Assembly: GCA_017302715.1 (NCBI GenBank)
Contig: JAFLCD010000001.1
Location: 1 to 64,000, forward strand
Reading direction: 5' to 3'
Source: Deltaproteobacteria bacterium
GTDB taxonomy: Bacteria; Bdellovibrionota; UBA2394
DNA length: 64,000 nucleotides
Both the position numbers and the translations under genes were made by a program. Shown piece after piece: positions 1 to 64,000 of this stretch. The notes under the pieces were generated by a model. The model ran no database searches and was not told the DNA's origin. It saw only the letters and a list, made by a program, of their open reading frames with translations. Every line of letters begins with the position of its first letter. Position 1 is the stretch's first letter.

Positions 1-903
1 AGTTCGAATCGCGATATTGCGATCCATCAGGGCTTTAGAGGTGGATCCAGCCGCGAGAATTTTTTGATTTCCTCCGGCTCCACCACCAAACGAAAAGGGA
101 AGAACTTGCTTTAACACATCGAGTGGCTGAGAAACTCCTACCCTGGTGACTCTCGATTTTTCGACTTTTTCTTCTAAAGTTGAAAGCATTCGAATTGTAT
201 CATCGATTCCTTTTAAGTAGGGGTGCTTGGGATTCAGCATCTGAAGCGGCTTTGCTTGCGAAAGACTTTGATTAAAAGCCGCGGGATCATCAGGCAGCAA
301 CACGGCCGCCTCCATATTAAATTTTTGCTTAATCACCTGAGGAGAAATAATTCCGCGCGGATCGTACTGATTAAGAACGAGTTTTTGAATATCGCTTCCA
401 AATTGAAGGCTACGTAATTTCTTTGAAAATTCGGCAGTTTGATTAATCGCAAGAACATTCGAAGACGAAACAACAAAAATAAGAGAGGAATTTTCAAAAG
501 CCCTGAATGAAAGTGGATTGATATCTCGTCCGAGATCCATGATCACATAATCGAAAGATCGGGCCAAAAGTTTTAAAGATTTATCGAGACCTAAATCGTC
601 TATATTTTGAAAATCTGTTGAAAAAGTAACTGCGTCCAAAACATAAAGTCCGTTTGGATTTTTTCCGATCCAATTTTGTGCAAGCTTTGGATCAAGCCTC
701 GTCGAATTTTTTATAAAATCAACGAGGGTTTTATTTTGCTTCAGATTCAAATAAGTTTTGAGATCTCCAAAGTTTGGAATATCTGCTTCTATTAAACAGA
801 CATTTTTCTGCGATGCTTTAGCCAAACCAAAGGCCAAATGAATGGCGAAAGCGGTTTTACCCACTCCGTCCTTAGCGCCGCAGACAGATAAAATAGATCC
901 CAT
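1..903 (-). CDS. cpaE: CpaE/TadZ-like MinD-type ATPase of the Tad pilus (partial, C-terminus outside window)
   Basis: Start codon ATG at 903; 301 codons are visible and the frame is still open at base 1. The protein begins almost directly with a deviant Walker A (AKDGVGKT, residues about 9-16), followed by an Asp-containing switch (EADIPNFGD) and a VIMDLGRD segment, as in the MinD/ParA family. CpaE/TadZ proteins place the Tad secretion machine at the membrane. The family usually carries an N-terminal receiver-like domain of over 100 residues, which is absent here because the gene starts 2 bases after the secretin stop codon. It is the last visible gene of the cpaB-cpaC-cpaE run. The family call is firm from motif plus context; the exact role is inferred. 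Confidence 0.8.
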   Translation of the reverse strand, partial: MGSILSVCGAKDGVGKTAFAIHLAFGLAKASQKNVCLIEADIPNFGDLKTYLNLKQNKTLVDFIKNSTRLDPKLAQNWIGKNPNGLYVLDAVTFSTDFQNIDDLGLDKSLKLLARSFDYVIMDLGRDINPLSFRAFENSSLIFVVSSSNVLAINQTAEFSKKLRSLQFGSDIQKLVLNQYDPRGIISPQVIKQKFNMEAAVLLPDDPAAFNQSLSQAKPLQMLNPKHPYLKGIDDTIRMLSTLEEKVEKSRVTRVGVSQPLDVLKQVLPFSFGGGAGGNQKILAAGSTSKALMDRNIAIRT

Positions 904-905
904 TT

Positions 906-2399
906 TTATTCGAAATCCTCAGCTGCATTTGGCGTGTAAGCTTCAACACCATTTAAGTTCATCGCCTCACGAATTCTTCTTCCAGAGTCTCTACCCGTTC
1001 CTAAAATTTCTGGAGTGATAAAGACGATAAACATCGTTCGATCCGAAGTGACCGAATGACTTTTGAAAACTTGAAAAATATTTCCAAGCGAACTGGTAAA
1101 CGATGGTCCCTCACTTCCCGCAGGTGCAAACGAAAAAGGCTGATCAGGAGGAGAATCCTTAATATCGCTGAATGCCGATCTTAAAACTCCACCAAGTGCA
1201 ACTGTTTCACCTGATCGAACATAGTGAACGGTGTTCACATTCGATTTATTAACTTGAATGGTATTTGGAGTCGTACCCGATCCAATTTTCGAAACTTGGA
1301 TTCCAAGCTTCATATCGACGAAGTCCCGATCATCAGCGGTTGCGGTAACGTCTAAAGTAACTCCGGTTTCAATCGGAGATTGCGAGAAAGTCGTTCCACC
1401 ATTTTGATTGGGAACGGGAATGAAAACTTGTCCGCCTGAGGAAATCTTTGCCGCTTCTCCACTTTTTACAGAAACAGTTGGATTTTCAAAAACTCTGGCC
1501 ACTCCTAAGGCTTTTGCCATATTGAGCTTAGGAAGAAATTCTGTAACTAAAGTAGATAAAACAAAATCCCCTCTTCCGCCTGAGTAATTGTATCCAATTT
1601 TTACATCGGCGATGGGCGTCCAAGAAAAATTGAAATTTCTTAAGAAGGCTTTGTTAAGCTCTACAAAATATCCCGAGACTTGAATAAGTTTTGCAGGCCT
1701 TGCTCCAGATTTTTTTGGATTAACGGCGATCGCATTCACGATGCTCGCTTTGTCCGTGTAAATTTGTGCGATTTTTTCAGCTCGAGCCGCTTCATCTTCA
1801 CTTAAAACTTCTCCTTTAAGTACGATGCGATCTTTAGCTGTAGAAACTTCAACACCTTGAATTCCAATTTCATCCTTAATTCTTCGAGCTAAAATTCTCT
1901 GTGTATCTTGAGAAAGAGTGACGAGATCAACGATGAAATCATTCCCCTTCAAGACTTCATGAATTCGATCGAGATCAGATTTAAGATAAACTTCGCCTTC
2001 GATGATGACTTTTCTTCCAACGCGGCGAAAACTCAATCCTTCGATATCACGAAATAAAAATTTCAAATCTTTTACGAAAGTGTCGAGATCTGTTGAGGTC
2101 ACTGTGATCGAAATATTATCTCGCTGTCTTCCGCCTACATCAAAAATGAGAAGCGCGGTTTCGCCTGGCTCAAGAGGCGAGAGAACAATTCTTCGTCGAG
2201 GTCGATCCGCTACAACGGATGCGATCGCGGGATTACCGACGGCGATTTCTCCGATGTCGTAATCGACGGTGATGGTTTGAGGAATATCTTTAACCGCAAA
2301 AATTTCTTTGTTTGCGCCCTTGTTGAGCTCGGCCGCATAAGTAAAAGAAATTTCCGAGATAAAAATAAATGAAAATAAAATTTTAATAAGGTTGCGCAA
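906..2399 (-). CDS. cpaC: Tad pilus outer-membrane secretin (CpaC/RcpA family)
   Basis: Secretin that forms the outer-membrane pore for the Flp pilus. After a signal peptide comes a pilus-formation N-terminal domain (VDYDIGEIAVGNPAIASVV), then a BON domain (about residues 140-210), then the secretin core with the VENPTVSVKSGE-type, ETGVTLDVTATA and GETVALGGVLR segments, ending in FITPEIL. I place the start at a TTG (2399), because AGAGGAGG lies 7 bases upstream and this start gives a compact signal peptide. An in-frame ATG at 2423 lacks such a site. Either way the gene overlaps the end of cpaB, so translational coupling is likely. There is no pilotin gene beside it. Confidence 0.88.
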   Translation of the reverse strand: MRNLIKILFSFIFISEISFTYAAELNKGANKEIFAVKDIPQTITVDYDIGEIAVGNPAIASVVADRPRRRIVLSPLEPGETALLIFDVGGRQRDNISITVTSTDLDTFVKDLKFLFRDIEGLSFRRVGRKVIIEGEVYLKSDLDRIHEVLKGNDFIVDLVTLSQDTQRILARRIKDEIGIQGVEVSTAKDRIVLKGEVLSEDEAARAEKIAQIYTDKASIVNAIAVNPKKSGARPAKLIQVSGYFVELNKAFLRNFNFSWTPIADVKIGYNYSGGRGDFVLSTLVTEFLPKLNMAKALGVARVFENPTVSVKSGEAAKISSGGQVFIPVPNQNGGTTFSQSPIETGVTLDVTATADDRDFVDMKLGIQVSKIGSGTTPNTIQVNKSNVNTVHYVRSGETVALGGVLRSAFSDIKDSPPDQPFSFAPAGSEGPSFTSSLGNIFQVFKSHSVTSDRTMFIVFITPEILGTGRDSGRRIREAMNLNGVEAYTPNAAEDFE

Positions 2400-3237
2400 A
2401 GACTTGTCCTCCTCTGATTTCACGATAAGCGGGTTGAGGGCCCGCTACGATCGGCAACTTGATGCCAAAAGCTCTGAACGGATCCAAATAATCAAGTTGA
2501 GCCAAATCAGTTTCATTAAATCTTCTGAGTGCCAAAGTGATTCGTCCTGTCGACTGAGCTAAGACGAGCTTTTGCACATCCTCAGGTTTAAGGGCGACGG
2601 TAATATTTTTATTTGTTAAATCTTCTTCGCCAGCGACGGGGCGATTTACATTCGCCGTTGCGAGTTTTAAATCTCTACCGACTGCGAGAATTTTAATATT
2701 TTGAAAAATCGTTCGAACTTCAGCACGAAGCCCAGAAGTATCGTTAGCAATGATCGTTCGACCTTTTTCAATTTCTTTTGTGTTTACGAAAAGCATCAAC
2801 AAGATATCCACAAAGTGGCCAGGTCTTAGTAAGCCTCCAACCCCGATCACATCTTGATCATCACGAATTCCAATCGTAACAGCGCGGTAACCCTCTGGAA
2901 TTCTTCGATCGAGTGAACTTTCATCAAAGGGAACAAGTTTACTAATCAAGATTGGCTCACTTTCAAAAATCGTTGCGATCGCAACTTGACCAACAACTTC
3001 CGAAGGATTTTGCGCGGCCTTCGGTGGAACAAAACTTGCGGGATAATCAGCCTCTACGAACATCGATTGATCGATACGAGTGTTCGCTGGAATATCGCGA
3101 GCAGCTCGCAGAATTTTTTGTCGAATTTTTAAATCGCCGATCTCTCGATCGACGGCCTTATTCACATAAAGCCAAAAAGAAATCACACCGATAAGAGCAG
3201 CGGTGAGAGACCAGGCAACGGCACGACGATTGTCCAT
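2383..3237 (-). CDS. cpaB: Tad pilus assembly protein CpaB/RcpC (SAF domain)
   Basis: 284 residues. An N-terminal membrane segment (about residues 7-24) is followed by a SAF domain (KILRAARDIPANTRID, then FVEADYPASFVPP and VVGQVAIATIF). The C-terminal RcpC-type region contains RAVTIGIRDDQDVIGVGGLLRPGHFVDIL. CpaB/RcpC is a periplasmic partner of the secretin in Tad systems, probably contacting peptidoglycan. The start ATG has AGGGGA about 11 bases upstream. It is the first of a tight cpaB-cpaC-cpaE group, separated by 120 bases from the large pseudopilin-like gene; no terminator is obvious in that gap. Confidence 0.88.
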   Translation of the reverse strand: MDNRRAVAWSLTAALIGVISFWLYVNKAVDREIGDLKIRQKILRAARDIPANTRIDQSMFVEADYPASFVPPKAAQNPSEVVGQVAIATIFESEPILISKLVPFDESSLDRRIPEGYRAVTIGIRDDQDVIGVGGLLRPGHFVDILLMLFVNTKEIEKGRTIIANDTSGLRAEVRTIFQNIKILAVGRDLKLATANVNRPVAGEEDLTNKNITVALKPEDVQKLVLAQSTGRITLALRRFNETDLAQLDYLDPFRAFGIKLPIVAGPQPAYREIRGGQVFAQPY

Positions 3238-3357
3238 TTGAATTCAATCCCCTTTGATTTCTATTTTATCTGGTTCGTAGGTCTTGATTCGATGCCGCAC
3301 GCGTATCTTGGTGCGCGAAAATCTCTTTAAGTTCTAGCGCTTTGCGCTGCAAACTCA

Positions 3358-6108
3358 TCAGCAGTTTTTATCTTTGCAATACAAAGTTTTTTTCAACGAA
3401 TATTCAAGTTGTTGAATCGTCGCTTCTCGCTGATTAAAGTTATCGCGAAGCGCATAAAAAGTTTCTCGAGGCGTCACAAAATCTCGCTGCCCTGAAGCAA
3501 TCGAATTTAATCTGTCTTCAGCACTCTTCCAACGCGCCGCTTGATCGCTTGTAAGATCTGCTGCGCGCTCTGTTCGGATTTGATTAAGTTGCACAGCTAA
3601 TGATCCTGCATTTTCTCTCGCACTATCTCGATTCGCTGCCATGATGGGGCCACTCAGCGGAATTCCACTCGCGAGTTGAGAAATTTTATTTCCAAATTCC
3701 ATCTGACGAGCTTGTCTGTCTTCGATACTTTTAGCTTGAGCCACATAATTATTCATTCGTCGCATATCGGCTTGTCTAACAAGAATGTCTCCGTAAGCAT
3801 CGGTCGCTCGCGTTGAACCTTTCGTCGCTGAAGCCGCATAGAAAGGATTTATTTTTGCCATATCACTTTCAAAAACTTTAGCGTCTTTCATCGTTCCATA
3901 AGTTAAAGTGTCGTTGATAAATGTTCGCTGACTTGTCGTCTCGTAAGATTTTGATTGAGCCGAAGCATATTCACTTGTGCGTTTGGTCTCGCCCCACTGA
4001 GCAGCGAGCTGTTCAGCCGCGCGATTCGCATCAGCAAGTTTTCCTTGGTCGACATCTGCAAATCCCATAGAGGCATCTCTTAAATTTTTTACAGAATCAT
4101 TTACGATCGCGAGCTGCTCTTTGGTTTGCGCCATCACTCTTTCAGATTCATAAATATCTTTTGAATTCACAGCCGAGATCGCAGCAATTTTATCGGACAT
4201 CGCCTCCATTCGATCGGTCGCGTTCATCAGTGCTGTCTTCGTAGTGCTCGAATCGATTCCATGAAGTTGATAGGCGACTGCACCAGAACTATCGCGATCA
4301 AGATTTGCTAAGTTTTGCATAAGTTTTTGAGCTTCAGCATTTTCGATTTGAACACTCGGACTCATGATGCTTCCGATATTTGTTTCGATTTGCGCCTGAT
4401 AATCCTTCATGTTGGTTCCAAAATCTTCTAAGGTTTTTTTTGCGCCATCAATATTGGCTTGAATAATATGTTCGCCGATTGAAATCGGATTCAAATCGAT
4501 TCCGCTCATTTTTATATTTTCAATTGTATTTCCTAAACTTCCCGCTGCACCAAAAACGGCGCCACCCATGGCGAGAAAACTTGCGGGCGTTCCGTCGGCT
4601 CCCGTCAAGCTTGCCATTCCTCCATAAGCAGATCCTAAATTTCCAGCGAGTGCTCCGATACTTTGTGCAGTTTCAGATGCTGTTTGCGCGCCGCTCGCAA
4701 GCACGCCACCTAAATCAAGAGAGCCGTTAATTCCACTCGCAACTCCAAGTGCAGTTCCGATTTGTCCAAGCGGAACGCCTAAACCTGGTCCAGCAAACGA
4801 AGCGAGACGAGTAAGTGGTTGAGAAATTTCTCGAGCAGCACCAAAGACATCTCCGATTCCGGCAGTGTTGATGTTGTTCATAGCCGCTTCGAAATTACTC
4901 ATGCCAGATGCAAGAGCAGAGGGCGCACTTAAGATCGAACTCGCTAATTGCACATTGTGCATATCAACACCTGCAAATCCGCCCACCATCGAAGCTGTAT
5001 TCATTAATTTCGCGGCGCCACTTGCGGTTGTCATTAATCCTTCAGCTCCACCTCTTGCAAGTCCGCCTGTAAAATCGCGAGCACCTTGCGCTACATTTTC
5101 AAAAGGAGATAAAACTGTTTTCATTAAACCCGAGCCAAGATCTCCACCCGCAGTTGCTGAGGCCATATCGCCTGGATCAAACATGCCTCCAATTTGTCCG
5201 TAAGGATCAGTTCCGCCGCTCGCGCCACTTACCCCACCGCCTCCTCCATATCCGCCATCGCTACTCCCGCTCATTCCGCTCATATCAATTCCACTCATCG
5301 CATTTTTGAGTGCGTCCATTCCGGCTTGCATCGCGATTTGCACGGCCATCGCAATCAACGCGGCTTCCATACTTCCGCTTAAACTATCGGCTGCATTAAT
5401 AGATTTTTCGAGTGCGGCTGCTTCATCGGCGAGAGAGGAATCATTCTTCACCAAAGTTTTCAGCGCATCTTTAAGTGCGTCTTGATTATCGCGAAGCCCT
5501 CGCTCTGTTGGCAATTCAATGCCCGCCAATTTTACGAAATCATTAAAATGCATACTGCCCGAAAACATTCCCGTGCTTTTTTGATCTTTTTTTCCGGTGT
5601 CTTTTAAATTGATCGATCGGTTGTGCGCGATCGCAACGACTTGCATAAGCTCTAGCTCAACTTGTGTTTCGCCTTGTTTATTCCAAAGTACCGTTGTTTT
5701 TGCTTTAGGAAGCTCGTAGTTTTCCCAAAAGCGATCTTGATTGAGCGAGCGAGAGACATCGATTTTTATTTCACCTTGAACAGCTTTTTGAAAATCAGAA
5801 TTTTTTTCTAAATCTACTCGAACGTATTTAGTTTTTTCGCCGAGTTTAAAAATGACTTGAGATTTTGCTTCTTTAGGATTGTCTTCACCCTGTTTGCTTT
5901 CAGAATAATCCGAATAATTTCCAAGCTCCATAAACGCCTGATGACGAACGAGCATCGTTTGCTTCTGCGCCACTACAAAAATCGTCGAAAGGTAATAAGC
6001 TAAAACAAAAAAACCCGCGAACCACATCAAGAAAAAGCAAAGCTCCAAAATAGTTTGGCCTGAATGCAATCGCTTCTCTTTTTTTAAATGTAAATTCGTT
6101 TTCAACAT
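3358..6108 (-). CDS. Very large TadE/pseudopilin-like protein of the Tad locus
   Basis: 916 residues; not a family I can name. The N-terminus has a basic leader, then SG/QTILELCFF and a hydrophobic helix to about residue 48. This is a prepilin-peptidase-like site (Gly at -1, Glu at +5), also seen in the pilins and TadE-like protein of this locus. Then come a charged region, a Gly/Ser-rich segment (about 275-330, including a run of Gly), a long Ala/Gly/Ser-rich hydrophobic section (about 330-560), and a helical, charged C-terminal third with coiled-coil character that ends in a Cys pair. Ordinary TadE proteins are under 250 residues. It lies 3 bases after the TadG-like gene, so it is very probably co-transcribed. 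A minor pilin or pilus-tip role is inference. Confidence 0.6.
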   Translation of the reverse strand: MLKTNLHLKKEKRLHSGQTILELCFFLMWFAGFFVLAYYLSTIFVVAQKQTMLVRHQAFMELGNYSDYSESKQGEDNPKEAKSQVIFKLGEKTKYVRVDLEKNSDFQKAVQGEIKIDVSRSLNQDRFWENYELPKAKTTVLWNKQGETQVELELMQVVAIAHNRSINLKDTGKKDQKSTGMFSGSMHFNDFVKLAGIELPTERGLRDNQDALKDALKTLVKNDSSLADEAAALEKSINAADSLSGSMEAALIAMAVQIAMQAGMDALKNAMSGIDMSGMSGSSDGGYGGGGGVSGASGGTDPYGQIGGMFDPGDMASATAGGDLGSGLMKTVLSPFENVAQGARDFTGGLARGGAEGLMTTASGAAKLMNTASMVGGFAGVDMHNVQLASSILSAPSALASGMSNFEAAMNNINTAGIGDVFGAAREISQPLTRLASFAGPGLGVPLGQIGTALGVASGINGSLDLGGVLASGAQTASETAQSIGALAGNLGSAYGGMASLTGADGTPASFLAMGGAVFGAAGSLGNTIENIKMSGIDLNPISIGEHIIQANIDGAKKTLEDFGTNMKDYQAQIETNIGSIMSPSVQIENAEAQKLMQNLANLDRDSSGAVAYQLHGIDSSTTKTALMNATDRMEAMSDKIAAISAVNSKDIYESERVMAQTKEQLAIVNDSVKNLRDASMGFADVDQGKLADANRAAEQLAAQWGETKRTSEYASAQSKSYETTSQRTFINDTLTYGTMKDAKVFESDMAKINPFYAASATKGSTRATDAYGDILVRQADMRRMNNYVAQAKSIEDRQARQMEFGNKISQLASGIPLSGPIMAANRDSARENAGSLAVQLNQIRTERAADLTSDQAARWKSAEDRLNSIASGQRDFVTPRETFYALRDNFNQREATIQQLEYSLKKTLYCKDKNC

Positions 6109-6111
6109 ATT

Positions 6112-7401
6112 TTAATGTAAAAATCTTTTAACCGTCTCTTCGGGTGATTTATCAATGGGCCTTCCGTCATTATCTTTGGGGCTCAAGCTCGTCATATAAT
6201 CAAACAAATTAGGATAATCGCTTTTGACATCTGCGATTCTTGGATCGAGCAAAACTTTTCGAATCGCCTGCAATCGAACTCCAAACGTAATATCCGATTT
6301 TGTTCTGACTAAATCTCCGCCGAAAGGTTCAGCTGCAGCGACTGCTACCAATCGAGTTTGCTTTGGAAACAAACTTCCCTGAGCGCCGAGAGAATTTTCA
6401 ATATTTAAAAAAGCTCCGTTCTGCGGATACCATTCAGCGGCCACCATAAAAAAAGGATCGGGTCGATTTGGGTTTTGTATGAATTGCAAACGAATGGCTC
6501 GAGTGCTTGGATCCGAAATTTTATTGATATTTCCGATATTGCCTCCGCCCATCGGATTAAATTTTTCCGTGAGTGAGTTTGCAAACGCCTGAGCAGCCGA
6601 ATTAAATCCTTCGGGCCCACCTGGAGCTCCGGCTCCATTCACCGCGCAATAAAATTCTGGCGCCATCGACATATTTTGATATTTGTCAAAACACATAGGA
6701 CCAAAATAGGCGAAGGTGTGCGGAACGGCTGCGACTACATTCGCCAAATACATTCCTTTGTCTGAGCTAAAACTTAAAACAGCATTTTTCTTTTTCGAAA
6801 GTGCGTTGCCTGTTGAATCTTGTGCTGCGCGAATCACTTCTTCCGCCGAATTCGAAGTGTTCGCATCAAAACCTCCGCCTTCGATCGCGAGGTCCGGAAT
6901 ATTTAATTTCAAAGTTTCTTCAGCTGCCGCTTGAGCGGCCTTTGGAAGTTGATTCATGATGGCCGCGATCTCTTGACGATATTGTTCCATATCGGCAGCA
7001 GCTTTTTTGTAAATATTTGTGGCATGCTGACCGTTTGCTAAACTCGCCGCCATACAAGCCGCGGCACATGAACCTGGATCAGGAAATCCAAATGGCCAAG
7101 GAGCAATCGATCCAAATTTCTCTTCGTTGAGTAAATCGATATAGCGTTTGAAAATTTTAAGGTTGATGGCCTTTACAGATTGATCACCCGAAGATTTATT
7201 TCCTAAATAACTTGCTTGCACACTTGCTCCAGCATAAGCCGCAAGATCCACAGCGGTTTGAAGTCGGATTTTTTGATAAATAAGCATTCCCGTATTTACA
7301 ACGAGCATCAAAAATCCCAGCATCACGCCAACGATCATCGCAAAATAAATAAGCGCTACGCCCTTGCGAGATTTATTTTTCTTTAACATAAAAAATCTCA
7401 T
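6112..7401 (-). CDS. TadG-like minor pseudopilin
   Basis: 429 residues. A short basic leader (KKNKSRKG) is followed by VALIYFAMIVGVMLGFLML, the N-terminal helix typical of TadG/putative Flp pilus-assembly proteins, then 'TAVDLAAYAGAS', the usual TadG downstream segment. The remainder is an extended periplasmic domain with Cys pairs (CAAAC near residue 105). It starts by a 4-base ATGA overlap with the TadE-like gene upstream and is followed after 3 bases by the 916-residue protein, giving a pseudopilin operon. It is longer than a plain TadE. Whether it is incorporated into the pilus or anchors it cannot be told from sequence. Confidence 0.75.
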   Translation of the reverse strand: MRFFMLKKNKSRKGVALIYFAMIVGVMLGFLMLVVNTGMLIYQKIRLQTAVDLAAYAGASVQASYLGNKSSGDQSVKAINLKIFKRYIDLLNEEKFGSIAPWPFGFPDPGSCAAACMAASLANGQHATNIYKKAAADMEQYRQEIAAIMNQLPKAAQAAAEETLKLNIPDLAIEGGGFDANTSNSAEEVIRAAQDSTGNALSKKKNAVLSFSSDKGMYLANVVAAVPHTFAYFGPMCFDKYQNMSMAPEFYCAVNGAGAPGGPEGFNSAAQAFANSLTEKFNPMGGGNIGNINKISDPSTRAIRLQFIQNPNRPDPFFMVAAEWYPQNGAFLNIENSLGAQGSLFPKQTRLVAVAAAEPFGGDLVRTKSDITFGVRLQAIRKVLLDPRIADVKSDYPNLFDYMTSLSPKDNDGRPIDKSPEETVKRFLH

Positions 7402-8156
7402 TTCTTTTTCACCGTCTCGACTTCTTCTTTTTCTTCTTTGTCGCGAGCTTTCAACCCAGATTGCAATCCAGGATTTAAAAGCACAGGAACATAAACATCG
7501 TTTCGAACGAGCTGATCAGGATTATCCATTTTTAAAACGTTAAAGGGGTTAAACAAAATCGGAGTTCGATATCTTAAATGCAAAATTCCATATCTCATGG
7601 TTTCTCGTGCATTTTCTCCAAAAGCTCCGGCCACTAAATCGAGTTTTGGCGGCTCAAATGCTGAGCCCGATTCATCTGCTTTGAATGAAGCAAAATCTAA
7701 ACTTCGAGAATTCGCACTTCCGACCCCGATATTGAGTTGTTCGTATTTTCTTTTTCCTTCCATGCATCGGATAAGCGGAATTTTTTCAAGATCTGAATTA
7801 TTAATCACAGTGTCTGAATCTCCATCCGGAACTGACATCCAAGGAAGAGCACACGTAAAAATATCTTCGGCCGTTTGCATCGCGGCCAAAGTTTTTAAAT
7901 CTTTAAGATAATAGTTAGCGCCATTTCCATAAGGCGCCTGCTGAGAACCTGAACTCGTTTGATCGCCAAGCACTTGATAAGAACGTGCGGCCATAAACGC
8001 GGCATAAGTCGCGACATTTTTGGTGTGGAATAAAAATCCAAAGTTGATAATTGAAAAAGTTAGAAAAATAATAAAAGTAAAAACAAAGGCGGTCTCAAGT
8101 GCTACTTGGCCGCCAATGTTTTTACGAACTAACTTCTTTTGGGTACGTTCACGCAA
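7398..8156 (-). CDS. TadE-like pseudopilin
   Basis: 252 residues. A basic leader ends in GG, followed by QVALETAFVFTFIIFLTFS. This is a class III prepilin-type signal with Glu at +5 and a hydrophobic helix, followed by NVATYAAFMAARSYQV, the TadE pattern. TadE/TadF pseudopilins are processed by a TadV-type peptidase and needed for Flp pilus assembly; no peptidase gene is in view. The start is a TTG with GGAGG 9 bases upstream; no ATG fits the leader. The C-terminus is Glu/Lys rich. The gene overlaps the TadG-like gene by 4 bases and follows the main pilin gene by 49 bases. Confidence 0.8.
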   Translation of the reverse strand: MRERTQKKLVRKNIGGQVALETAFVFTFIIFLTFSIINFGFLFHTKNVATYAAFMAARSYQVLGDQTSSGSQQAPYGNGANYYLKDLKTLAAMQTAEDIFTCALPWMSVPDGDSDTVINNSDLEKIPLIRCMEGKRKYEQLNIGVGSANSRSLDFASFKADESGSAFEPPKLDLVAGAFGENARETMRYGILHLRYRTPILFNPFNVLKMDNPDQLVRNDVYVPVLLNPGLQSGLKARDKEEKEEVETVKKK

Positions 8157-8205
8157 AGCGAGGGCCTCCCATCAGTAAGCAAAAGGAAACTTCAAAAAAA
8201 CGGAC

Positions 8206-8403
8206 TTACCGTTTAATCGTTGCATTACCTTTTGTAAGCTGGTCATTGATAATGCCGAGCATATTTCCTTTGATCGCTTTTTGAACTGAGTCACCGACTT
8301 GGTTCCAAGCCACCATGATCACAAGCGAAACCGCAGCCACCACGAGTGCGTACTCGAGAGCTGTTTGTCCTTTGCGATTCAATTTGAGAGTTTTAAGTTT
8401 CAT
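8206..8403 (-). CDS. flp: Flp-type major pilin
   Basis: 65 residues. Leader MKLKTLKLNRKG then QTALEYALVVAAVSLVIMV, the classic Flp prepilin: Gly at -1, Glu at +5 next to Tyr, and a single hydrophobic helix. The mature pilin of about 53 residues fits the family. A near-consensus ribosome site (AAGGAGA, 7 bases before ATG) predicts strong translation, as expected for the main pilus subunit. A second Flp-like gene lies 27 bases upstream. I take this one as the major pilin because of its size and ribosome site; that ranking is inference. Confidence 0.9.
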   Translation of the reverse strand: MKLKTLKLNRKGQTALEYALVVAAVSLVIMVAWNQVGDSVQKAIKGNMLGIINDQLTKGNATIKR

Positions 8404-8430
8404 ACATGTCTCCTTTTGTTTGTTAAATTT

Positions 8431-8670
8431 TTATGGGTAAGGGCGGCCGATCACTCCCATTCGACTTTCATCTCCGTAAGCATCGGTCACCATTTTCTTA
8501 ACTGGTGTTTCTTTTTTAGAGTTCAAACCTTGATCTCCGCTGATTTCTTTTAAAACTTCCTTCACCGCAATCGCCGTGGGAACCATCACCACGACAAGCA
8601 TCATCGCGTATTCGAGAGCCGTCTGGCCTCGGGTGGATTTTCTTAATCTTTGCATCAGCGTTTTTTTCAT
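8431..8670 (-). CDS. Second Flp-type pilin
   Basis: 79 residues. Basic leader with STRG then QTALEYAMMLVVVMVPTAIAV, carrying the same Gly/Glu-Tyr processing site as the neighbouring Flp pilin. The C-terminal part after the helix is more polar and longer (KEISGDQGLNSKKE, then a tail ending in Pro-Tyr-Pro). It is the first gene after the terminator at 8796-8836, so a promoter for the pilin operon should lie in 8671-8795, although I could not pick convincing -35/-10 boxes there. It could be a minor pilin or an alternative major subunit. Confidence 0.82.
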   Translation of the reverse strand: MKKTLMQRLRKSTRGQTALEYAMMLVVVMVPTAIAVKEVLKEISGDQGLNSKKETPVKKMVTDAYGDESRMGVIGRPYP

Positions 8671-8795
8671 TTCTTACATCTAAGTAATGCAAAGTTCGTA
8701 CCGAGCTAAACTAGCGAAATGAATGGCTTTAAAGCAGGGCATCTGAAATCTTTGCAGACCGCAAAATTGAACTAAATGCAGAGACGAATGAGCGT

Positions 8796-8836
8796 AAAAA
8801 AAATTGGCGTGCAGATTTTCCACACGCCAAAAAATT
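8796..8836 (-). terminator. Intrinsic terminator after the Ala-rich lipoprotein gene
   Basis: On the minus strand an 8-bp stem (TTGGCGTG / CACGCCAA) with an 11-base loop is followed by eight T residues. It sits 25 bases after the lipoprotein stop codon and separates the TadC-FHA-lipoprotein transcription unit from the pilin unit. The plus strand also has a T-run after the stem, so it may act in both directions. Confidence 0.85.
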
Positions 8837-8860
8837 TTTTATAATTTCGATTAGAACAAC

Positions 8861-10576
8861 CTAAATTTTGCTCTCTGGAATCAGCCTTGTATTGTCTGAA
8901 TCAAATCCATCGCCTGAAGAATCTGCTCCACCACCAAGTGAAGAACTAAATTTATCTCCTACACCGGCATAGGCAACAGATCGCGAAGGAACTTTATTAC
9001 GATTTGTATTTAAATCTGTCACTTCTGCACCCATTTGATTTAAATAATCTTTGGCATCCGTTGATTGTTCTCTGTCTTGAACATACTCACGAACGTTTTT
9101 ACTTTGATCGAAAGCTGCTGATACGGTTGCTGAAGACTCCATATATTTTGTCACAGGAACAACGCTCACGCTTCTACCTGCTACATTTAACATCGCTTGA
9201 TAAGAATTAATTTTTTGAAGCTCTTCCTTCGCTTTCTTTTTACCAGCATCTGTTAGATCAGATGAGGCATCAATTTGTTTAATGTTGTCGCTCTTAAATT
9301 TTGCAAATGAAGATAAAAGCGCGAGCGAGTTAATAACTCGTTTATTGTCATCAGTGGTTGCTGGAATATGGCTTTTAATATTATCCATATCCGCTCTCAG
9401 TTTATCTAAATTTTCTGCATTGGTTTCTGATTTTACTCGGTCATAAAATTCAACATATCGTCTGAGCTCTGGACTAAGTCGTGCTCTAAAATCTGTACTT
9501 AAATCACCCTGTCCAATATCACCGCCCAAAAAGTTATGCATATCATCTGCAGCGTACTTCTCTTGTTTAGGTGGAATTTTTTCTCCGGGAGCAGATCTTA
9601 CTGCATTAGCAACAGCTCGAGGATTCATTTTCTTTGAAAGAGCATCTGTCTGATCAGCTGTAGCATTTACGCGCCCTCTCACTTGATCAAAGTATCCTTG
9701 TTGTTCACTGCTAACTCCGCGGGCTTCTCTGCCTAAACTTTTTAAATCAAACATTTGGTTATCATAAGTCTCTATCACTTCATCCAACCCAGCAGACGCG
9801 GCTACAGCTCCACCATGTGCGGCACTATAAGCTTGTGCCTCTTGAAGTAATTTTGGAGGAATATTTGCTCTCTGCATTTCACTACCAGGCTGAGTAGCTA
9901 AAATTGCATTTTGAAGTTGTTCGGCTTTATTTTTTCTTCTGCTTACATCTTCGTAAGCCGCACTTAAATCACCTAAGACTCTTTGTTTGTTACTCTCTAA
10001 AGTAGCTTCTCTTTTTTGATCGGCTTGATAAGCATTTCGCGCATCTCGCTCTGCAGCTCGCTCATTTCCGGCAGCGCCCGCATTGATTGTAGCGATATCC
10101 ACATCTTTTTGATCACTTCTTGCGCTTCTTTCGTTTGCTGCTTTATCACTAGCAGCTTGAGCAGAAGATCTCATCGATCCACCTAAAACTTGTCCGACGA
10201 TATCTCCACCACTTCGAATCATCTGCTGAGTGGTCTGTTGACCGGCGGCATATTTTTCAGCTTCAGATCTTTCACTGCCACTTAATAAATTTGCACTCGA
10301 ACTATTTTTTGCGACTTCGATATCAGCTGCATTTTTTGCAGCATCTCTTCGCTCAGCGGAAGCTTGCCCTTGAAGTTCGATTCTTTCTTTTGATGCTCGA
10401 TCTTCGGCATCGGCTGCTCTTTGAGCCGCCTGATCCGCCATCGTTGCAGCGATGTCTTGCCCTCCGCCACCACGAGTGGCGTTAACGTTTTGCTCTTCGT
10501 TACATGCCGCGATGATCAGCGCGACGGACGAAGTCAGAAGAAGTTTTGAAAAAGCAGAAAGATGTATTTGCTTCAT
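8861..10576 (-). CDS. Ala-rich, coiled-coil lipoprotein of the Tad locus
   Basis: 571 residues from the ATG at 10576, preferred because AAGGTGA lies 6 bases upstream; an ATG 10 codons earlier has no such site. The signal peptide ends in a lipobox (LIIAAC, Cys about residue 25). The mature protein begins with a Gly run, then a long Ala/Glu/Arg/Asp-rich helix region (about residues 40-230) likely to form coiled coil, then a less regular helical region, and ends in a Gly/Ser-rich tail. No known domain is recognised. Position directly downstream of the FHA genes and upstream of the pilins suggests a structural or periplasm-spanning part in pilus biogenesis; this is inference only. Confidence 0.65.
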   Translation of the reverse strand: MKQIHLSAFSKLLLTSSVALIIAACNEEQNVNATRGGGGQDIAATMADQAAQRAADAEDRASKERIELQGQASAERRDAAKNAADIEVAKNSSSANLLSGSERSEAEKYAAGQQTTQQMIRSGGDIVGQVLGGSMRSSAQAASDKAANERSARSDQKDVDIATINAGAAGNERAAERDARNAYQADQKREATLESNKQRVLGDLSAAYEDVSRRKNKAEQLQNAILATQPGSEMQRANIPPKLLQEAQAYSAAHGGAVAASAGLDEVIETYDNQMFDLKSLGREARGVSSEQQGYFDQVRGRVNATADQTDALSKKMNPRAVANAVRSAPGEKIPPKQEKYAADDMHNFLGGDIGQGDLSTDFRARLSPELRRYVEFYDRVKSETNAENLDKLRADMDNIKSHIPATTDDNKRVINSLALLSSFAKFKSDNIKQIDASSDLTDAGKKKAKEELQKINSYQAMLNVAGRSVSVVPVTKYMESSATVSAAFDQSKNVREYVQDREQSTDAKDYLNQMGAEVTDLNTNRNKVPSRSVAYAGVGDKFSSSLGGGADSSGDGFDSDNTRLIPESKI

Positions 10577-10765
10577 AGTCTTCACCTTGCTTCTTAATGA
10601 ATGCAATTTTGGTGCCCAATTTGGGCCCGCGTCAGAATTCTAACCTACTGAAATTACTTAGCTTTATTTTGCACCCCCTGAGAACTATGAAGGATCCTGC
10701 GTAGTTAGTCTGCAGCTTATAACGTTAAAGAAGGCGGCAATCCCTATGATATTCTCTCTATATAT

Positions 10766-10990
10766 ATGAGGTCTTTCACCACTACTGAATTCAAAGCAAA
10801 GTGCTTACAACTTTTGAATAAGTTGGAAGATCAAGGAATCTTGATAACCAAATACGGCAAGCCCATAGCGAAAATTCTGCCGATAAATTCAGTGAATCCA
10901 TTTTCATTCTACGGCTGCATGAAAGGCAAAATTAAAATTAAAGGTGATACCCGTAGTACTCAAATAAAATGGAATGCGGAATCTCGTTAA
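10766..10990 (+). CDS. Orphan Phd/YefM-family antitoxin
   Basis: 74 residues. The N-terminal half (TTTEFKAKCLQLLNKLED, then ILITKYGKPIAKILPI) is the Phd/YefM DNA-binding fold. The C-terminal half (FYGCMKGKIKIKGD...) resembles toxin-binding tails of antitoxins paired with PIN-domain VapC toxins. No toxin gene follows: the next gene is convergent on the other strand 17 bases on, and the upstream gene is a divergent lipoprotein. It is thus a solitary antitoxin, either a remnant, a regulator in its own right, or one acting on a toxin elsewhere. No clear ribosome site precedes the ATG. The 10607-10765 gap upstream holds a small inverted repeat (GCCCAATTTGGGC at 10614-10626) and little else. Confidence 0.75.
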   Translation: MRSFTTTEFKAKCLQLLNKLEDQGILITKYGKPIAKILPINSVNPFSFYGCMKGKIKIKGDTRSTQIKWNAESR

Positions 10991-11007
10991 ATTCTAAAAT
11001 CAAAATT

Positions 11008-13200
11008 TTACTGAATCGTCTTACGTCGTACTTCGAGATAGCGACGATTAGCTTTTTTTGAAAGTTCGCCGCGGGGATCGGCGACGTCGAGAGAACGTTT
11101 GTAGTATTGCTCGGCCGCAATTAAATCATCGGCTTCGAATTCAAACACGCGAGCTTGATTGTAGTATTGCATGGCCTTCGGCGTAGTTTTCTTTTCGATG
11201 ATTTCTTTAAGTTGCTCGGCTTCAGAATTAGAAGGCGCCATATCTAAGTAGCGATAGAGTTCTTGCCAAGCGGCTTCGTAACTTTCGGCCTGAATGAATC
11301 TTTCGATATTCGATTTCACTGTCGCAAAAGTGATTTGAAGAGCGCGCTGCATTTCTTGTCGAAGGGCAGAAACTTCGCGAGTGCTTGAGTGATTTGGATA
11401 TTTTTTTATGAACTCATCGATTTCATTTCTGGCCTGAGAGGTATTGGCCATATCTAAATTTGTTTTTATCGATCTCAACAAACGATCGGCATCCTGATTT
11501 GCAATTTTGGCTTGAGCTTGCCGGCGCTGAGAATCGATCTGCATTTTCTCAAGATTCTTTATCTTTTCTTCCCAATTTGCGGCTTCGATCTTTCCCACTT
11601 TTTCGAAGCGGGCATCTTTTTGAACAAGAAGCAAAATTCTCTCGTGAACTAATTTTGCAAATTGAATGGCGCTTGCGATTCTGCCCTTAGAGATATCGCC
11701 CTCCACTCGCTTTTGATAATCCGAAAGATAGTTATCTATTTGCTGGCGCTCATCTTTTGTAATTCCATCGACAGGTTGATTAGCTGCTGTCACGGCCACC
11801 AATGAAGTTAATTTTTCTGCTGCAGAAGTTAGGCTTTGGTCATTGGGCTTAAAGCGAAGCAAAAATTGAGTGAGCATGAGAGCGTCTGAATATCTTTTTT
11901 GAACCACGAGAGCGTTTAGTCTTGTGCGAAGGGCCACTTCAAACCCCTCTTTATCTACTCCGCCAACCGCGGCACTTGCGATAATCTTTGGATCTTCAAG
12001 CAAGACGCGGATGATTTCTGGAGGCACCGACTGAATTTGTTGTTTAAGCTCGCTGGGAATGAAATTACTTAGTGCACTCTGAGAAACGCGATCGATAAAA
12101 GATTTTTTTACTTCTTCAGCGGGAATTTCTGTAATGGATTTTTTAGCGTCTCTCTCAAGTGCCGTTCTTAAATCGGTGACACTGCTTTCGACTTGCTCTT
12201 GAAATACTTGAATAGATTTTTCTTGAGCTTGCTTTTTAAGTTCAGCGCTGTTGGTGACTAAATAATATCCGATTGCAAAAATAACTAAGCCTGCCGCTAA
12301 AAGTTTGGTGCGCTTTTTCTTTTTTGCAATTTGAGGAGTGATAGTTTTTGAATCTTTGTCAGGCGTTTGCTCTACAACAGCTCTGACGATTCCTTTAGAA
12401 AGTTCGCCAGATCCTAAAAACTCGAGACTCAGATCTCCGATTTGCAAGATATCATGACTATGGAGGATCTGCTCCGACGCAAGCAGACCATTCACTTTCA
12501 CACCATTCGTGCTCCCAAGATCTACGATAATTAAATCGTCATCTCGTCGGCGAATTTCGGCGTGAAAACGTGAAATATTGGATTCATCGATCACGAGTTC
12601 ATTTTCGGGATCGCGGCCAATGCGAAGGGGCAAGTTTGCCAAATGAAATGCTTTCGCATTTGCCTTTCCATCGAGAACCACCAAGCGGCAGTCTCCTAAA
12701 TCTTTGTCGTAATCAAAATGCGCTGTGCCGCTAGCCTCTTCTGCAGGAGCGTCGTTTTCTTTATAATCAAACGCAACGGTCGGTCGAGTGCCATCTAAAC
12801 TTAAGTCTGAAAGTCCTGTCGAAACATCTTCAACAATTTCATCCATTGAATTCTCGACCTGCGTGAAAACTTCTGTCGCCTCCACTCGCGAAATTCTGGA
12901 GAGCTGAGAAACGCGAGACATAAGCGAAATAACTTCTGTTTTTTCGACGACGGCAGAGCGGTAATTCTCATCCGTGGCGGCGCGATAAATTTCGGTAGGC
13001 TCTGAAATCGCCTCTTCAATCGCTTGATTCAGCGAAGCTGTATCAATGGGTTCACTTGATTCTTGTTCATATTCTACCTGAGATTCTTGCTGTTCTTCTT
13101 CAGGCGCAGCCTCAACCATCGCTTCCGTCTGAGAAAGCTCTTTTGGCTCATCGTCTTCGATGCCAATCATTTTTAAAAATGACTGATGGTTGTAGCTCAT
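11008..13200 (-). CDS. FHA-domain membrane protein with helical-repeat C-terminus
   Basis: 730 residues. The N-terminal 150 or so residues are acidic and probably disordered. An FHA domain follows at about 175-265, with LRIGRDPENELVIDES, ISRFHAEI and the DLGSTNGVKVNG signature. FHA domains bind phospho-threonine peptides. A single membrane segment lies near 300-318 (LLAAGLVIFAIGYYLV). The rest is helical and TPR-like, most clearly near the C-terminus (AMQYYNQARVFEFEADD, then AAEQYYKRSLDVA). Predicted topology is FHA in the cytoplasm and the repeat domain in the periplasm. The gene starts 4 bases after the second FHA gene. No kinase gene is visible nearby. Function in the pilus is inferred from operon position. 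Confidence 0.72.
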   Translation of the reverse strand: MSYNHQSFLKMIGIEDDEPKELSQTEAMVEAAPEEEQQESQVEYEQESSEPIDTASLNQAIEEAISEPTEIYRAATDENYRSAVVEKTEVISLMSRVSQLSRISRVEATEVFTQVENSMDEIVEDVSTGLSDLSLDGTRPTVAFDYKENDAPAEEASGTAHFDYDKDLGDCRLVVLDGKANAKAFHLANLPLRIGRDPENELVIDESNISRFHAEIRRRDDDLIIVDLGSTNGVKVNGLLASEQILHSHDILQIGDLSLEFLGSGELSKGIVRAVVEQTPDKDSKTITPQIAKKKKRTKLLAAGLVIFAIGYYLVTNSAELKKQAQEKSIQVFQEQVESSVTDLRTALERDAKKSITEIPAEEVKKSFIDRVSQSALSNFIPSELKQQIQSVPPEIIRVLLEDPKIIASAAVGGVDKEGFEVALRTRLNALVVQKRYSDALMLTQFLLRFKPNDQSLTSAAEKLTSLVAVTAANQPVDGITKDERQQIDNYLSDYQKRVEGDISKGRIASAIQFAKLVHERILLLVQKDARFEKVGKIEAANWEEKIKNLEKMQIDSQRRQAQAKIANQDADRLLRSIKTNLDMANTSQARNEIDEFIKKYPNHSSTREVSALRQEMQRALQITFATVKSNIERFIQAESYEAAWQELYRYLDMAPSNSEAEQLKEIIEKKTTPKAMQYYNQARVFEFEADDLIAAEQYYKRSLDVADPRGELSKKANRRYLEVRRKTIQ

Positions 13201-13204
13201 TCGC

Positions 13205-14149
13205 TTATCTTAATTTCTTTCTTTCTTCAGCTTTTTGAATTCCAGAAACTGCTTTCAATCGATATTCAGAAGAATCAGCAGAGATCAACAAAACTTCTTG
13301 CCACTTCAAAATTGCGATATCGTAGTAATAATTTTCAAAAGCTTGAGTACCTTCAACAAATCGTTTTTCGGCGAGCTCAGTTTGTTGAGCTTGAATTCGT
13401 TTAAGAGCCGAAGAAACATCAGCTGTTAAAGGAAGATTTCTAAAACAAGAATAAGCTTGTCTAAAATTTCCAAGATCTTCGAGCTCAAGACATTTTTCGA
13501 AAGCACGTTTGTCTGTAGGAGTTTCAACAATCGCTTCGTAAGACTCTAAAGTACTTGAAGCTGTTACGAAGCCAGTGTTCTTTCCACCAAATATCATCGA
13601 CCAAACAATGAAAAGTGAGAGAACGCCGGCACCAACTGTAAAAATTCTTTTCTTTTTATCCATCGATTCCCATTTATTTCTGGATCGATCGACGATGTCT
13701 TCGGCCATATGGCTGATCTGTTCAAAACCAGCAGCCGTTAATTTTTCAGAGAGCTTAGATAAAATTTGAAATTGTGGTTGAGTCGAAACTCGTTTCGTTC
13801 TTTGAAAGAAAACTCCAACAAGATCCCCGATTTGAATTTGATCGTTATCTTTAAGAGCAGCTCTTCGAACAACTTCACCTTGAAGACGAACACCATTTCG
13901 GCTTTTCAAATCTTCTAAAATAACTCGATCACCTTGAAGAGTGATCAATGCGTGATAGCGTGAACAACTTTTGTGATCGAGAACGATGTCGTTGTCAGCC
14001 GCGCGACCTAAACGAATGCTTTTTCCAACAAGGCGAAATTCTTTTCCGCCAATGTTCAGCCAAAGCTCTGCCGCAACTTTCGTATGAAATTCGGTACGGC
14101 GAGATTCTGAATGTTCAATTCTCGTTTGCGCTTGCGTTGTTGTTGCCAT
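13205..14149 (-). CDS. FHA-domain membrane protein, smaller paralogue
   Basis: 314 residues. The FHA domain lies at about 28-105 (IRLGRAADNDIVLDH, SRYHALI, DLKSRNGVRLQG). A linker follows, then one membrane helix near 190-207 (VGAGVLSLFIVWSMIFGG), and a periplasmic helical tail with TPR-like spacing (AFEKCLELEDLGNFRQAYSC, AFENYYYDIAILKWQEVL). Same layout as the 730-residue neighbour but without the long acidic N-terminus and with a shorter tail, so the two look like duplicated, diverged partners. It lies 25 bases after the FHA-PAS gene and 4 bases before the larger FHA gene. Confidence 0.72.
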   Translation of the reverse strand: MATTTQAQTRIEHSESRRTEFHTKVAAELWLNIGGKEFRLVGKSIRLGRAADNDIVLDHKSCSRYHALITLQGDRVILEDLKSRNGVRLQGEVVRRAALKDNDQIQIGDLVGVFFQRTKRVSTQPQFQILSKLSEKLTAAGFEQISHMAEDIVDRSRNKWESMDKKKRIFTVGAGVLSLFIVWSMIFGGKNTGFVTASSTLESYEAIVETPTDKRAFEKCLELEDLGNFRQAYSCFRNLPLTADVSSALKRIQAQQTELAEKRFVEGTQAFENYYYDIAILKWQEVLLISADSSEYRLKAVSGIQKAEERKKLR

Positions 14150-14174
14150 AGGACACCTCTTTCTCGAGGTGCTT

Positions 14175-15698
14175 TTAGAAAATCAGAATCGAAGCTACAT
14201 AATCGTCTCTAAGAAAAAGTGGCATTCCTCTTGCCTGGACGACTCGATCCGATAACGACAGTGCTCGGTCTAAAACTTCGTTACTCACACTTAAATCATT
14301 CAAGAACGAAATAAGTTCGCCTTGAAGGTGAGTATCGCTGACCGCATCCGTTACGTGGACGTTTAAATTTTCCACATTAACCGGAATCGCTGCCGCTAAT
14401 GAGGCACTGGCTGCAATCATATGATTATCTCTATCGACTACCATCACAGCTCGTTCCTCAAGTAAAAGCACCTGTTGTAATAACAAATGCAAAAAGCTTG
14501 CCTCGCCGGTGCCAAGACTAGAATTTGAGCTAACTGCTTGATTTGATTTAGATATTAGCCGGTTTATCTCATCGACCAAGGGATCCAACCCCGCAAAAGA
14601 TTCAATCTTTTCAACATTTGTCGCTGTTCCAGATACAGCCAAATGCACACCCTCAGAAGCTAAGAAAACCGCCTTTTCCTGCCACTTTTGCCATAGCCAC
14701 CAAATACCCACAAGAATCAGAAGGCTTAAGGCCAGGGTTTTCCATCCCAAAGTCTGCAAGTTTTGCAGAGTCAAAAAAGCGTCGTGTGGCTGATATCTGA
14801 CACGAGAAACTCCCACGGTCACGTACTGAGCTTGTTGATCTCGCCACTCTCGCACCGGAAAAACTAAATCGCAATTATCTAAACCTTCTTCGGTAATTCG
14901 CTCTCGGCAGTCATCGACGGTTTCGCCGCGATAAAGTGCTGCTTCAGTTAGCGAATCTTGAGCAATATCTGCACCGATCGGACACACTACTTTTCCTCGC
15001 GCATCGAGAAGAAAAACTTTTTCAACGCCAGGAGAGCCTTTTAAAAAATCGCAATCGAGTAAAAAATTTGAACCTTCAGCAAGCTCGCGCTTATTTCGAT
15101 CTCCCAAACTTCGCGCGGCTTTTCTTGCGATCTCAAAAGATTGACTGAGCAAACTTTTTCGCGCATCCGAAATAGCGGGAGCTGTAATCAGCCAATGAGA
15201 AATCATCCCTCCAAGCATCAATGCGATTAAAACTTTTTTCTTTAAATCTAAACGATCAAATCTATCGACGAGTTTTTTTACAGCGGGTGACATTCGAGAA
15301 GTGACTTCTCGTGCATATTTTTCTGCTTCGGTACCTGAAGTGGCTGAAGCCGAATAAGATTCTTCGGGCTCTTGATTTTGACGATGAGTTTTTGTTTTTG
15401 ATTCTGCTTCGACAACAAAAGAAAATTCACCGATGTCGAGAGTGTCACCTTTTTCTAAAACACCCCTAGCCATTTTTTGACGATTGATACGAATTCCATT
15501 TGAAGATTTTAAATCAATGACCTGAAGCTCGCCGTTAGAAAATTTTATCTGGCAATGATTTCTCGAAACCGTCTTTGAAGGAAGCGCGATAGGCTGACCA
15601 CTTTCGGAGCTTGGATCTCTTCCTAAAATATAAGATTCGCCTTCTTGAATAGAAAAAACTTCTCCAGTGATGGGCCCTGAGGTGCAACGAATTCTCAT
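14175..15698 (-). CDS. FHA - transmembrane sensor - PAS protein
   Basis: 507 residues from an ATG forming a 4-base ATGA overlap with the DUF192 gene; an in-frame TTG 18 codons earlier would encode only a very basic leader. Order: FHA domain at about 10-85 (YILGRDPSSES, VSRNHCQIKF, DLKSSNGIRINR), membrane helix near 155-175, an extracytoplasmic region of about 150 residues with several Cys and a cache-like segment (VEKVFLLDARGKVVCPIG), a second helix near 310-330 (TLALSLLILVGIWWLW), and a C-terminal PAS-like domain (ERAVMVVDRDNHMIAASASL). There is no kinase, cyclase or output domain. It could pass an outside signal to phospho-protein partners through FHA; that is inference. Confidence 0.68.
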   Translation of the reverse strand: MRIRCTSGPITGEVFSIQEGESYILGRDPSSESGQPIALPSKTVSRNHCQIKFSNGELQVIDLKSSNGIRINRQKMARGVLEKGDTLDIGEFSFVVEAESKTKTHRQNQEPEESYSASATSGTEAEKYAREVTSRMSPAVKKLVDRFDRLDLKKKVLIALMLGGMISHWLITAPAISDARKSLLSQSFEIARKAARSLGDRNKRELAEGSNFLLDCDFLKGSPGVEKVFLLDARGKVVCPIGADIAQDSLTEAALYRGETVDDCRERITEEGLDNCDLVFPVREWRDQQAQYVTVGVSRVRYQPHDAFLTLQNLQTLGWKTLALSLLILVGIWWLWQKWQEKAVFLASEGVHLAVSGTATNVEKIESFAGLDPLVDEINRLISKSNQAVSSNSSLGTGEASFLHLLLQQVLLLEERAVMVVDRDNHMIAASASLAAAIPVNVENLNVHVTDAVSDTHLQGELISFLNDLSVSNEVLDRALSLSDRVVQARGMPLFLRDDYVASILIF

Positions 15699-16102
15699 GC
15701 ACTCTCTCCGGATTTTTCTTCGGTTTTTTCTTTTGGATTTTCTTCTGGCCACTCAAGCTGAACACCCTTGCGAATATTTGAAATGTCGCAATTAGAAAAT
15801 TCTAAGAGATAAGAGCATCCGCCAACTGCATGAAGCATCGGAAAAATAAATCGACCAGGCTTTACTTTTTCATAGCGGTGGAGAACTTTTTTTTGTGAAT
15901 CGCAAAATAGAATATCTATGGGAAATTTCATTCCTATCGTGTGAACAAGTGGAAAAAATCCAAAGAGAGGCAATTTAAAAATAGCTCCGAAATTCTGTGG
16001 GGGCTGATCAAATTTCAACATACCGATAGCGCGAGATTTTGAAGTTTTCATCCACTCGATTTGTCTCGCAATAATTCGGCGCGAAGATGGCTCTGTGATC
16101 AT
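15695..16102 (-). CDS. DUF192 family protein
   Basis: 135 residues. The central segment (GFFPLVHTIGMKFPIDILFCD) followed by VKPGRFIFPMLHAVGGCSYLLEF matches the DUF192 (COG1430) pattern of a compact beta domain; function of the family is not established. The family is often secreted or preceded by a signal peptide, but none is visible here. It overlaps both neighbours by 4 bases (ATGA), between the TadC-like gene and the FHA-PAS gene, so it is translated as part of the Tad operon. The C-terminus is a Glu/Lys-rich tail. Confidence 0.75.
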   Translation of the reverse strand: MITEPSSRRIIARQIEWMKTSKSRAIGMLKFDQPPQNFGAIFKLPLFGFFPLVHTIGMKFPIDILFCDSQKKVLHRYEKVKPGRFIFPMLHAVGGCSYLLEFSNCDISNIRKGVQLEWPEENPKEKTEEKSGESA

Positions 16103-17064
16103 TTGCCACCGCTAAAAAGATCTTTAAACCAAGTTTGATTGTAGACGATATCACAAATCATCGGACCCAAAACCACGATGAAAACAGCGGGCATAATAAA
16201 TAAAACCAGCGGAATCAAAAGTTTCTGAGTTGCCTTAGCGCCCTCTCTCTCCGCTCGAGAAAATCGAGCAGCTCTCAACAAATCTGACTGCGCGCGAAGC
16301 ACAGGCCCAATGCTAGATCCCATCTGATCGGCCTGAATGAGAATGGTCGCAAACGAAGAAAGCTCAGACACTTGCACTCGATCGGCCAAATTTCTAAGAG
16401 CATCAGATCTCACGGTTCCGATCTGAAGCTCCTTCAGCATTTGGTTGAATTCATCTTTGAGCGGACCATCTTTTGCGTAACGAATAACTCGCGAAATCGC
16501 TGCAATAAAATCTAAGCCCGCTTCTACCGAAAGAGTCATCAAGTCCATGACGTTTGGAAGCTGCGACAAAATAGATTTCTGACGCTTATTTTTTATATCC
16601 CATACGACGTAATCCGGAATAAAAAACCCAATAGCGAGAACTGCAAAAACGGCAACGAGAGGAAAGTTTTTTCCAAGCTGCACCGTAAATAAAAAAACAA
16701 TGAACAGAGCCAAAAATGCAGAAATAATTTTAAGGCCAATAAATTCATCAGGATCGAATTGATCTGTAAGCCCGGCCGCAATAAACGAGGCTTTCTTTTT
16801 TTGGCGATAAAGAGGAATTTTCATTTGCTGAATTCTTGGAACAAACATTCTGTAAAAAGGCTGAAGCAGAGGCAAAGACCAGTGCTTATATTGTCGAACG
16901 GCACTTTCAACACCCAGTCGCTGCTGAGCTGCGAGAAGATCGGCATCCGGAAAAACAGATTTTACAATTTGAAAAACGAAATAGCCTACTCCTGCCATTC
17001 CTAAAAGTAAGTAAAAAATCTGAAGAGCAAGATCGATATTCACTTTTTTATTATACCATTTCAA
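16099..17064 (-). CDS. tadC: TadC-like type II secretion F-domain membrane protein
   Basis: 321 residues. Membrane helices lie near residues 10-32, 100-145 (two close together) and 285-310. The T2SSF domain is at about 150-285 with LPNVMDLMTLSVEAGLDF, then FATILIQADQMGSSIGPVL and REGAKATQKLLIPLVLFIMP. TadB/TadC form the inner-membrane platform for Flp pili. TadB is not adjacent and is presumably beyond the left edge with cpaF. The first codon is uncertain: TTG at 17064, or GTG at 17043 (seven codons in). Neither has a Shine-Dalgarno site, and a perfect TATAAT lies 6 bases before the GTG. Confidence 0.85.
   Translation of the reverse strand: MKWYNKKVNIDLALQIFYLLLGMAGVGYFVFQIVKSVFPDADLLAAQQRLGVESAVRQYKHWSLPLLQPFYRMFVPRIQQMKIPLYRQKKKASFIAAGLTDQFDPDEFIGLKIISAFLALFIVFLFTVQLGKNFPLVAVFAVLAIGFFIPDYVVWDIKNKRQKSILSQLPNVMDLMTLSVEAGLDFIAAISRVIRYAKDGPLKDEFNQMLKELQIGTVRSDALRNLADRVQVSELSSFATILIQADQMGSSIGPVLRAQSDLLRAARFSRAEREGAKATQKLLIPLVLFIMPAVFIVVLGPMICDIVYNQTWFKDLFSGGK
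17050..17058 (-). promoter_or_regulatory. Possible extended -10 promoter for the tadC operon
   Basis: The minus strand reads TGGTATAAT, an extended -10 element (TG, one base, TATAAT). There is no matching -35 box. Transcription would start about 7 bases on, at or next to the GTG at 17043, giving a leaderless mRNA. If the TTG at 17064 is the true start, this element lies inside the coding region and is coincidental. Confidence 0.35.
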
Positions 17065-17113
17065 GAACTTGGGCGGTTGAGCACGACCTTAGCTTGAAAA
17101 ATTTGCACAGCAT

Positions 17114-17145
17114 TTGACAGGCCGCCGCTAGTGCGGCGTTATGAA
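17114..17145 (+). promoter_or_regulatory. Possible long-spacer promoter with inverted repeat before uvrA paralogue 1
   Basis: A perfect TTGACA (17114-17119) is followed after a 20-base spacer by TATGAA (17140-17145). The spacer contains the inverted repeat CGCCGC-TAGT-GCGGCG (17123-17138). An over-long spacer with a dyad between the two boxes is the layout of MerR-type controlled promoters. No regulator gene is next to it, and the start site would fall on the GTG start codon, so this is tentative. Confidence 0.35.
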
Positions 17146-17150
17146 ACATT

Positions 17151-19910
17151 GTGGCAAACTTAAAAACCATTCGCTTAAGCGGAGTCAGGCAAAACAATTT
17201 AAAGAATTTCGCCCTCGAAATTCCTCTCGAAAAATTTGTCTGCATTACGGGGCCGAGTGGCTCTGGCAAAAGCAGTTTGGCCTTCGATACTCTTTATGCG
17301 GAGGGTTATCGAAGGTACGTCGAATCTCTGAGCACCTACGCTCGACAGTTTTTTGAAAAAGTTCCAAAGCCCGATATAGATTCGATCGAAAATATTTGTC
17401 CGAGCATTGCCCTTCAACAGAAAAATCCTGTTCGAAATTCTCGATCAACGGTTGGAACTTCAACTGAAATTTACGATTACCTTCGTTTGTGTTTTTCAAA
17501 ACTCGGGCAATCCTACTGCCCTAAATGCGGCGAACTCGTAAAAGCAGATACGGCGCAGTCGGCAGCCGATGCGATCTTGGGATTTTTAAGAGAGAAAAGT
17601 GATCGAGCCTACTTGGGATTTTTTTTAAAAGAAGAGGCAAAAGTAGATCAGCTGATTGAAAAAGGATTTTTGAGACGATTGAGTTCCGCAAGCTCACCCG
17701 AACCCATCGAATTAGAATCTGAGCGTGGAAAAAATTTAAAAGCAAAATCTCTCATTGTTTATGATCGACTCGTTGTCTCGATGAAAGATCGCCATCGACT
17801 TGTTGAATCTTTAGAAGGAAGTTTTCGAGAATCCAGCGGCGAAGCATTTATTTTTCTTTCTGAAGCAAAGAAAATTTTAAAATTTTCTTCCGAGTTTAGA
17901 TGCGCGAATTGCGATATCGCGGTGCCCAAACCCTCGCCTCTTTTATTTTCTTTTAATTCTCCTCTTGGTGCATGCCCAGCCTGTAAAGGCTTTGGAAATA
18001 CTTTAGAATACGATGAAAAACTTTTAGTTCCTAACACGCGACTTAGTTTAGATCGAGGTGCCGTCGATCCCTTTACGAAGCCAATCATGAAGAAGGCGCA
18101 AAAAAAATTAATTGAGTTCGCCGACAAAATGAAAATTGCGGTGGATGCCCCATGGACCGAGCTCACCGAAAAAGAGCGAAAACTTTTGATGCATGGACAA
18201 GGTGCTTACAAAGGAATTGTCGGACATTTTAAGAAGCTTGAAGAGAAAAAATATAAACTTCACGTTCGGGTTTTTATTCGCCGATTTCAAACGGCTTTTC
18301 GCTGCGAAGTTTGTAAAGGCTCACGACTTCGCCCAGAAGCTTTATTTATCAAAGTAAAGGGCAAGACCATTTTCGATCTCACGGTGATGTCGCTTGAAAA
18401 TTTAGAAAAATGGTTTGCTGGAATTTCTTGGACGCCCGCAGAAAAAACAATAAACCGCGAAGTGCTTCGACAACTCCAATCGCGTTTACATTTTTTAAAT
18501 CGAATGGGCTTACAATATTTAAATCTCGCCCGACTTTCAAAAACTTTATCCGGAGGCGAAACCCAGCGCATTTTGCTTTCAAATCAACTTGGCTCTGAAC
18601 TTTCAGGCACTCTGTATGTGCTTGATGAGCCGAGCATCGGACTTCACCCAACGGATCGCGATCGACTTTTAGATTCTTTAAAAGATCTTATTCAGATGGG
18701 TAACTCCATCGTTGTCGTAGAGCACGACCTCGACACGATCTCTAAATCTGACACGGTAATTGAACTTGGGCCCGGCTCCGGAAAAAACGGAGGCGAAATT
18801 ATTTTTAACGGTGATTATAAAGATTTTCGAAAATCGGGCACGCTGACGGCGAAATACCTACGAAATGAATCTCGAATTGAACTTCCAAAAAATATTCGCG
18901 AGGGTTCTGCGATTTGGCTCTCGATTCAAGGTGCTACAGAAAATAATTTAAGAGATGTTTCACTTCGACTTCCGCTTCATCGTTTGATCGGGGTTTCGGG
19001 AGTTTCAGGAAGTGGCAAATCTACTCTCATTCATCAAACGCTCTATAACGCACTTGCGAGACTTTTTTATCAATCGACCGAAACGATTGGGCATTTCAAA
19101 AAACTTTTTGGCTCCGATAAACTTCGCGGAGTCGTGATGCTCGATCAATCTCCCATCGGAAAATCAGCACGAAGCATTCCGCTGACAATTATCGGCGCTT
19201 ACGATGATATTCGTTCACTTTTTTCATCTCAACTTAAAGCGAAGCGAGCTGGCTTAGCGGCTCGAGATTTTTCCTTTAATTTGCCGGGTGGTCGGTGTGA
19301 AACCTGCCAAGGCGAAGGCGTTGTTAAAACTGAAATGTATTTTCTCGATGATCTTTATTTAACTTGTGAGACGTGCGAAGGCAGGCGCTTCAAAAAAGAA
19401 ATTCTGCAAATTAAAGTTCGCGGAAAAAGTATTTACGATATTTTTCAAATGACGGTGAGCGAAGCCCGCACTTTCTTTGCAGATCATCGAAGTCTTGGCG
19501 ATAGAATGGAGCTTTTAGAAAAAGTAGGTTTGGGTTATCTGCAGCTTGGTCAAAGCTCGCATACTTTATCGGGCGGAGAATCTCAGCGACTTAAAATCGC
19601 TTCTGAGCTGATGGACCGCAAAAAGAAAAATCTTCTCTATATATTAGATGAGCCCACTACCGGTCTTCATATCTCTGAGGTAGGGCTTCTCATTAAAGTT
19701 TTGCAAGATTTAGTCGAGAACGGAAATACTGTCGTCGTGATTGAGCATAATATAGACGTCTTGAAATCTGTAGATTGGCTTGTGGATATGGGTCCAGGTG
19801 CAGGAGAAAATGGCGGGCAAATCGTCGCCGAGGGAACTCCTCAGCAAATTTCTAAATCAAAAACGAAAACGGCAATTTATTTAAAGAAAGCTTTCGAAGT
19901 CGCGGCTTAA
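17151..19910 (+). CDS. UvrA paralogue 1 (divergent excinuclease subunit A)
   Basis: 919 residues from a GTG start. Both ABC ATPase units are intact: Walker [14 protein letters not shown] and [13 protein letters not shown], signatures LSGGETQR and LSGGESQR, Walker [11 protein letters not shown] and [10 protein letters not shown]. Two zinc modules are present (CANC...CPAC and CETC...CETC). UvrA scans DNA for damage and loads UvrB. The region equivalent to the UvrB-binding domain (about 130-240) is poorly conserved and lacks the KGEH-type motif. The conserved SNPATY-type segment is replaced (SIPLTIIGAYDDIRSLF). The insertion domain is retained. This is the more diverged of two uvrA genes in the window and may be a specialised (UvrA2-like) copy. 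Confidence 0.85.
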   Translation: MANLKTIRLSGVRQNNLKNFALEIPLEKFVCITGPSGSGKSSLAFDTLYAEGYRRYVESLSTYARQFFEKVPKPDIDSIENICPSIALQQKNPVRNSRSTVGTSTEIYDYLRLCFSKLGQSYCPKCGELVKADTAQSAADAILGFLREKSDRAYLGFFLKEEAKVDQLIEKGFLRRLSSASSPEPIELESERGKNLKAKSLIVYDRLVVSMKDRHRLVESLEGSFRESSGEAFIFLSEAKKILKFSSEFRCANCDIAVPKPSPLLFSFNSPLGACPACKGFGNTLEYDEKLLVPNTRLSLDRGAVDPFTKPIMKKAQKKLIEFADKMKIAVDAPWTELTEKERKLLMHGQGAYKGIVGHFKKLEEKKYKLHVRVFIRRFQTAFRCEVCKGSRLRPEALFIKVKGKTIFDLTVMSLENLEKWFAGISWTPAEKTINREVLRQLQSRLHFLNRMGLQYLNLARLSKTLSGGETQRILLSNQLGSELSGTLYVLDEPSIGLHPTDRDRLLDSLKDLIQMGNSIVVVEHDLDTISKSDTVIELGPGSGKNGGEIIFNGDYKDFRKSGTLTAKYLRNESRIELPKNIREGSAIWLSIQGATENNLRDVSLRLPLHRLIGVSGVSGSGKSTLIHQTLYNALARLFYQSTETIGHFKKLFGSDKLRGVVMLDQSPIGKSARSIPLTIIGAYDDIRSLFSSQLKAKRAGLAARDFSFNLPGGRCETCQGEGVVKTEMYFLDDLYLTCETCEGRRFKKEILQIKVRGKSIYDIFQMTVSEARTFFADHRSLGDRMELLEKVGLGYLQLGQSSHTLSGGESQRLKIASELMDRKKKNLLYILDEPTTGLHISEVGLLIKVLQDLVENGNTVVVIEHNIDVLKSVDWLVDMGPGAGENGGQIVAEGTPQQISKSKTKTAIYLKKAFEVAA

Positions 19911-19915
19911 GAAGA

Positions 19916-20668
19916 TTAATCACGAACCATTAGCTGAACCCAAACGCTTCCCCGACGTTTTCCAGTTTCAGCGTAATTTCCTAACCCCTTAAATTCGATA
20001 GGCTTTGTAAAATCTAATTTCTTTGTAATCTTAAATTCAATCTGCTGTCGGTCTGTTGCAATTCCAGTACCTAAACATTTATTACATTTTTCAGCCGTCA
20101 CGCCTTTACCATCACAAGCTTCGCAGGTTTTATCCCACTTCATAGCTCCGCGCTGAATTTTGCTTACGCCTAAACCCTTACAAATTTTACAGGTTTGCTT
20201 TCTTGACTGCGGATTTGCCCCACTACCTAAACAGACGGAGCAAGGTTTTCTAAATGGAAATTCAAAAAATTGGGACCCTTCTTTTTCAAGATCGTCTGCA
20301 TCGATCGATAAAACTAAATGAATATCTAGATTTTCATCTGTTTTGATCAGCCTATTCTTAGGCCGATAAATTCCTGAAATCTCGATAAACTCTTCTCGCT
20401 TCACAGGCGTTAGAGCATAGGTCACTTTTTTTTCAGCGAATTTAATCTGTGAGATCTGCACTTCGATCTGTTTCTTATGCTTTAAAATCTTACCTTCGGT
20501 GTTAAGCGTGGCATAGGCCTCCTGAATTAATCGAAACGCAGCAGGAGCCTTAGGGTCTGAATTGATGTCCGGGTGAAATTTCTTTGCCAAACGACGATAA
20601 GCCCTTTGAACTTCATTCAAATCAGCCTGAATATCGAGCTCAAGATCGGCAAAGTAATTGTGGATCAC
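19916..20668 (-). CDS. DnaJ-like co-chaperone with zinc-finger domain
   Basis: 250 residues from a GTG start. An N-terminal J domain (about 1-60) carries the HPD motif (KKFHPDINSD), which stimulates DnaK ATPase. It is followed by a divergent beta segment and four CxxCxGxG-type repeats (CSVCLGSG, CKICKGLG, CEACDGKG, CNKCLGTG; about 155-215) forming the two-zinc module of DnaJ. The Gly/Phe-rich linker and the full C-terminal substrate domain of true DnaJ (about 375 residues) are missing. It may be a specialised J-protein. It is convergent with uvrA paralogue 1, 5 bases apart, and divergent from glpK. Confidence 0.75.
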   Translation of the reverse strand: MIHNYFADLELDIQADLNEVQRAYRRLAKKFHPDINSDPKAPAAFRLIQEAYATLNTEGKILKHKKQIEVQISQIKFAEKKVTYALTPVKREEFIEISGIYRPKNRLIKTDENLDIHLVLSIDADDLEKEGSQFFEFPFRKPCSVCLGSGANPQSRKQTCKICKGLGVSKIQRGAMKWDKTCEACDGKGVTAEKCNKCLGTGIATDRQQIEFKITKKLDFTKPIEFKGLGNYAETGKRRGSVWVQLMVRD

Positions 20669-20714
20669 TTCTCTATTTTACAAGAAATCGAAATCCTTTA
20701 GTGTGTTGAAAGAA

Positions 20715-22157
20715 ATGATTCTTGCGATTGATCAAGGAACCACAAGCTCACGAGCTATTTTGCTCGACGCAAAAGGTCGCCTGATTGCAAGTCATAGTGT
20801 TGCCATTGTGCAGCATTATCCAAAGCCAGGCTGGGTGGAGCATGACCCAAAAGATATTTGGTCAAGTGTTGAAAAATCTATCGTTGGAGCCATTCGCAAA
20901 GCTCGCATCTCTCCTAAGAAAATTTTAAGTATAGGAATTTCGAATCAGCGTGAAACGGTCAGTTTGTTTGACGGAGATAAACCTCTTCATCGTTTTATTG
21001 TTTGGCAGGATCGGAGAACTTCTGATGAATGCCAAAAGTTAAAAAAATTTGAAAAAATTATTCAGAAAAAATCTGGGCTGCCCGTAGACCCCTATTTTTC
21101 ATCTACGAAAATTCGCTGGCTGATTGAAAAATTAAAAATTTCGCCGAGTCAAAAATCCATTCGTTTTCGAACCATCGAAAGTTTTTTAATTTCTAAAATG
21201 TCTCGAAAAGATTTTACAGAGGCAACCAACGCTTCTCGTACATCTTTAATGAATCTTCAGTCTCTTAAGTGGGATCCTGAGCTTTTAGAAATTTTTGGAA
21301 TTCCTAAATCTTTTTGTCCCGAAATTATTTCTTCTCAAAATACGGAGATTAAAACAAAGGGCCTGCATTTTTTACCCGATGGCATTCCCATTTCAGGAAT
21401 TTTAGGAGATCAACAAGCTGCTCTGTTTGGTCAAATGGGTTGGCGCGCAGGCGAAGGCAAAATCACTTTTGGCACGGGCTCTTTTATTTTATTGAATGCC
21501 GGCGAAAAACCCATCGAATCAAAAAATTCTTTGGTCTCTACTTTGGCCATTCAATGGAAAGACCGAAAAAAGCTTTACGCCCTTGAAGGTAGCGCTTTTA
21601 TCTGCGGCGCTTGGATTCAGTGGCTGCGCGATGAACTGAAATTGATAAAAAATTCTGCAGAAATTGAAAATCTTGCAGAAAAAGTTTCTTCTTCTGAAGG
21701 AGTGATGGTCATTCCTGCACTTTCAGGAATGGGTGCTCCCTTTTGGAAGCCCGAAATGAGAGGAGAAATCTTAGGTCTTACTCGTGGATCTTCTCAATCA
21801 CATCTTGCACGCGCCTCGCTTGAAGCTTTGGCTTTTCAAAATCGCGCCCTCATCGATGCGATGAAAAAAGATTCTCCCGGCTTAAAATTAAATTGGAAAG
21901 TAGACGGCGGCGCTGTGAAAAATAATCTGCTGATGCAGATTCAGGCAGATATTTTGCAATCCACTATTATTCGACCAAAAAATTTAGAGGCAACTGCTTT
22001 TGGAGCCGGAATGCTTTCGGCTCATGCTCTCGATTTGATAGATCTTAAAACGATTGAGAAATCTTGGAAGCAAGAGCGAAGCTTTAAGCCTCAACGGACT
22101 TCAAGCGCCGATCTTGTTCCTCTCTATGCTCGCTGGCTTCAGCGAGTTTCTTCGTAA
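20715..22157 (+). CDS. glpK: Glycerol kinase
   Basis: 480 residues from the ATG at 20715; an upstream in-frame extension to 20658 would overlap the divergent DnaJ-like gene and adds no family sequence. FGGY-kinase features: ILAIDQGTTSSRAILLD (ATP phosphate loop), GWVEHDPKDIW, WQDRRT, ITFGTGSFILLNAG and VDGGAVKNNLLMQIQADIL. It phosphorylates glycerol to glycerol 3-phosphate in the cytoplasm. No glpF or glpD is adjacent. Its 3' end overlaps the convergent downstream gene by 19 bases. Confidence 0.92.
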   Translation: MILAIDQGTTSSRAILLDAKGRLIASHSVAIVQHYPKPGWVEHDPKDIWSSVEKSIVGAIRKARISPKKILSIGISNQRETVSLFDGDKPLHRFIVWQDRRTSDECQKLKKFEKIIQKKSGLPVDPYFSSTKIRWLIEKLKISPSQKSIRFRTIESFLISKMSRKDFTEATNASRTSLMNLQSLKWDPELLEIFGIPKSFCPEIISSQNTEIKTKGLHFLPDGIPISGILGDQQAALFGQMGWRAGEGKITFGTGSFILLNAGEKPIESKNSLVSTLAIQWKDRKKLYALEGSAFICGAWIQWLRDELKLIKNSAEIENLAEKVSSSEGVMVIPALSGMGAPFWKPEMRGEILGLTRGSSQSHLARASLEALAFQNRALIDAMKKDSPGLKLNWKVDGGAVKNNLLMQIQADILQSTIIRPKNLEATAFGAGMLSAHALDLIDLKTIEKSWKQERSFKPQRTSSADLVPLYARWLQRVSS

Positions 22158-23029
22158 CAATTAATTTTCTTTAACTCGTCTTTGAAAGTTTCTTTAAATG
22201 AAACCTGAACTTTTCCATCCAAAAATCTGGCGGCGATCCACTCTTTGTCCAACTTTGGAAGTTCATTCTCCATATAGATAGCGCCATCTGAATTTTGAAT
22301 ATCGGCATAAGCTTTTCTGCCTTCCGTAATTAAAACCCAAAGACCTTTTGCAGTATCTGCCCAGTACTCGCCGATGCCATCTCGGTAATAGTAACCTTGA
22401 GTTTTTGCATTCCAAGTACTCGTCCACAATCTTTCTAAGTAGCCAAGACGCTGACTGCAGTGTTGAGATGAAGAAGAGCTTAAAATATTTTTAGCAAATT
22501 TCATCTTAGTCGAAAGAATTGAGCCGATGAAAACTGCATAAGCTTCTTCAAGAGCCATTTCTGATTTTTCTTTAGAGTATTTGCTATAAACAATATGCGC
22601 TCGATTTTTCATCCAAGTATTGAGTTGAGAAAAATCTTTTTTCAACTCAATGAAATTAGCTTTGTAAGCGTGAAAACTTTCGTGAATCAAAGTATCTAAA
22701 TCGTTTGGTGAAATGAGATCGATAGTTTTTAATCGTCCCGCTCCGTCTCCCAATCGAGAATTTAAAATGAGTCGGTTGAAAAACCTCTCATACTTATTCA
22801 CGGGCTCAATTTCAAAATCGATAGAGTTAATGGATCTCAAGCCCTTAACAACATGCTCAAGATCTAACTCAGTTCCGTGAATACTCTTTAAAAATGACTC
22901 TACTTGCCAGGTCGAAGCCTCTGAACGAGTCGAATTTAAAGAAATTGCGGTTAAAAAAATGAACGCTATCCTTACAACCCGCCCAAGCAGCTGCCCGGCA
23001 GGGTTGCATTCCCCTCTTTTAGATATCAT
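22139..23029 (-). CDS. Predicted secreted zincin-like protein
   Basis: 296 residues, family not recognised. The ATG at 23029 is preceded by GGGGACAAGGGG. A rather long polar N-region (about 18 residues) precedes a hydrophobic stretch (VVRIAFIFLTAISL), so export by a signal peptide is likely. At about residues 111-120 there is LIHESFHAYK, an HExxH zinc-binding motif. About 45 residues on, ALEEAYAVFIG could supply the Glu ligand seen in gluzincins. This makes a metallopeptidase plausible but unproven. It overlaps the end of glpK by 19 bases in convergent orientation. Confidence 0.55.
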   Translation of the reverse strand: MISKRGECNPAGQLLGRVVRIAFIFLTAISLNSTRSEASTWQVESFLKSIHGTELDLEHVVKGLRSINSIDFEIEPVNKYERFFNRLILNSRLGDGAGRLKTIDLISPNDLDTLIHESFHAYKANFIELKKDFSQLNTWMKNRAHIVYSKYSKEKSEMALEEAYAVFIGSILSTKMKFAKNILSSSSSQHCSQRLGYLERLWTSTWNAKTQGYYYRDGIGEYWADTAKGLWVLITEGRKAYADIQNSDGAIYMENELPKLDKEWIAARFLDGKVQVSFKETFKDELKKINCYEETR

Positions 23030-23059
23030 CCCCTTGTCCCCTCATATTCATTAAACGTA

Positions 23060-24268
23060 ATGTCATCGGTACGCGTCAATATGAATTCGACATCCACCGG
23101 AATTGATTTGTTAGAAAAAAACCTCCCCGTTATTTTGCGCAAACGACGCATTAAAAACGTTGGCGTGTTGTGTCATCCCTCTTCTGCGACGCGTCAATTT
23201 CGTCATCTCGTTTCGATTGTTGAAAAACATTCAACGATCGCAGCACTCTTTGGACCGCAACACGGCATTCATGGAGAGACTCAAGACAATATGATTGAGT
23301 GGCAAGACACTCGAGATGAGAAAGGACGAAATGTATTTTCTCTCTACGGCGAAAGGCGAAAGCCAACTCAAGATTCTCTAAAAAATGTTGAGCTGATGAT
23401 CGTCGATCTTTTTGATGTGGGTGCGCGCTACTACACATTTATTTATACGATGGCGTATATGCTCGAAGTTTGTGGCGAACTTGATATTCCTGTTTTGATT
23501 TGTGATCGACCGAATCCCCTCGGCGGAGATTTCATTGAAGGAAATATTTTAGATTTAAATTTTAAATCTTTTGTCGGCATGTACGAACTTCCTGTTTGTC
23601 ATGGAATGACAATTGCAGAGCTCGCAAAATTTTTCTGTTCGAAGATGAAAAACCCTCCAGAGCTTTTGATTTCTAAAATGTCTAAGTGGAAAAGAAAAAT
23701 GCATTTTCCTGAGACGAAGCTTCCCTGGACACTTCCCTCTCCCAATATGCCTAATTACGAAGCTTCTGTTTTTTATCCAGGCGGATGTTTGCTAGAAGCC
23801 ACCTCTCTTTCGGAAGGGCGTGGAACAACTCGACCCTTTGAACTCATCGGCGCACCTTTTTTAAATTGGGATGAAATCGAAAAAGAATACCTCTCGATTT
23901 GTAAAAAATTAAAATTGCAGCCCGCTATTTTTCATCGCCAGGGATTTCTTCCAACTTTTCATAAATTTTCTGGAGAAGTTTGTAAGGGCGCGCTTCAGTC
24001 TTGTTCAAATCCAAAAAAGTTTTTTCCTCTTCGCCACACCGTCATTTTGCTTTGGATTTTTAGAAAGCTCTACGGCTCGCAATGGAAATGGAAAGAGCCG
24101 CCTTACGAATATGAATTTAAAAAACTTCCGATCGATATCTTGGCTGGCGGAACGACGCTTAGAGAAACTGTCGATCAGCAAAAGCCTCTCTCAGAGCTTT
24201 TTGATTCATGGAAAGTGGACGAAGCGAAGTTCAAAAAAATTCGAAAAGAATTTTTAATTTATACTTAA
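23060..24268 (+). CDS. namZ: DUF1343/NamZ-type exo-beta-N-acetylmuramidase
   Basis: 402 residues. The family (DUF1343, COG3876, GH171) includes Bacillus NamZ, which releases MurNAc from peptidoglycan fragments. Conserved segments seen: GVLCHPSS, ALFGPQHGIHGE, VELMIVDLFDVGARYYTF, LICDRPNPLGG, LPWTLPSPNMPN and SEGRGTTRPFELIGAPF. There is no signal peptide, so it would be cytoplasmic, suggesting cell-wall recycling or use of imported wall fragments. The start could also be the ATG seven codons later. mfd follows 5 bases after the stop. I use the symbol by family only. Confidence 0.8.
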   Translation: MSSVRVNMNSTSTGIDLLEKNLPVILRKRRIKNVGVLCHPSSATRQFRHLVSIVEKHSTIAALFGPQHGIHGETQDNMIEWQDTRDEKGRNVFSLYGERRKPTQDSLKNVELMIVDLFDVGARYYTFIYTMAYMLEVCGELDIPVLICDRPNPLGGDFIEGNILDLNFKSFVGMYELPVCHGMTIAELAKFFCSKMKNPPELLISKMSKWKRKMHFPETKLPWTLPSPNMPNYEASVFYPGGCLLEATSLSEGRGTTRPFELIGAPFLNWDEIEKEYLSICKKLKLQPAIFHRQGFLPTFHKFSGEVCKGALQSCSNPKKFFPLRHTVILLWIFRKLYGSQWKWKEPPYEYEFKKLPIDILAGGTTLRETVDQQKPLSELFDSWKVDEAKFKKIRKEFLIYT

Positions 24269-24273
24269 GTTGT

Positions 24274-27200
24274 ATGAAACTGGTTCACCCTCAACGAGAG
24301 ATTTTAAAGGCATCGGGCCTGACGGCTTCTAGCTATCTCTATTTTATTTCAAAGCATTTTCGTTCGGGACTCGTTGTAGTGCCTAATTCGTTTGATCTCA
24401 ATCAAGCGAAAGAGACTTTAAATTTTTTCTTAGGAAATGAATTTTCGGTTTCAATTTTTCCTAGCTTAGAAAGAGTTTACGAACCGCTTCGACAAGAGCC
24501 TGAAGCTCTCTTTCAAAGAATCTTAACTCAGTGGCAACTCGCTTCAGGCGGCAATTACAGACCAGATTTTATTCTCACCACTCGAGAGGCTCTTAGCCAA
24601 AAGACGATTTCGGCAAAAGAGATCCTCAAAAGAACTCTCAAAGTTGAAAAGGGGGCGTGGCTCGAGCGAGATCATTTCATCCAGCAACTTTTTGCGTTGG
24701 GATATCGAAAAGATGAGCTCGCAGAAGATCAGGGATTTTTTAGTGTTCGCGGACATCTCATCGATATTTTCTCTCCTTACGAAAACTTTCCCTATCGATT
24801 GGAGTTTTTTGGCGATGAAGTCGTCTCTTTAAGAACTTTTGATCCAAAATCTCAACGAAGCTTAAAAGATTTAGAGAACTTTGATATTCTTCCCTGCCGA
24901 GAACTAATTTTAACCGGAGAAAATTTAAAACTCGCCAAAGAAAAGTTAAAAGATCTTGGTGATGAGCTCGGTGTAGATCGCTCAGATCGAGAGAGAATTT
25001 TAAGTGAACTCGAAAATCACCGCGAAATCATCGAGCCGAGATGGGTTTTGCCCGCTTTCACAGATTCGTTTGTAAATTTATTTGAATATCTGGATGAAAA
25101 TCTTCCCATCATTTTAGTGGACGCAGAAAAATCAGCCAAAGATCTTAGGGCATTTTGGAAAGAAGAAGATGCCGCTTTCGAGGAGCTCTCGGGAAGACTC
25201 GCCTATCCACCTCATCTTTTAAGATCGGAGGAAGATAGATTTTCTAAAGAAAATATAAACAAGTTAAACACAGGCGTGGTCGGCGAAGGCCATTCATATG
25301 AAGTTTTAAGTTTTGAAGGCTTAAGGCAAAAACTTTTGCAGGCTAAAAGCTTTCTTCCACTTGCAGAACTTGTTCGCGAATTTCACACGAAAGGAATTGC
25401 GACCGAAATTATTTTGCAAAATTCTAAGCGTACAGAAGCCTTAAAAGATGCGCTCCCTGAACTTCAAGACCTTATATATAGAGATGGACCTCTTTTCGAC
25501 GGATTTTCTTCCAATACGTTTCAGAAAATATTTATTAATGAAAAAGACATTTTCGGCAGTAAGCGCCGAAAAGTTTCAAGCGCTCGAGTGTCTTCAGAAG
25601 ATTTTCTGCGCCAATTCTCTGACCTCAAAGAGGGCGACTATATCATCCACGAAGATCATGGAATCGGACGCTATCGAGGCCTTCAAAAGTTAGAAATTCA
25701 TAAAGTTACGAGTGAGTTTTTAGTTCTTGAATTTGCTGACAATGACAAACTTTATTTACCCATTTATCGGGTAGATAAACTTTCTCGCTATGTTCGAGAG
25801 GGATTTGCGCATCCAAGGCTTGATAAACTTGGCACTCAAATTTTTCTCAAGAAAAAAGCGAAAATCAGAAAAGATATCTTAGCTGTTGCACACGAGCTGC
25901 TTGAAATAGCGGGGGCTCGAAAAACACAAAAAGTGGAGCGCCTTGATATGCAAAATCGCGATGCCTATTTCGAATTTGGAAATCGATTTGCTTACGATTT
26001 AACGTCCGATCAAGAAAGCGCGGTCGCAGAAATCGAAAGTGATATGCGAAAAGATTTTCCCATGGACCGTCTTGTTTGTGGAGATGTTGGCTTTGGCAAA
26101 ACTGAAGTAGCTCTTCGAGCCGCTATGCGCTGCCTTCTTCAAGGCAGACAAGTTGCCGTACTCGCGCCAACGACAATTCTAGTAGAGCAACATATGCGCA
26201 CCTTTAAAAAAAGATTTGAAGGGTTTAAGTTTCATCTCGCGCATCTCTCTCGGTTTGTTTCAGATGCCGATCAAAAAAAATCGGTCGCGGGAGTTCGTGA
26301 AGGTAAAATTGATCTGGTCATTGGCACCCATCGACTCTTACAAAACGATATTCAATTTAAAAATTTGGGCCTTCTTATTATCGATGAAGAACAACGGTTT
26401 GGGGTTAAACATAAAGAAAAAATAAAAAAAATGAGATCAAGCATCGATATATTAACTCTTTCAGCCACTCCCATCCCGAGAACTTTACAGATGTCTATTT
26501 TTGGAATTCGTGAACTGAGTCTAATCACCACTCCACCGGAGAGCCGCGAGTCAGTAAAAACCTATGTGGGAGCTTTTGATGAAAATCTTATTCGTGCGGC
26601 GTGCCTTAAAGAGCGCGAACGAGGTGGCCAAATTTTATTTGTACATAATAGGGTTCAAACCATTCAGGGGGTTGCTGATAAATTAAAGAAATTATTGCCC
26701 GAGTGTAAAATCGTAGTGGCTCACGGGCAAATGAAAGAAAACGATCTCGAAAATAAAATGCTCGAGTTTATCGAGGGTCGAGCGGATATTTTGATCGCCA
26801 CGACGATTATTGAAAATGGTTTAGACATTCCAAACGCCAATACACTTTTTGTAGATCATGCTGAAATGTTTGGACTCAGTGATCTGTATCAACTTCGCGG
26901 GCGCGTTGGTCGAGGACATCGATCGTCTTTCGCCTATTTTTTAATTCACGAAAATACAGCGCTTTCGGAAGAAGCCTCGAAACGCCTTCAAGTCATTCAA
27001 AGTTGCACCGAATTAGGCAGCGGATTCAATGTCGCCACTCATGATATGGAAATTCGAGGTTCCGGAAACCTTCTCGGCGAAGAACAATCGGGAATTATTG
27101 CTGAGGTGGGCTTAGAACTTTATACACAAATGCTTCAAGAAACTTTATCGACGCTTAAGAAAGAAAGTTTTCCTGAGCCGCTACCTGAACTCAACTCGGG

Positions 27201-27678
27201 ATACTCTGCTTATATCCCTGAAACTTATATTCCGGATGCTACGGTTCGAATTGCAACTTACTCTCGACTCAATAAAACAAAAACGCCTGGCGATCTTCTT
27301 ATTTTAGAAGAAGAAATTTTAGATCGCTTTGGACTTTATCCCAAAGAAGTTGAAAATCTTTGCCAGCTTCAACGTCTGCGCACCATGGCCTACGCGCTTA
27401 AAGCTTCCGTCATAGATTGTTTTCCGGGCAAACTTTCACTCACACTTTCAACGAATACTCCGCTAGAACCTCAAAAAATTATTCCTATTTTAAGTAAAAA
27501 AATTGTGCTCGATCCCAAAGGCCGCCTCGTTTTTCACTTTGATTCAGCTTTAAAAAAGCCGGAGCTTGCCACCGACGTTCGATACCAAAAACATCACGAA
27601 CTTTATGATTTCAGCCTCTGCAGAGATTTTTTAAAGGATCTTTGTTCACGCACCAACGTCGTATTGCAGAATATCTAA
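24274..27678 (+). CDS. mfd: Transcription-repair coupling factor Mfd
   Basis: 1134 residues from the ATG at 24274, just after the muramidase stop. Mfd removes stalled RNA polymerase and recruits UvrA. In order: UvrB-like N-terminal domains (GNEFSVSIFPSLERVYEP; RGHLIDIFSPYENFPYRLEF), an RNA polymerase-interaction domain (DYIIHEDHGIGRYRGL), the helicase core with GDVGFGKTEVALRA, IIDEEQRFGVKHKE and LSATPIPRTLQMS, a TRG-type segment (RGRVGRGHRSSFAYF), and a C-terminal TRCF domain that normally masks the UvrA-binding face. Two uvrA genes flank it within 10 kb on the same strand. Full length for the family. Confidence 0.95.
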   Translation: MKLVHPQREILKASGLTASSYLYFISKHFRSGLVVVPNSFDLNQAKETLNFFLGNEFSVSIFPSLERVYEPLRQEPEALFQRILTQWQLASGGNYRPDFILTTREALSQKTISAKEILKRTLKVEKGAWLERDHFIQQLFALGYRKDELAEDQGFFSVRGHLIDIFSPYENFPYRLEFFGDEVVSLRTFDPKSQRSLKDLENFDILPCRELILTGENLKLAKEKLKDLGDELGVDRSDRERILSELENHREIIEPRWVLPAFTDSFVNLFEYLDENLPIILVDAEKSAKDLRAFWKEEDAAFEELSGRLAYPPHLLRSEEDRFSKENINKLNTGVVGEGHSYEVLSFEGLRQKLLQAKSFLPLAELVREFHTKGIATEIILQNSKRTEALKDALPELQDLIYRDGPLFDGFSSNTFQKIFINEKDIFGSKRRKVSSARVSSEDFLRQFSDLKEGDYIIHEDHGIGRYRGLQKLEIHKVTSEFLVLEFADNDKLYLPIYRVDKLSRYVREGFAHPRLDKLGTQIFLKKKAKIRKDILAVAHELLEIAGARKTQKVERLDMQNRDAYFEFGNRFAYDLTSDQESAVAEIESDMRKDFPMDRLVCGDVGFGKTEVALRAAMRCLLQGRQVAVLAPTTILVEQHMRTFKKRFEGFKFHLAHLSRFVSDADQKKSVAGVREGKIDLVIGTHRLLQNDIQFKNLGLLIIDEEQRFGVKHKEKIKKMRSSIDILTLSATPIPRTLQMSIFGIRELSLITTPPESRESVKTYVGAFDENLIRAACLKERERGGQILFVHNRVQTIQGVADKLKKLLPECKIVVAHGQMKENDLENKMLEFIEGRADILIATTIIENGLDIPNANTLFVDHAEMFGLSDLYQLRGRVGRGHRSSFAYFLIHENTALSEEASKRLQVIQSCTELGSGFNVATHDMEIRGSGNLLGEEQSGIIAEVGLELYTQMLQETLSTLKKESFPEPLPELNSGYSAYIPETYIPDATVRIATYSRLNKTKTPGDLLILEEEILDRFGLYPKEVENLCQLQRLRTMAYALKASVIDCFPGKLSLTLSTNTPLEPQKIIPILSKKIVLDPKGRLVFHFDSALKKPELATDVRYQKHHELYDFSLCRDFLKDLCSRTNVVLQNI

Positions 27679-27698
27679 GTTTTTAGCATAGTTTCGCT

Positions 27699-28610
27699 AT
27701 GCTCAATCAGAAGTCGATTTTACAATTTTTTGGTTTTTTATTTTTTACATCTCTTGTTTTTGCCGCATGTGAGCGTCGACCCAGGCCGCCAACTCTTGAA
27801 AATAAACAAATCGCCTTAGCTGATGTGGGCAATGTAACTATTTCCGACAAAGACTTAGACGATCGAATTGCGGCGATCGAAAAAACTTTTCCTCGTATTT
27901 ATTCCACCTTTAATCAAAAAAAGCGCTTGCTTGAAGAGATGATGCATATCGAGCTGCTCTATCAAAAGGCTTTGGAACTGGGGCTCGACAAGCGATATGA
28001 GTTCAAATCTCGTTTAGCTGATTTTTATGTGCAGCAAATGTCTGAAAAAGCGAGAAATGAACTTTCTGATGTAAAGGTTAAGGATTTCTTTGAAGCGAAT
28101 CGCGACCGATACGAACAAATTTCTGCTAAGCACATTTTATTAAAATTCGAATCCACGACTTCTGCTAAAGCCAAAAAAGGTCTTAAAGATAGAATGGAAA
28201 AGTATAGAAAAGAGTTGGTTGCCGATCCCGATAAGTTTTCTGACTATGCTCAAAAATATTCTGAAGATGGAACTAAAAATAACGGTGGAGAGCTTGGATT
28301 TTTTACATCTCAAATGATGGTAGCTCCTTTTTCAAAAGCCGCATACTCACTTAAGAAAATTGGAGAGATTTCTCCGGTCGTAGAAACTCAATACGGTTAT
28401 CATCTTATTCAGCTGACGGGCGATAAGCGCGGCTTCGAATCCTATAAAGATTTAGTAAAAGATCAGATGACTCGATCCACTCAACGTGAGCGGCTGGATC
28501 AAGAGCTTGAGGCATTAAAGAAAGGTAAGAAGTTTCAGATCTACGATGACAATTTAGCTAAAATTTCTCCGTTGCCTAAAGAAATTACAACCGATTCTAA
28601 AAATCCTTAA
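27699..28610 (+). CDS. PpiC-type peptidyl-prolyl isomerase lipoprotein
   Basis: 303 residues. Signal peptide with lipobox VFAAC (Cys at 24). A SurA-like N-terminal helical region is followed by a parvulin domain at about 140-245 (ISAKHILLKF, FSDYAQKYSED, NGGELGFF, VETQYGYHLIQL), with the motif set well preserved, so it may be catalytic. Such proteins act on unfolded outer-membrane or secreted proteins in the periplasm. It is the first of three parvulin-type genes in a row followed by pdxA; it is 20 bases after mfd and 4 before the next gene, suggesting one operon. Confidence 0.85.
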   Translation: MLNQKSILQFFGFLFFTSLVFAACERRPRPPTLENKQIALADVGNVTISDKDLDDRIAAIEKTFPRIYSTFNQKKRLLEEMMHIELLYQKALELGLDKRYEFKSRLADFYVQQMSEKARNELSDVKVKDFFEANRDRYEQISAKHILLKFESTTSAKAKKGLKDRMEKYRKELVADPDKFSDYAQKYSEDGTKNNGGELGFFTSQMMVAPFSKAAYSLKKIGEISPVVETQYGYHLIQLTGDKRGFESYKDLVKDQMTRSTQRERLDQELEALKKGKKFQIYDDNLAKISPLPKEITTDSKNP

Positions 28611-28614
28611 GTAA

Positions 28615-29541
28615 ATGATGTCTGAAAGAAAAATATTTTTTGCATTCGTACTCTTGGCATTTTCTGCATGCACGAATGCGCCCCGAGAAGATGAGGCGAT
28701 TGCACGAGTGAATAGAAAGTCTATTACCGTTCGTGATTATTTAACTTCTTTTGAAACCTTGAAGCCAAAAGAAATGAGCATGGGAGGAAAAGAGCGATCG
28801 GAATTAAAAAATTTAGTTATTAAAAATCTCGTCAAGCGCGCTGCCATATTGACCGAAAGTGAACGCAAAAAAATCTCGATCACAGATCAAGAGCTTGAAA
28901 AAGGAATGAAGAGATATAAAGAAGACTACGGCCAAGGCGTATTTGAACAAAGTCTTCTCGAGCAAATGATCGATGAAAATGAATGGAAAGAACAAATTCG
29001 ACAAAATCTTCTCATGGAAAAATTATTTGCAGCCTCCGAACCAAGGCCTCAGCCGCCCACCCCTAGAGAAATTTCTGAATTTTACGAAGCTAATCCGCAA
29101 CTTTTTAGAAAGCCCGCTCAAGCCACAGCACTTCAAATTGTTGTAAATGATATGAAGACGGCAGAAGAAATTCGATCGCAGCTTAGAAAAAAGCCTAAAG
29201 ATTTTTTAGTCCTCATGAAAAAATATAGTTCAGGCCCCGAGGCACAGGCTGATGGAAAAATTAAAATCGCGAAGGGCGTGCTTCCCGAAAGTTTAGATAG
29301 AATTCTTTTTGAGGGAAGAATCGGAGACATAACAAATATTATTTCATCGCCCTATGGATTTCATATTTTAAAAATCTTGGACCGAACACCGACCATCAAT
29401 TTGGATTACGATCAGGCAAGAGATGATATCGCTAAACACCTTTTACAAGAGCGCCGCGCTGAATGGTTGATGAAATATGAAGAGAAATTGCTAAGGAATT
29501 CACAGATCGAATACAACCGAAAGCTCATCTCAAAGCTCTAG
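28615..29541 (+). CDS. SurA-like lipoprotein with a weak parvulin domain
   Basis: 308 residues; a Met-Met start allows 28615 or 28618. Lipobox FSAC (Cys about 19). The N-terminal SurA-type helical region is followed by a parvulin-like domain (ATALQIVVNDMKTAEEI, FLVLMKKYSSGPEAQ, SSPYGFHILKIL) in which the usual HILv and GGdLG segments are replaced. It is therefore probably a chaperone without strong isomerase activity. Second of the three tandem parvulin genes. Membrane-anchored periplasmic location is predicted. Confidence 0.78.
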   Translation: MMSERKIFFAFVLLAFSACTNAPREDEAIARVNRKSITVRDYLTSFETLKPKEMSMGGKERSELKNLVIKNLVKRAAILTESERKKISITDQELEKGMKRYKEDYGQGVFEQSLLEQMIDENEWKEQIRQNLLMEKLFAASEPRPQPPTPREISEFYEANPQLFRKPAQATALQIVVNDMKTAEEIRSQLRKKPKDFLVLMKKYSSGPEAQADGKIKIAKGVLPESLDRILFEGRIGDITNIISSPYGFHILKILDRTPTINLDYDQARDDIAKHLLQERRAEWLMKYEEKLLRNSQIEYNRKLISKL

Positions 29542-29641
29542 TCCCGCTCCAGCTCCTTAAGGGCCTCTTGAAAAACCAAGTAAAATCAGTGGGTTATATT
29601 AAATGCACAGAAAGTCAAAAGTCTGATATAAATAGCAGCCT

Positions 29642-30547
29642 ATGTTCGGTCTTATTTCCATCTTAAGCTTCGTTGGAATTATTAGTGCATTTGACTCTAA
29701 ACCTTTGTCAGAAAAAATCGAAGCTCGGGTAGGCAGTGAAATCATCACCTCAACAGATCTCGATCTTTTAGTTGAAGCGATGAAGGCCGCCACACCTGCC
29801 GATGAAAAAGTCGATTTCAGACAAAAAGCTCTTCAAGCTCTCATCGATCAAACTTTGATGAGCCAATATCTCGCTAAACTTAATATGCAAGTTTCGGATC
29901 GAGACGTAGATCAGCGCATTAATTCGATTCGTTCTTCAAATGGAATTCAAGACAGTACCCAGTTTCGTGAATTGCTTGAGAAGCAAGGGATGACCTTTGA
30001 AAGATTTCGTACCCAACTTCGAAAACAAATGGAGCAAATGCAATTTGCTAATTTAATTCGCAGACAAGCCGTTCATACAATTGAAGACAAAGAACTTCTC
30101 TCGTATTACAAAGCTCACGCCGATATTTATAAATCGACTCCTGAGATTGAACTTCAAGAGTGTGTGGTCCCCGTTAAAAAAACTGAAGCTGAAGCTATTA
30201 AGTCAGCTGAATTTTATATTAAAAATCCTAAAAAGTTTTCTGAATGTATAAAAAAATATTCTGACGCTTCAGGTCCAAATTCCGGCGCCTTAGGCAAATT
30301 TAGACGGGGTTCTTTGAGAGAAGACGTTGAAGCTAAAGTTTTTAATTTAAAATCTGGCGAAGTTACAATGATGAAAGCGCCGAATGGGATTCAGCTTTTG
30401 AAGGTTACAAAAATTACCAATTTAGGTGCTCAAAAATTTGAAGATGTTAAAGAGCAGATTCGCGAACATATCGAAAATGAAATCGTTCAAAAAGAATTTC
30501 AAAAAACTCTGTCCGAGCTGAAGTCTTCTACTTTTATTAAAATATAA
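29642..30547 (+). CDS. SurA-like periplasmic chaperone with one parvulin domain
   Basis: 301 residues. A short signal peptide (about 16 residues) has no lipobox, then KIEARVGSEIITSTDLDLL, the SurA N-terminal opening. One parvulin domain lies at about 170-265 (IELQECVVPV, FSECIKKYSDASGPNSGALG, PNGIQLLKVTKI). E. coli SurA has two such domains and about 430 residues. Followed by pdxA with a one-base TAATG overlap, the same neighbour order as surA-pdxA in enterobacteria, which supports a SurA role in outer-membrane protein folding. A gap of 100 bases before it holds no clear promoter. Confidence 0.8.
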   Translation: MFGLISILSFVGIISAFDSKPLSEKIEARVGSEIITSTDLDLLVEAMKAATPADEKVDFRQKALQALIDQTLMSQYLAKLNMQVSDRDVDQRINSIRSSNGIQDSTQFRELLEKQGMTFERFRTQLRKQMEQMQFANLIRRQAVHTIEDKELLSYYKAHADIYKSTPEIELQECVVPVKKTEAEAIKSAEFYIKNPKKFSECIKKYSDASGPNSGALGKFRRGSLREDVEAKVFNLKSGEVTMMKAPNGIQLLKVTKITNLGAQKFEDVKEQIREHIENEIVQKEFQKTLSELKSSTFIKI

Positions 30548-31488
30548 TGATTCATCTGGCGGCCACTGTAGGCGATCCGACAAGCATTGGCCCTGAGGTC
30601 GCCTCTCAATCTATTCCAAAATTTTTAAGAGAAAACCCAAGTGTCGTCGTGCATCTTTTTGCTCCTCGAAGTGTTTTGAAGAATCTTAAGCATGCGCGCT
30701 TAGAAATTCATGATCACAGAGACTCTAAATCAGAGAAGTTTGTTCCTGGTCGGCCCAATATAAAATCTGGAGCTCGAGCGCTTGAAGATCTTTGGATAGC
30801 GAGCGAAGCCTGTATTAGAAATTATTGCGATGCCTTGATCACTGGCCCTTTAGATAAATTCATTTGCGCTAAAACCGATAAAGAATTTACGGGACACACT
30901 GAGTTTTTGCAGAAGCGTACCAAATCAGACGGCACTACCATGCTACTTGCCAGCGAAAGTCTTCGAGTTGCTTTAGTAACAACTCATATTCCGCTTAAGG
31001 ATGTTTCAAAAAATTTAAAAAAAGAAAAAATTGAAAAGACCATTTTAAGAACTCATCAGTTTCTCAAAACTTTTTCTAAATCTCCAAAAATAGCGGTCTG
31101 CGGTCTAAATCCTCATGCGTCCGACAGGGGTGTGTTTGGAACTGAAGAGCAAAAAATTATTTTGCCCGCTATTCAAAGTCTTAAGCGCAAAGGACTTACG
31201 ATAGAGGGTCCCGTCTCTCCTGATTCATTTTTTCACCGAGCCGAAAATTATGATGCCGTCATTTGTATGTATCATGATCAGGGATTGATCCCACTTAAGA
31301 TGAAATATTTTTACGAGGCGGTAAATATAACCTTGGGCCTACCCTTTTTACGAACCTCAGTAGATCACGGCACAGCCTTTGACATTGCAGGAAAATCCAA
31401 GGCATCTTCATTAAGTTATGCCAAAGCTCTCGAGTATGCCTGTCAGTGGGCAAAGCGATTTCGACAAAAAGATCGAGGCTCGACCTGA
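30547..31488 (+). CDS. pdxA: 4-hydroxythreonine-4-phosphate dehydrogenase
   Basis: 313 residues. PdxA oxidises 4-phospho-hydroxy-threonine in the DXP-dependent pyridoxal phosphate pathway. Conserved: VGDPTSIGPEV at the N-terminus, ALITGPLDKF, EFTGHTEFL, ICMYHDQGLIPLKM (metal-binding His and Asp) and TSVDHGTAFDIAGK. The start overlaps the SurA-like stop by one base, so translation is coupled. Its last part overlaps the start region of the second uvrA gene. Confidence 0.93.
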   Translation: MIHLAATVGDPTSIGPEVASQSIPKFLRENPSVVVHLFAPRSVLKNLKHARLEIHDHRDSKSEKFVPGRPNIKSGARALEDLWIASEACIRNYCDALITGPLDKFICAKTDKEFTGHTEFLQKRTKSDGTTMLLASESLRVALVTTHIPLKDVSKNLKKEKIEKTILRTHQFLKTFSKSPKIAVCGLNPHASDRGVFGTEEQKIILPAIQSLKRKGLTIEGPVSPDSFFHRAENYDAVICMYHDQGLIPLKMKYFYEAVNITLGLPFLRTSVDHGTAFDIAGKSKASSLSYAKALEYACQWAKRFRQKDRGST

Positions 31489-33982
31489 TCTCATTCAGGT
31501 GCGCGGAGCTCGCGAGCACAATTTAAAAGACATCTCTCTCGATATTCCTAGAAATAAATTAATCGTGATCACGGGTCCAAGTGGTAGCGGAAAATCCACC
31601 CTCGCCTTTGACACTCTTTTTGCTGAAGGTCAGCGACGCTATATTGAGAGTCTCTCTGTCTATGCGAGACAGTTTGTCGATCAACTTAAAAAGCCCGAGG
31701 TGGAATCGATTAGAGGCTTATGTCCTTCAATTGCCATTCAACAAAAGGGAATTTCAAAAAATCCGCGATCAACGGTTGGGACACTCACAGAAATTTATGA
31801 TTTTCTTCGTTTGCTCTTTAGTAGAATTGGGGAACCCGTTTGTCCAAATTGTCATATTCCCATTTCATCTCAATCGAGCAGCCAAATCGTCGATCAAATC
31901 ATGGAGATCAAAGCCGACACTCGAATCAATGTTGTGGCTATTCTGGCGCGAAAGAAAAAGGGAGAGTTTTCTCAAGAGCTTGATGATTTAGTTCGAGCAG
32001 GAATTATTCGCGTTCGAATCGATGGCCAAGACATCTCTCTTGAAAAAGGTTTAAAGCTTGAAAAATCTAAGCCTCATACGATCGAGGCCTATATCGATCG
32101 ACTCATTTTAAAAGAAGAGGTTCGCTCGAGATTAAAGGATGCGGTTGAACTTGCGAGCTCTCTAGCTCAAGGCCAAATTCAAATCGAAAACATCGATCAG
32201 AATAAAACCTATCTTTTTAGTGAGAGCTTAAGTTGCGCCGATTGTGGGCAAGCCTTTCCAGAAATGACTCCTCGTTTATTTTCTTTCAACTCTCCAATCG
32301 GAGCATGCCCCGATTGTAAGGGATTAGGATATGAGCTTGATGAAGATGAAGAAGAAATTGAAGAAGAGCACGATGAAGGCGACGAAGTTGCAGTTGTAAG
32401 AGAAATTTGTAAAACCTGTAAGGGCACAAGATTAAAACCTGAGGGCACTTCAGTTTTTATTCATAAGAAAAGCATTTCAGAAATAAATGCAATGTCAGTG
32501 CTTGAAGCAAAATCTTTCTTTAAAGATTTAAAATTTAAAGGTAACCGAGCCATCATTGCCGAAAAAATTCTTAAAGAAATTCGAGAGCGACTTCAATTTT
32601 TGGATGAAGTGGGACTCGATTATCTTTCTTTGGAGCGCCGAGCTTCGACTATCTCTGGCGGAGAAGAGCAACGAGTTCGCTTGGCCACTCAAATTGGCAC
32701 GCAACTTACGGGTGTGCTTTATGTCTTAGATGAGCCAAGTATTGGTCTTCATCAAGTAGATAATCAGCGCCTGATCAATGCGCTTACAAAACTTCGCGAT
32801 ATGGGAAATACCGTAATCGTAGTCGAACACGATTCTGAAACCATGATGGCGGCTGACTATTTAATCGATCTAGGTCCAGGAGCAGGAAAATTTGGCGGTT
32901 TCATCGTCGATGAAGCGGCGCCCTCTAAGCTTTCTAAAGGAATTACAGCCGACTATTTAACGGGCAAAAAAGTAATTCCAGTTCCCAAAACACGAAGAGC
33001 TGCCAAAAATAAAATCGAAGTTGTTGGCGCAAGCTTAAATAATTTAAAAAATATTTCTGTTTCATTTCCACTCGGAGTTTTTACGGTAGTTACCGGGGTT
33101 TCAGGTAGCGGCAAGTCGACTCTTATGCTCGATGTGCTTTCTGAAAGCTTAAGACTGCGAACGCCTATTGGATGCAAAGAAATTAAAGGAATGGATTTGA
33201 TCGACAAAGTTATTCGAGTGGATCAATCCCCAATTGGAAGATCTCCCAGAAGCAACCCTGCAACTTACATTGGATTATTCGGTCAAATTCGCGAACTTTT
33301 CTCGCAAGTCTCCGAATCTAGGCAGCGCGGATACTCAGCCGGAAGATTTAGTTTTAATATTTCTGGCGGACGTTGCGAAACTTGTCGCGGTGCTGGTCAG
33401 CTCGATATTGAAATGCATTTTCTTCCCGATGTAAAAGTGCAGTGTGAAACCTGCGAGGGTCGACGCTATAATGCTGAGACCTTAGAAATTACATTTAAAG
33501 GAAAATCCATTTACGACGTTTTAGAAATGACCTTTGAAGATGCATTTGAATTTTTTGAAGCGGTTCCACCCGTTCATTCCAAATTAAAAATTATGATCGA
33601 CGTTGGGCTTGGTTATTTAAAGCTTGGTCAATCGGCTATCACACTTTCGGGTGGCGAAGCTCAACGAGTAAAGCTTGCAAAAGAATTAGCAAAACGTCCC
33701 ACTGGAAAAACTTTATACATTCTTGATGAGCCTACGACCGGACTTCATTTTGTGGATGTTGAAAAATTACTTCATGTCATTCATCAACTTGTGGATATGG
33801 GAAATTCTGTTTTAATGATCGAGCATCATCTCGATGTCATTAAATCAGCCGATCATCTTATTGATCTTGGCCCACTCGGCGGAATTCTTGGTGGAGAAGT
33901 TGTAGCAACAGGAACTCCAGAAGAAATTTCGAAGTCCTCAAAATCTAAGACGGGCGTCTTTTTAAAACCTCTACTTAAATAG
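31436..33982 (+). CDS. uvrA: UvrA (excinuclease subunit A), canonical core but insertion domain replaced by acidic linker
   Basis: 848 residues if started at 31436 (31418 also in frame; both overlap pdxA, and neither has a clear ribosome site). Both ATPase units are complete ([62 protein letters not shown]). The UvrB-binding domain is well conserved ([19 protein letters not shown]), as are both zinc modules and the [11 protein letters not shown] segment, so this is the main UvrA. Between the first zinc module (CPDCKGLG) and [10 protein letters not shown]. coli-type UvrA has an insertion domain of about 110 residues; here only about 30 remain, rich in Glu and Asp (about residues 298-320). Confidence 0.92.
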
Positions 33983-34090
33983 TTTAAATCAAATCCATAA
34001 CTTAGCGCGTCCCAACTCAAGATAAAAATTCTATATATAATAGACAAAGTGGCTAATTGCTGTGGTTAGTCAATCTGGTGGGGAGTGGGT

Positions 34091-34753
34091 ATGAAAAAAT
34101 ATTTTCAAATTTTCTTTAATCTTATTTTAATGATCATGGTCACCAATCAAATTCTGATCGCTGCTCCATCAAAAACAAAATCTCCACCTGTCGATGAAAG
34201 CGGTCGAGTTTTGACATGTCCGGCTTGCGATACGAGTACTATTTTTTTAAATGAAGATACTTGCCCCGCAAATTTCTCAACGAGCAAGCCCTCAGCTACT
34301 GTCGCCGCAAAAGATTCTGCTATGATTGCGTGTCCCACTTCAGTCTGTGGAACTGGCTCTTTGCTCCCACCGGGAGCTTTGATGAATTTATATATCTCGG
34401 GCTCTAACACGGTAGATGCCGTAAATATTTCTTCTATTCAAGGTGCACAAATATCTGGGGATTATTTTTTATTTAAAGCGCCGATATTTTTAAAAGTTTC
34501 TTCTGTTGCATGGCTTAAATTTGTAAGTGGATCTAAAAATTTATGCGCCGCCATCTCTGGAACTTCTATTGATAACGCCGCGACAGCTGCAGCTAATTCA
34601 AATTCTTCTAATAGCGCCGCTAACTGTGGAGTCATTGTTGAAAGCACTAATCTGCCGGGTCAGCTTGTTTCATTTGTTTTACTTTTATCAGCCACCTTAT
34701 TCACACTTGGCTTAAGACGATCGGCCTTCCAAAAAACAAAAAGCCCCAAATAA
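34091..34753 (+). CDS. Secreted Cys-containing protein with C-terminal membrane anchor, unknown function
   Basis: 220 residues from the ATG at 34091, which has GGGGAG 5 bases upstream; a GTG two codons earlier is less likely. A signal peptide (to about residue 25) is followed by a region with paired Cys (TCPACDT, EDTCPANF, IACPTSVCGTG) and two later Cys, an Asn/Ser/Ala-rich stretch, then LPGQLVSFVLLLSATLFTLG and a basic tail (RRSAFQKTKSPK). This signal, body, hydrophobic helix and basic tail order resembles sorted or C-terminally anchored surface proteins. I recognise no family. The 3' end lies inside a terminator hairpin. A TATAAT at 34036-34041 could be its -10 box, without a clear -35. Confidence 0.6.
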   Translation: MKKYFQIFFNLILMIMVTNQILIAAPSKTKSPPVDESGRVLTCPACDTSTIFLNEDTCPANFSTSKPSATVAAKDSAMIACPTSVCGTGSLLPPGALMNLYISGSNTVDAVNISSIQGAQISGDYFLFKAPIFLKVSSVAWLKFVSGSKNLCAAISGTSIDNAATAAANSNSSNSAANCGVIVESTNLPGQLVSFVLLLSATLFTLGLRRSAFQKTKSPK

Positions 34754-34763
34754 ATTGGGGCTT
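34731..34763 (-). terminator. Intrinsic terminator of the atpZ-I-B-E operon
   Basis: A 9-bp stem (AAGCCCCAA / TTGGGGCTT) with a 5-base loop is followed on the minus strand by TTTGTTTTTT. It lies 30 bases after the atpE stop codon. It overlaps the last codons of the convergent plus-strand gene ending at 34753 and may slow transcription from that side too, although no T-run follows on the plus strand. Confidence 0.8.
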
Positions 34764-34792
34764 CTCGAAATTAGAAATTAAATTCTAAAAAA

Positions 34793-35137
34793 TTATACTG
34801 GAACGGCGGCTTTGAAGATGAAGACGAAAATCAAAGCATAAATCGTCAACGACTCAATAAACGCCAAACCGAGAATCATAGGAACGAATAAATCTTTGCT
34901 CGCTCCTGGATTTCGCGCAATACCTTCCATGGCGGAGGCAACCATTTTTCCCTGTCCAAGCGCACCACCGAAAGCGGCGATACCAAGACCAATTCCAGAA
35001 CTTAAAGCTAACCATTTAGCAGTATCGCTAACAGCTGCACCGTGAGCTTCTTCTGCGAAAGCTAAGCTGATTCCGGCAATTAAAAACATTCCAAATGCTA
35101 TTCCGAACTGAGTCAGTTTTTTCATATCCATTTTCAT
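34793..35137 (-). CDS. atpE: ATP synthase F0 subunit c with N-terminal signal-like extension
   Basis: 114 residues; AAGGAG lies about 10 bases before the ATG. The first 28 residues look like a cleavable signal peptide ending in LAFA, longer than the usual 75-90 residue subunit c. Helix 1 contains GLGIAAFGGALGQGK and the loop RNPGA. Helix 2 contains the ion-binding Glu95 (LAFIESLTIYALIF). Gln62, Glu95, Ser96 and Tyr100 fall at positions equivalent to sodium ligands in Ilyobacter-type rings, though the following Thr is Leu. It makes the rotor ring with subunit a upstream. High expression relative to neighbours is expected. Confidence 0.93.
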   Translation of the reverse strand: MKMDMKKLTQFGIAFGMFLIAGISLAFAEEAHGAAVSDTAKWLALSSGIGLGIAAFGGALGQGKMVASAMEGIARNPGASKDLFVPMILGLAFIESLTIYALIFVFIFKAAVPV

Positions 35138-35191
35138 TACGTCATTTCTCCTTGTTATTATTTCCTGGTTTTCCCTTGGGAGGGTTAAACT

Positions 35192-35923
35192 TTAGTGATC
35201 GTGCGATACCGCCAATTTAATATAGGCCGTTGATAGCAACGAAAATACGAACGCCTGAACCACGCAGACAAAAACTCCAAGCACCATAAAAAGAATCGGA
35301 ACAAAAAGTGGAGCGATGCCATTGAATACGCCCACTAGTGTATGATCTCCGTTGATATTTCCCCAGAGACGAAGGCTTAGAGAAAGGGGGCGAATTAAAT
35401 GTCCGATCACTTCGATAGCAAACATCAGCGCAGCGACGAGCGAAAGAATCGCAGTGATGCCGAAACTGTATCCCTTAGGAGGAAGGCCGCCTGTAAATTG
35501 TTTGAGGTAAAAAATTCCATGCTCTTTAAATCCTAGATATTGATAATAAAGAAAGATCGAGAGCCCCATGGCAAAATTAGTATTGATATTGTCTGTGGGC
35601 GGAACAAATCCAGGCACCAATCCTAAAAAGTTACTAAACAAAATAAATAAGAAGGTAGTCGCAATAATCGGAATAAACTTTTCAGCCCCATGACCTATCA
35701 TCGAGTCGATTAAATTTTTGAAGGCGCCCACTAAAGCGACACAGCAATTCAAAAAGTTCATCTTGGGCTCTGGCAAAATATGCTTATCGACATTTGATAA
35801 TTGAGATCTCACACGAAGGCCGATGGCTGTCAAAATGACCCCCGCTGTAACCGCGCCCGCGATATGATTGAGGTGGTGAGGAACCCCGATAAGTTGAAAA
35901 ACTGTTGAGTGTTCAGCTGACAT
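35192..35923 (-). CDS. atpB: ATP synthase F0 subunit a
   Basis: 243 residues with about five membrane helices. The essential Arg is in LSLSLRLWGNINGDHTL (about residue 185), facing the c-ring Glu. GLVPGFVPPTDN and FSLLSTAYIKLA are further family segments. It forms the ion channels of F0. It overlaps the atpI gene by 11 bases and is followed by atpE after 54 bases. The second cluster (59305-64000) carries the rest of the complex, so assembly depends on two distant operons. Confidence 0.92.
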   Translation of the reverse strand: MSAEHSTVFQLIGVPHHLNHIAGAVTAGVILTAIGLRVRSQLSNVDKHILPEPKMNFLNCCVALVGAFKNLIDSMIGHGAEKFIPIIATTFLFILFSNFLGLVPGFVPPTDNINTNFAMGLSIFLYYQYLGFKEHGIFYLKQFTGGLPPKGYSFGITAILSLVAALMFAIEVIGHLIRPLSLSLRLWGNINGDHTLVGVFNGIAPLFVPILFMVLGVFVCVVQAFVFSLLSTAYIKLAVSHDH

Positions 35924-36287
35924 TGTTTTGTCTTTTTATATATCGACGCGACTCCCAAAAAGCCGCACCAATGCTAGCGAAGATAACGACACCTAATCCC
36001 AAGGTAAAGGGCAAAAGAAGCGGTTTTAAGAGAACTAGAATCATTCCAACAAGCAGCACAAAAGTGAGACTTTTGAATAGCAAAAGCATTAAAAAAACTC
36101 CGCCCGATTTAGCTCCTCCACCCAATCCACGCTGAACGGCCCAAATCGCATAGTACATATTCATGAGCGCAAGGCCTCCGCCCACAGCGAACCAAAGAAA
36201 GCCCTCAAAACCCCAGTAAAAATAGGAAAAAATAAATCCAATAAAATAAACCACCAAACCCAGTCGAAATGTAAGAGTAAGTTTCAT
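35913..36287 (-). CDS. atpI: ATP synthase subunit I family membrane protein
   Basis: 124 residues, four predicted membrane helices (about 8-25, 28-48, 63-82, 85-108) and a short charged loop (WAVQRGLGGGAKSG). It fits the small ATP synthase I family, which assists c-ring assembly or stability. The sequence is weakly conserved, so the call leans on position between atpZ (2 bases upstream) and atpB (11-base overlap). Confidence 0.75.
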   Translation of the reverse strand: MKLTLTFRLGLVVYFIGFIFSYFYWGFEGFLWFAVGGGLALMNMYYAIWAVQRGLGGGAKSGGVFLMLLLFKSLTFVLLVGMILVLLKPLLLPFTLGLGVVIFASIGAAFWESRRYIKRQNNVS

Positions 36288-36289
36288 AT

Positions 36290-36514
36290 CTATTTTGATT
36301 TAACTAGCCTGATCAAAAGGCTAATTCCAGAAAAGAATCCTAGTAAGAGACCAACTAGTCCTAAAAAAGGCGAGGTTGAAAATTTCTTATCGAGCCAAAG
36401 ACCTCCCAGCAATCCAGCCGCCACAAATAGCCCCATTTGAGAAGCGCCAAGGGCGAGTGCGAAATTTCTACCCTTTCTATTTTGATCTTCAGAAGTTTGG
36501 TTTGGATCAACCAT
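36290..36514 (-). CDS. atpZ: AtpZ/AtpI-type F0 assembly protein
   Basis: 74 residues from the ATG at 36514, which overlaps the hemL stop within ATGGTTGA; an upstream in-frame start at 36526 is less likely. Two membrane helices (ALGASQMGLFVAAGLLGG; PFLGLVGLLLGFFSGISLLI) match the ATPase_gene1/AtpZ family, small partners of AtpI in F0 assembly and possibly Mg2+ supply. First atp gene of the operon; coupling to hemL means the F0 genes probably share its promoter. Confidence 0.8.
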   Translation of the reverse strand: MVDPNQTSEDQNRKGRNFALALGASQMGLFVAAGLLGGLWLDKKFSTSPFLGLVGLLLGFFSGISLLIRLVKSK

Positions 36515-37808
36515 GAAAGGCCTCATCTATGGCTTCAATGCTTTTACCTATTAATTCCTCCATAATTTTTTCATCATGAGCAGAAGATAAAAAGCATGCT
36601 TCAAAAGCGCTCGGTGGATAATAAATATTTTTTTTCATCAAACTCCAAAAAAATCGATTGAATCGGTTGGTGTCGGACAGCTTTACCTCAGCATAATTTT
36701 TAGGAGCAGACTTACAAAAGAAAACGCTGACCATGCTTCCCATTTGAACAACGCAAGCTTCATAACCTTGAGATTCGATATGGGCATCAAGCTGGCTTTT
36801 CCACTCACTCGCATTCGCGTCTAAATTTTGATAAAAATCTTTTTCATTTTTTAAAATAAGTTGAAGTGATGCAACTCCAGCTGCCGAACAAAGTGGATTT
36901 CCAGACAAAGTTCCGGCCTGATAAACACTTCCAAGCGGAGCAATGTTTTTCATCAAGTCTTCTCTGCCGCCGTAGGCACCGACGGGCATTCCTCCGCCAA
37001 TAATTTTGCCGAGTGTAATAAGATCAGGCTTAATTCCGTAAATCCCTTGAGCCCCTGAAAGTGAAAGCCGAAATCCCGTCATCACTTCATCAAAAATTAA
37101 AATGGATTTATTTTCGGTGCATAGTCTTCTTAGCGTTTGCAAAAAAGAAAGCTCTGGCAAAACAACGCCGATATTTCCGCAAACTACTTCGAGAATTACT
37201 CCTGCAATTTTATTTCCAAAATTTGCAAAAGTTTTTTCAAGCGCGAGCACATCGTTGAAAGGAAGCACGATTGTATCTTGTAAAACTTTTTGTGTAACAC
37301 CTGCAGAGCCAGCGACTTGCAATGTGGCAACACCACTTCCCGCTCCGACTAAAAAAGAGTCGGCATGACCGTGATAATTTCCATCGAACTTAATAATGAT
37401 ATCTCTTTGAGTCGCGCCACGGGCTAAACGAATCGCGCTCATACATGCTTCGGTTCCAGAATTTACCAAACGAACCATATCTATGCCTGGAACAGATTTT
37501 GTAATCAGTTCACAAAGCTCGATTTCTTTTTCGCAAGTAATTCCAAAGCTCGTACCCTTTTGAAGATTTTCTTCGACTGCAGAACGAATCGCCGGATGAT
37601 TATGTCCATGAATCAAAGCGCCCCAAGAACAGACGAGGTCGATCATTTTATTTCCATCCACGTCGATGAGATAAGGGCCATCTCCATGCGAGGCCACAAA
37701 TGCGTTTCCACCAACTGATTTGAATGAGCGGACGGGAGAATTCACTCCGCCAGGAATTATTTTTTCTGCTTTAGTTAAAATTTCTCTCGAGCGACTTTGT
37801 TCCGACAT
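36507..37808 (-). CDS. hemL: Glutamate-1-semialdehyde 2,1-aminomutase
   Basis: 433 residues, the family length. PLP-dependent class III aminotransferase fold: IPGGVNSPVRSF at the start, LVNSGTEACMSAIRLARG, ILIFDEVMTGFR, and the PLP Lys in DLITLGKIIGGGMPVGAYGG. It converts glutamate-1-semialdehyde to 5-aminolevulinate in C5 heme synthesis. The stop overlaps the atpZ start, tying heme and ATP synthase genes in one transcript. Confidence 0.95.
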   Translation of the reverse strand: MSEQSRSREILTKAEKIIPGGVNSPVRSFKSVGGNAFVASHGDGPYLIDVDGNKMIDLVCSWGALIHGHNHPAIRSAVEENLQKGTSFGITCEKEIELCELITKSVPGIDMVRLVNSGTEACMSAIRLARGATQRDIIIKFDGNYHGHADSFLVGAGSGVATLQVAGSAGVTQKVLQDTIVLPFNDVLALEKTFANFGNKIAGVILEVVCGNIGVVLPELSFLQTLRRLCTENKSILIFDEVMTGFRLSLSGAQGIYGIKPDLITLGKIIGGGMPVGAYGGREDLMKNIAPLGSVYQAGTLSGNPLCSAAGVASLQLILKNEKDFYQNLDANASEWKSQLDAHIESQGYEACVVQMGSMVSVFFCKSAPKNYAEVKLSDTNRFNRFFWSLMKKNIYYPPSAFEACFLSSAHDEKIMEELIGKSIEAIDEAFHG

Positions 37809-37861
37809 ATCCTAAGAAATTAGATTAAGCGCGGGGCTGCAGCCAATACTGAAGATGAAAA

Positions 37862-38830
37862 TTAAGGAGCCGATCGAAAAGCATCGATGCCGGTCCGAAA
37901 ATCCGAGAGAACTTGGGTATGAATACGATCAATATACGTAGTATAAGATTCGCCTCCGAGGCGCTCGGCATCGAAAGCGGTCTTAATTGCTTGAGCTTGC
38001 GAATAAAGCGGGTCACTTGGGTTTGTCGTGGTTTGAATCATATTCGCCCAGTATTTATCTGATCCCCACCAAACTATCCCTCGGGAATTCTTTTTTGAAT
38101 TAGTTTCAAGCGTTTGAAGCGCGCCCGTTACATAGGCCTGAAAATCAGCGGAATCGAATGTGCGATAAGGAGATGTCGTATTTGAATTATGAACTCGCGC
38201 CCAAATAAAAGGAAATACGGGTTTGTTGCCCGCCATTCTCAAGGCTTCTTTTATATTGTCAGAAATATAGTCAAGATTCGCAGACCTTCCAACCTGTGAG
38301 GACAAATAAAAAACATATACGGACGGAAAAACGGCATCGCTCGCATCGATAATTCTTTGGGCAGTGTCATTGAGTGCGCGCCAAGTTGCATTGCGATTGT
38401 AATAATATCGAAATGGAATCGCATAGTAACCAGCCTTCGCGCTTGGCAAAACCGAATGAACTATTTGAAGTCCTCGCAAAAATTCTTGTATTTGAGTTTC
38501 TTGAGTCGCAGATTTGGGATTTGTATTGAGTCGCTCCAGTCCCCTCTCTTCCCAATCCAAAATCAGATACCCACTAAAATCGCGAGTGAAGTTTTCCAGC
38601 AAATAATTTCTTAAAATGGAATCATTTAAATAACCGTCATTGTCTGGATCAATCTTACTTCCATTGACCATATAAGCTTTTCCAATATTTAAATCTGAAT
38701 TCGCATTCAGTAGGCTTGTCGAAACATCTTCAGCTATTAAGAAAATCGGAGGCGGTCCTGCATTATCTGCGCAAGATGAAATCCATACAGACAAAAAAGT
38801 AAGTAAAAATAAAGATACGCCCACCCGCAT
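37862..38830 (-). CDS. GH56 (hyaluronidase-fold)-like lipoprotein
   Basis: 322 residues from the ATG at 38830 (an in-frame TTG eight codons earlier is possible). Signal peptide and lipobox ISSC (Cys20). Several segments match animal and venom hyaluronidases of GH56 in the right order: LILDWEER (Asp92 and Glu94 where GH56 has its catalytic D-x-E), AGYYAIPFRYYYN, AVFPSVYVFY, IKEALRMAGNKPVFPFIWAR and RGIVWWGSDKYW. A DPDNDGYLND loop near residue 61 resembles a calcium loop. The eukaryotic EGF-like tail and disulphide Cys are absent. The substrate is unknown; a glycan or peptidoglycan-related polymer is a guess. It follows the TPR lipoprotein gene closely. Confidence 0.7.
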   Translation of the reverse strand: MRVGVSLFLLTFLSVWISSCADNAGPPPIFLIAEDVSTSLLNANSDLNIGKAYMVNGSKIDPDNDGYLNDSILRNYLLENFTRDFSGYLILDWEERGLERLNTNPKSATQETQIQEFLRGLQIVHSVLPSAKAGYYAIPFRYYYNRNATWRALNDTAQRIIDASDAVFPSVYVFYLSSQVGRSANLDYISDNIKEALRMAGNKPVFPFIWARVHNSNTTSPYRTFDSADFQAYVTGALQTLETNSKKNSRGIVWWGSDKYWANMIQTTTNPSDPLYSQAQAIKTAFDAERLGGESYTTYIDRIHTQVLSDFRTGIDAFRSAP

Positions 38831-38856
38831 AAACACTGTCTTTATTATAAACAAAT

Positions 38857-39699
38857 TTAGCGAATTTGCTTCTCTCTTTGTCTTTTCTTAATACTTTCAA
38901 GCAAAAAGTGCGCTCGAGAGTTCGAGGGCTGGGCTTTAATAATGTCTTCGTAAATCTTAATCGCCCTCTGGATTTCATTTCCTGATTCAAAGCAATGCGC
39001 CTCTTCAAAGGCCAAAGAAAATGAGTCGGGCTTGCAAGCAGCGGGCAATTTCTTTTGAATCCAGTCTATGGCTTGATCACATTTTTTATCTAAAGAAAAA
39101 GTTTGAATCATATCCATTTGGAGGGATCTGAAAAGATTACAATTTTTTGAGGTGGGCGCTTTATCCCAAGCTTTTTTTAGAAAAAATGTGGCTTCAGAAA
39201 ATTTTCTAATGGATAAATAATTTTTTGCCACTTCTTGTAAAACTTCAGAATTAGCATTTGTATCGAGTGATAATGGTTCTAAAATTTGCAGAGCTCTTTC
39301 ATATTTTTGAAAATGAGTTCGATAAATTTGTGCAGCACGAAGACGCCAAGCAGTCGTTCGATCACGAAATAAAGCATCACGGCCAAATTCTTCTAAAATT
39401 ATTTCGATCGCTTTAATAGCGGCCGGATAATCAAAAAGTTGCGTGGATGAAACTTCTGCCAAACCTTCTAGTGCACGAAATCTGAGTTCATCTCTGTTGC
39501 TTCGATTTTGCAAAACTTGAATATAAAGATATTTGGCCAACTGCGCTCGTTGATTAAGCGCTTCGTCATCAGCCTTTCGAATTAAATCAGAATCTGAGGT
39601 CTTACATGCAGAAAAAATAATCCCTGTAAAAACAATTAAGAAAAATTTGAAGGGAAAAAATTTAAGGAAAAATTTATTTCTATTCTTCTGCGGGTTCAT
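38857..39699 (-). CDS. TPR-type lipoprotein, unknown role
   Basis: 280 residues from the ATG at 39699, inside the last codons of gyrA (20-base overlap). A basic N-region precedes a hydrophobic stretch and lipobox IFSAC. The body is helical with tetratricopeptide-like repeats (LAKYLYIQVLQNRSN; AAIKAIEIILEEFGRD; FSEATFFLKKAWDKAP; AIKIYEDIIKAQPSNSRAH). Four Cys occur in the mature part. Such lipoproteins often act as assembly factors in the envelope. The overlap with gyrA suggests co-transcription. The GH56-like gene follows within 30 bases. Confidence 0.65.
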   Translation of the reverse strand: MNPQKNRNKFFLKFFPFKFFLIVFTGIIFSACKTSDSDLIRKADDEALNQRAQLAKYLYIQVLQNRSNRDELRFRALEGLAEVSSTQLFDYPAAIKAIEIILEEFGRDALFRDRTTAWRLRAAQIYRTHFQKYERALQILEPLSLDTNANSEVLQEVAKNYLSIRKFSEATFFLKKAWDKAPTSKNCNLFRSLQMDMIQTFSLDKKCDQAIDWIQKKLPAACKPDSFSLAFEEAHCFESGNEIQRAIKIYEDIIKAQPSNSRAHFLLESIKKRQREKQIR

Positions 39700-42181
39700 C
39701 AGAAGGCACTTCCACTGCCGGCGCTTTAGAGGCTGATCCTTTATCTGAAGCATCATCTTCTTCGGATACTCGAGTAACTGAAGTTACTTTTTCACCATCA
39801 TCCAGCGTAATCAGCCGCATACCTTGAGTATTTCGGCCGATCACAGAAATTTCTGCAGCCTTCATACGAATAAGCTTTCCGCCATTCGTTACGATCATAA
39901 TTTGATCGCTCTCATGAACTTGAAGTGCGGCAACCACTCCACCGTTTCTATCGGTAGTCTTGATGGTGATAATTCCCTTACCGCCGCGAGACTGGGTTCT
40001 ATACTCTTCGGCGTCGGTGCGCTTTCCGTATCCAAACTCACTTACCGTTAAAAGCTGTGCCTTTGAATCTACCTTATCGAGACTTACGACAAAATCTTTC
40101 TCGTTTAAATCGATGCCGCGAACTCCGCGAGCCGTTCTTCCCATCGGACGAACATCATCTTCGTTGAAGCGAATGCTTAAACCATCTTTGGTACTTAAAA
40201 GAATTTCATCTTTTCCATTAGTTAAGGCAGCGCCTATCAACTGATCGCCGTCATCAAAATGAATTGCGATAATTCCAGAAGCTCTTGGATTAGAGAAAAG
40301 CATCAAGTCAGTTTTTTTGATCACGCCCTCTTTAGTAGCCATGACCACATAGAAGCCTTCTTCAAATTTTCTAACCGGAAGAATTCCGCAAATTTTTTCA
40401 TCTGGAGCAAGGCGAACCAAATTAATCAGCGGCCTACCTTTTGCGGTTCTACTGACGAGAGGAAGCTCGTGAACCTTAAGCCACATCAATCGACCCTTGT
40501 CGGTGAAAAGCAATAAATACGAATGTGTCGATGCTACGAAAACTTTTTCAACGAAGTCTTCATCCTTCGTTGCCATTCCAATTTTTCCAGAGCCCCCGCG
40601 TCTTTGAGCACGATAAGCATCGGTAGGAAGTCGTTTTACATATCCAGAGTGAGAAACCGTAACCACCATTTCCTCTTCAGGAATAAGATCTTCGGTTTCC
40701 ATTTTTCCTACAGCGCCAACAATCTTCGTTCGTCTTTCGTCGCCGTAATTTTTCTTAACTAGCTCACATTCTTTTCGAATCAACGCAAAAAGTTTTTCCT
40801 GAGACCCTAAAAGTGATTTTAATTCACCGATAACTTTTTTAAGTTCGCCGAGCTCAGCCTGAATTTTTTCTCGCTCAAGGCCTGTTAATCTCTGAAGTCG
40901 CATTTCCAAAATCGCGACGGCTTGCTCCATCGTGAATTGAAATTTTTTGATCAAAGAAGTTTTAGCTTCGTCTGGAGTTGCAGAAGCGCGAATCGCTTCA
41001 ATTACCGCGTCGATTTTATCGAGAGCTTTTTCATATCCTTCTAAAATATGTGCGCGCATTTGCGCTTTTCGAAGTTCAAAAACAGATCTACGAACAACGA
41101 CTTCTTTTCGATGCGCAATAAACGCTTGCAGCATCTCTTTAAGATTGAAAACTTTGGGTCGCTTATTCGCGATCGCGAGCATGATGATACCAAAGCTCTC
41201 GCGCATTTGAGTTTTACTATAAAGCTGATTGAGCACTACGTCGGATGAAGCATCTCGACGAAGCTCAATTACGATTCTAATTCCTTCGCGATTACTTTCG
41301 TCTCGAATATCCGAAATTCCATCAATTTTTTTATCGCGAACCGCATCGGCGATCTGCTCGACAAGCCGAGACTTGCTCACCTGATAAGGAATCTCGGTGA
41401 TAATAATTCGCGAGCGATTTTTATCTTCTTCAACATTCGCAACTGCGCGCATTTGAATTGAGCCGCGACCCGTTCGATAAGCCTGTTTGATTCCTTCGTT
41501 TCCAGCGATTTGCGCGCCAGTTGGAAGATCGGGGCCTGGAACTAAATTAATCAATTCTTCGATATCAATTTCTGGATTATCAATGGTAGCGATCACCGCC
41601 GTCATAATTTCTGTCAAATTATGCGGGGGAATATTTGTCGCCATACCCACAGCAATTCCCGTTGATCCATTGATCAATAAATTGGGGACCATTGCAGGCA
41701 AAACGGTGGGCTCTTCTGTTGAGCCGTCATAGTTTGGAATAAAATCAACCGTGTCTTGATCAATTTCATTTAAAAATTCTTCGGTAATTTTTCTAAGCCT
41801 AGCCTCTGTGTATCGATAAGCGGCCGCGTTATCTCCGTCGATGGATCCGAAATTTCCCTGACCTTCGACGAGCATATAACGCAGATTCCAATCTTGCGCC
41901 ATACGTACGAGAGAATCATAAACAGCCATGTCACCGTGGGGGTGATACTTTTTTAAAACTTCCCCGACAACCCCTGCTGATTTCGAAAATCTTTTAGATG
42001 AAAGCAAATCTTCGCGAAACATCGCGTACAAAATTCGACGATGCACGGGCTTAAGTCCGTCTCGAACATCAGGAATCGCGCGACCGATGATAACGCTCAT
42101 CGCGTAATCGAGATAAGAATTTCTCATCTCATCTTCGATGGTGATATTGCGAATGCCTAATTCTAAATTCTGCTCAGCCAT
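39680..42181 (-). CDS. gyrA: DNA gyrase subunit A
   Basis: 833 residues. The catalytic Tyr is in [13 protein letters not shown] (about residue 122). The C-terminal wrapping domain has the GyrA box QRRGGSG, which separates gyrase from topoisomerase IV Par[18 protein letters not shown] and later repeats form the beta-pinwheel. The tail is acidic (Ser/Asp/Glu/Pro-rich). It introduces negative supercoils with GyrB, encoded 2 bases upstream, so the pair is one operon. Confidence 0.97.
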
Positions 42182-42183
42182 GA

Positions 42184-44604
<2,421 letters not shown>

Positions 44605-44680
44605 TTAGCGGGACCATGCTTATCTAGCAAGCGATCTGCTCAGTTTTAAAGAGTATTTTTGGAGGAGAAAAGAGGGCTTT

Positions 44681-45838
44681 TTAGACCTGTTCTACGCTGA
44701 ATTGAAGGGGTCTTTCAGGAGCATTTTCAGGTCTCAAAATCTTCAATTTTTGTGCGCCCAAATCTACCAACTTAAAGCCCGAAAATTTACTGTGAAGTGC
44801 CTTCACTTTATTCACTTCAGCGGTCGTTACAAAAAGTTGGCCGGGATAATTCGACAGGTACTCCACAAGCGCCTCTACTCTTTGGTCGTCGAGCTCAGAA
44901 ATAATATCATCCAAAAGTAAAATCGGACTCCAGTTGCGATGATCTCTGGTCAATTCAAGTTGAGCGACTTTTAAAGCGATAACAATTCCACGAATTTGAC
45001 CCTGACTGGCGTAATCTCTCGCCTCCATTTGATCGATTTTAAAAATCAAATCATCTCGATGAGGGCCAACCAAAGTGTAGCCCACCGCTTTTTCAGCATC
45101 GCTTAGTTGATCAATTTTTTCTGAAAGTGCGCCAGCTACATCATCCTCTGTGGATAAACTGTGCTTGTAAGTTACCGAAACAGATTCGTTGATTTGAAAA
45201 AGATCTTTAAAAATTTTATTTAATTTTTCATTCAAGATACTGACAGTTTTAAATCTCTCTTTATAAAGAGGAATCGCTGCATCTAAAAATTCTTTTGTCC
45301 AAATCGAATATTCTTCAAAACAACTTCCACCATTTTTGATGAGATTAAGAAGTTTATTTCTCTGTTTTAAAACGCGCTCAAATCTTTGAATTATTTTTAA
45401 AACTGAAGGATCTAAACCAATACTCAACTCATCTAAGAAATCCCTGCGTCCATCAGGACCGCCTTTGATGAGATAAAGATCATCAGGACCAAACGAAACA
45501 CTGCTACCTAAAAATGGAAATTTAGATCGCGGAGTAATTTGTTTTTCATCCATCTTAATAGCTTTTCGATGAGCTTCGATGGCTAAAACAATTTTACTCG
45601 CAGTAGGTGTGTAAAGTTTTATAGTGACCGAGGCTTCCGTTTTTCCATTTTGAATGAGTTCTAAATTTTTTGATGTTCGAAAACTTTTTAAACTTGTGAT
45701 GAGAGCTAAGCTCTCAAGAATGGTGGTTTTTCCTCGAGCGTTTGGCCCAACAAAAATATTCAAATTAGAATTTAAATCTTCGACAGAAAATTCTTCAAAT
45801 TTTCTAAGTTGATGAAGTCTGATCGAGGAAACTTGAAT
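44681..45838 (-). CDS. recF: RecF recombination mediator with probable ATT start codon
   Basis: 385 residues if translation begins at an ATT (45838, or the preceding ATT at 45841). RecF loads RecA at single-strand gaps. Walker A GPNARGKTT, the signature region ASQGQIRGIVIALKVAQLEL and Walker B ILLLDDIISELDDQ are intact. The first ATG/GTG/TTG in frame is a TTG at 45763, which would delete the conserved N-terminal strand (IRLHQLRKFEEF) and begin just before Walker A. The extension to the ATT pair restores the usual RecF opening and has AGG six bases before the second ATT. The dnaN stop is 20 bases upstream. Confidence 0.88.
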   Translation of the reverse strand: MQVSSIRLHQLRKFEEFSVEDLNSNLNIFVGPNARGKTTILESLALITSLKSFRTSKNLELIQNGKTEASVTIKLYTPTASKIVLAIEAHRKAIKMDEKQITPRSKFPFLGSSVSFGPDDLYLIKGGPDGRRDFLDELSIGLDPSVLKIIQRFERVLKQRNKLLNLIKNGGSCFEEYSIWTKEFLDAAIPLYKERFKTVSILNEKLNKIFKDLFQINESVSVTYKHSLSTEDDVAGALSEKIDQLSDAEKAVGYTLVGPHRDDLIFKIDQMEARDYASQGQIRGIVIALKVAQLELTRDHRNWSPILLLDDIISELDDQRVEALVEYLSNYPGQLFVTTAEVNKVKALHSKFSGFKLVDLGAQKLKILRPENAPERPLQFSVEQV

Positions 45839-45858
45839 AATACACCTAGTGAAACTGA

Positions 45859-47022
45859 CTAATAGGTTGTTTCATTTCCTAATTGCATTGGCATGACGAT
45901 ATTCAGTGAACCGTCGAAATCTTTTCCTTTAATAAGGCTTGGCGATAAAACGTCCGTGAGTTCTAAAACGACTTCTTCTTGTTGATTCATTGCATTTAAA
46001 ACGTCGAGAAAATATCCGGCATTAAATCCTATTTCAATACCATCCCCTACGTAATCAACATCAATATCTTCTTTCGCTTCGCCTAATTTAGGATTGCTTG
46101 AAGAAAGACAAAGTTTTCCTTTTTCAAATTGAAAACGAACCGATCGAGAATGTTCTGCAGAAAGGACAGAAATTCTTTTAAGAGATGTAAGAAGTTGATC
46201 GCGTCTAATTTGAATTTTTCTATCATTATTTTTTGGAATAACTGGAGTGTAATCAGGAAAATCTCCATCTAAAAGTCTCATGAAAAGCGTTGTTTGTTTT
46301 TGTGGATTCCAAAAAACAATATTGTTTTCCATGAAACAACAAGAGAGCGAACCTTCTTCAGATAAAACTCTCTTTAATTCAAATAAACCTTTTTTAGGAA
46401 GAATGACTCCATGATCAATATGAACATCTTTCAAGCCTTCAACTTCTTGATCCATCATCGAGAGTCGATGTCCGTCAGTTGCAACCATTCGAAGATAAAC
46501 TTTTCCTTTAGCTTTAATTTGCTCAAGAAAAACTCCGCTTAAATCGTATCGAGTTTGATCATTCGAAACAGCGAAGATAGTGTGATCAATCATTCGAATA
46601 AAATTTTCACTTGGAATATTGAATGATTTTTCTTTTACCACTTGTGGAAGTTGAGGAAACTCATCTGAATCTTGACCAACAAGTTTGAAAAGACTTTTTC
46701 CGGCAGTAAGCTCTACCCAAAAATTATCAAAAACTTTGAATTTAACATTGGAATCGATAGGAAGTTCTTTAACGATTTCGTATAAACTTTTTGCAGGAAC
46801 GGTGATTCGACCTGGCTGAGAAATTTTTCCTGGATAAACGCATTTAATTCCAACTTCTAAATCAGTGGCAGAAAAAACGAGTTGGTTTCCGTCAGCTTCA
46901 ATTAATAAATGACTGAGAATCGGAATCGTATTCTTTCGATCCACGATAGATTGAACCCTTTGAAGAGCCTTCAAAAGAACTTCTCTATTAACTTCGAAGC
47001 CAGCTATTTCTTTAGTTGCCAT
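45859..47022 (-). CDS. dnaN: DNA polymerase III beta sliding clamp
   Basis: 387 residues, three clamp domains. Seen: QRVQSIVDRKNTIPILSHLL, FSATDLEVGIK, LPQVVKEKSFNIPSENF, VATDGHRLSMM (conserved clamp motif), LLDGDFPDYTPVIPK, and a C-terminus ending in VMPMQL plus a six-residue tail, instead of the usual MPMRL-type end. It forms the ring that tethers polymerase III. It lies on the dnaA strand across the origin, in the common dnaA-dnaN-recF-gyrB-gyrA order. Confidence 0.97.
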   Translation of the reverse strand: MATKEIAGFEVNREVLLKALQRVQSIVDRKNTIPILSHLLIEADGNQLVFSATDLEVGIKCVYPGKISQPGRITVPAKSLYEIVKELPIDSNVKFKVFDNFWVELTAGKSLFKLVGQDSDEFPQLPQVVKEKSFNIPSENFIRMIDHTIFAVSNDQTRYDLSGVFLEQIKAKGKVYLRMVATDGHRLSMMDQEVEGLKDVHIDHGVILPKKGLFELKRVLSEEGSLSCCFMENNIVFWNPQKQTTLFMRLLDGDFPDYTPVIPKNNDRKIQIRRDQLLTSLKRISVLSAEHSRSVRFQFEKGKLCLSSSNPKLGEAKEDIDVDYVGDGIEIGFNAGYFLDVLNAMNQQEEVVLELTDVLSPSLIKGKDFDGSLNIVMPMQLGNETTY

Positions 47023-47078
47023 AAATATTTTTAAGACCTCTTAGAGCTATGCTTTGAGGTTTTCTTTGTAAATTCTTT

Positions 47079-47107
47079 TTGTATGTCTGAATACGTTAAG
47101 ATATACA
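47079..47107 (+). promoter_or_regulatory. Predicted promoter of the tRNA-Ala gene
   Basis: TTGTAT (47079-47084) and TATACA (47102-47107) are separated by 17 bases, placing the start about 11 bases before the tRNA. It reads towards the origin and away from dnaN. Confidence 0.5.
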
Positions 47108-47124
47108 AAGGACTTCAGTTAAAT

Positions 47125-47200
47125 GGGCCTGTAGCTCAGCTGGGAGAGCACCACACTGGCAGTGTGGGGGTCATCGGTTCGATCCCGATCAGGTCCACCA
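47125..47200 (+). tRNA. tRNA-Ala (anticodon GGC)
   Basis: 76 bases fold as a full cloverleaf. The acceptor GGGCCUG pairs with CAGGUCC and includes the G3:U70 pair that marks alanine tRNAs. The D arm is GCUC/GAGC, the anticodon loop CUGGCAG gives GGC (reads GCC/GCU), the T arm is AUCGG/CCGAU around UUCGAUC, and CCA is encoded at 47198-47200. It lies between dnaN and the DnaA-box array, on the strand opposite to dnaA and dnaN. The first DnaA-box-like 9-mer starts 3 bases after it. Confidence 0.98.
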
Positions 47201-47724
47201 TTTTATCAACAGCCTATTTTTTCTAATTTAAATTTTTTCCTAAAGAGTAGTAGTAGAGAAGGCTTTTCTGTTCGTAAGTATGTAAATATATGAAATTATT
47301 AAACAATTTATGAACAGCTCTGTTGATAATTACGCACAACTTTCCCTGTTGATAGGATTTTTATGCACAAGAGAGCCTAGTTATAAACAGGGTGTTCATA
47401 AGATTGCACAGGCTCTGTGCATAAATTTTGTAAGTTATGCACAGCTGTTGATAACTTTAGAGTTCATATTTGAAAAATTTCTGAAACCTTAAGATATTAT
47501 GTCGATGCCTGTGCATAACTTTAGTCATCTTGTTAATTTATATAATAATTTCAATATATTACAAAAATATAACCTGTTGATAGATCTGTGCATAAACCTG
47601 TTCATAATGCTGTGCATAAAAAAAAATCGTTGAGTTATGCACGAGTTATGCACAATTTTATGCACAGGATGTGTAGTGTTCAAGACACGTGAATTTCAAA
47701 AAAATAAAAATTTTTTAAAGTGAA
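47201..47724. other. oriC: Chromosomal replication origin (oriC) with a dense array of variant DnaA boxes
   Basis: No gene lies between the tRNA and dnaA. Eight exact TTATGCACA 9-mers are present: plus strand at 47361, 47435, 47646 and 47658; minus strand at 47416, 47510, 47587 and 47611. TTATGCACG is at 47635. Related forms are TTATCAACA (47203; minus 47321, 47446), TTATGAACA (47308; minus 47393, 47599) and TTATAAACA (47381). The textbook TTATCCACA does not occur. AT-rich tracts at about 47524-47572 and 47696-47717 are candidate unwinding elements. Position between dnaA and dnaN, and genes diverging from here, support origin function. Confidence 0.9.
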
Positions 47725-49233
47725 TTAAGCGCTGACCTGCTTAAGACTTGTTTCAAGTTTTGCGATGCTTTCTTTAAGAAGCGGATCGGTTCCTTGAACT
47801 TTGCTGATTCTTCGAATGGCATGCAAAACCGTCGTGTGATTTTTTCCGCCAAAAAGCGTTCCGATATCTGGCAAAGAAAGATGCGTATATTTTCGACAAA
47901 GATACATCGCCAATTGTCTCGGAATGGCGAGCTGTCTATTTTTTCTTTCTGAGCGAAGATCTTCGAGGCTTACTTGATATTGTCTCGCCACCAATTTCAT
48001 AATTTCTTCTGGATCGCGATGAAATTGATTCATTTCAACCGGTTCTTCTTTCAAAACTTTTTTTGCGAGCTCTAAATTTATTTCGGATCCAGTCAGAGAT
48101 GCAAAAGCGCTAAGCTTCAACATGGCTCCTTCGAGTTCGCGAATATTCGATCTATAAATTTTTGCTAAAAAGAAGGCGACGTCTTGAGAAATTTGAATTC
48201 CATCGAGCTCCGCTTTCTTGAAGATAATTGCGACGCGCGTTTCCATTTCTGGCGCTTGAATATCAACAATGAGACCCATCTCAAAGCGGCTTCGCAAGCG
48301 GTCTTCCAGGCCCTCAATTTCTTTTGGTGGACGATCTGACGAAAGTACAATTTGCTTATGATGTTCGTAGAGAGCGTTGAATGTGTGAAAAAATTCTTCC
48401 TGTGTTCTTTCTTTTCCAGAAATAAATTGAATGTCGTCGATGATAAGCACATCACAATTTTTTCTATATCGATCGCGAAACTCTTCCATTTTTTCGAAAC
48501 GAATACTTTCGATCATATGGTTCGTGAATTTTTCGAAAGTTGTATAATGCACTCGCGTAGTCGGAAATTTTTCTAGGATTTTCAATCCAATTGCATTTAA
48601 CAAATGTGTTTTTCCAAGTCCCACATCTCCGTAAATGAAAAGCGGATTGTAATGTCGCCCAGGAGCTTCAGCCACCAAGAAACTTGCAGCATGAGCAAAC
48701 TGATTACTGGTACCAACGACGAAAGTTTCAAATCCATATTTCGTATTGAGAACCGCATTTGCAGAAAGAGATCCTTTTAAGTTTTTAGAAGGAGGAATCA
48801 CTAAACTAGGCTTCGGACGAATTTCCTCTAGAGGAAGTGACGGCGCCTTTGCCTTTATTTCCATTAAAGAGGCCGGAATTGTAGGCTTTGTCTCAACCTC
48901 AAATTCTAGCTTAAACAAATGATGAGACGCTTCATCGAAACGCTCTTGAATCAAAACGGAATAGTGATCATAGACCCAGTCTCTATAAAAGCGGTCTGGG
49001 AAACCCAAAACCAATATATTATCCTTTGATTTCAATAACTTAATGGTAAGTATGAAAGACTGAAAATATTGGGGCCTAACGATTTTTTCAATGGACTGAA
49101 GGGTTTTATCCCAGGCGATTCGCATCTCATCTGAAATGCCATTATCAGGTTCACCACCCAGTTCTGATGCTGTTTCTCGACCTTCCAGTGGAATTGTCTC
49201 GACGCTTTCTTGATTTTCCAGAAACTCTGTCAT
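47725..49233 (-). CDS. dnaA: Chromosomal replication initiator DnaA
   Basis: 502 residues from the ATG at 49233, with AGGA 7 bases upstream; a longer in-frame start at 49335 adds an unrelated basic leader. Domain I is at about 35-110, a linker to about 160, then the AAA+ core with GDVGLGKTHLLNAIG, DVLIIDDIQFI and LRSRFEMGL. Domain IV ends with LSLPDIGTLFGGKNHTTVLH. The usual recognition helix reads GGRDHTT; here Lys-Asn replaces Arg-Asp (Asn near residue 465), at a position that contacts bases in E. coli DnaA. This may go with the unusual box sequence in the adjacent origin. Confidence 0.97.
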   Translation of the reverse strand: MTEFLENQESVETIPLEGRETASELGGEPDNGISDEMRIAWDKTLQSIEKIVRPQYFQSFILTIKLLKSKDNILVLGFPDRFYRDWVYDHYSVLIQERFDEASHHLFKLEFEVETKPTIPASLMEIKAKAPSLPLEEIRPKPSLVIPPSKNLKGSLSANAVLNTKYGFETFVVGTSNQFAHAASFLVAEAPGRHYNPLFIYGDVGLGKTHLLNAIGLKILEKFPTTRVHYTTFEKFTNHMIESIRFEKMEEFRDRYRKNCDVLIIDDIQFISGKERTQEEFFHTFNALYEHHKQIVLSSDRPPKEIEGLEDRLRSRFEMGLIVDIQAPEMETRVAIIFKKAELDGIQISQDVAFFLAKIYRSNIRELEGAMLKLSAFASLTGSEINLELAKKVLKEEPVEMNQFHRDPEEIMKLVARQYQVSLEDLRSERKNRQLAIPRQLAMYLCRKYTHLSLPDIGTLFGGKNHTTVLHAIRRISKVQGTDPLLKESIAKLETSLKQVSA

Positions 49234-49296
49234 ACAAATTCCTAAAAGCTTTTTCCGTAAATGAAATCGACAATATTTAAATCGAAGGTTTCGTTT

Positions 49297-49325
49297 TTGT
49301 ATTCGGATTCTTAGATGATTAGAAC
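49297..49325 (+). promoter_or_regulatory. Possible rpmH-rnpA promoter
   Basis: TTGTAT (49297-49302), a 17-base spacer, then TAGAAC (49320-49325), about 38 bases before the rpmH ATG. It overlaps the opposed candidate dnaA promoter, so the two might interfere with each other. Match quality is modest. Confidence 0.3.
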
Positions 49326-49335
49326 TGGCGGTCAA
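49308..49335 (-). promoter_or_regulatory. Possible dnaA promoter
   Basis: On the minus strand TTGACC (49335-49330), a 16-base spacer, then TAAGAA (49313-49308). This is about 75 bases before the dnaA ATG. No DnaA-box-like 9-mer is visible nearby, so autoregulation through boxes at this promoter is not evident. Confidence 0.4.
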
Positions 49336-49363
49336 AGCTTTTTTAGAGAAGCAGGAAAATTTT

Positions 49364-49513
49364 ATGAAACGTACCTATCAACCAAGTAAGATTCGACGAA
49401 GAAGAGCCCATGGATTTTTAACCCGCATGGCGAGCCCAGGTGGACGAAATGTGTTGCGCCGACGACGGGCTAAGGGTCGATATCAAATCGCAGTTGGAAC
49501 TTACGAAAAATAA
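49364..49513 (+). CDS. rpmH: Ribosomal protein L34
   Basis: 49 residues. The start [18 protein letters not shown], then [19 protein letters not shown] is the L34 sequence pattern; the C-terminus is slightly longer than the 44-46 residues of most L34 proteins. L34 is a small, very basic part of the large ribosomal subunit. GCAGGAAAA precedes the ATG. First gene of the rightward rpmH-rnpA-yidD-yidC run, divergent from dnaA as in most bacteria. Confidence 0.97.
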
Positions 49514-49542
49514 GTTCATCGTTCTCTTTTTTGAGGACTCTC

Positions 49543-49896
49543 GTGAAATTTAAAAAAAAAGATCGCCTTCTAACTCAAAGTGACTTCACGAATGTCTTTG
49601 ATAGCGCTCATAAGCGCGCCGGAAGACGTGGAACAATTTTGCGATCTGAGCCTTACCTTATATATAGAGCGCCTCATTTGGACGAAGCGCGACTCGGATT
49701 AAGTATAGCGCGACGCGTCATAAAAAATGCTACGGATAGAAATAGAATCAAAAGATGCATTAAAGAATTTTTTCGAGCTCACAAAGAAGTAATCGAGGGC
49801 GATATCATCGTTCGCCTTTCTCATCGACCTAAAAATTTTACTTATGAAAGTCTAACTACACCTCTTCAGGTGTTATTGAACAATTCTCGTTCATGA
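49543..49896 (+). CDS. rnpA: Ribonuclease P protein component
   Basis: 117 residues from a GTG with GAGGAC about 6 bases upstream; a TTG four codons earlier is less likely. Seen: FKKKDRLLTQSDF at the start and NATDRNRIKRCIKEFFR, the RNR-containing RNA-binding motif. It assists RNase P RNA in maturing tRNA 5' ends. The stop overlaps the yidD start by 4 bases. Confidence 0.94.
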   Translation: MKFKKKDRLLTQSDFTNVFDSAHKRAGRRGTILRSEPYLIYRAPHLDEARLGLSIARRVIKNATDRNRIKRCIKEFFRAHKEVIEGDIIVRLSHRPKNFTYESLTTPLQVLLNNSRS

Positions 49897-50132
49897 AATT
49901 AGCCCTTATTTTTTTAATTAGATTCTATCAATTCGCCGTTTCTCCGATTCTTGTATTTTTGAGTTTCTTAGGATTGAGAATGGGCTGTCGCTACCCTATT
50001 TCTTGTTCCGAATTTGCGAGAGATGAAATTCAAAATTCAAAATCTTTGATGAAGTCTTTGTATAAAATATCAATTCGCCTAATGTCTTGTGGTCCATGGC
50101 AGCATTTTTTCCGCCCACCGAAAGGAATTTAA
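49893..50132 (+). CDS. yidD: Membrane protein insertion efficiency factor YidD
   Basis: 79 residues. One amphipathic or membrane helix (LALIFLIRFYQFAVSPIL), then CRYPISCSEFARDEI and RLMSCGPW, the three-Cys pattern of the YidD family. It is thought to help YidC-dependent insertion. The family's RYxPTCS segment here reads RYPISCS. ATGA overlap with rnpA, and yidC starts 1 base after the stop. Confidence 0.93.
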   Translation: MKLALIFLIRFYQFAVSPILVFLSFLGLRMGCRYPISCSEFARDEIQNSKSLMKSLYKISIRLMSCGPWQHFFRPPKGI

Positions 50133-50133
50133 A

Positions 50134-51741
50134 TTGGATACTCGAACAATAATCGCTTTTGCGTTGATGATTTTTATTTATATTTATTTTTTTCAACCCA
50201 AACCTGTTCAGCATATCGCCACAAACTCCATTCAGATTTCTAAAGAGATTCCGTCATCTAAATCAGCTGGCTCTGCACCCGCTCAAGCAGCTCAAAAATC
50301 TCCGGAGATGAATGCATTGGCAGCGAAGACTGTAGAATTAAAAAACGAAAAAGTTGTATTGGAATTAAGCGGGCTGGGAAGTGTAAAGAGCGCCGAGTTT
50401 TTAGATTTCAAAGTTTCAGCTAAAGATCATTCGCCGACCATTCAGTCGTTTGGAGAAAGGGGTTTTAATTCTGAAATTTTGAAAACCTCTTTAGGCATTC
50501 CGCAGTGGAGGCTGGTTAGTAGCTCAGAGAGTGAACTTCAATATCAGGCGACTATTGGAAAACTGAATGTCACTCGAAGGATTCAACTCGAACCAAATTC
50601 TTATATTCTTCATTTTACTGACGAGATTACAAACTCTGGCGCGGAGTCCGTTCGATCTGACTTGGGAATTACGCTGCATCACACCTCGAATTTAAAAAAT
50701 GCGCCTTCGGGGTTTTGGAAACTCTTTTTACCTCAAACGGATCTCAACGAATTTGTCTTTCTTCAAGATGGCTCTATTACAAGAAAGCCAATTGAGCATC
50801 TCGGTTCTGCATTTGAAAAGCATGAGTTGTTTTCTTGGGCCGGCTTTGGACATAAATATTTCTTCTATGGTTTGATCCCGGGAAATATTTCTTTCACAGA
50901 TATAAAGCTCGAAACGAATGCCGATCTTTTTTCAACTGGGAGTTTGGCTTTATCGGATAAGCAGATAGCACCCGGTGAAACTGCAAACTATTCTTATAAA
51001 TATTATCTTGGGCCAAAAGAAATGCCTGAGCTGAAGAAGGCCAGCCCAGATCTTCAAAAGGTTATTGATTATGGCGATTGGATCGGACCCATCGCGCGCT
51101 TTTTACTTTCGATTCTTCATTTGTTTTATTCGATTATCCCGAACTATGGAGTCGCGATTATTCTGCTGACCATTTTGGTGAAGGCGGTTCTCTATCCGCT
51201 GGCATATAAATCTGCAGTTTCGATGAGAAAGCTTCAGCTGGTTCAGCCGAAGATGAAAGAAATTCGTGAGAAATATAAAAATGACAAAGCCAGAATGAAT
51301 TCAGAAATGATGAGCCTGTATAAAACAGAAAAAGTGAACCCGATCGGCGGATGTTTGCCGTTGTTACTTCAGATGCCGGTGTTTTTTGCTCTCTATCGAG
51401 TCTTCTTTTCTTCAATTGAGCTTCGTCAGGCCCCATTTTTTGGATGGATTCAAGATTTATCGGTTCACGATCCTTTATTTGTGACCCCTATTTTGATGAC
51501 AGCATTGATGTGGTACCAAACAAAAATCACTCCAACGCCACCAGCAGCTGAAGATAATGAGACCGTAAGAGTACAAAAGGCCATGATGAAGTGGATGCCG
51601 ATCGTTTTCGGTCTCATCATGATCTTTTTGCCGGCTGGATTGACCCTGTATTTCTTAGTGAACGCCCTTTTGTCGGTGGTTCAACAGGTCTATCTCAACA
51701 AAAAGTTAGAAAAAGAATTTCCTATTTCAGCAAAAGCTTAA
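50134..51741 (+). CDS. yidC: Membrane protein insertase YidC
   Basis: 535 residues from a TTG at 50134; AAGGAA lies 6 bases upstream, partly in the yidD end. Longer starts would run through yidD. Gram-negative type: first membrane helix (IIAFALMIFIYIYFF), a large periplasmic beta domain (about 70-320), then five-helix core with SIIPNYGVAIILLTILVKAV and NPIGGCLPLLLQMPVFFALY. It inserts inner-membrane proteins alone or with SecYEG. No jag/khpB gene follows, unlike many genomes; mnmE comes next. Confidence 0.95.
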   Translation: MDTRTIIAFALMIFIYIYFFQPKPVQHIATNSIQISKEIPSSKSAGSAPAQAAQKSPEMNALAAKTVELKNEKVVLELSGLGSVKSAEFLDFKVSAKDHSPTIQSFGERGFNSEILKTSLGIPQWRLVSSSESELQYQATIGKLNVTRRIQLEPNSYILHFTDEITNSGAESVRSDLGITLHHTSNLKNAPSGFWKLFLPQTDLNEFVFLQDGSITRKPIEHLGSAFEKHELFSWAGFGHKYFFYGLIPGNISFTDIKLETNADLFSTGSLALSDKQIAPGETANYSYKYYLGPKEMPELKKASPDLQKVIDYGDWIGPIARFLLSILHLFYSIIPNYGVAIILLTILVKAVLYPLAYKSAVSMRKLQLVQPKMKEIREKYKNDKARMNSEMMSLYKTEKVNPIGGCLPLLLQMPVFFALYRVFFSSIELRQAPFFGWIQDLSVHDPLFVTPILMTALMWYQTKITPTPPAAEDNETVRVQKAMMKWMPIVFGLIMIFLPAGLTLYFLVNALLSVVQQVYLNKKLEKEFPISAKA

Positions 51742-51761
51742 GCGGGCTATGAAGTCCTGCT

Positions 51762-53087
51762 GTGAGTGACTTTGCTGAAACAATTTGTGCGCTTTCTACT
51801 CCCATGGGCCATTCGGCCCTTGGACTCATCCGTATTTCGGGGTCGAAGTCTTCAAAGATTTTAAAAGATTTGGCGGGAATATTGCCTGAGCCTCGGGTTT
51901 CAAGGCTTTGTATTCTTAAAAATCATCGATCAGAGGTCATTGATGAGGTGGTGGCCACCTTCTATCCCGGCCCGCACTCTTATACGGGAGAAGATATGGT
52001 TGAAATTTCTGCCCACGGCAATCCTTTGATATTGGACGAGATCATTGCCGAGATTGTTTCACGTGAAACACGAGGGGCCGAGGCGGGTGAATTTACGAGA
52101 CGAGCGCTCGCGAACGGTAAATTAAGTATAGATCAAGTAGAGTCACTTGATTGGGTTTTGAATTCAAGTACTCGAGAGGGTGTAAAGCTCGGCTTGCGGT
52201 CAAAAGTGGAGGGTCTTTCGGGGTCAGTAGAAGAAATTCGCGGACTGTTTTTAGATTTAAAAGTTCAAATAGAGGCGCAGCTGGATTTTTCGGAGGCCGA
52301 AGTCGGCGAACTAGATAAAGTGCAGATCATAAAAACAGCCGATGAGCTTCGATTTAAGATTGAGGCTTGGGCAAAAGCCTTCGATATTCATAAATACTTA
52401 TTAAACTCATGGACCGTGGCGCTTATTGGGCCCCCAAATTCTGGAAAATCATCTTTGTTTAACGCTTTAGTAGGCTCAGATCGGGCAATTGTTTTCGATC
52501 AGCCGGGGACAACCCGAGATTTTCTTCATCAGAGTATAAAAATTGATGGCCTGCCCGTCACTTTGATTGATACCGCGGGTATTCGCAACAACGCCGACCC
52601 CATTGAGGCTATTGGAATTCAAAAGACTTATGAGGCCATGAAGGGCGCGGACCTCATTTGCTGGGTGACGGACTCAGGTGAGGGGGCTCCACCTGAGCTT
52701 TTATCCAAGCATTCATCGAAGAAGTGGCTATTGATTAGATCGAAGTCCGATTTGGGTGGTCGAGCGCCCGAAGAATTTATTTCAATCTCTGTAAAAACAG
52801 GGGACGGAGTAAATGAATTTAGAAAACTTATGCTTCCAACTCAAAAGGAGGCCGATGCTTTGACTGAAGACTGGCTTCCCCTAACTTCTGGCCGTCAAAG
52901 AGACTTGGTTTTGTCGGCCGCGGACTGTCTTTTGTCTATGTCTGAGGATCTAAGGGCGGGCAAATATCTAGATCTTAGTTCTCAGTGGGTCGATAAAGCT
53001 CAAAGGCAGCTTTCGCAAATTATTGACTCCGTCCCCAATGAGGATGTGATCGGTGCCATTTTTTCGAGATTTTGCATAGGAAAATGA
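51762..53087 (+). CDS. mnmE: tRNA modification GTPase MnmE
   Basis: 441 residues from a GTG start. N-terminal formyl-THF-binding domain (ETICALSTPMGHSALGLIRISG), helical domain, inserted G domain (GPPNSGKSS, TTRDF, DTAG; the G4 motif is RSKSD and not NKxD), and the C-terminal CIGK with the catalytic Cys. With MnmG it makes the cmnm5 modification at U34 of certain tRNAs. A perfect parS site lies inside the reading frame at 52055-52070. The G4 deviation is worth noting but the other motifs are intact. Confidence 0.95.
   Translation: MSDFAETICALSTPMGHSALGLIRISGSKSSKILKDLAGILPEPRVSRLCILKNHRSEVIDEVVATFYPGPHSYTGEDMVEISAHGNPLILDEIIAEIVSRETRGAEAGEFTRRALANGKLSIDQVESLDWVLNSSTREGVKLGLRSKVEGLSGSVEEIRGLFLDLKVQIEAQLDFSEAEVGELDKVQIIKTADELRFKIEAWAKAFDIHKYLLNSWTVALIGPPNSGKSSLFNALVGSDRAIVFDQPGTTRDFLHQSIKIDGLPVTLIDTAGIRNNADPIEAIGIQKTYEAMKGADLICWVTDSGEGAPPELLSKHSSKKWLLIRSKSDLGGRAPEEFISISVKTGDGVNEFRKLMLPTQKEADALTEDWLPLTSGRQRDLVLSAADCLLSMSEDLRAGKYLDLSSQWVDKAQRQLSQIIDSVPNEDVIGAIFSRFCIGK
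52055..52070. other. parS: parS centromere site inside mnmE
   Basis: TGTTTCACGTGAAACA, a perfect match to the widely conserved chromosomal parS consensus and fully palindromic. It encodes part of MnmE (VSRET) and lies about 4.3 kb from the origin array. ParB would bind here. Confidence 0.93.
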
Positions 53088-53130
53088 AAATCCACTAAAA
53101 ATTTGCTCAGTCGGGGGGCGTTTTGGTAAA

Positions 53131-53146
53131 TGTTTCATGTGAAACA
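53131..53146. other. parS: parS-like site with one central mismatch
   Basis: TGTTTCATGTGAAACA in the mnmE-mnmG gap differs from the consensus by one central base. The flanks extend the dyad: 12-base arms (GTAAATGTTTCA and its complement) at 53126-53151 flank the central TG. It may be a weaker or accessory ParB site. Confidence 0.75.
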
Positions 53147-53161
53147 TTTACTCAGAGCCCA

Positions 53162-53177
53162 TGTTTCACGTGAAACA
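53162..53177. other. parS: parS centromere site before mnmG
   Basis: Perfect TGTTTCACGTGAAACA, 20 bases before the mnmG start codon and 31 bases from the start of the neighbouring variant site. Bound ParB here could also influence mnmG expression. Confidence 0.93.
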
Positions 53178-53197
53178 CTATCTTTTGGAGACTAATT

Positions 53198-55144
53198 TTG
53201 CCTGAATTTAGGGTCATCGTCGTTGGGGCCGGTCATGCCGGCATAGAAGCAGCTTTAGCTTCCGCCAGAATGGGGACGGAGACGCTTCTTTTAACGATGA
53301 ACGCCGATCAGATCGGGGCCATGTCTTGTAACCCGGCCATTGGGGGTTTGGGGAAAAGCCAACTTGCTCGAGAAGTGGATGCTTTGGGTGGAATGATGTG
53401 CCGAGTGGCCGACCAAACGGCCATGCAATATCGACTTTTAAATGAAAGCAAGGGCGCGGCTGTTCAGGCAACTCGAGTTCATGTCGATAGACACGAATAT
53501 CGCAAGCGAATGAAGGCGATATGCGAGCGCCAATCCCATCTTTCAGTCAAACAAGCTCAAGTTTCGAAGCTACTTTTTGAAAACTCCAGGCTGATTGGGG
53601 TCGAAACCAGCGTTGGTCAGAAATTTTTTGCCTCTCAGGTGGTCATTACGACTGGAACCTTTATGAACGGCAAAGCTCATATAGGAAAAATGAATTTTGC
53701 TTCGGGAAGAGCGGGTGAGCCCCCCTCAATTGGACTTTCAGATTTTCTTTCCACGATTGGTGTTCGAATTGGTCGCCTCAAAACCGGAACCGTTCCACGC
53801 GTGGATGCAAGAACCATAGATTTTTCAAAGGTTGAAGAGCAGCCTTCCCATACTCATTGCGGTCCGCTTTCCTTTTTTTCTAAAAATCTGCGCCCAGATC
53901 TTGAAAGTGCTCATATAACTTTTACAAATTCTCGCACTCACGAAATTATTAGAGCTTCTCTTCAAGAATCCCCGCTTTATTCGGGAATTATTTCAAGCCG
54001 CGGCCCCCGCTATTGTCCGTCTGTGGAAGATAAGATTGTTCGCTTCGCGGACAAGGATCGCCATCAAGTATTTTTGGAACGAGAAGGTCGCGACACTGAA
54101 GAAGTTTATGTCGGAGGTCTATCGACTAGCCTTCCTTATAATTGTCAGCTCGAATTTTTAAGATCAATTGCCGGCCTAGAAAATGTTGAAATCATTCGCC
54201 CAGGGTATGCAATCGAATACGATTATATAGACGCCACTCAACTCTTCCCTACTTTGGAACTTAAAAACTTGCCGGGACTCTACTTCGCGGGCCAAGTGAA
54301 CGGAACTTCGGGCTACGAAGAGGCGGCATCTCAAGGTTTATTGGCGGGAATCAATGCCTCACTCGCCGCTCAGGAAAAATCTCCTTATATATTGAAAAGA
54401 TCCGACGCATACATTGGCGTTCTAATCGACGATCTCGTCACGAAAGGTACTAAAGAGCCTTACCGAATGTTCACCTCGCGCGCGGAATGGCGACTTATTC
54501 TTCGTCAAGATAACGCCGACTTAAGATTAACGCCTTCCGCTCATGAGCTAGGACTTATCAGTGATGAAGATTTCGAAACTTTTGAGAGAAAAAATTTAAA
54601 GCGGCAGAACTTAAGAGATCAGCTTCATCAAATTCGTTTCACCCCCACTTCTGAATTCAATGAAAAACTGCGATCGATTGATCAGGCCGAATTAAAGACA
54701 GCGACTCGCGCCTCAGAACTTCTTCGTCGCCCAACTTTTTCAATCGACTCCCTTAAGCACTTCGTTTCTGAAATCGATTTTGAAAATTTAAAAAGCGATC
54801 TGTGTTTCATAGAAACAGAAATTAAATATGAGGGTTATATTGAGCAGGCAAAATCTCAGATTCGCCAAGTCGAGCGCTTAGAAAATATGCCGATTCCAAA
54901 AGATTTTGATTATTCGAATCTTCACGGACTTACAAAAGAAAATATCGAAAAGCTTTCGAGCATTCGACCGATGACGATTGGTCAGGCCGGAAGAATTTCG
55001 GGAATTACTCCTGCGACTCTTTCGATTCTCGCTATTCATTTAAATAGAAAGCGATCTGATAATCCGACTTGCTCTGCATCACAAGTCTTTGATTTAATAG
55101 AAGAAACGTCCGGGGGAAATGAAGCAGAGGAATTGAGAATATGA
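53198..55144 (+). CDS. mnmG: tRNA uridine-5-carboxymethylaminomethyl synthesis enzyme MnmG
   Basis: 648 residues from a TTG start with TTGGAG upstream. FAD-binding GAGHAGIEAALASARMG at the N-terminus, NPAIGGLGKSQLAREVDALGG, GTFMNGKAHIG, GRLKTGTVPR and the C-terminal SIRPMTIGQAGRISGITPA. FAD/NADH partner of MnmE. The stop overlaps the parA start by 4 bases. The rsmG gene, commonly found between mnmG and parA, is absent. Confidence 0.96.
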   Translation: MPEFRVIVVGAGHAGIEAALASARMGTETLLLTMNADQIGAMSCNPAIGGLGKSQLAREVDALGGMMCRVADQTAMQYRLLNESKGAAVQATRVHVDRHEYRKRMKAICERQSHLSVKQAQVSKLLFENSRLIGVETSVGQKFFASQVVITTGTFMNGKAHIGKMNFASGRAGEPPSIGLSDFLSTIGVRIGRLKTGTVPRVDARTIDFSKVEEQPSHTHCGPLSFFSKNLRPDLESAHITFTNSRTHEIIRASLQESPLYSGIISSRGPRYCPSVEDKIVRFADKDRHQVFLEREGRDTEEVYVGGLSTSLPYNCQLEFLRSIAGLENVEIIRPGYAIEYDYIDATQLFPTLELKNLPGLYFAGQVNGTSGYEEAASQGLLAGINASLAAQEKSPYILKRSDAYIGVLIDDLVTKGTKEPYRMFTSRAEWRLILRQDNADLRLTPSAHELGLISDEDFETFERKNLKRQNLRDQLHQIRFTPTSEFNEKLRSIDQAELKTATRASELLRRPTFSIDSLKHFVSEIDFENLKSDLCFIETEIKYEGYIEQAKSQIRQVERLENMPIPKDFDYSNLHGLTKENIEKLSSIRPMTIGQAGRISGITPATLSILAIHLNRKRSDNPTCSASQVFDLIEETSGGNEAEELRI

Positions 55145-56172
55145 GTGAACAAAATTCGGTTCTGCCGAAAATTGTTGCCGTAGCGAATCAAAAAGGTGGG
55201 GTCGGAAAGACAACTACAGCAGTTAATTTAGCTGCGGCGCTAGCGGTAGCGGGTAGAAAAACGCTTTTAATAGATTTGGATCCTCAGGGTAACGCGAGCA
55301 GCGGCCTTGGAATCGACAGACATTCGTCTTCTACTATTTACGACGTCCTTATTGGTCGAAAAGAGCTTAATGATAGCATCCAGAATACGGAGCTCTCGAC
55401 GCTTTGCGTCATTCCGGCGAACCAAAATCTAATCGGAGCCGAAGTCGAGCTTATCAACGCGATTTCTCGCGAGAAAAAATTGAAGTTAGCGCTGAAGAAA
55501 CTTCCAAAAGATTTTGAATTCGTTGTTTTTGATTGTCCGCCGAGTTTGGGATTGTTGACGATCAATGCTTTTACGGCGAGTCATTCGATTTTGATTCCAA
55601 CTCAATGTGAATATTATGCGCTTGAGGGGTTGGGCCAACTTTTAAGTACGTATCAAATCGTCAAAGAAGATTTAAATGAGAGTCTTGAGATCGAAGGCGT
55701 TTTATTAACGATGTTTGATCCAAGAAATAAACTTACTCATGAAGTCGTCAAAGAAATGAAGCAACACTTTCCTGACAAACTTTATGAAACAGTGATTCCG
55801 AGAAACGTGAAACTTTCTGAATCTCCAAGCTTCGGAAAGCCGGTCGCACTTTATGATCCTGAGTCTAAGGGCGCGCTTGCTTACAAACAACTTGCGCAAG
55901 AATTTTTGCGACGAAATGGTTTTAGCACCGAAGGATTTGAAAAAGTTTCTACGCAAACCGCAACAGAAGAAAATATTTCGGAAGTTAAAATAGATGTCGC
56001 GCCAGAACAAGTTATTGAAGAAAATAAAGTTGAAGTGCTGGATCAAGAAATTTCTGCGCCGAAAGTTTCTGAATCAGAAGCTTTGTCAGTAAGCGAAGAA
56101 ATTATTTCTCAAGAAGTTGAAGTGGCTGCCACAGAAATTCAATCAGAAATAAAGTCGGAAATCTCAGTTTAA
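55141..56172 (+). CDS. parA: Chromosome partition ATPase ParA (Soj) with acidic C-terminal extension
   Basis: 343 residues. Deviant Walker A NQKGGVGKTTTAVNLA, then IDLDPQGNASSGLG, FDCPPSLGLLTINA and PRNVKLSESPSFGKP, as in chromosomal ParA/Soj, which normally ends near residue 260. Here about 80 further residues rich in Glu, Val, Ile and Ser follow (from about residue 262) with no recognised domain. ParA binds DNA non-specifically with ATP and moves ParB-parS. ATGA overlap with mnmG; parB follows after 16 bases. Confidence 0.95.
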   Translation: MSEQNSVLPKIVAVANQKGGVGKTTTAVNLAAALAVAGRKTLLIDLDPQGNASSGLGIDRHSSSTIYDVLIGRKELNDSIQNTELSTLCVIPANQNLIGAEVELINAISREKKLKLALKKLPKDFEFVVFDCPPSLGLLTINAFTASHSILIPTQCEYYALEGLGQLLSTYQIVKEDLNESLEIEGVLLTMFDPRNKLTHEVVKEMKQHFPDKLYETVIPRNVKLSESPSFGKPVALYDPESKGALAYKQLAQEFLRRNGFSTEGFEKVSTQTATEENISEVKIDVAPEQVIEENKVEVLDQEISAPKVSESEALSVSEEIISQEVEVAATEIQSEIKSEISV

Positions 56173-56188
56173 TAGGGGAGAAAATTTT

Positions 56189-57076
56189 ATGGAAACAGAA
56201 ACAACAGGTAGAGCAGATAGTTCCAGATCAGTTTTAGGAAGAGGCATTGGAAGTCTTTTGCCAGAAACAAACAAGCGCGGATATTTTATGTGTCCGATCG
56301 GCGAACTTTATCCAAACCACGCACAACCTCGAAAACATTTTGATGAGCCTGCACTCGAAGAACTTGCTCAAAGCATTCGAGAAAAAGGAGTGTTGCAACC
56401 CATACTCGCAAAGAAGACAGACAAGGGTTATGTGATCATCGCTGGAGAGCGACGATGGAGAGCTTCTCAAAAGGCTGGAAAAAAAGAAGTTCCTGTTATT
56501 TTAAAAGATCTTTCTGACAATGAAATTTTAGAGACCGCACTTATCGAAAATGTTCAGAGAGAAGATCTTAACCCAATTGAAGAATCAGAATCTTATCAAA
56601 GATTGATTTTAGATTTAGGGCTCACTCAGGAAGAAGTTTCAAAGCGAGTTGGAAAAGATCGCACAACGATTGCAAATGCACTTCGTCTTTTAAAACTTTC
56701 AAAAGAAGTTCGAGAAAAAATCGCGACAGGCGAACTAAGTGTCGGACACGCTCGAGCCTTGATCACCATCGAAGATAAAGCGGTGCAGAATAAATTACTC
56801 GAAGAAATTATTTCGAAAGGTTATTCGGTGCGTCAGGTTGAAGCTCTTGCAAAACGATTCAAGGGAAATGACGCTGCGGGAAATACAGAAACCACAACTG
56901 CAGCTGCCAACGAAGAACTTACAGCCTGGAAAACTGTTGGCGAAGACCTTCAAAAATACTTTGACGCTAAGGTGGAAATTAGGCCCCATGTGTCAGGGCG
57001 CGGACAAATTATAATTAATTTTTTGAGCCGCGATGATTTTGATCGAATTCTTGGTAAAATGACTAATAGTAAATGA
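56189..57076 (+). CDS. parB: Chromosome partition protein ParB (Spo0J), CTPase clamp
   Basis: 295 residues. N-terminal RGIGSLLPE (ParA-stimulating region), PNHAQPRKHFDE, GERRWRA and ENVQREDLNPIEE (CTP-binding boxes), the helix-turn-helix TQEEVSKRVGKDRTTIANALRLL, GHARALI, and a C-terminal dimer domain after a Thr/Ala-rich linker. It binds the parS sites found 3-4 kb upstream and spreads as a CTP-gated clamp. Followed by the bactofilin gene with ATGA overlap. Confidence 0.96.
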   Translation: METETTGRADSSRSVLGRGIGSLLPETNKRGYFMCPIGELYPNHAQPRKHFDEPALEELAQSIREKGVLQPILAKKTDKGYVIIAGERRWRASQKAGKKEVPVILKDLSDNEILETALIENVQREDLNPIEESESYQRLILDLGLTQEEVSKRVGKDRTTIANALRLLKLSKEVREKIATGELSVGHARALITIEDKAVQNKLLEEIISKGYSVRQVEALAKRFKGNDAAGNTETTTAAANEELTAWKTVGEDLQKYFDAKVEIRPHVSGRGQIIINFLSRDDFDRILGKMTNSK

Positions 57077-57486
57077 GCTCAAACCCAAACAAGCGAAATC
57101 TTCCTACCACGATCACTTTGTTAGACCGTGGTTGCGAATTCAACGGCAAGCTTTCGTTTGAAGGGGTTGTTCGCATCGACGGAGTTTTTCAAGGCGAAAT
57201 TTATTCTCAAGATCATTTGATCATTGGAGAAGGCGCTGTGGTTGAAGCAAATCTTCAAGTTGGACAACTTGAGATCAGCGGATCATTTATGGGCGACATT
57301 CGCGCCAACGAAAAACTTATTGTTCATTCTACTGGAAGAATTAATGGAAAAATTCAGACGCGAGAACTCGAGGTTCATCGTGGAGCTCAAGTTGACGGAC
57401 AAATTGAAATGAATTCGTTGCGAGAAGTATCAGATTCAAAAACTCCAGCGCAAGAAACTATTCTGCACTTCAAGCGACCTAATTAA
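57073..57486 (+). CDS. Bactofilin
   Basis: 137 residues. The polymer-forming beta-helix domain (about 25-118) has GCEFNGKLSFEGVVRIDGVFQG, then regular strands each with Gly-Xxx-Ile/Val spacing (GAVVEANLQVGQLEISG; GRINGKIQTRELEV). Bactofilins build filaments that can scaffold cell-shape and, in Myxococcus, partition proteins. Its 4-base overlap with parB supports a link to ParABS here. Its stop codon overlaps the stop of the convergent gene. Confidence 0.9.
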   Translation: MSSNPNKRNLPTTITLLDRGCEFNGKLSFEGVVRIDGVFQGEIYSQDHLIIGEGAVVEANLQVGQLEISGSFMGDIRANEKLIVHSTGRINGKIQTRELEVHRGAQVDGQIEMNSLREVSDSKTPAQETILHFKRPN

Positions 57487-59165
57487 TAAAGCTCGAATTT
57501 ATTTTCTGCCTGATCTTTCAAAAGATTTTTTAATTCATCTCGGGTTTTTAAATAGACGTCTCGTATTTGCGGTAAAATTTTCAAAATAAATTTTCGACTG
57601 GCCTCGGTCGCATCTTTATCACTTCCGTTTAAATTAAAGGCCGACCCCTGAAGGATTGGATGCAATAAACCAAAATAGAAAGATTGAGATTCTAAAATCT
57701 GCAAGATCTCCGATGCGGTTGCCGACTTAATTTGCTCGCAAATTTGCGAAATTTTTGGAAGAGCAAAGTCTAATTTTTCTAAAAATAATTTTGTTTCACG
57801 CAAAACATTTTTTGTTCTGTCATAAGAAATATTTGTCGAAAGCTCTGCATGAAAATCAAATGGGGTAGAATTTATTTTTACTTCGTCAAGTGAGAGTGGG
57901 GCAGCCCCAGCAATTGAAAGGCCAGAAGGGGAGAGATTAAATATTTTTCCCGGATTTCGTTTTGCCCAAAACTCAAATTGCTGCTTGAACGCAGTCCAAA
58001 ATTGATTTGTTCTAACGGTTTTTCCTTGAGAATTTTTTGTGACAAAAGAATTTTCAAAAAGCTTTTTATTTTGAGTGATATAGAATTGCTTTTGCAAATA
58101 AGGCACATCGCTCATATGGCTTTGACCTTCTTCACTCCAACAAAGATCTATTCCCATTAAATAAACTTGTGAAGATTCTAAATAAGTCGCAAGTGTCATC
58201 GCAAGGCCCATGCAGCTGTGACCGGATCCTAGTCTCAGGCGCTCAAATGGAAACCACTCGGAGAAGGGCAAACCTGAAGCGTAAATCGTGTGCGGTCCTC
58301 GAAAGTCTGAAAAGCATTTTGGATCCAGAACAGAAGAGGCGACCAAAAAACTTTTAGAGTGATCATTTGTATCATTAAGTAGATCGATAATTTCGGGAGC
58401 GCGCTCCATCGAAGCAAGCAGGTGTGCAGAAATCCCCGCGCGAGCGAGTGGCTTCAGCATTGTATCTGCGGCGATGATAATCGCGCAATCTTGAACGGAC
58501 CTTAAAAACTCAAGCTGGCTTCGTACAGATGGTCCTGCTCCTACTAAAAATACGGGTCGACCCTTGCCCAGACCTTTCCAATTTCGAATGTCAGGAGTTT
58601 TCAGCATTAAGGGAATATTTTGCATCCCATTTTTAAAACCTAAAAAACTGTCTTCTGTGCAAAAGTCTGATCCCAGGCCGTCGCGATGAAGGGCTGTGAT
58701 TGTAAAATAGATAGACCGCACTTGTGCCAACCACTCTTGTTGGCCTTCAAATTCGGGTCGAAATGAATAGAAAAAGGACGTTTCATTCTTTAGATCCCAA
58801 CTGGAGGGCTCAAAAATATTTCGGTACACCGTCAAATCTGGAGGTTCGTTTGGGTCTATAACCGCAATTTTGAGCGCGGGATGCTCAAAAAGAAATTGAT
58901 AGGGCTCCGATTTCACGAGGGCAGCCATTTCGGACGCATCTGTTGTTAAAACAAGGAGGCGCTTGAGATTGGGATTATTTTTTATCTGAATGCAAATTCG
59001 TTGCAAAATATTCGAGATGCGGTCGACCACCCAGACGATAGAGGCGTCTGATGGCGGGGGGGCCTCTAAAGGCCCGCCAATAACTGGCAATGCCGGGGTT
59101 TTTTCTAAGAGTTTTCCAATTTTTTCGTAACCAAAGACGATTTTTGATGAAGCTTTTTCGAACAA
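57483..59165 (-). CDS. DUF115/MptE-like (Maf-type) protein
   Basis: 560 residues. The central domain (about 205-410) has GRPVFLVGAGPSVRSQLEFL, IIAADTMLKPLARAGISAHL, LGSGHSCMGLAMTLATYL and VYLMGIDLCWSEEGQSHM, the pattern of DUF115 proteins such as motility-associated (Maf) glycosyltransferases and archaeal MptE. Bacterial relatives usually attach nonulosonic sugars to flagellin. No flagellin or sugar-synthesis gene is nearby, so the target is unknown. N- and C-terminal parts are helical without known domains. It is convergent with the bactofilin gene. Confidence 0.8.
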   Translation of the reverse strand: MFEKASSKIVFGYEKIGKLLEKTPALPVIGGPLEAPPPSDASIVWVVDRISNILQRICIQIKNNPNLKRLLVLTTDASEMAALVKSEPYQFLFEHPALKIAVIDPNEPPDLTVYRNIFEPSSWDLKNETSFFYSFRPEFEGQQEWLAQVRSIYFTITALHRDGLGSDFCTEDSFLGFKNGMQNIPLMLKTPDIRNWKGLGKGRPVFLVGAGPSVRSQLEFLRSVQDCAIIIAADTMLKPLARAGISAHLLASMERAPEIIDLLNDTNDHSKSFLVASSVLDPKCFSDFRGPHTIYASGLPFSEWFPFERLRLGSGHSCMGLAMTLATYLESSQVYLMGIDLCWSEEGQSHMSDVPYLQKQFYITQNKKLFENSFVTKNSQGKTVRTNQFWTAFKQQFEFWAKRNPGKIFNLSPSGLSIAGAAPLSLDEVKINSTPFDFHAELSTNISYDRTKNVLRETKLFLEKLDFALPKISQICEQIKSATASEILQILESQSFYFGLLHPILQGSAFNLNGSDKDATEASRKFILKILPQIRDVYLKTRDELKNLLKDQAENKFELY

Positions 59166-59266
59166 AGTTTAACCCCCAAGATTTACCCTATTTTAAGGGC
59201 TTTCTTTTAAAAACTTGAGTTTTATTTGAACCCTTCAAATTTAGAGCATATTTCAACCCAGAGCTT

Positions 59267-59295
59267 TTGACTCGAATCTTCATATTCGTTAAACA
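59267..59295 (+). promoter_or_regulatory. Possible promoter of the ATP synthase b'-beta operon
   Basis: TTGACT (59267-59272), a 17-base spacer and TAAACA (59290-59295). The predicted start would leave only a few bases before the GTG at 59305, which does not fit well with the GAGGG ribosome-site-like bases just before that codon, so confidence is low. Confidence 0.3.
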
Positions 59296-59304
59296 AAGAG
59301 GGTC

Positions 59305-59736
59305 GTGGAATTTAATAGTACTTTGCTTATCCAGTTGGGCATCTATCTGGGCCTAATCTTTATTTTAAAAATCCTTTTTTTCGACCCTATTTTGAAGCTT
59401 TTAAATAAACGAGAAGCTTTGACCGAGGGTAAAAAAGAAGAAGCTTCGGGGATGCGAGAAAAAATCACCGCCATCCGAATTAAATTTGATTCAAAGATGT
59501 CTGAAGTTAAACAGAGCTTAGAAGGTCAGCGTCAAATAGAGCTTAAGATGGTGAAGGAGCGGGCTGAACAAAAGCTCTCTGAGGCGAAATCTAAGGTCGA
59601 GAGAAAGTTAATCGATCATCAAATCGAAATGGAGGCCGAGCTGAAAAGACTTCGCGGACAACTCCCTCAGCTTTCTTCAGAAATTTCAAATGAAATCACT
59701 AAGGCCATTTTAGGCGCGAAAGTGGTGCGGTCGTGA
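59305..59736 (+). CDS. atpF': ATP synthase F0 subunit b'
   Basis: 143 residues from a GTG with GAGGG just upstream. An N-terminal membrane helix (LLIQLGIYLGLIFILKILFF) and the FFDPILKLLNKRE turn are followed by a long charged coiled coil to the end (EISNEITKAILGAK). This is the layout of b/b' peripheral-stalk subunits. As the first of two b-type genes it is named b' by position. It overlaps the next gene by 4 bases. Confidence 0.85.
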   Translation: MEFNSTLLIQLGIYLGLIFILKILFFDPILKLLNKREALTEGKKEEASGMREKITAIRIKFDSKMSEVKQSLEGQRQIELKMVKERAEQKLSEAKSKVERKLIDHQIEMEAELKRLRGQLPQLSSEISNEITKAILGAKVVRS

Positions 59737-60227
59737 ACCCGCTTATTTATCAATGGATTAACTTTTCAGTTTTAATTTTAGGACTCGGCTATCTTTTAAA
59801 TAAACAACTTGGGAAACACTTTTCTAAAGAGCGAGCAGATTTAGAAAAAAGAATTTCTTCTTCAAAAGCGGAATTTGAAGAGATGCGAGCGGAATTTTTA
59901 GCCACCGAACAGATGATGTCGTCGTTGGATTCGCGAGTAGAAGAAATGAAGTCTGCGACTCTGCGCGAAATTCAATTCGAAACAAAAAAAATAGAGCTCG
60001 AAAGTGAGCGAGCTGTTGAAAAAATGTTTTTGGATGGAGAAGTCAAAGCTAAGGCCGATATTGAGCGAGTAAAAAAATCTTTAGAGAAAGAATTGATGGA
60101 AAAATCTATTTCTTCCGCGCGCGCTGCACTTCAAAAAGATCTCGCATCTAAAGATGCAGACTGGACTGCGAGCATGATTCAGCAAGACTCTTCGCAAAAT
60201 TCGGGAAGAAAAAATTATGCAACGTAA
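59733..60227 (+). CDS. atpF: ATP synthase F0 subunit b
   Basis: 164 residues from a GTG. One short membrane helix (WINFSVLILGLGYLL) is followed by about 120 residues of coiled coil (RADLEKRISSSKAEFEEM onward) and a Ser/Asn-rich end. With b' it makes the heterodimeric peripheral stalk that holds F1 against F0. Overlaps atpH by 11 bases. Confidence 0.85.
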   Translation: MNPLIYQWINFSVLILGLGYLLNKQLGKHFSKERADLEKRISSSKAEFEEMRAEFLATEQMMSSLDSRVEEMKSATLREIQFETKKIELESERAVEKMFLDGEVKAKADIERVKKSLEKELMEKSISSARAALQKDLASKDADWTASMIQQDSSQNSGRKNYAT

Positions 60228-60765
60228 TTCGATGGTCGCTAAGCGATATGCCGAAGCTCTTTTTGATTTAACTACAGATAAAAATGAAAAAGTTTTTTTT
60301 GGCGCAGCTCCTAAAATTTTTGCCGAACTCAAAATGTTTTCCTCGGCTGTAGAGGCTGTTGGAGCAAATGAGTTTTTTTTAAGCCCCGTCATTAAAGGTT
60401 CTGAAAAAACTGAAGTTTTAGAATCTATTAAAGATAAGCTGCCGCTTACTCATTTATTTTTTCTGACCTTGATTGAGGGCGGTCGAATGAATTGTGTGTC
60501 TGAAATTGTTGAGGAGTTCAATCGACTTTGTGATGAAGCATCGGGCGAACTCACTGTGGATCTGCAGCTGGCACATTCTTTAAGTCCGCAACTCGTTGAA
60601 GAAATTAAGTCAGTTCTTCAAGAACAATGGCAGAGACAAATTAAAATTAAACAAAAGATAAATCCTGAGATCATCGGTGGATTTGTAGCAACAGCACCCG
60701 GACGAATTATGGATGCTAGTGTTGCGTCTCAACTCGAAAATCTCGAACACCAAGTTTTTGTATAA
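60217..60765 (+). CDS. atpH: ATP synthase F1 subunit delta
   Basis: 182 residues. N-terminal MVAKRYAEALFDLTTD, followed by the helical bundle, and a C-terminal INPEIIGGFVATAPGRIMDASV, the conserved OSCP/delta signature. An internal ATG five codons in (60232) may be the true start, removing most of the overlap with atpF. It joins the stalk to the top of F1. Confidence 0.93.
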   Translation: MQRNSMVAKRYAEALFDLTTDKNEKVFFGAAPKIFAELKMFSSAVEAVGANEFFLSPVIKGSEKTEVLESIKDKLPLTHLFFLTLIEGGRMNCVSEIVEEFNRLCDEASGELTVDLQLAHSLSPQLVEEIKSVLQEQWQRQIKIKQKINPEIIGGFVATAPGRIMDASVASQLENLEHQVFV

Positions 60766-60783
60766 TCACTGGAGGAAATTGAA

Positions 60784-62301
60784 ATGGCTATTCGCGTAGA
60801 TGAAGTCAGCGAAATTCTAAAATCGAAAATCAGAAAATTTGAGCGCGTGCTCGAAGCAAAAGACACTGGAACTGTTTTATCAGCAGGTGACGGTATTGCG
60901 CGTGTTTACGGATTGGAGTCCGCAATTGCTGGAGAGCTCGTAGAGTTTCCGGGTGGAGTTAAAGGGTTGGTTCTTAATCTCGAAGATTCCAACGTGGGTA
61001 TTGCGCTTCTCGGTGATTACGAAGAAATTTGCGAAGGCGATACGGTAAAGCGAACGGGCGAAATCGCCTCTGTTCCTGTGGGCGAGGCCTTGCTTGGTCG
61101 CGTTGTTGATGCGCTTGGAAATGCGATCGATGGAAAAGGTGCAATCCAAACAAAGACCAAAAGAATTATCGAACAAAAAGCTCCTGGAATTGTTCCACGT
61201 CAGAGCGTTAAAGAGCCGCTGCAAACTGGAATCAAAGCTATCGATGGAATGATCCCAATCGGTAGAGGTCAGCGCGAGCTTATCATCGGCGATCGTCAAA
61301 CTGGAAAAACAGCAATCGCGATCGATACGATCATCAATCAAAAAGGTTTAGGCGTTTATTGTTTTTATGTAGCGATCGGACAAAAACAATCGAGCGTTGC
61401 TCAAGTTGTTTCGAAACTTGAAAAGCATGGAGCGATGGAATACACGACTGTTATTTCTGCTCCCGCGACTGCTTCTGCTCCACTTCAATTTTTGGCCCCT
61501 TACTCAGGTTGTGCGATGGCGGAATATTTTCGTGATAACGGAAAACACGCGCTTATCGTTTATGACGACTTGTCAAAACAAGCTGTCGCTTATCGACAAC
61601 TTTCGCTTTTGCTTCGACGCCCACCAGGTCGCGAAGCTTATCCTGGAGATGTTTTTTATCTTCACTCTCGATTGTTGGAGAGGGCTTGTAAACTTAACGA
61701 TAAATTGGGCGGAGGTTCGCTGACCGCACTTCCAATTATTGAAACTCAAGCGGGTGATGTTTCAGCGTATATTCCTACGAACGTTATTTCGATTACAGAC
61801 GGACAAATTTATCTCGAAACAGATTTGTTTTATTCAGGCGTTCGACCGGCGATCAACGTGGGACTTTCAGTTTCACGGGTGGGTGGTAGCGCGCAAATTA
61901 AAGCGATGCGATCTGTCGCAGGAACTTTGCGACTTAGCTTGGCGCAGTTTCGTGAGCTTGAAGCATTTTCTCAATTCGGTAGTGATCTCGATGCTGCGAC
62001 TCAGTCGCAACTTCGTCGAGGGGCTCGCTTAGTAGAAATTTTGAAGCAAGGCCAATACTCACCACTCTCTGTTCAAAAACAAGTGGCGATTATTTTTGCG
62101 GCTACACAAGGTGCGCTGGATGATATTCCTGTAAACAAGCTAAAAGCTTTTGAAGATGGACTTATGTCTTATCTTGATGCCAACGCTTCAGATCTTTTGA
62201 ATGAAATTTCTACAAAGAAAGTTTTGAGCGATGAATTAAAGCCAAGATTAACTGCAGCGATTCAAAAATTTAAATCCAACTTTTCTTATACAAAAGAATA
62301 A
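60784..62301 (+). CDS. atpA: ATP synthase F1 subunit alpha
   Basis: 505 residues. [21 protein letters not shown] in the N-terminal barrel, Walker [34 protein letters not shown] and the [15 protein letters not shown] region at the C-terminus. Non-catalytic nucleotide-binding subunit of the F1 hexamer. GGAGGAAATTGAA precedes the ATG. Confidence 0.97.
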
Positions 62302-62312
62302 AGGTTTAGCGA

Positions 62313-64000
<1,688 letters not shown>

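Follow-up and report, generated by a model that had tools for sequence, protein, structure and literature searches.

Few DNA signals in bacteria are as conserved as the DnaA box. In its published R-type consensus, TTWTNCACA, position 5 is usually regarded as unconstrained. The oriC of Bdellovibrio bacteriovorus (Makowski et al. 2016, PMC5124646) occupies the dnaA-dnaN gap and carries about eight boxes together with DnaA-trios in its unwinding region; its box consensus, NN(A/T)TCCACA, has C at position 5. The basal unwinding system (BUS) of Bacillus subtilis likewise combines a box cluster with DnaA-trios by an AT-rich stretch (PMC10721633). In Epsilonproteobacteria, T is fixed at position 5 with the Asp433-His434 pair of DnaA kept, changes of domain IV DNA-contact residues are suspected at 435, 438 and 439, and C5 boxes are bound less strongly by the H. 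pylori protein (PMC5043019), so that a position-5 preference peculiar to one lineage is already known from a case without any change at residue 433. Position 5 has been described as not important for binding by the E. coli and M. tuberculosis proteins (PMC5043019), it is absent from the listed base-specific DnaA contacts (positions 2, 3, 4, 7, 8 and 9; PMC6727663), and the bases reportedly touched by D433 and L438 in E. coli are those at position 7 (PMC8235120). On TTAT boxes, E. coli DnaA, which carries Asp433, ranks the bases at position 5 as C > A or G > T (PMC5835720), so that an Asp-type DnaA already accepts TTATGCACA at an intermediate level.

The window analysed here, a stretch of 64,000 nucleotides, comes from a genome of 2.39 Mb in 19 contigs and includes its dnaA-dnaN region. 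From its gene order (cf. PMC5124646) we infer a Bdellovibrio-like placement at the level of the phylum; a search of genome contigs with the DnaA of the window found mainly Bacillota, Nitrospirota and others rather than close relatives. The comparisons below centre on the family of the window (f1), in which dnaA was found in four genomes, the window genome itself (G000), G002, G003 and G004. Between dnaA and a tRNA gene at the dnaN-side edge of the origin lies a gap of ~520 bp with boxes on both strands (Table 1). A tRNA-like sequence of similar kind, read from the sequence rather than from a tRNA scan, occupies the same place in G003 and G004.

Table 1 Features of the predicted origin and its neighbours in the window
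Feature	Position	Strand	Basis
dnaN	45859..47022	-	gene order as in Bdellovibrio (PMC5124646)
tRNA-Ala(GGC), dnaN-side border of origin	47125..47200	+	
oriC (predicted): intergenic DnaA-box cluster and unwinding region	47203..47724	.	boxes, trios, GC skew
TTATCAACA, one-mismatch box	47203..47211	+	
AT-rich stretch adjoining trios, candidate duplex unwinding element	47212..47247	.	inference
DnaA-trio array TAGTAGTAG (CTACTACTA on dnaA strand)	47248..47256	+	
TTACGAACA, degenerate box-like 9-mer, candidate trio-proximal box	47269..47277	-	12 nt from trios
TTATGAACA, one-mismatch box	47308..47316	+	
TTATCAACA, one-mismatch box	47321..47329	-	
DnaA box TTATGCACA	47361..47369	+	exact match
TTATGAACA, one-mismatch box	47393..47401	-	
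DnaA box TTATGCACA	47416..47424	-	exact match
DnaA box TTATGCACA	47435..47443	+	exact match
TTATCAACA, one-mismatch box	47446..47454	-	
DnaA box TTATGCACA	47510..47518	-	exact match
DnaA box TTATGCACA	47587..47595	-	exact match
TTATGAACA, one-mismatch box (position 6 A)	47599..47607	-	
DnaA box TTATGCACA	47611..47619	-	exact match
DnaA box TTATGCACA	47646..47654	+	exact match
DnaA box TTATGCACA	47658..47666	+	exact match
dnaA, chromosomal replication initiator, 502 aa	47725..49233	-	ORF, domain and alignment evidence

An earlier note on this DNA had described an origin with eight exact TTATGCACA boxes on both strands and no TTATCCACA, and both counts hold. The eight copies in the dnaA-dnaN gap compare with 0.34 expected in the whole window (mean of dinucleotide shuffles), and 0 of 100 dinucleotide shuffles of the window reach eight; TTATCCACA is absent from the gap, its sole copy in the window lying at 45149, inside recF. 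The gap also holds nine one-mismatch 9-mers, seven of which are TTATNAACA, and by sequence it contains TTATGAACA three times, TTATCAACA three times and TTATAAACA once. This box cluster and the inflection of the cumulative GC skew, with its minimum at 48-50 kb of the window, are those of a dnaA-dnaN type origin. As in Bdellovibrio bacteriovorus (PMC5124646), the origin lies in the dnaA-dnaN gap between the same gene neighbours, with about eight boxes and DnaA-trios in the unwinding region, whereas the C at position 5 of the Bdellovibrio consensus is not shared. The arrangement of a DnaA-trio array beside boxes and AT-rich DNA is that of a BUS, and the array recurs at the corresponding place in G002, G003 and G004, thus in all f1 genomes, as well as in G035, a genome outside the family. 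Unlike in Bacillus subtilis (PMC10721633), the candidate trio-proximal box of the window is degenerate: in place of the two co-oriented boxes that come immediately ahead of the trios in a BUS, the window shows only TTACGAACA, 12 nt away, and clearer pairs are present in G003 and G035. Like the R-type box of E. coli, TTATGCACA fits TTWTNCACA, with G as N. The C that is usual, although not strictly defining, at position 5 and is preferred by E. coli DnaA occurs in none of the eight window boxes and in 8 of the 42 exact boxes of f1, in which G dominates. Apart from box position 5, the origin is canonical in its box cluster, DnaA-trios, AT-rich stretch and GC-skew minimum. One locus of G003 (L145; G003:C13:31500-36600) has ~1.1 kb of extra DNA between dnaA and the box cluster, which keeps 12 G and 3 C boxes and the DnaA-trios.

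To compare genomes, we counted the base at position 5 of exact TTATNCACA, in the dnaA-dnaN gap for f1 and near dnaA for Asp-type loci, where some sequence upstream of dnaA was included. The 42 exact boxes of the four f1 genomes have G in 32, C in 8 and A in 2 (G000, 8 G; G002, 6 G and 1 A; G003, 12 G and 3 C; G004, 6 G, 5 C and 1 A), and none has T, which sets them apart from the Epsilonproteobacterial T5 type. The tally for Asp433 loci is C87 T17 A12 G4 in the same phylum (76 non-redundant loci), where G is the rarest base (4/120), and C168 T50 A26 G19 in other phyla (71 loci). Outside the origin, the 63 TTATNCACA of the window's whole genome are distributed as T27 C17 G14 A5. Because just 14 of these 63 have G, the eight out of eight in the origin do not reflect background (0.22^8, ~6e-6), and the same counts rule out a genome-wide preference for G. 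The contrast in G5 between f1 and its Asp-type relatives in the phylum is large (Fisher p ~9e-21), and G5 is also markedly depleted in the phylum's Asp-type origins compared with background (4/120 vs 14/63, p ~1e-4); since boxes from one clade are not independent observations, these p values describe the contrast rather than count separate events. Thus G5 is disfavoured in Asp-type origins, against background, and favoured in those of f1, so that the position-5 preference has shifted. The shift in the base used by the f1 origin is clear, and the observation is more general than the window, marking the whole family.

The clustering of these boxes follows the same boundary. Every one of the four f1 genomes has tandem TTATGCACA pairs (within 30 bp); outside f1, they occur in a single further genome of the 369 from the phylum, in 1 of 279 genomes in the phylum of Marinomonas and in 1 of 280 in the phylum of Siminovitchia; at an origin, they occur in f1 only (928 genomes, three phyla). 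The tandem G boxes of G094, G727 and G393 are not at dnaA and were rejected as origins. The earlier idea would have been undermined by relatives with the usual helix that also use TTATGCACA; no Asp-type relative was found with a TTATGCACA cluster at its origin. The box layout differs among the four f1 genomes and the C-terminal parts of their DnaA proteins are roughly 72-78% identical, which means that G5 persisted while the arrays were rearranged. These data bear on the possibility that tolerance and lineage drift account for the pattern, with an f1 DnaA that binds TTATGCACA adequately and G5 spreading by duplication, gene conversion or mutation bias at unchanged specificity. The E. coli ranking obtained with an Asp433 protein (PMC5835720) is compatible with such tolerance, as are the N at position 5 of the published consensus and the mixture of 6 G and 5 C boxes in G004. 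However, position 5 is not neutral in the Asp-type origins of the phylum, where G is the rarest base, and G is dominant in f1 across different genera, layouts and flanks. We therefore regard drift as a possible but doubtful account, and a shift in the binding preference of the f1 DnaA as likely from the sequence comparison.

The window DnaA matches PF11638, PF00308 and PF08299 above cut-off and thereby has the domains I, III and IV of a canonical DnaA. Its domain IV helix reads FGGKNHTTVLHA and carries the signature GGKNHTT, as the earlier note had stated, with Asn at the position of E. coli D433, in contrast to the KDHTT or KDHST seen in related DnaA proteins of the phylum that have Asp. Lys at residue 432 is ordinary in the phylum (75%); the unusual residue is Asn433, found in all four f1 DnaA proteins vs Asp in 118 of the 131 others aligned, so that the usual, although not strictly defining, Asp433 is missing from the family. 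Asn433 and G5 boxes accordingly co-occur in 4/4 f1 genomes with dnaA, the association that the earlier note had proposed to look for within the phylum. Further domain IV differences of f1 include an acidic residue at 397 (Glu or Asp, present in 2% of the others aligned), residue 428 and some distant sites; in the window, the basic loop SERKNR has Glu397 and Lys399 (E. coli numbering). The R399K replacement was rejected as the cause, since Lys399 also occurs in Asp433 relatives with C or other boxes (f4, f5, f10 and f13), as was acidic 397 alone as a sufficient change, because L194 and L203 combine Glu397 with Asp433 and have C or T boxes. The pair of acidic 397 and Asn433 is confined to f1 if one considers genomes with TTATNCACA boxes near dnaA; G005 (L177, family f2) also has Asp397 and Asn433, but no TTATNCACA near dnaA.

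Asn433 itself reaches beyond the family. A DNA pattern detected it in at least 5 of 369 phylum genomes, the four of f1 and G035, a lower bound because the pattern required Phe-Gly-Gly before the motif and missed f2, whose glycines differ; the same pattern gave 0 of 349 genomes in Bacillota. Alignment adds the four members of family f2, G005, G013, G020 and G027. In a tree of DnaA domains III-IV, f1 forms a clade and f2 is separate, and G035, whose fragment is too short for the tree, is placed through its Asp-type family f4, found in another part of the tree; three or more independent origins of Asn433 in the phylum are therefore most likely. In G035, 10 boxes have C and 2 have G, with G not significantly above its Asp-type neighbours (p 0.6). 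In f2, no TTATNCACA lies in the first 1 kb downstream of dnaA or the first 0.76 kb upstream of it (in G027, within the readable 222 bp and 480 bp). Asn433 is therefore not sufficient for G5 boxes. The f2 genomes (L175 G013, L176 G020, L177 G005 and L028 G027) are small and have an AT-rich dnaA-dnaN gap with only a few TTATCAACA/TTATGAACA-like 9-mers, and their origin signal may be degenerate or located elsewhere.

These lineages weigh on the simplest version of a matched change, in which replacement of Asp433 by Asn alone would switch the preference from C5 to G5. Such a switch would fit the Asn of all four f1 proteins and the lack of clustered G boxes in Asp-type relatives, and an amide could donate a hydrogen bond to the O6 of G, which a carboxylate cannot. 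Yet Asn433 occurs with C boxes in G035 and without TTATNCACA near dnaA in f2, both separate lineages, and D433 is reported at position 7 of the box (PMC8235120). We consider the single replacement improbable. The notion of Asn433 as the matched reader of position 5 finds no support in E. coli DnaA either, an Asp-type protein that binds TTATGCACA. Of the matched specificity shift proposed earlier, what survives is a shift, clear in the boxes and likely in the protein, as the position-5 bias points to a real preference; what falls, through G035 and f2, is Asn433 as its sufficient cause. Box and residue each changed on the f1 branch, and their association is one evolutionary event within the phylum. 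A shift with a single occurrence on the tree does not allow any residue to be assigned by comparison, and no single DNA-contact change in f1 is tied to G5 in this way.

As the reading that we favour, at a probability of roughly 55%, the f1 origin would keep the common plan, its position-5 preference having moved from C to G through combined residue changes in DnaA, followed by turnover of the boxes. The R-type box array would recruit DnaA, which would then load onto the DnaA-trios beside the AT-rich unwinding region. Most likely, the f1 DnaA came to bind G5 preferentially, or at least as well as C5, by combined changes of its DNA-binding surface, namely Asn433 and the acidic residue 397, which might act together, and perhaps others, and the boxes would have turned over to match the changed protein. 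In this reading, binding by DnaA is what would select G5, and these residues would be its cause. The nearly even numbers of C and G boxes in G004 (5 vs 6) speak against this explanation, as does the description of position 5 as unimportant to the E. coli and M. tuberculosis proteins (PMC5043019). A stronger form, in which the f1 initiator prefers TTATGCACA over TTATCCACA by virtue of Asn433 and acidic 397, and the origin would be at least partly orthogonal to the near-universal DnaA box, is put forward only tentatively. Selection of G5 by a second factor, such as a regulator or methyltransferase that recognises the core TGCA or GCAC produced by G5, appears very improbable. With G5, every such box contains the palindrome TGCA, and 8 of the 10 TGCA in the gap lie within exact boxes, but TGCA is scarce outside them, the Dam-type domain PF02086 was not found in three f1 genomes, and the N6/N4-methyltransferase domain PF01555 is not common to these three (one strong match in G003, one sub-threshold match in G000, none in G004). 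Methylation at TGCA was rejected, as no Dam- or CcrM-type enzyme is common to the f1 genomes examined.

The f1 box is a lineage-specific DnaA-box variant. It resembles the T5 boxes of Epsilonproteobacteria (PMC5043019) in its lineage-specific position-5 preference and in the suspected involvement of domain IV DNA-contact residues, and differs from them in its base, G instead of T, and in the loss of the Asp433 that they keep beside His434. Set beside Asn433 relatives that keep C, the f1 genomes with their change from C to G offer natural material for studying the joint change of an initiator and its many binding sites, and origin finders scoring only TTATCCACA will underrate such origins.

Two further observations concern DnaA elsewhere. 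More than one gene with the DnaA C-terminal domain is present in several genomes of the phylum, in families f3 and f9. In Acidobacteriota-type records (L039, L073, L075, L085, L087, L095 and L099), DnaA has Lys-His-His at 432-434 and Asn at the position of Arg399, so that two base-contacting residues are changed together, and few TTATNCACA are present near dnaA.
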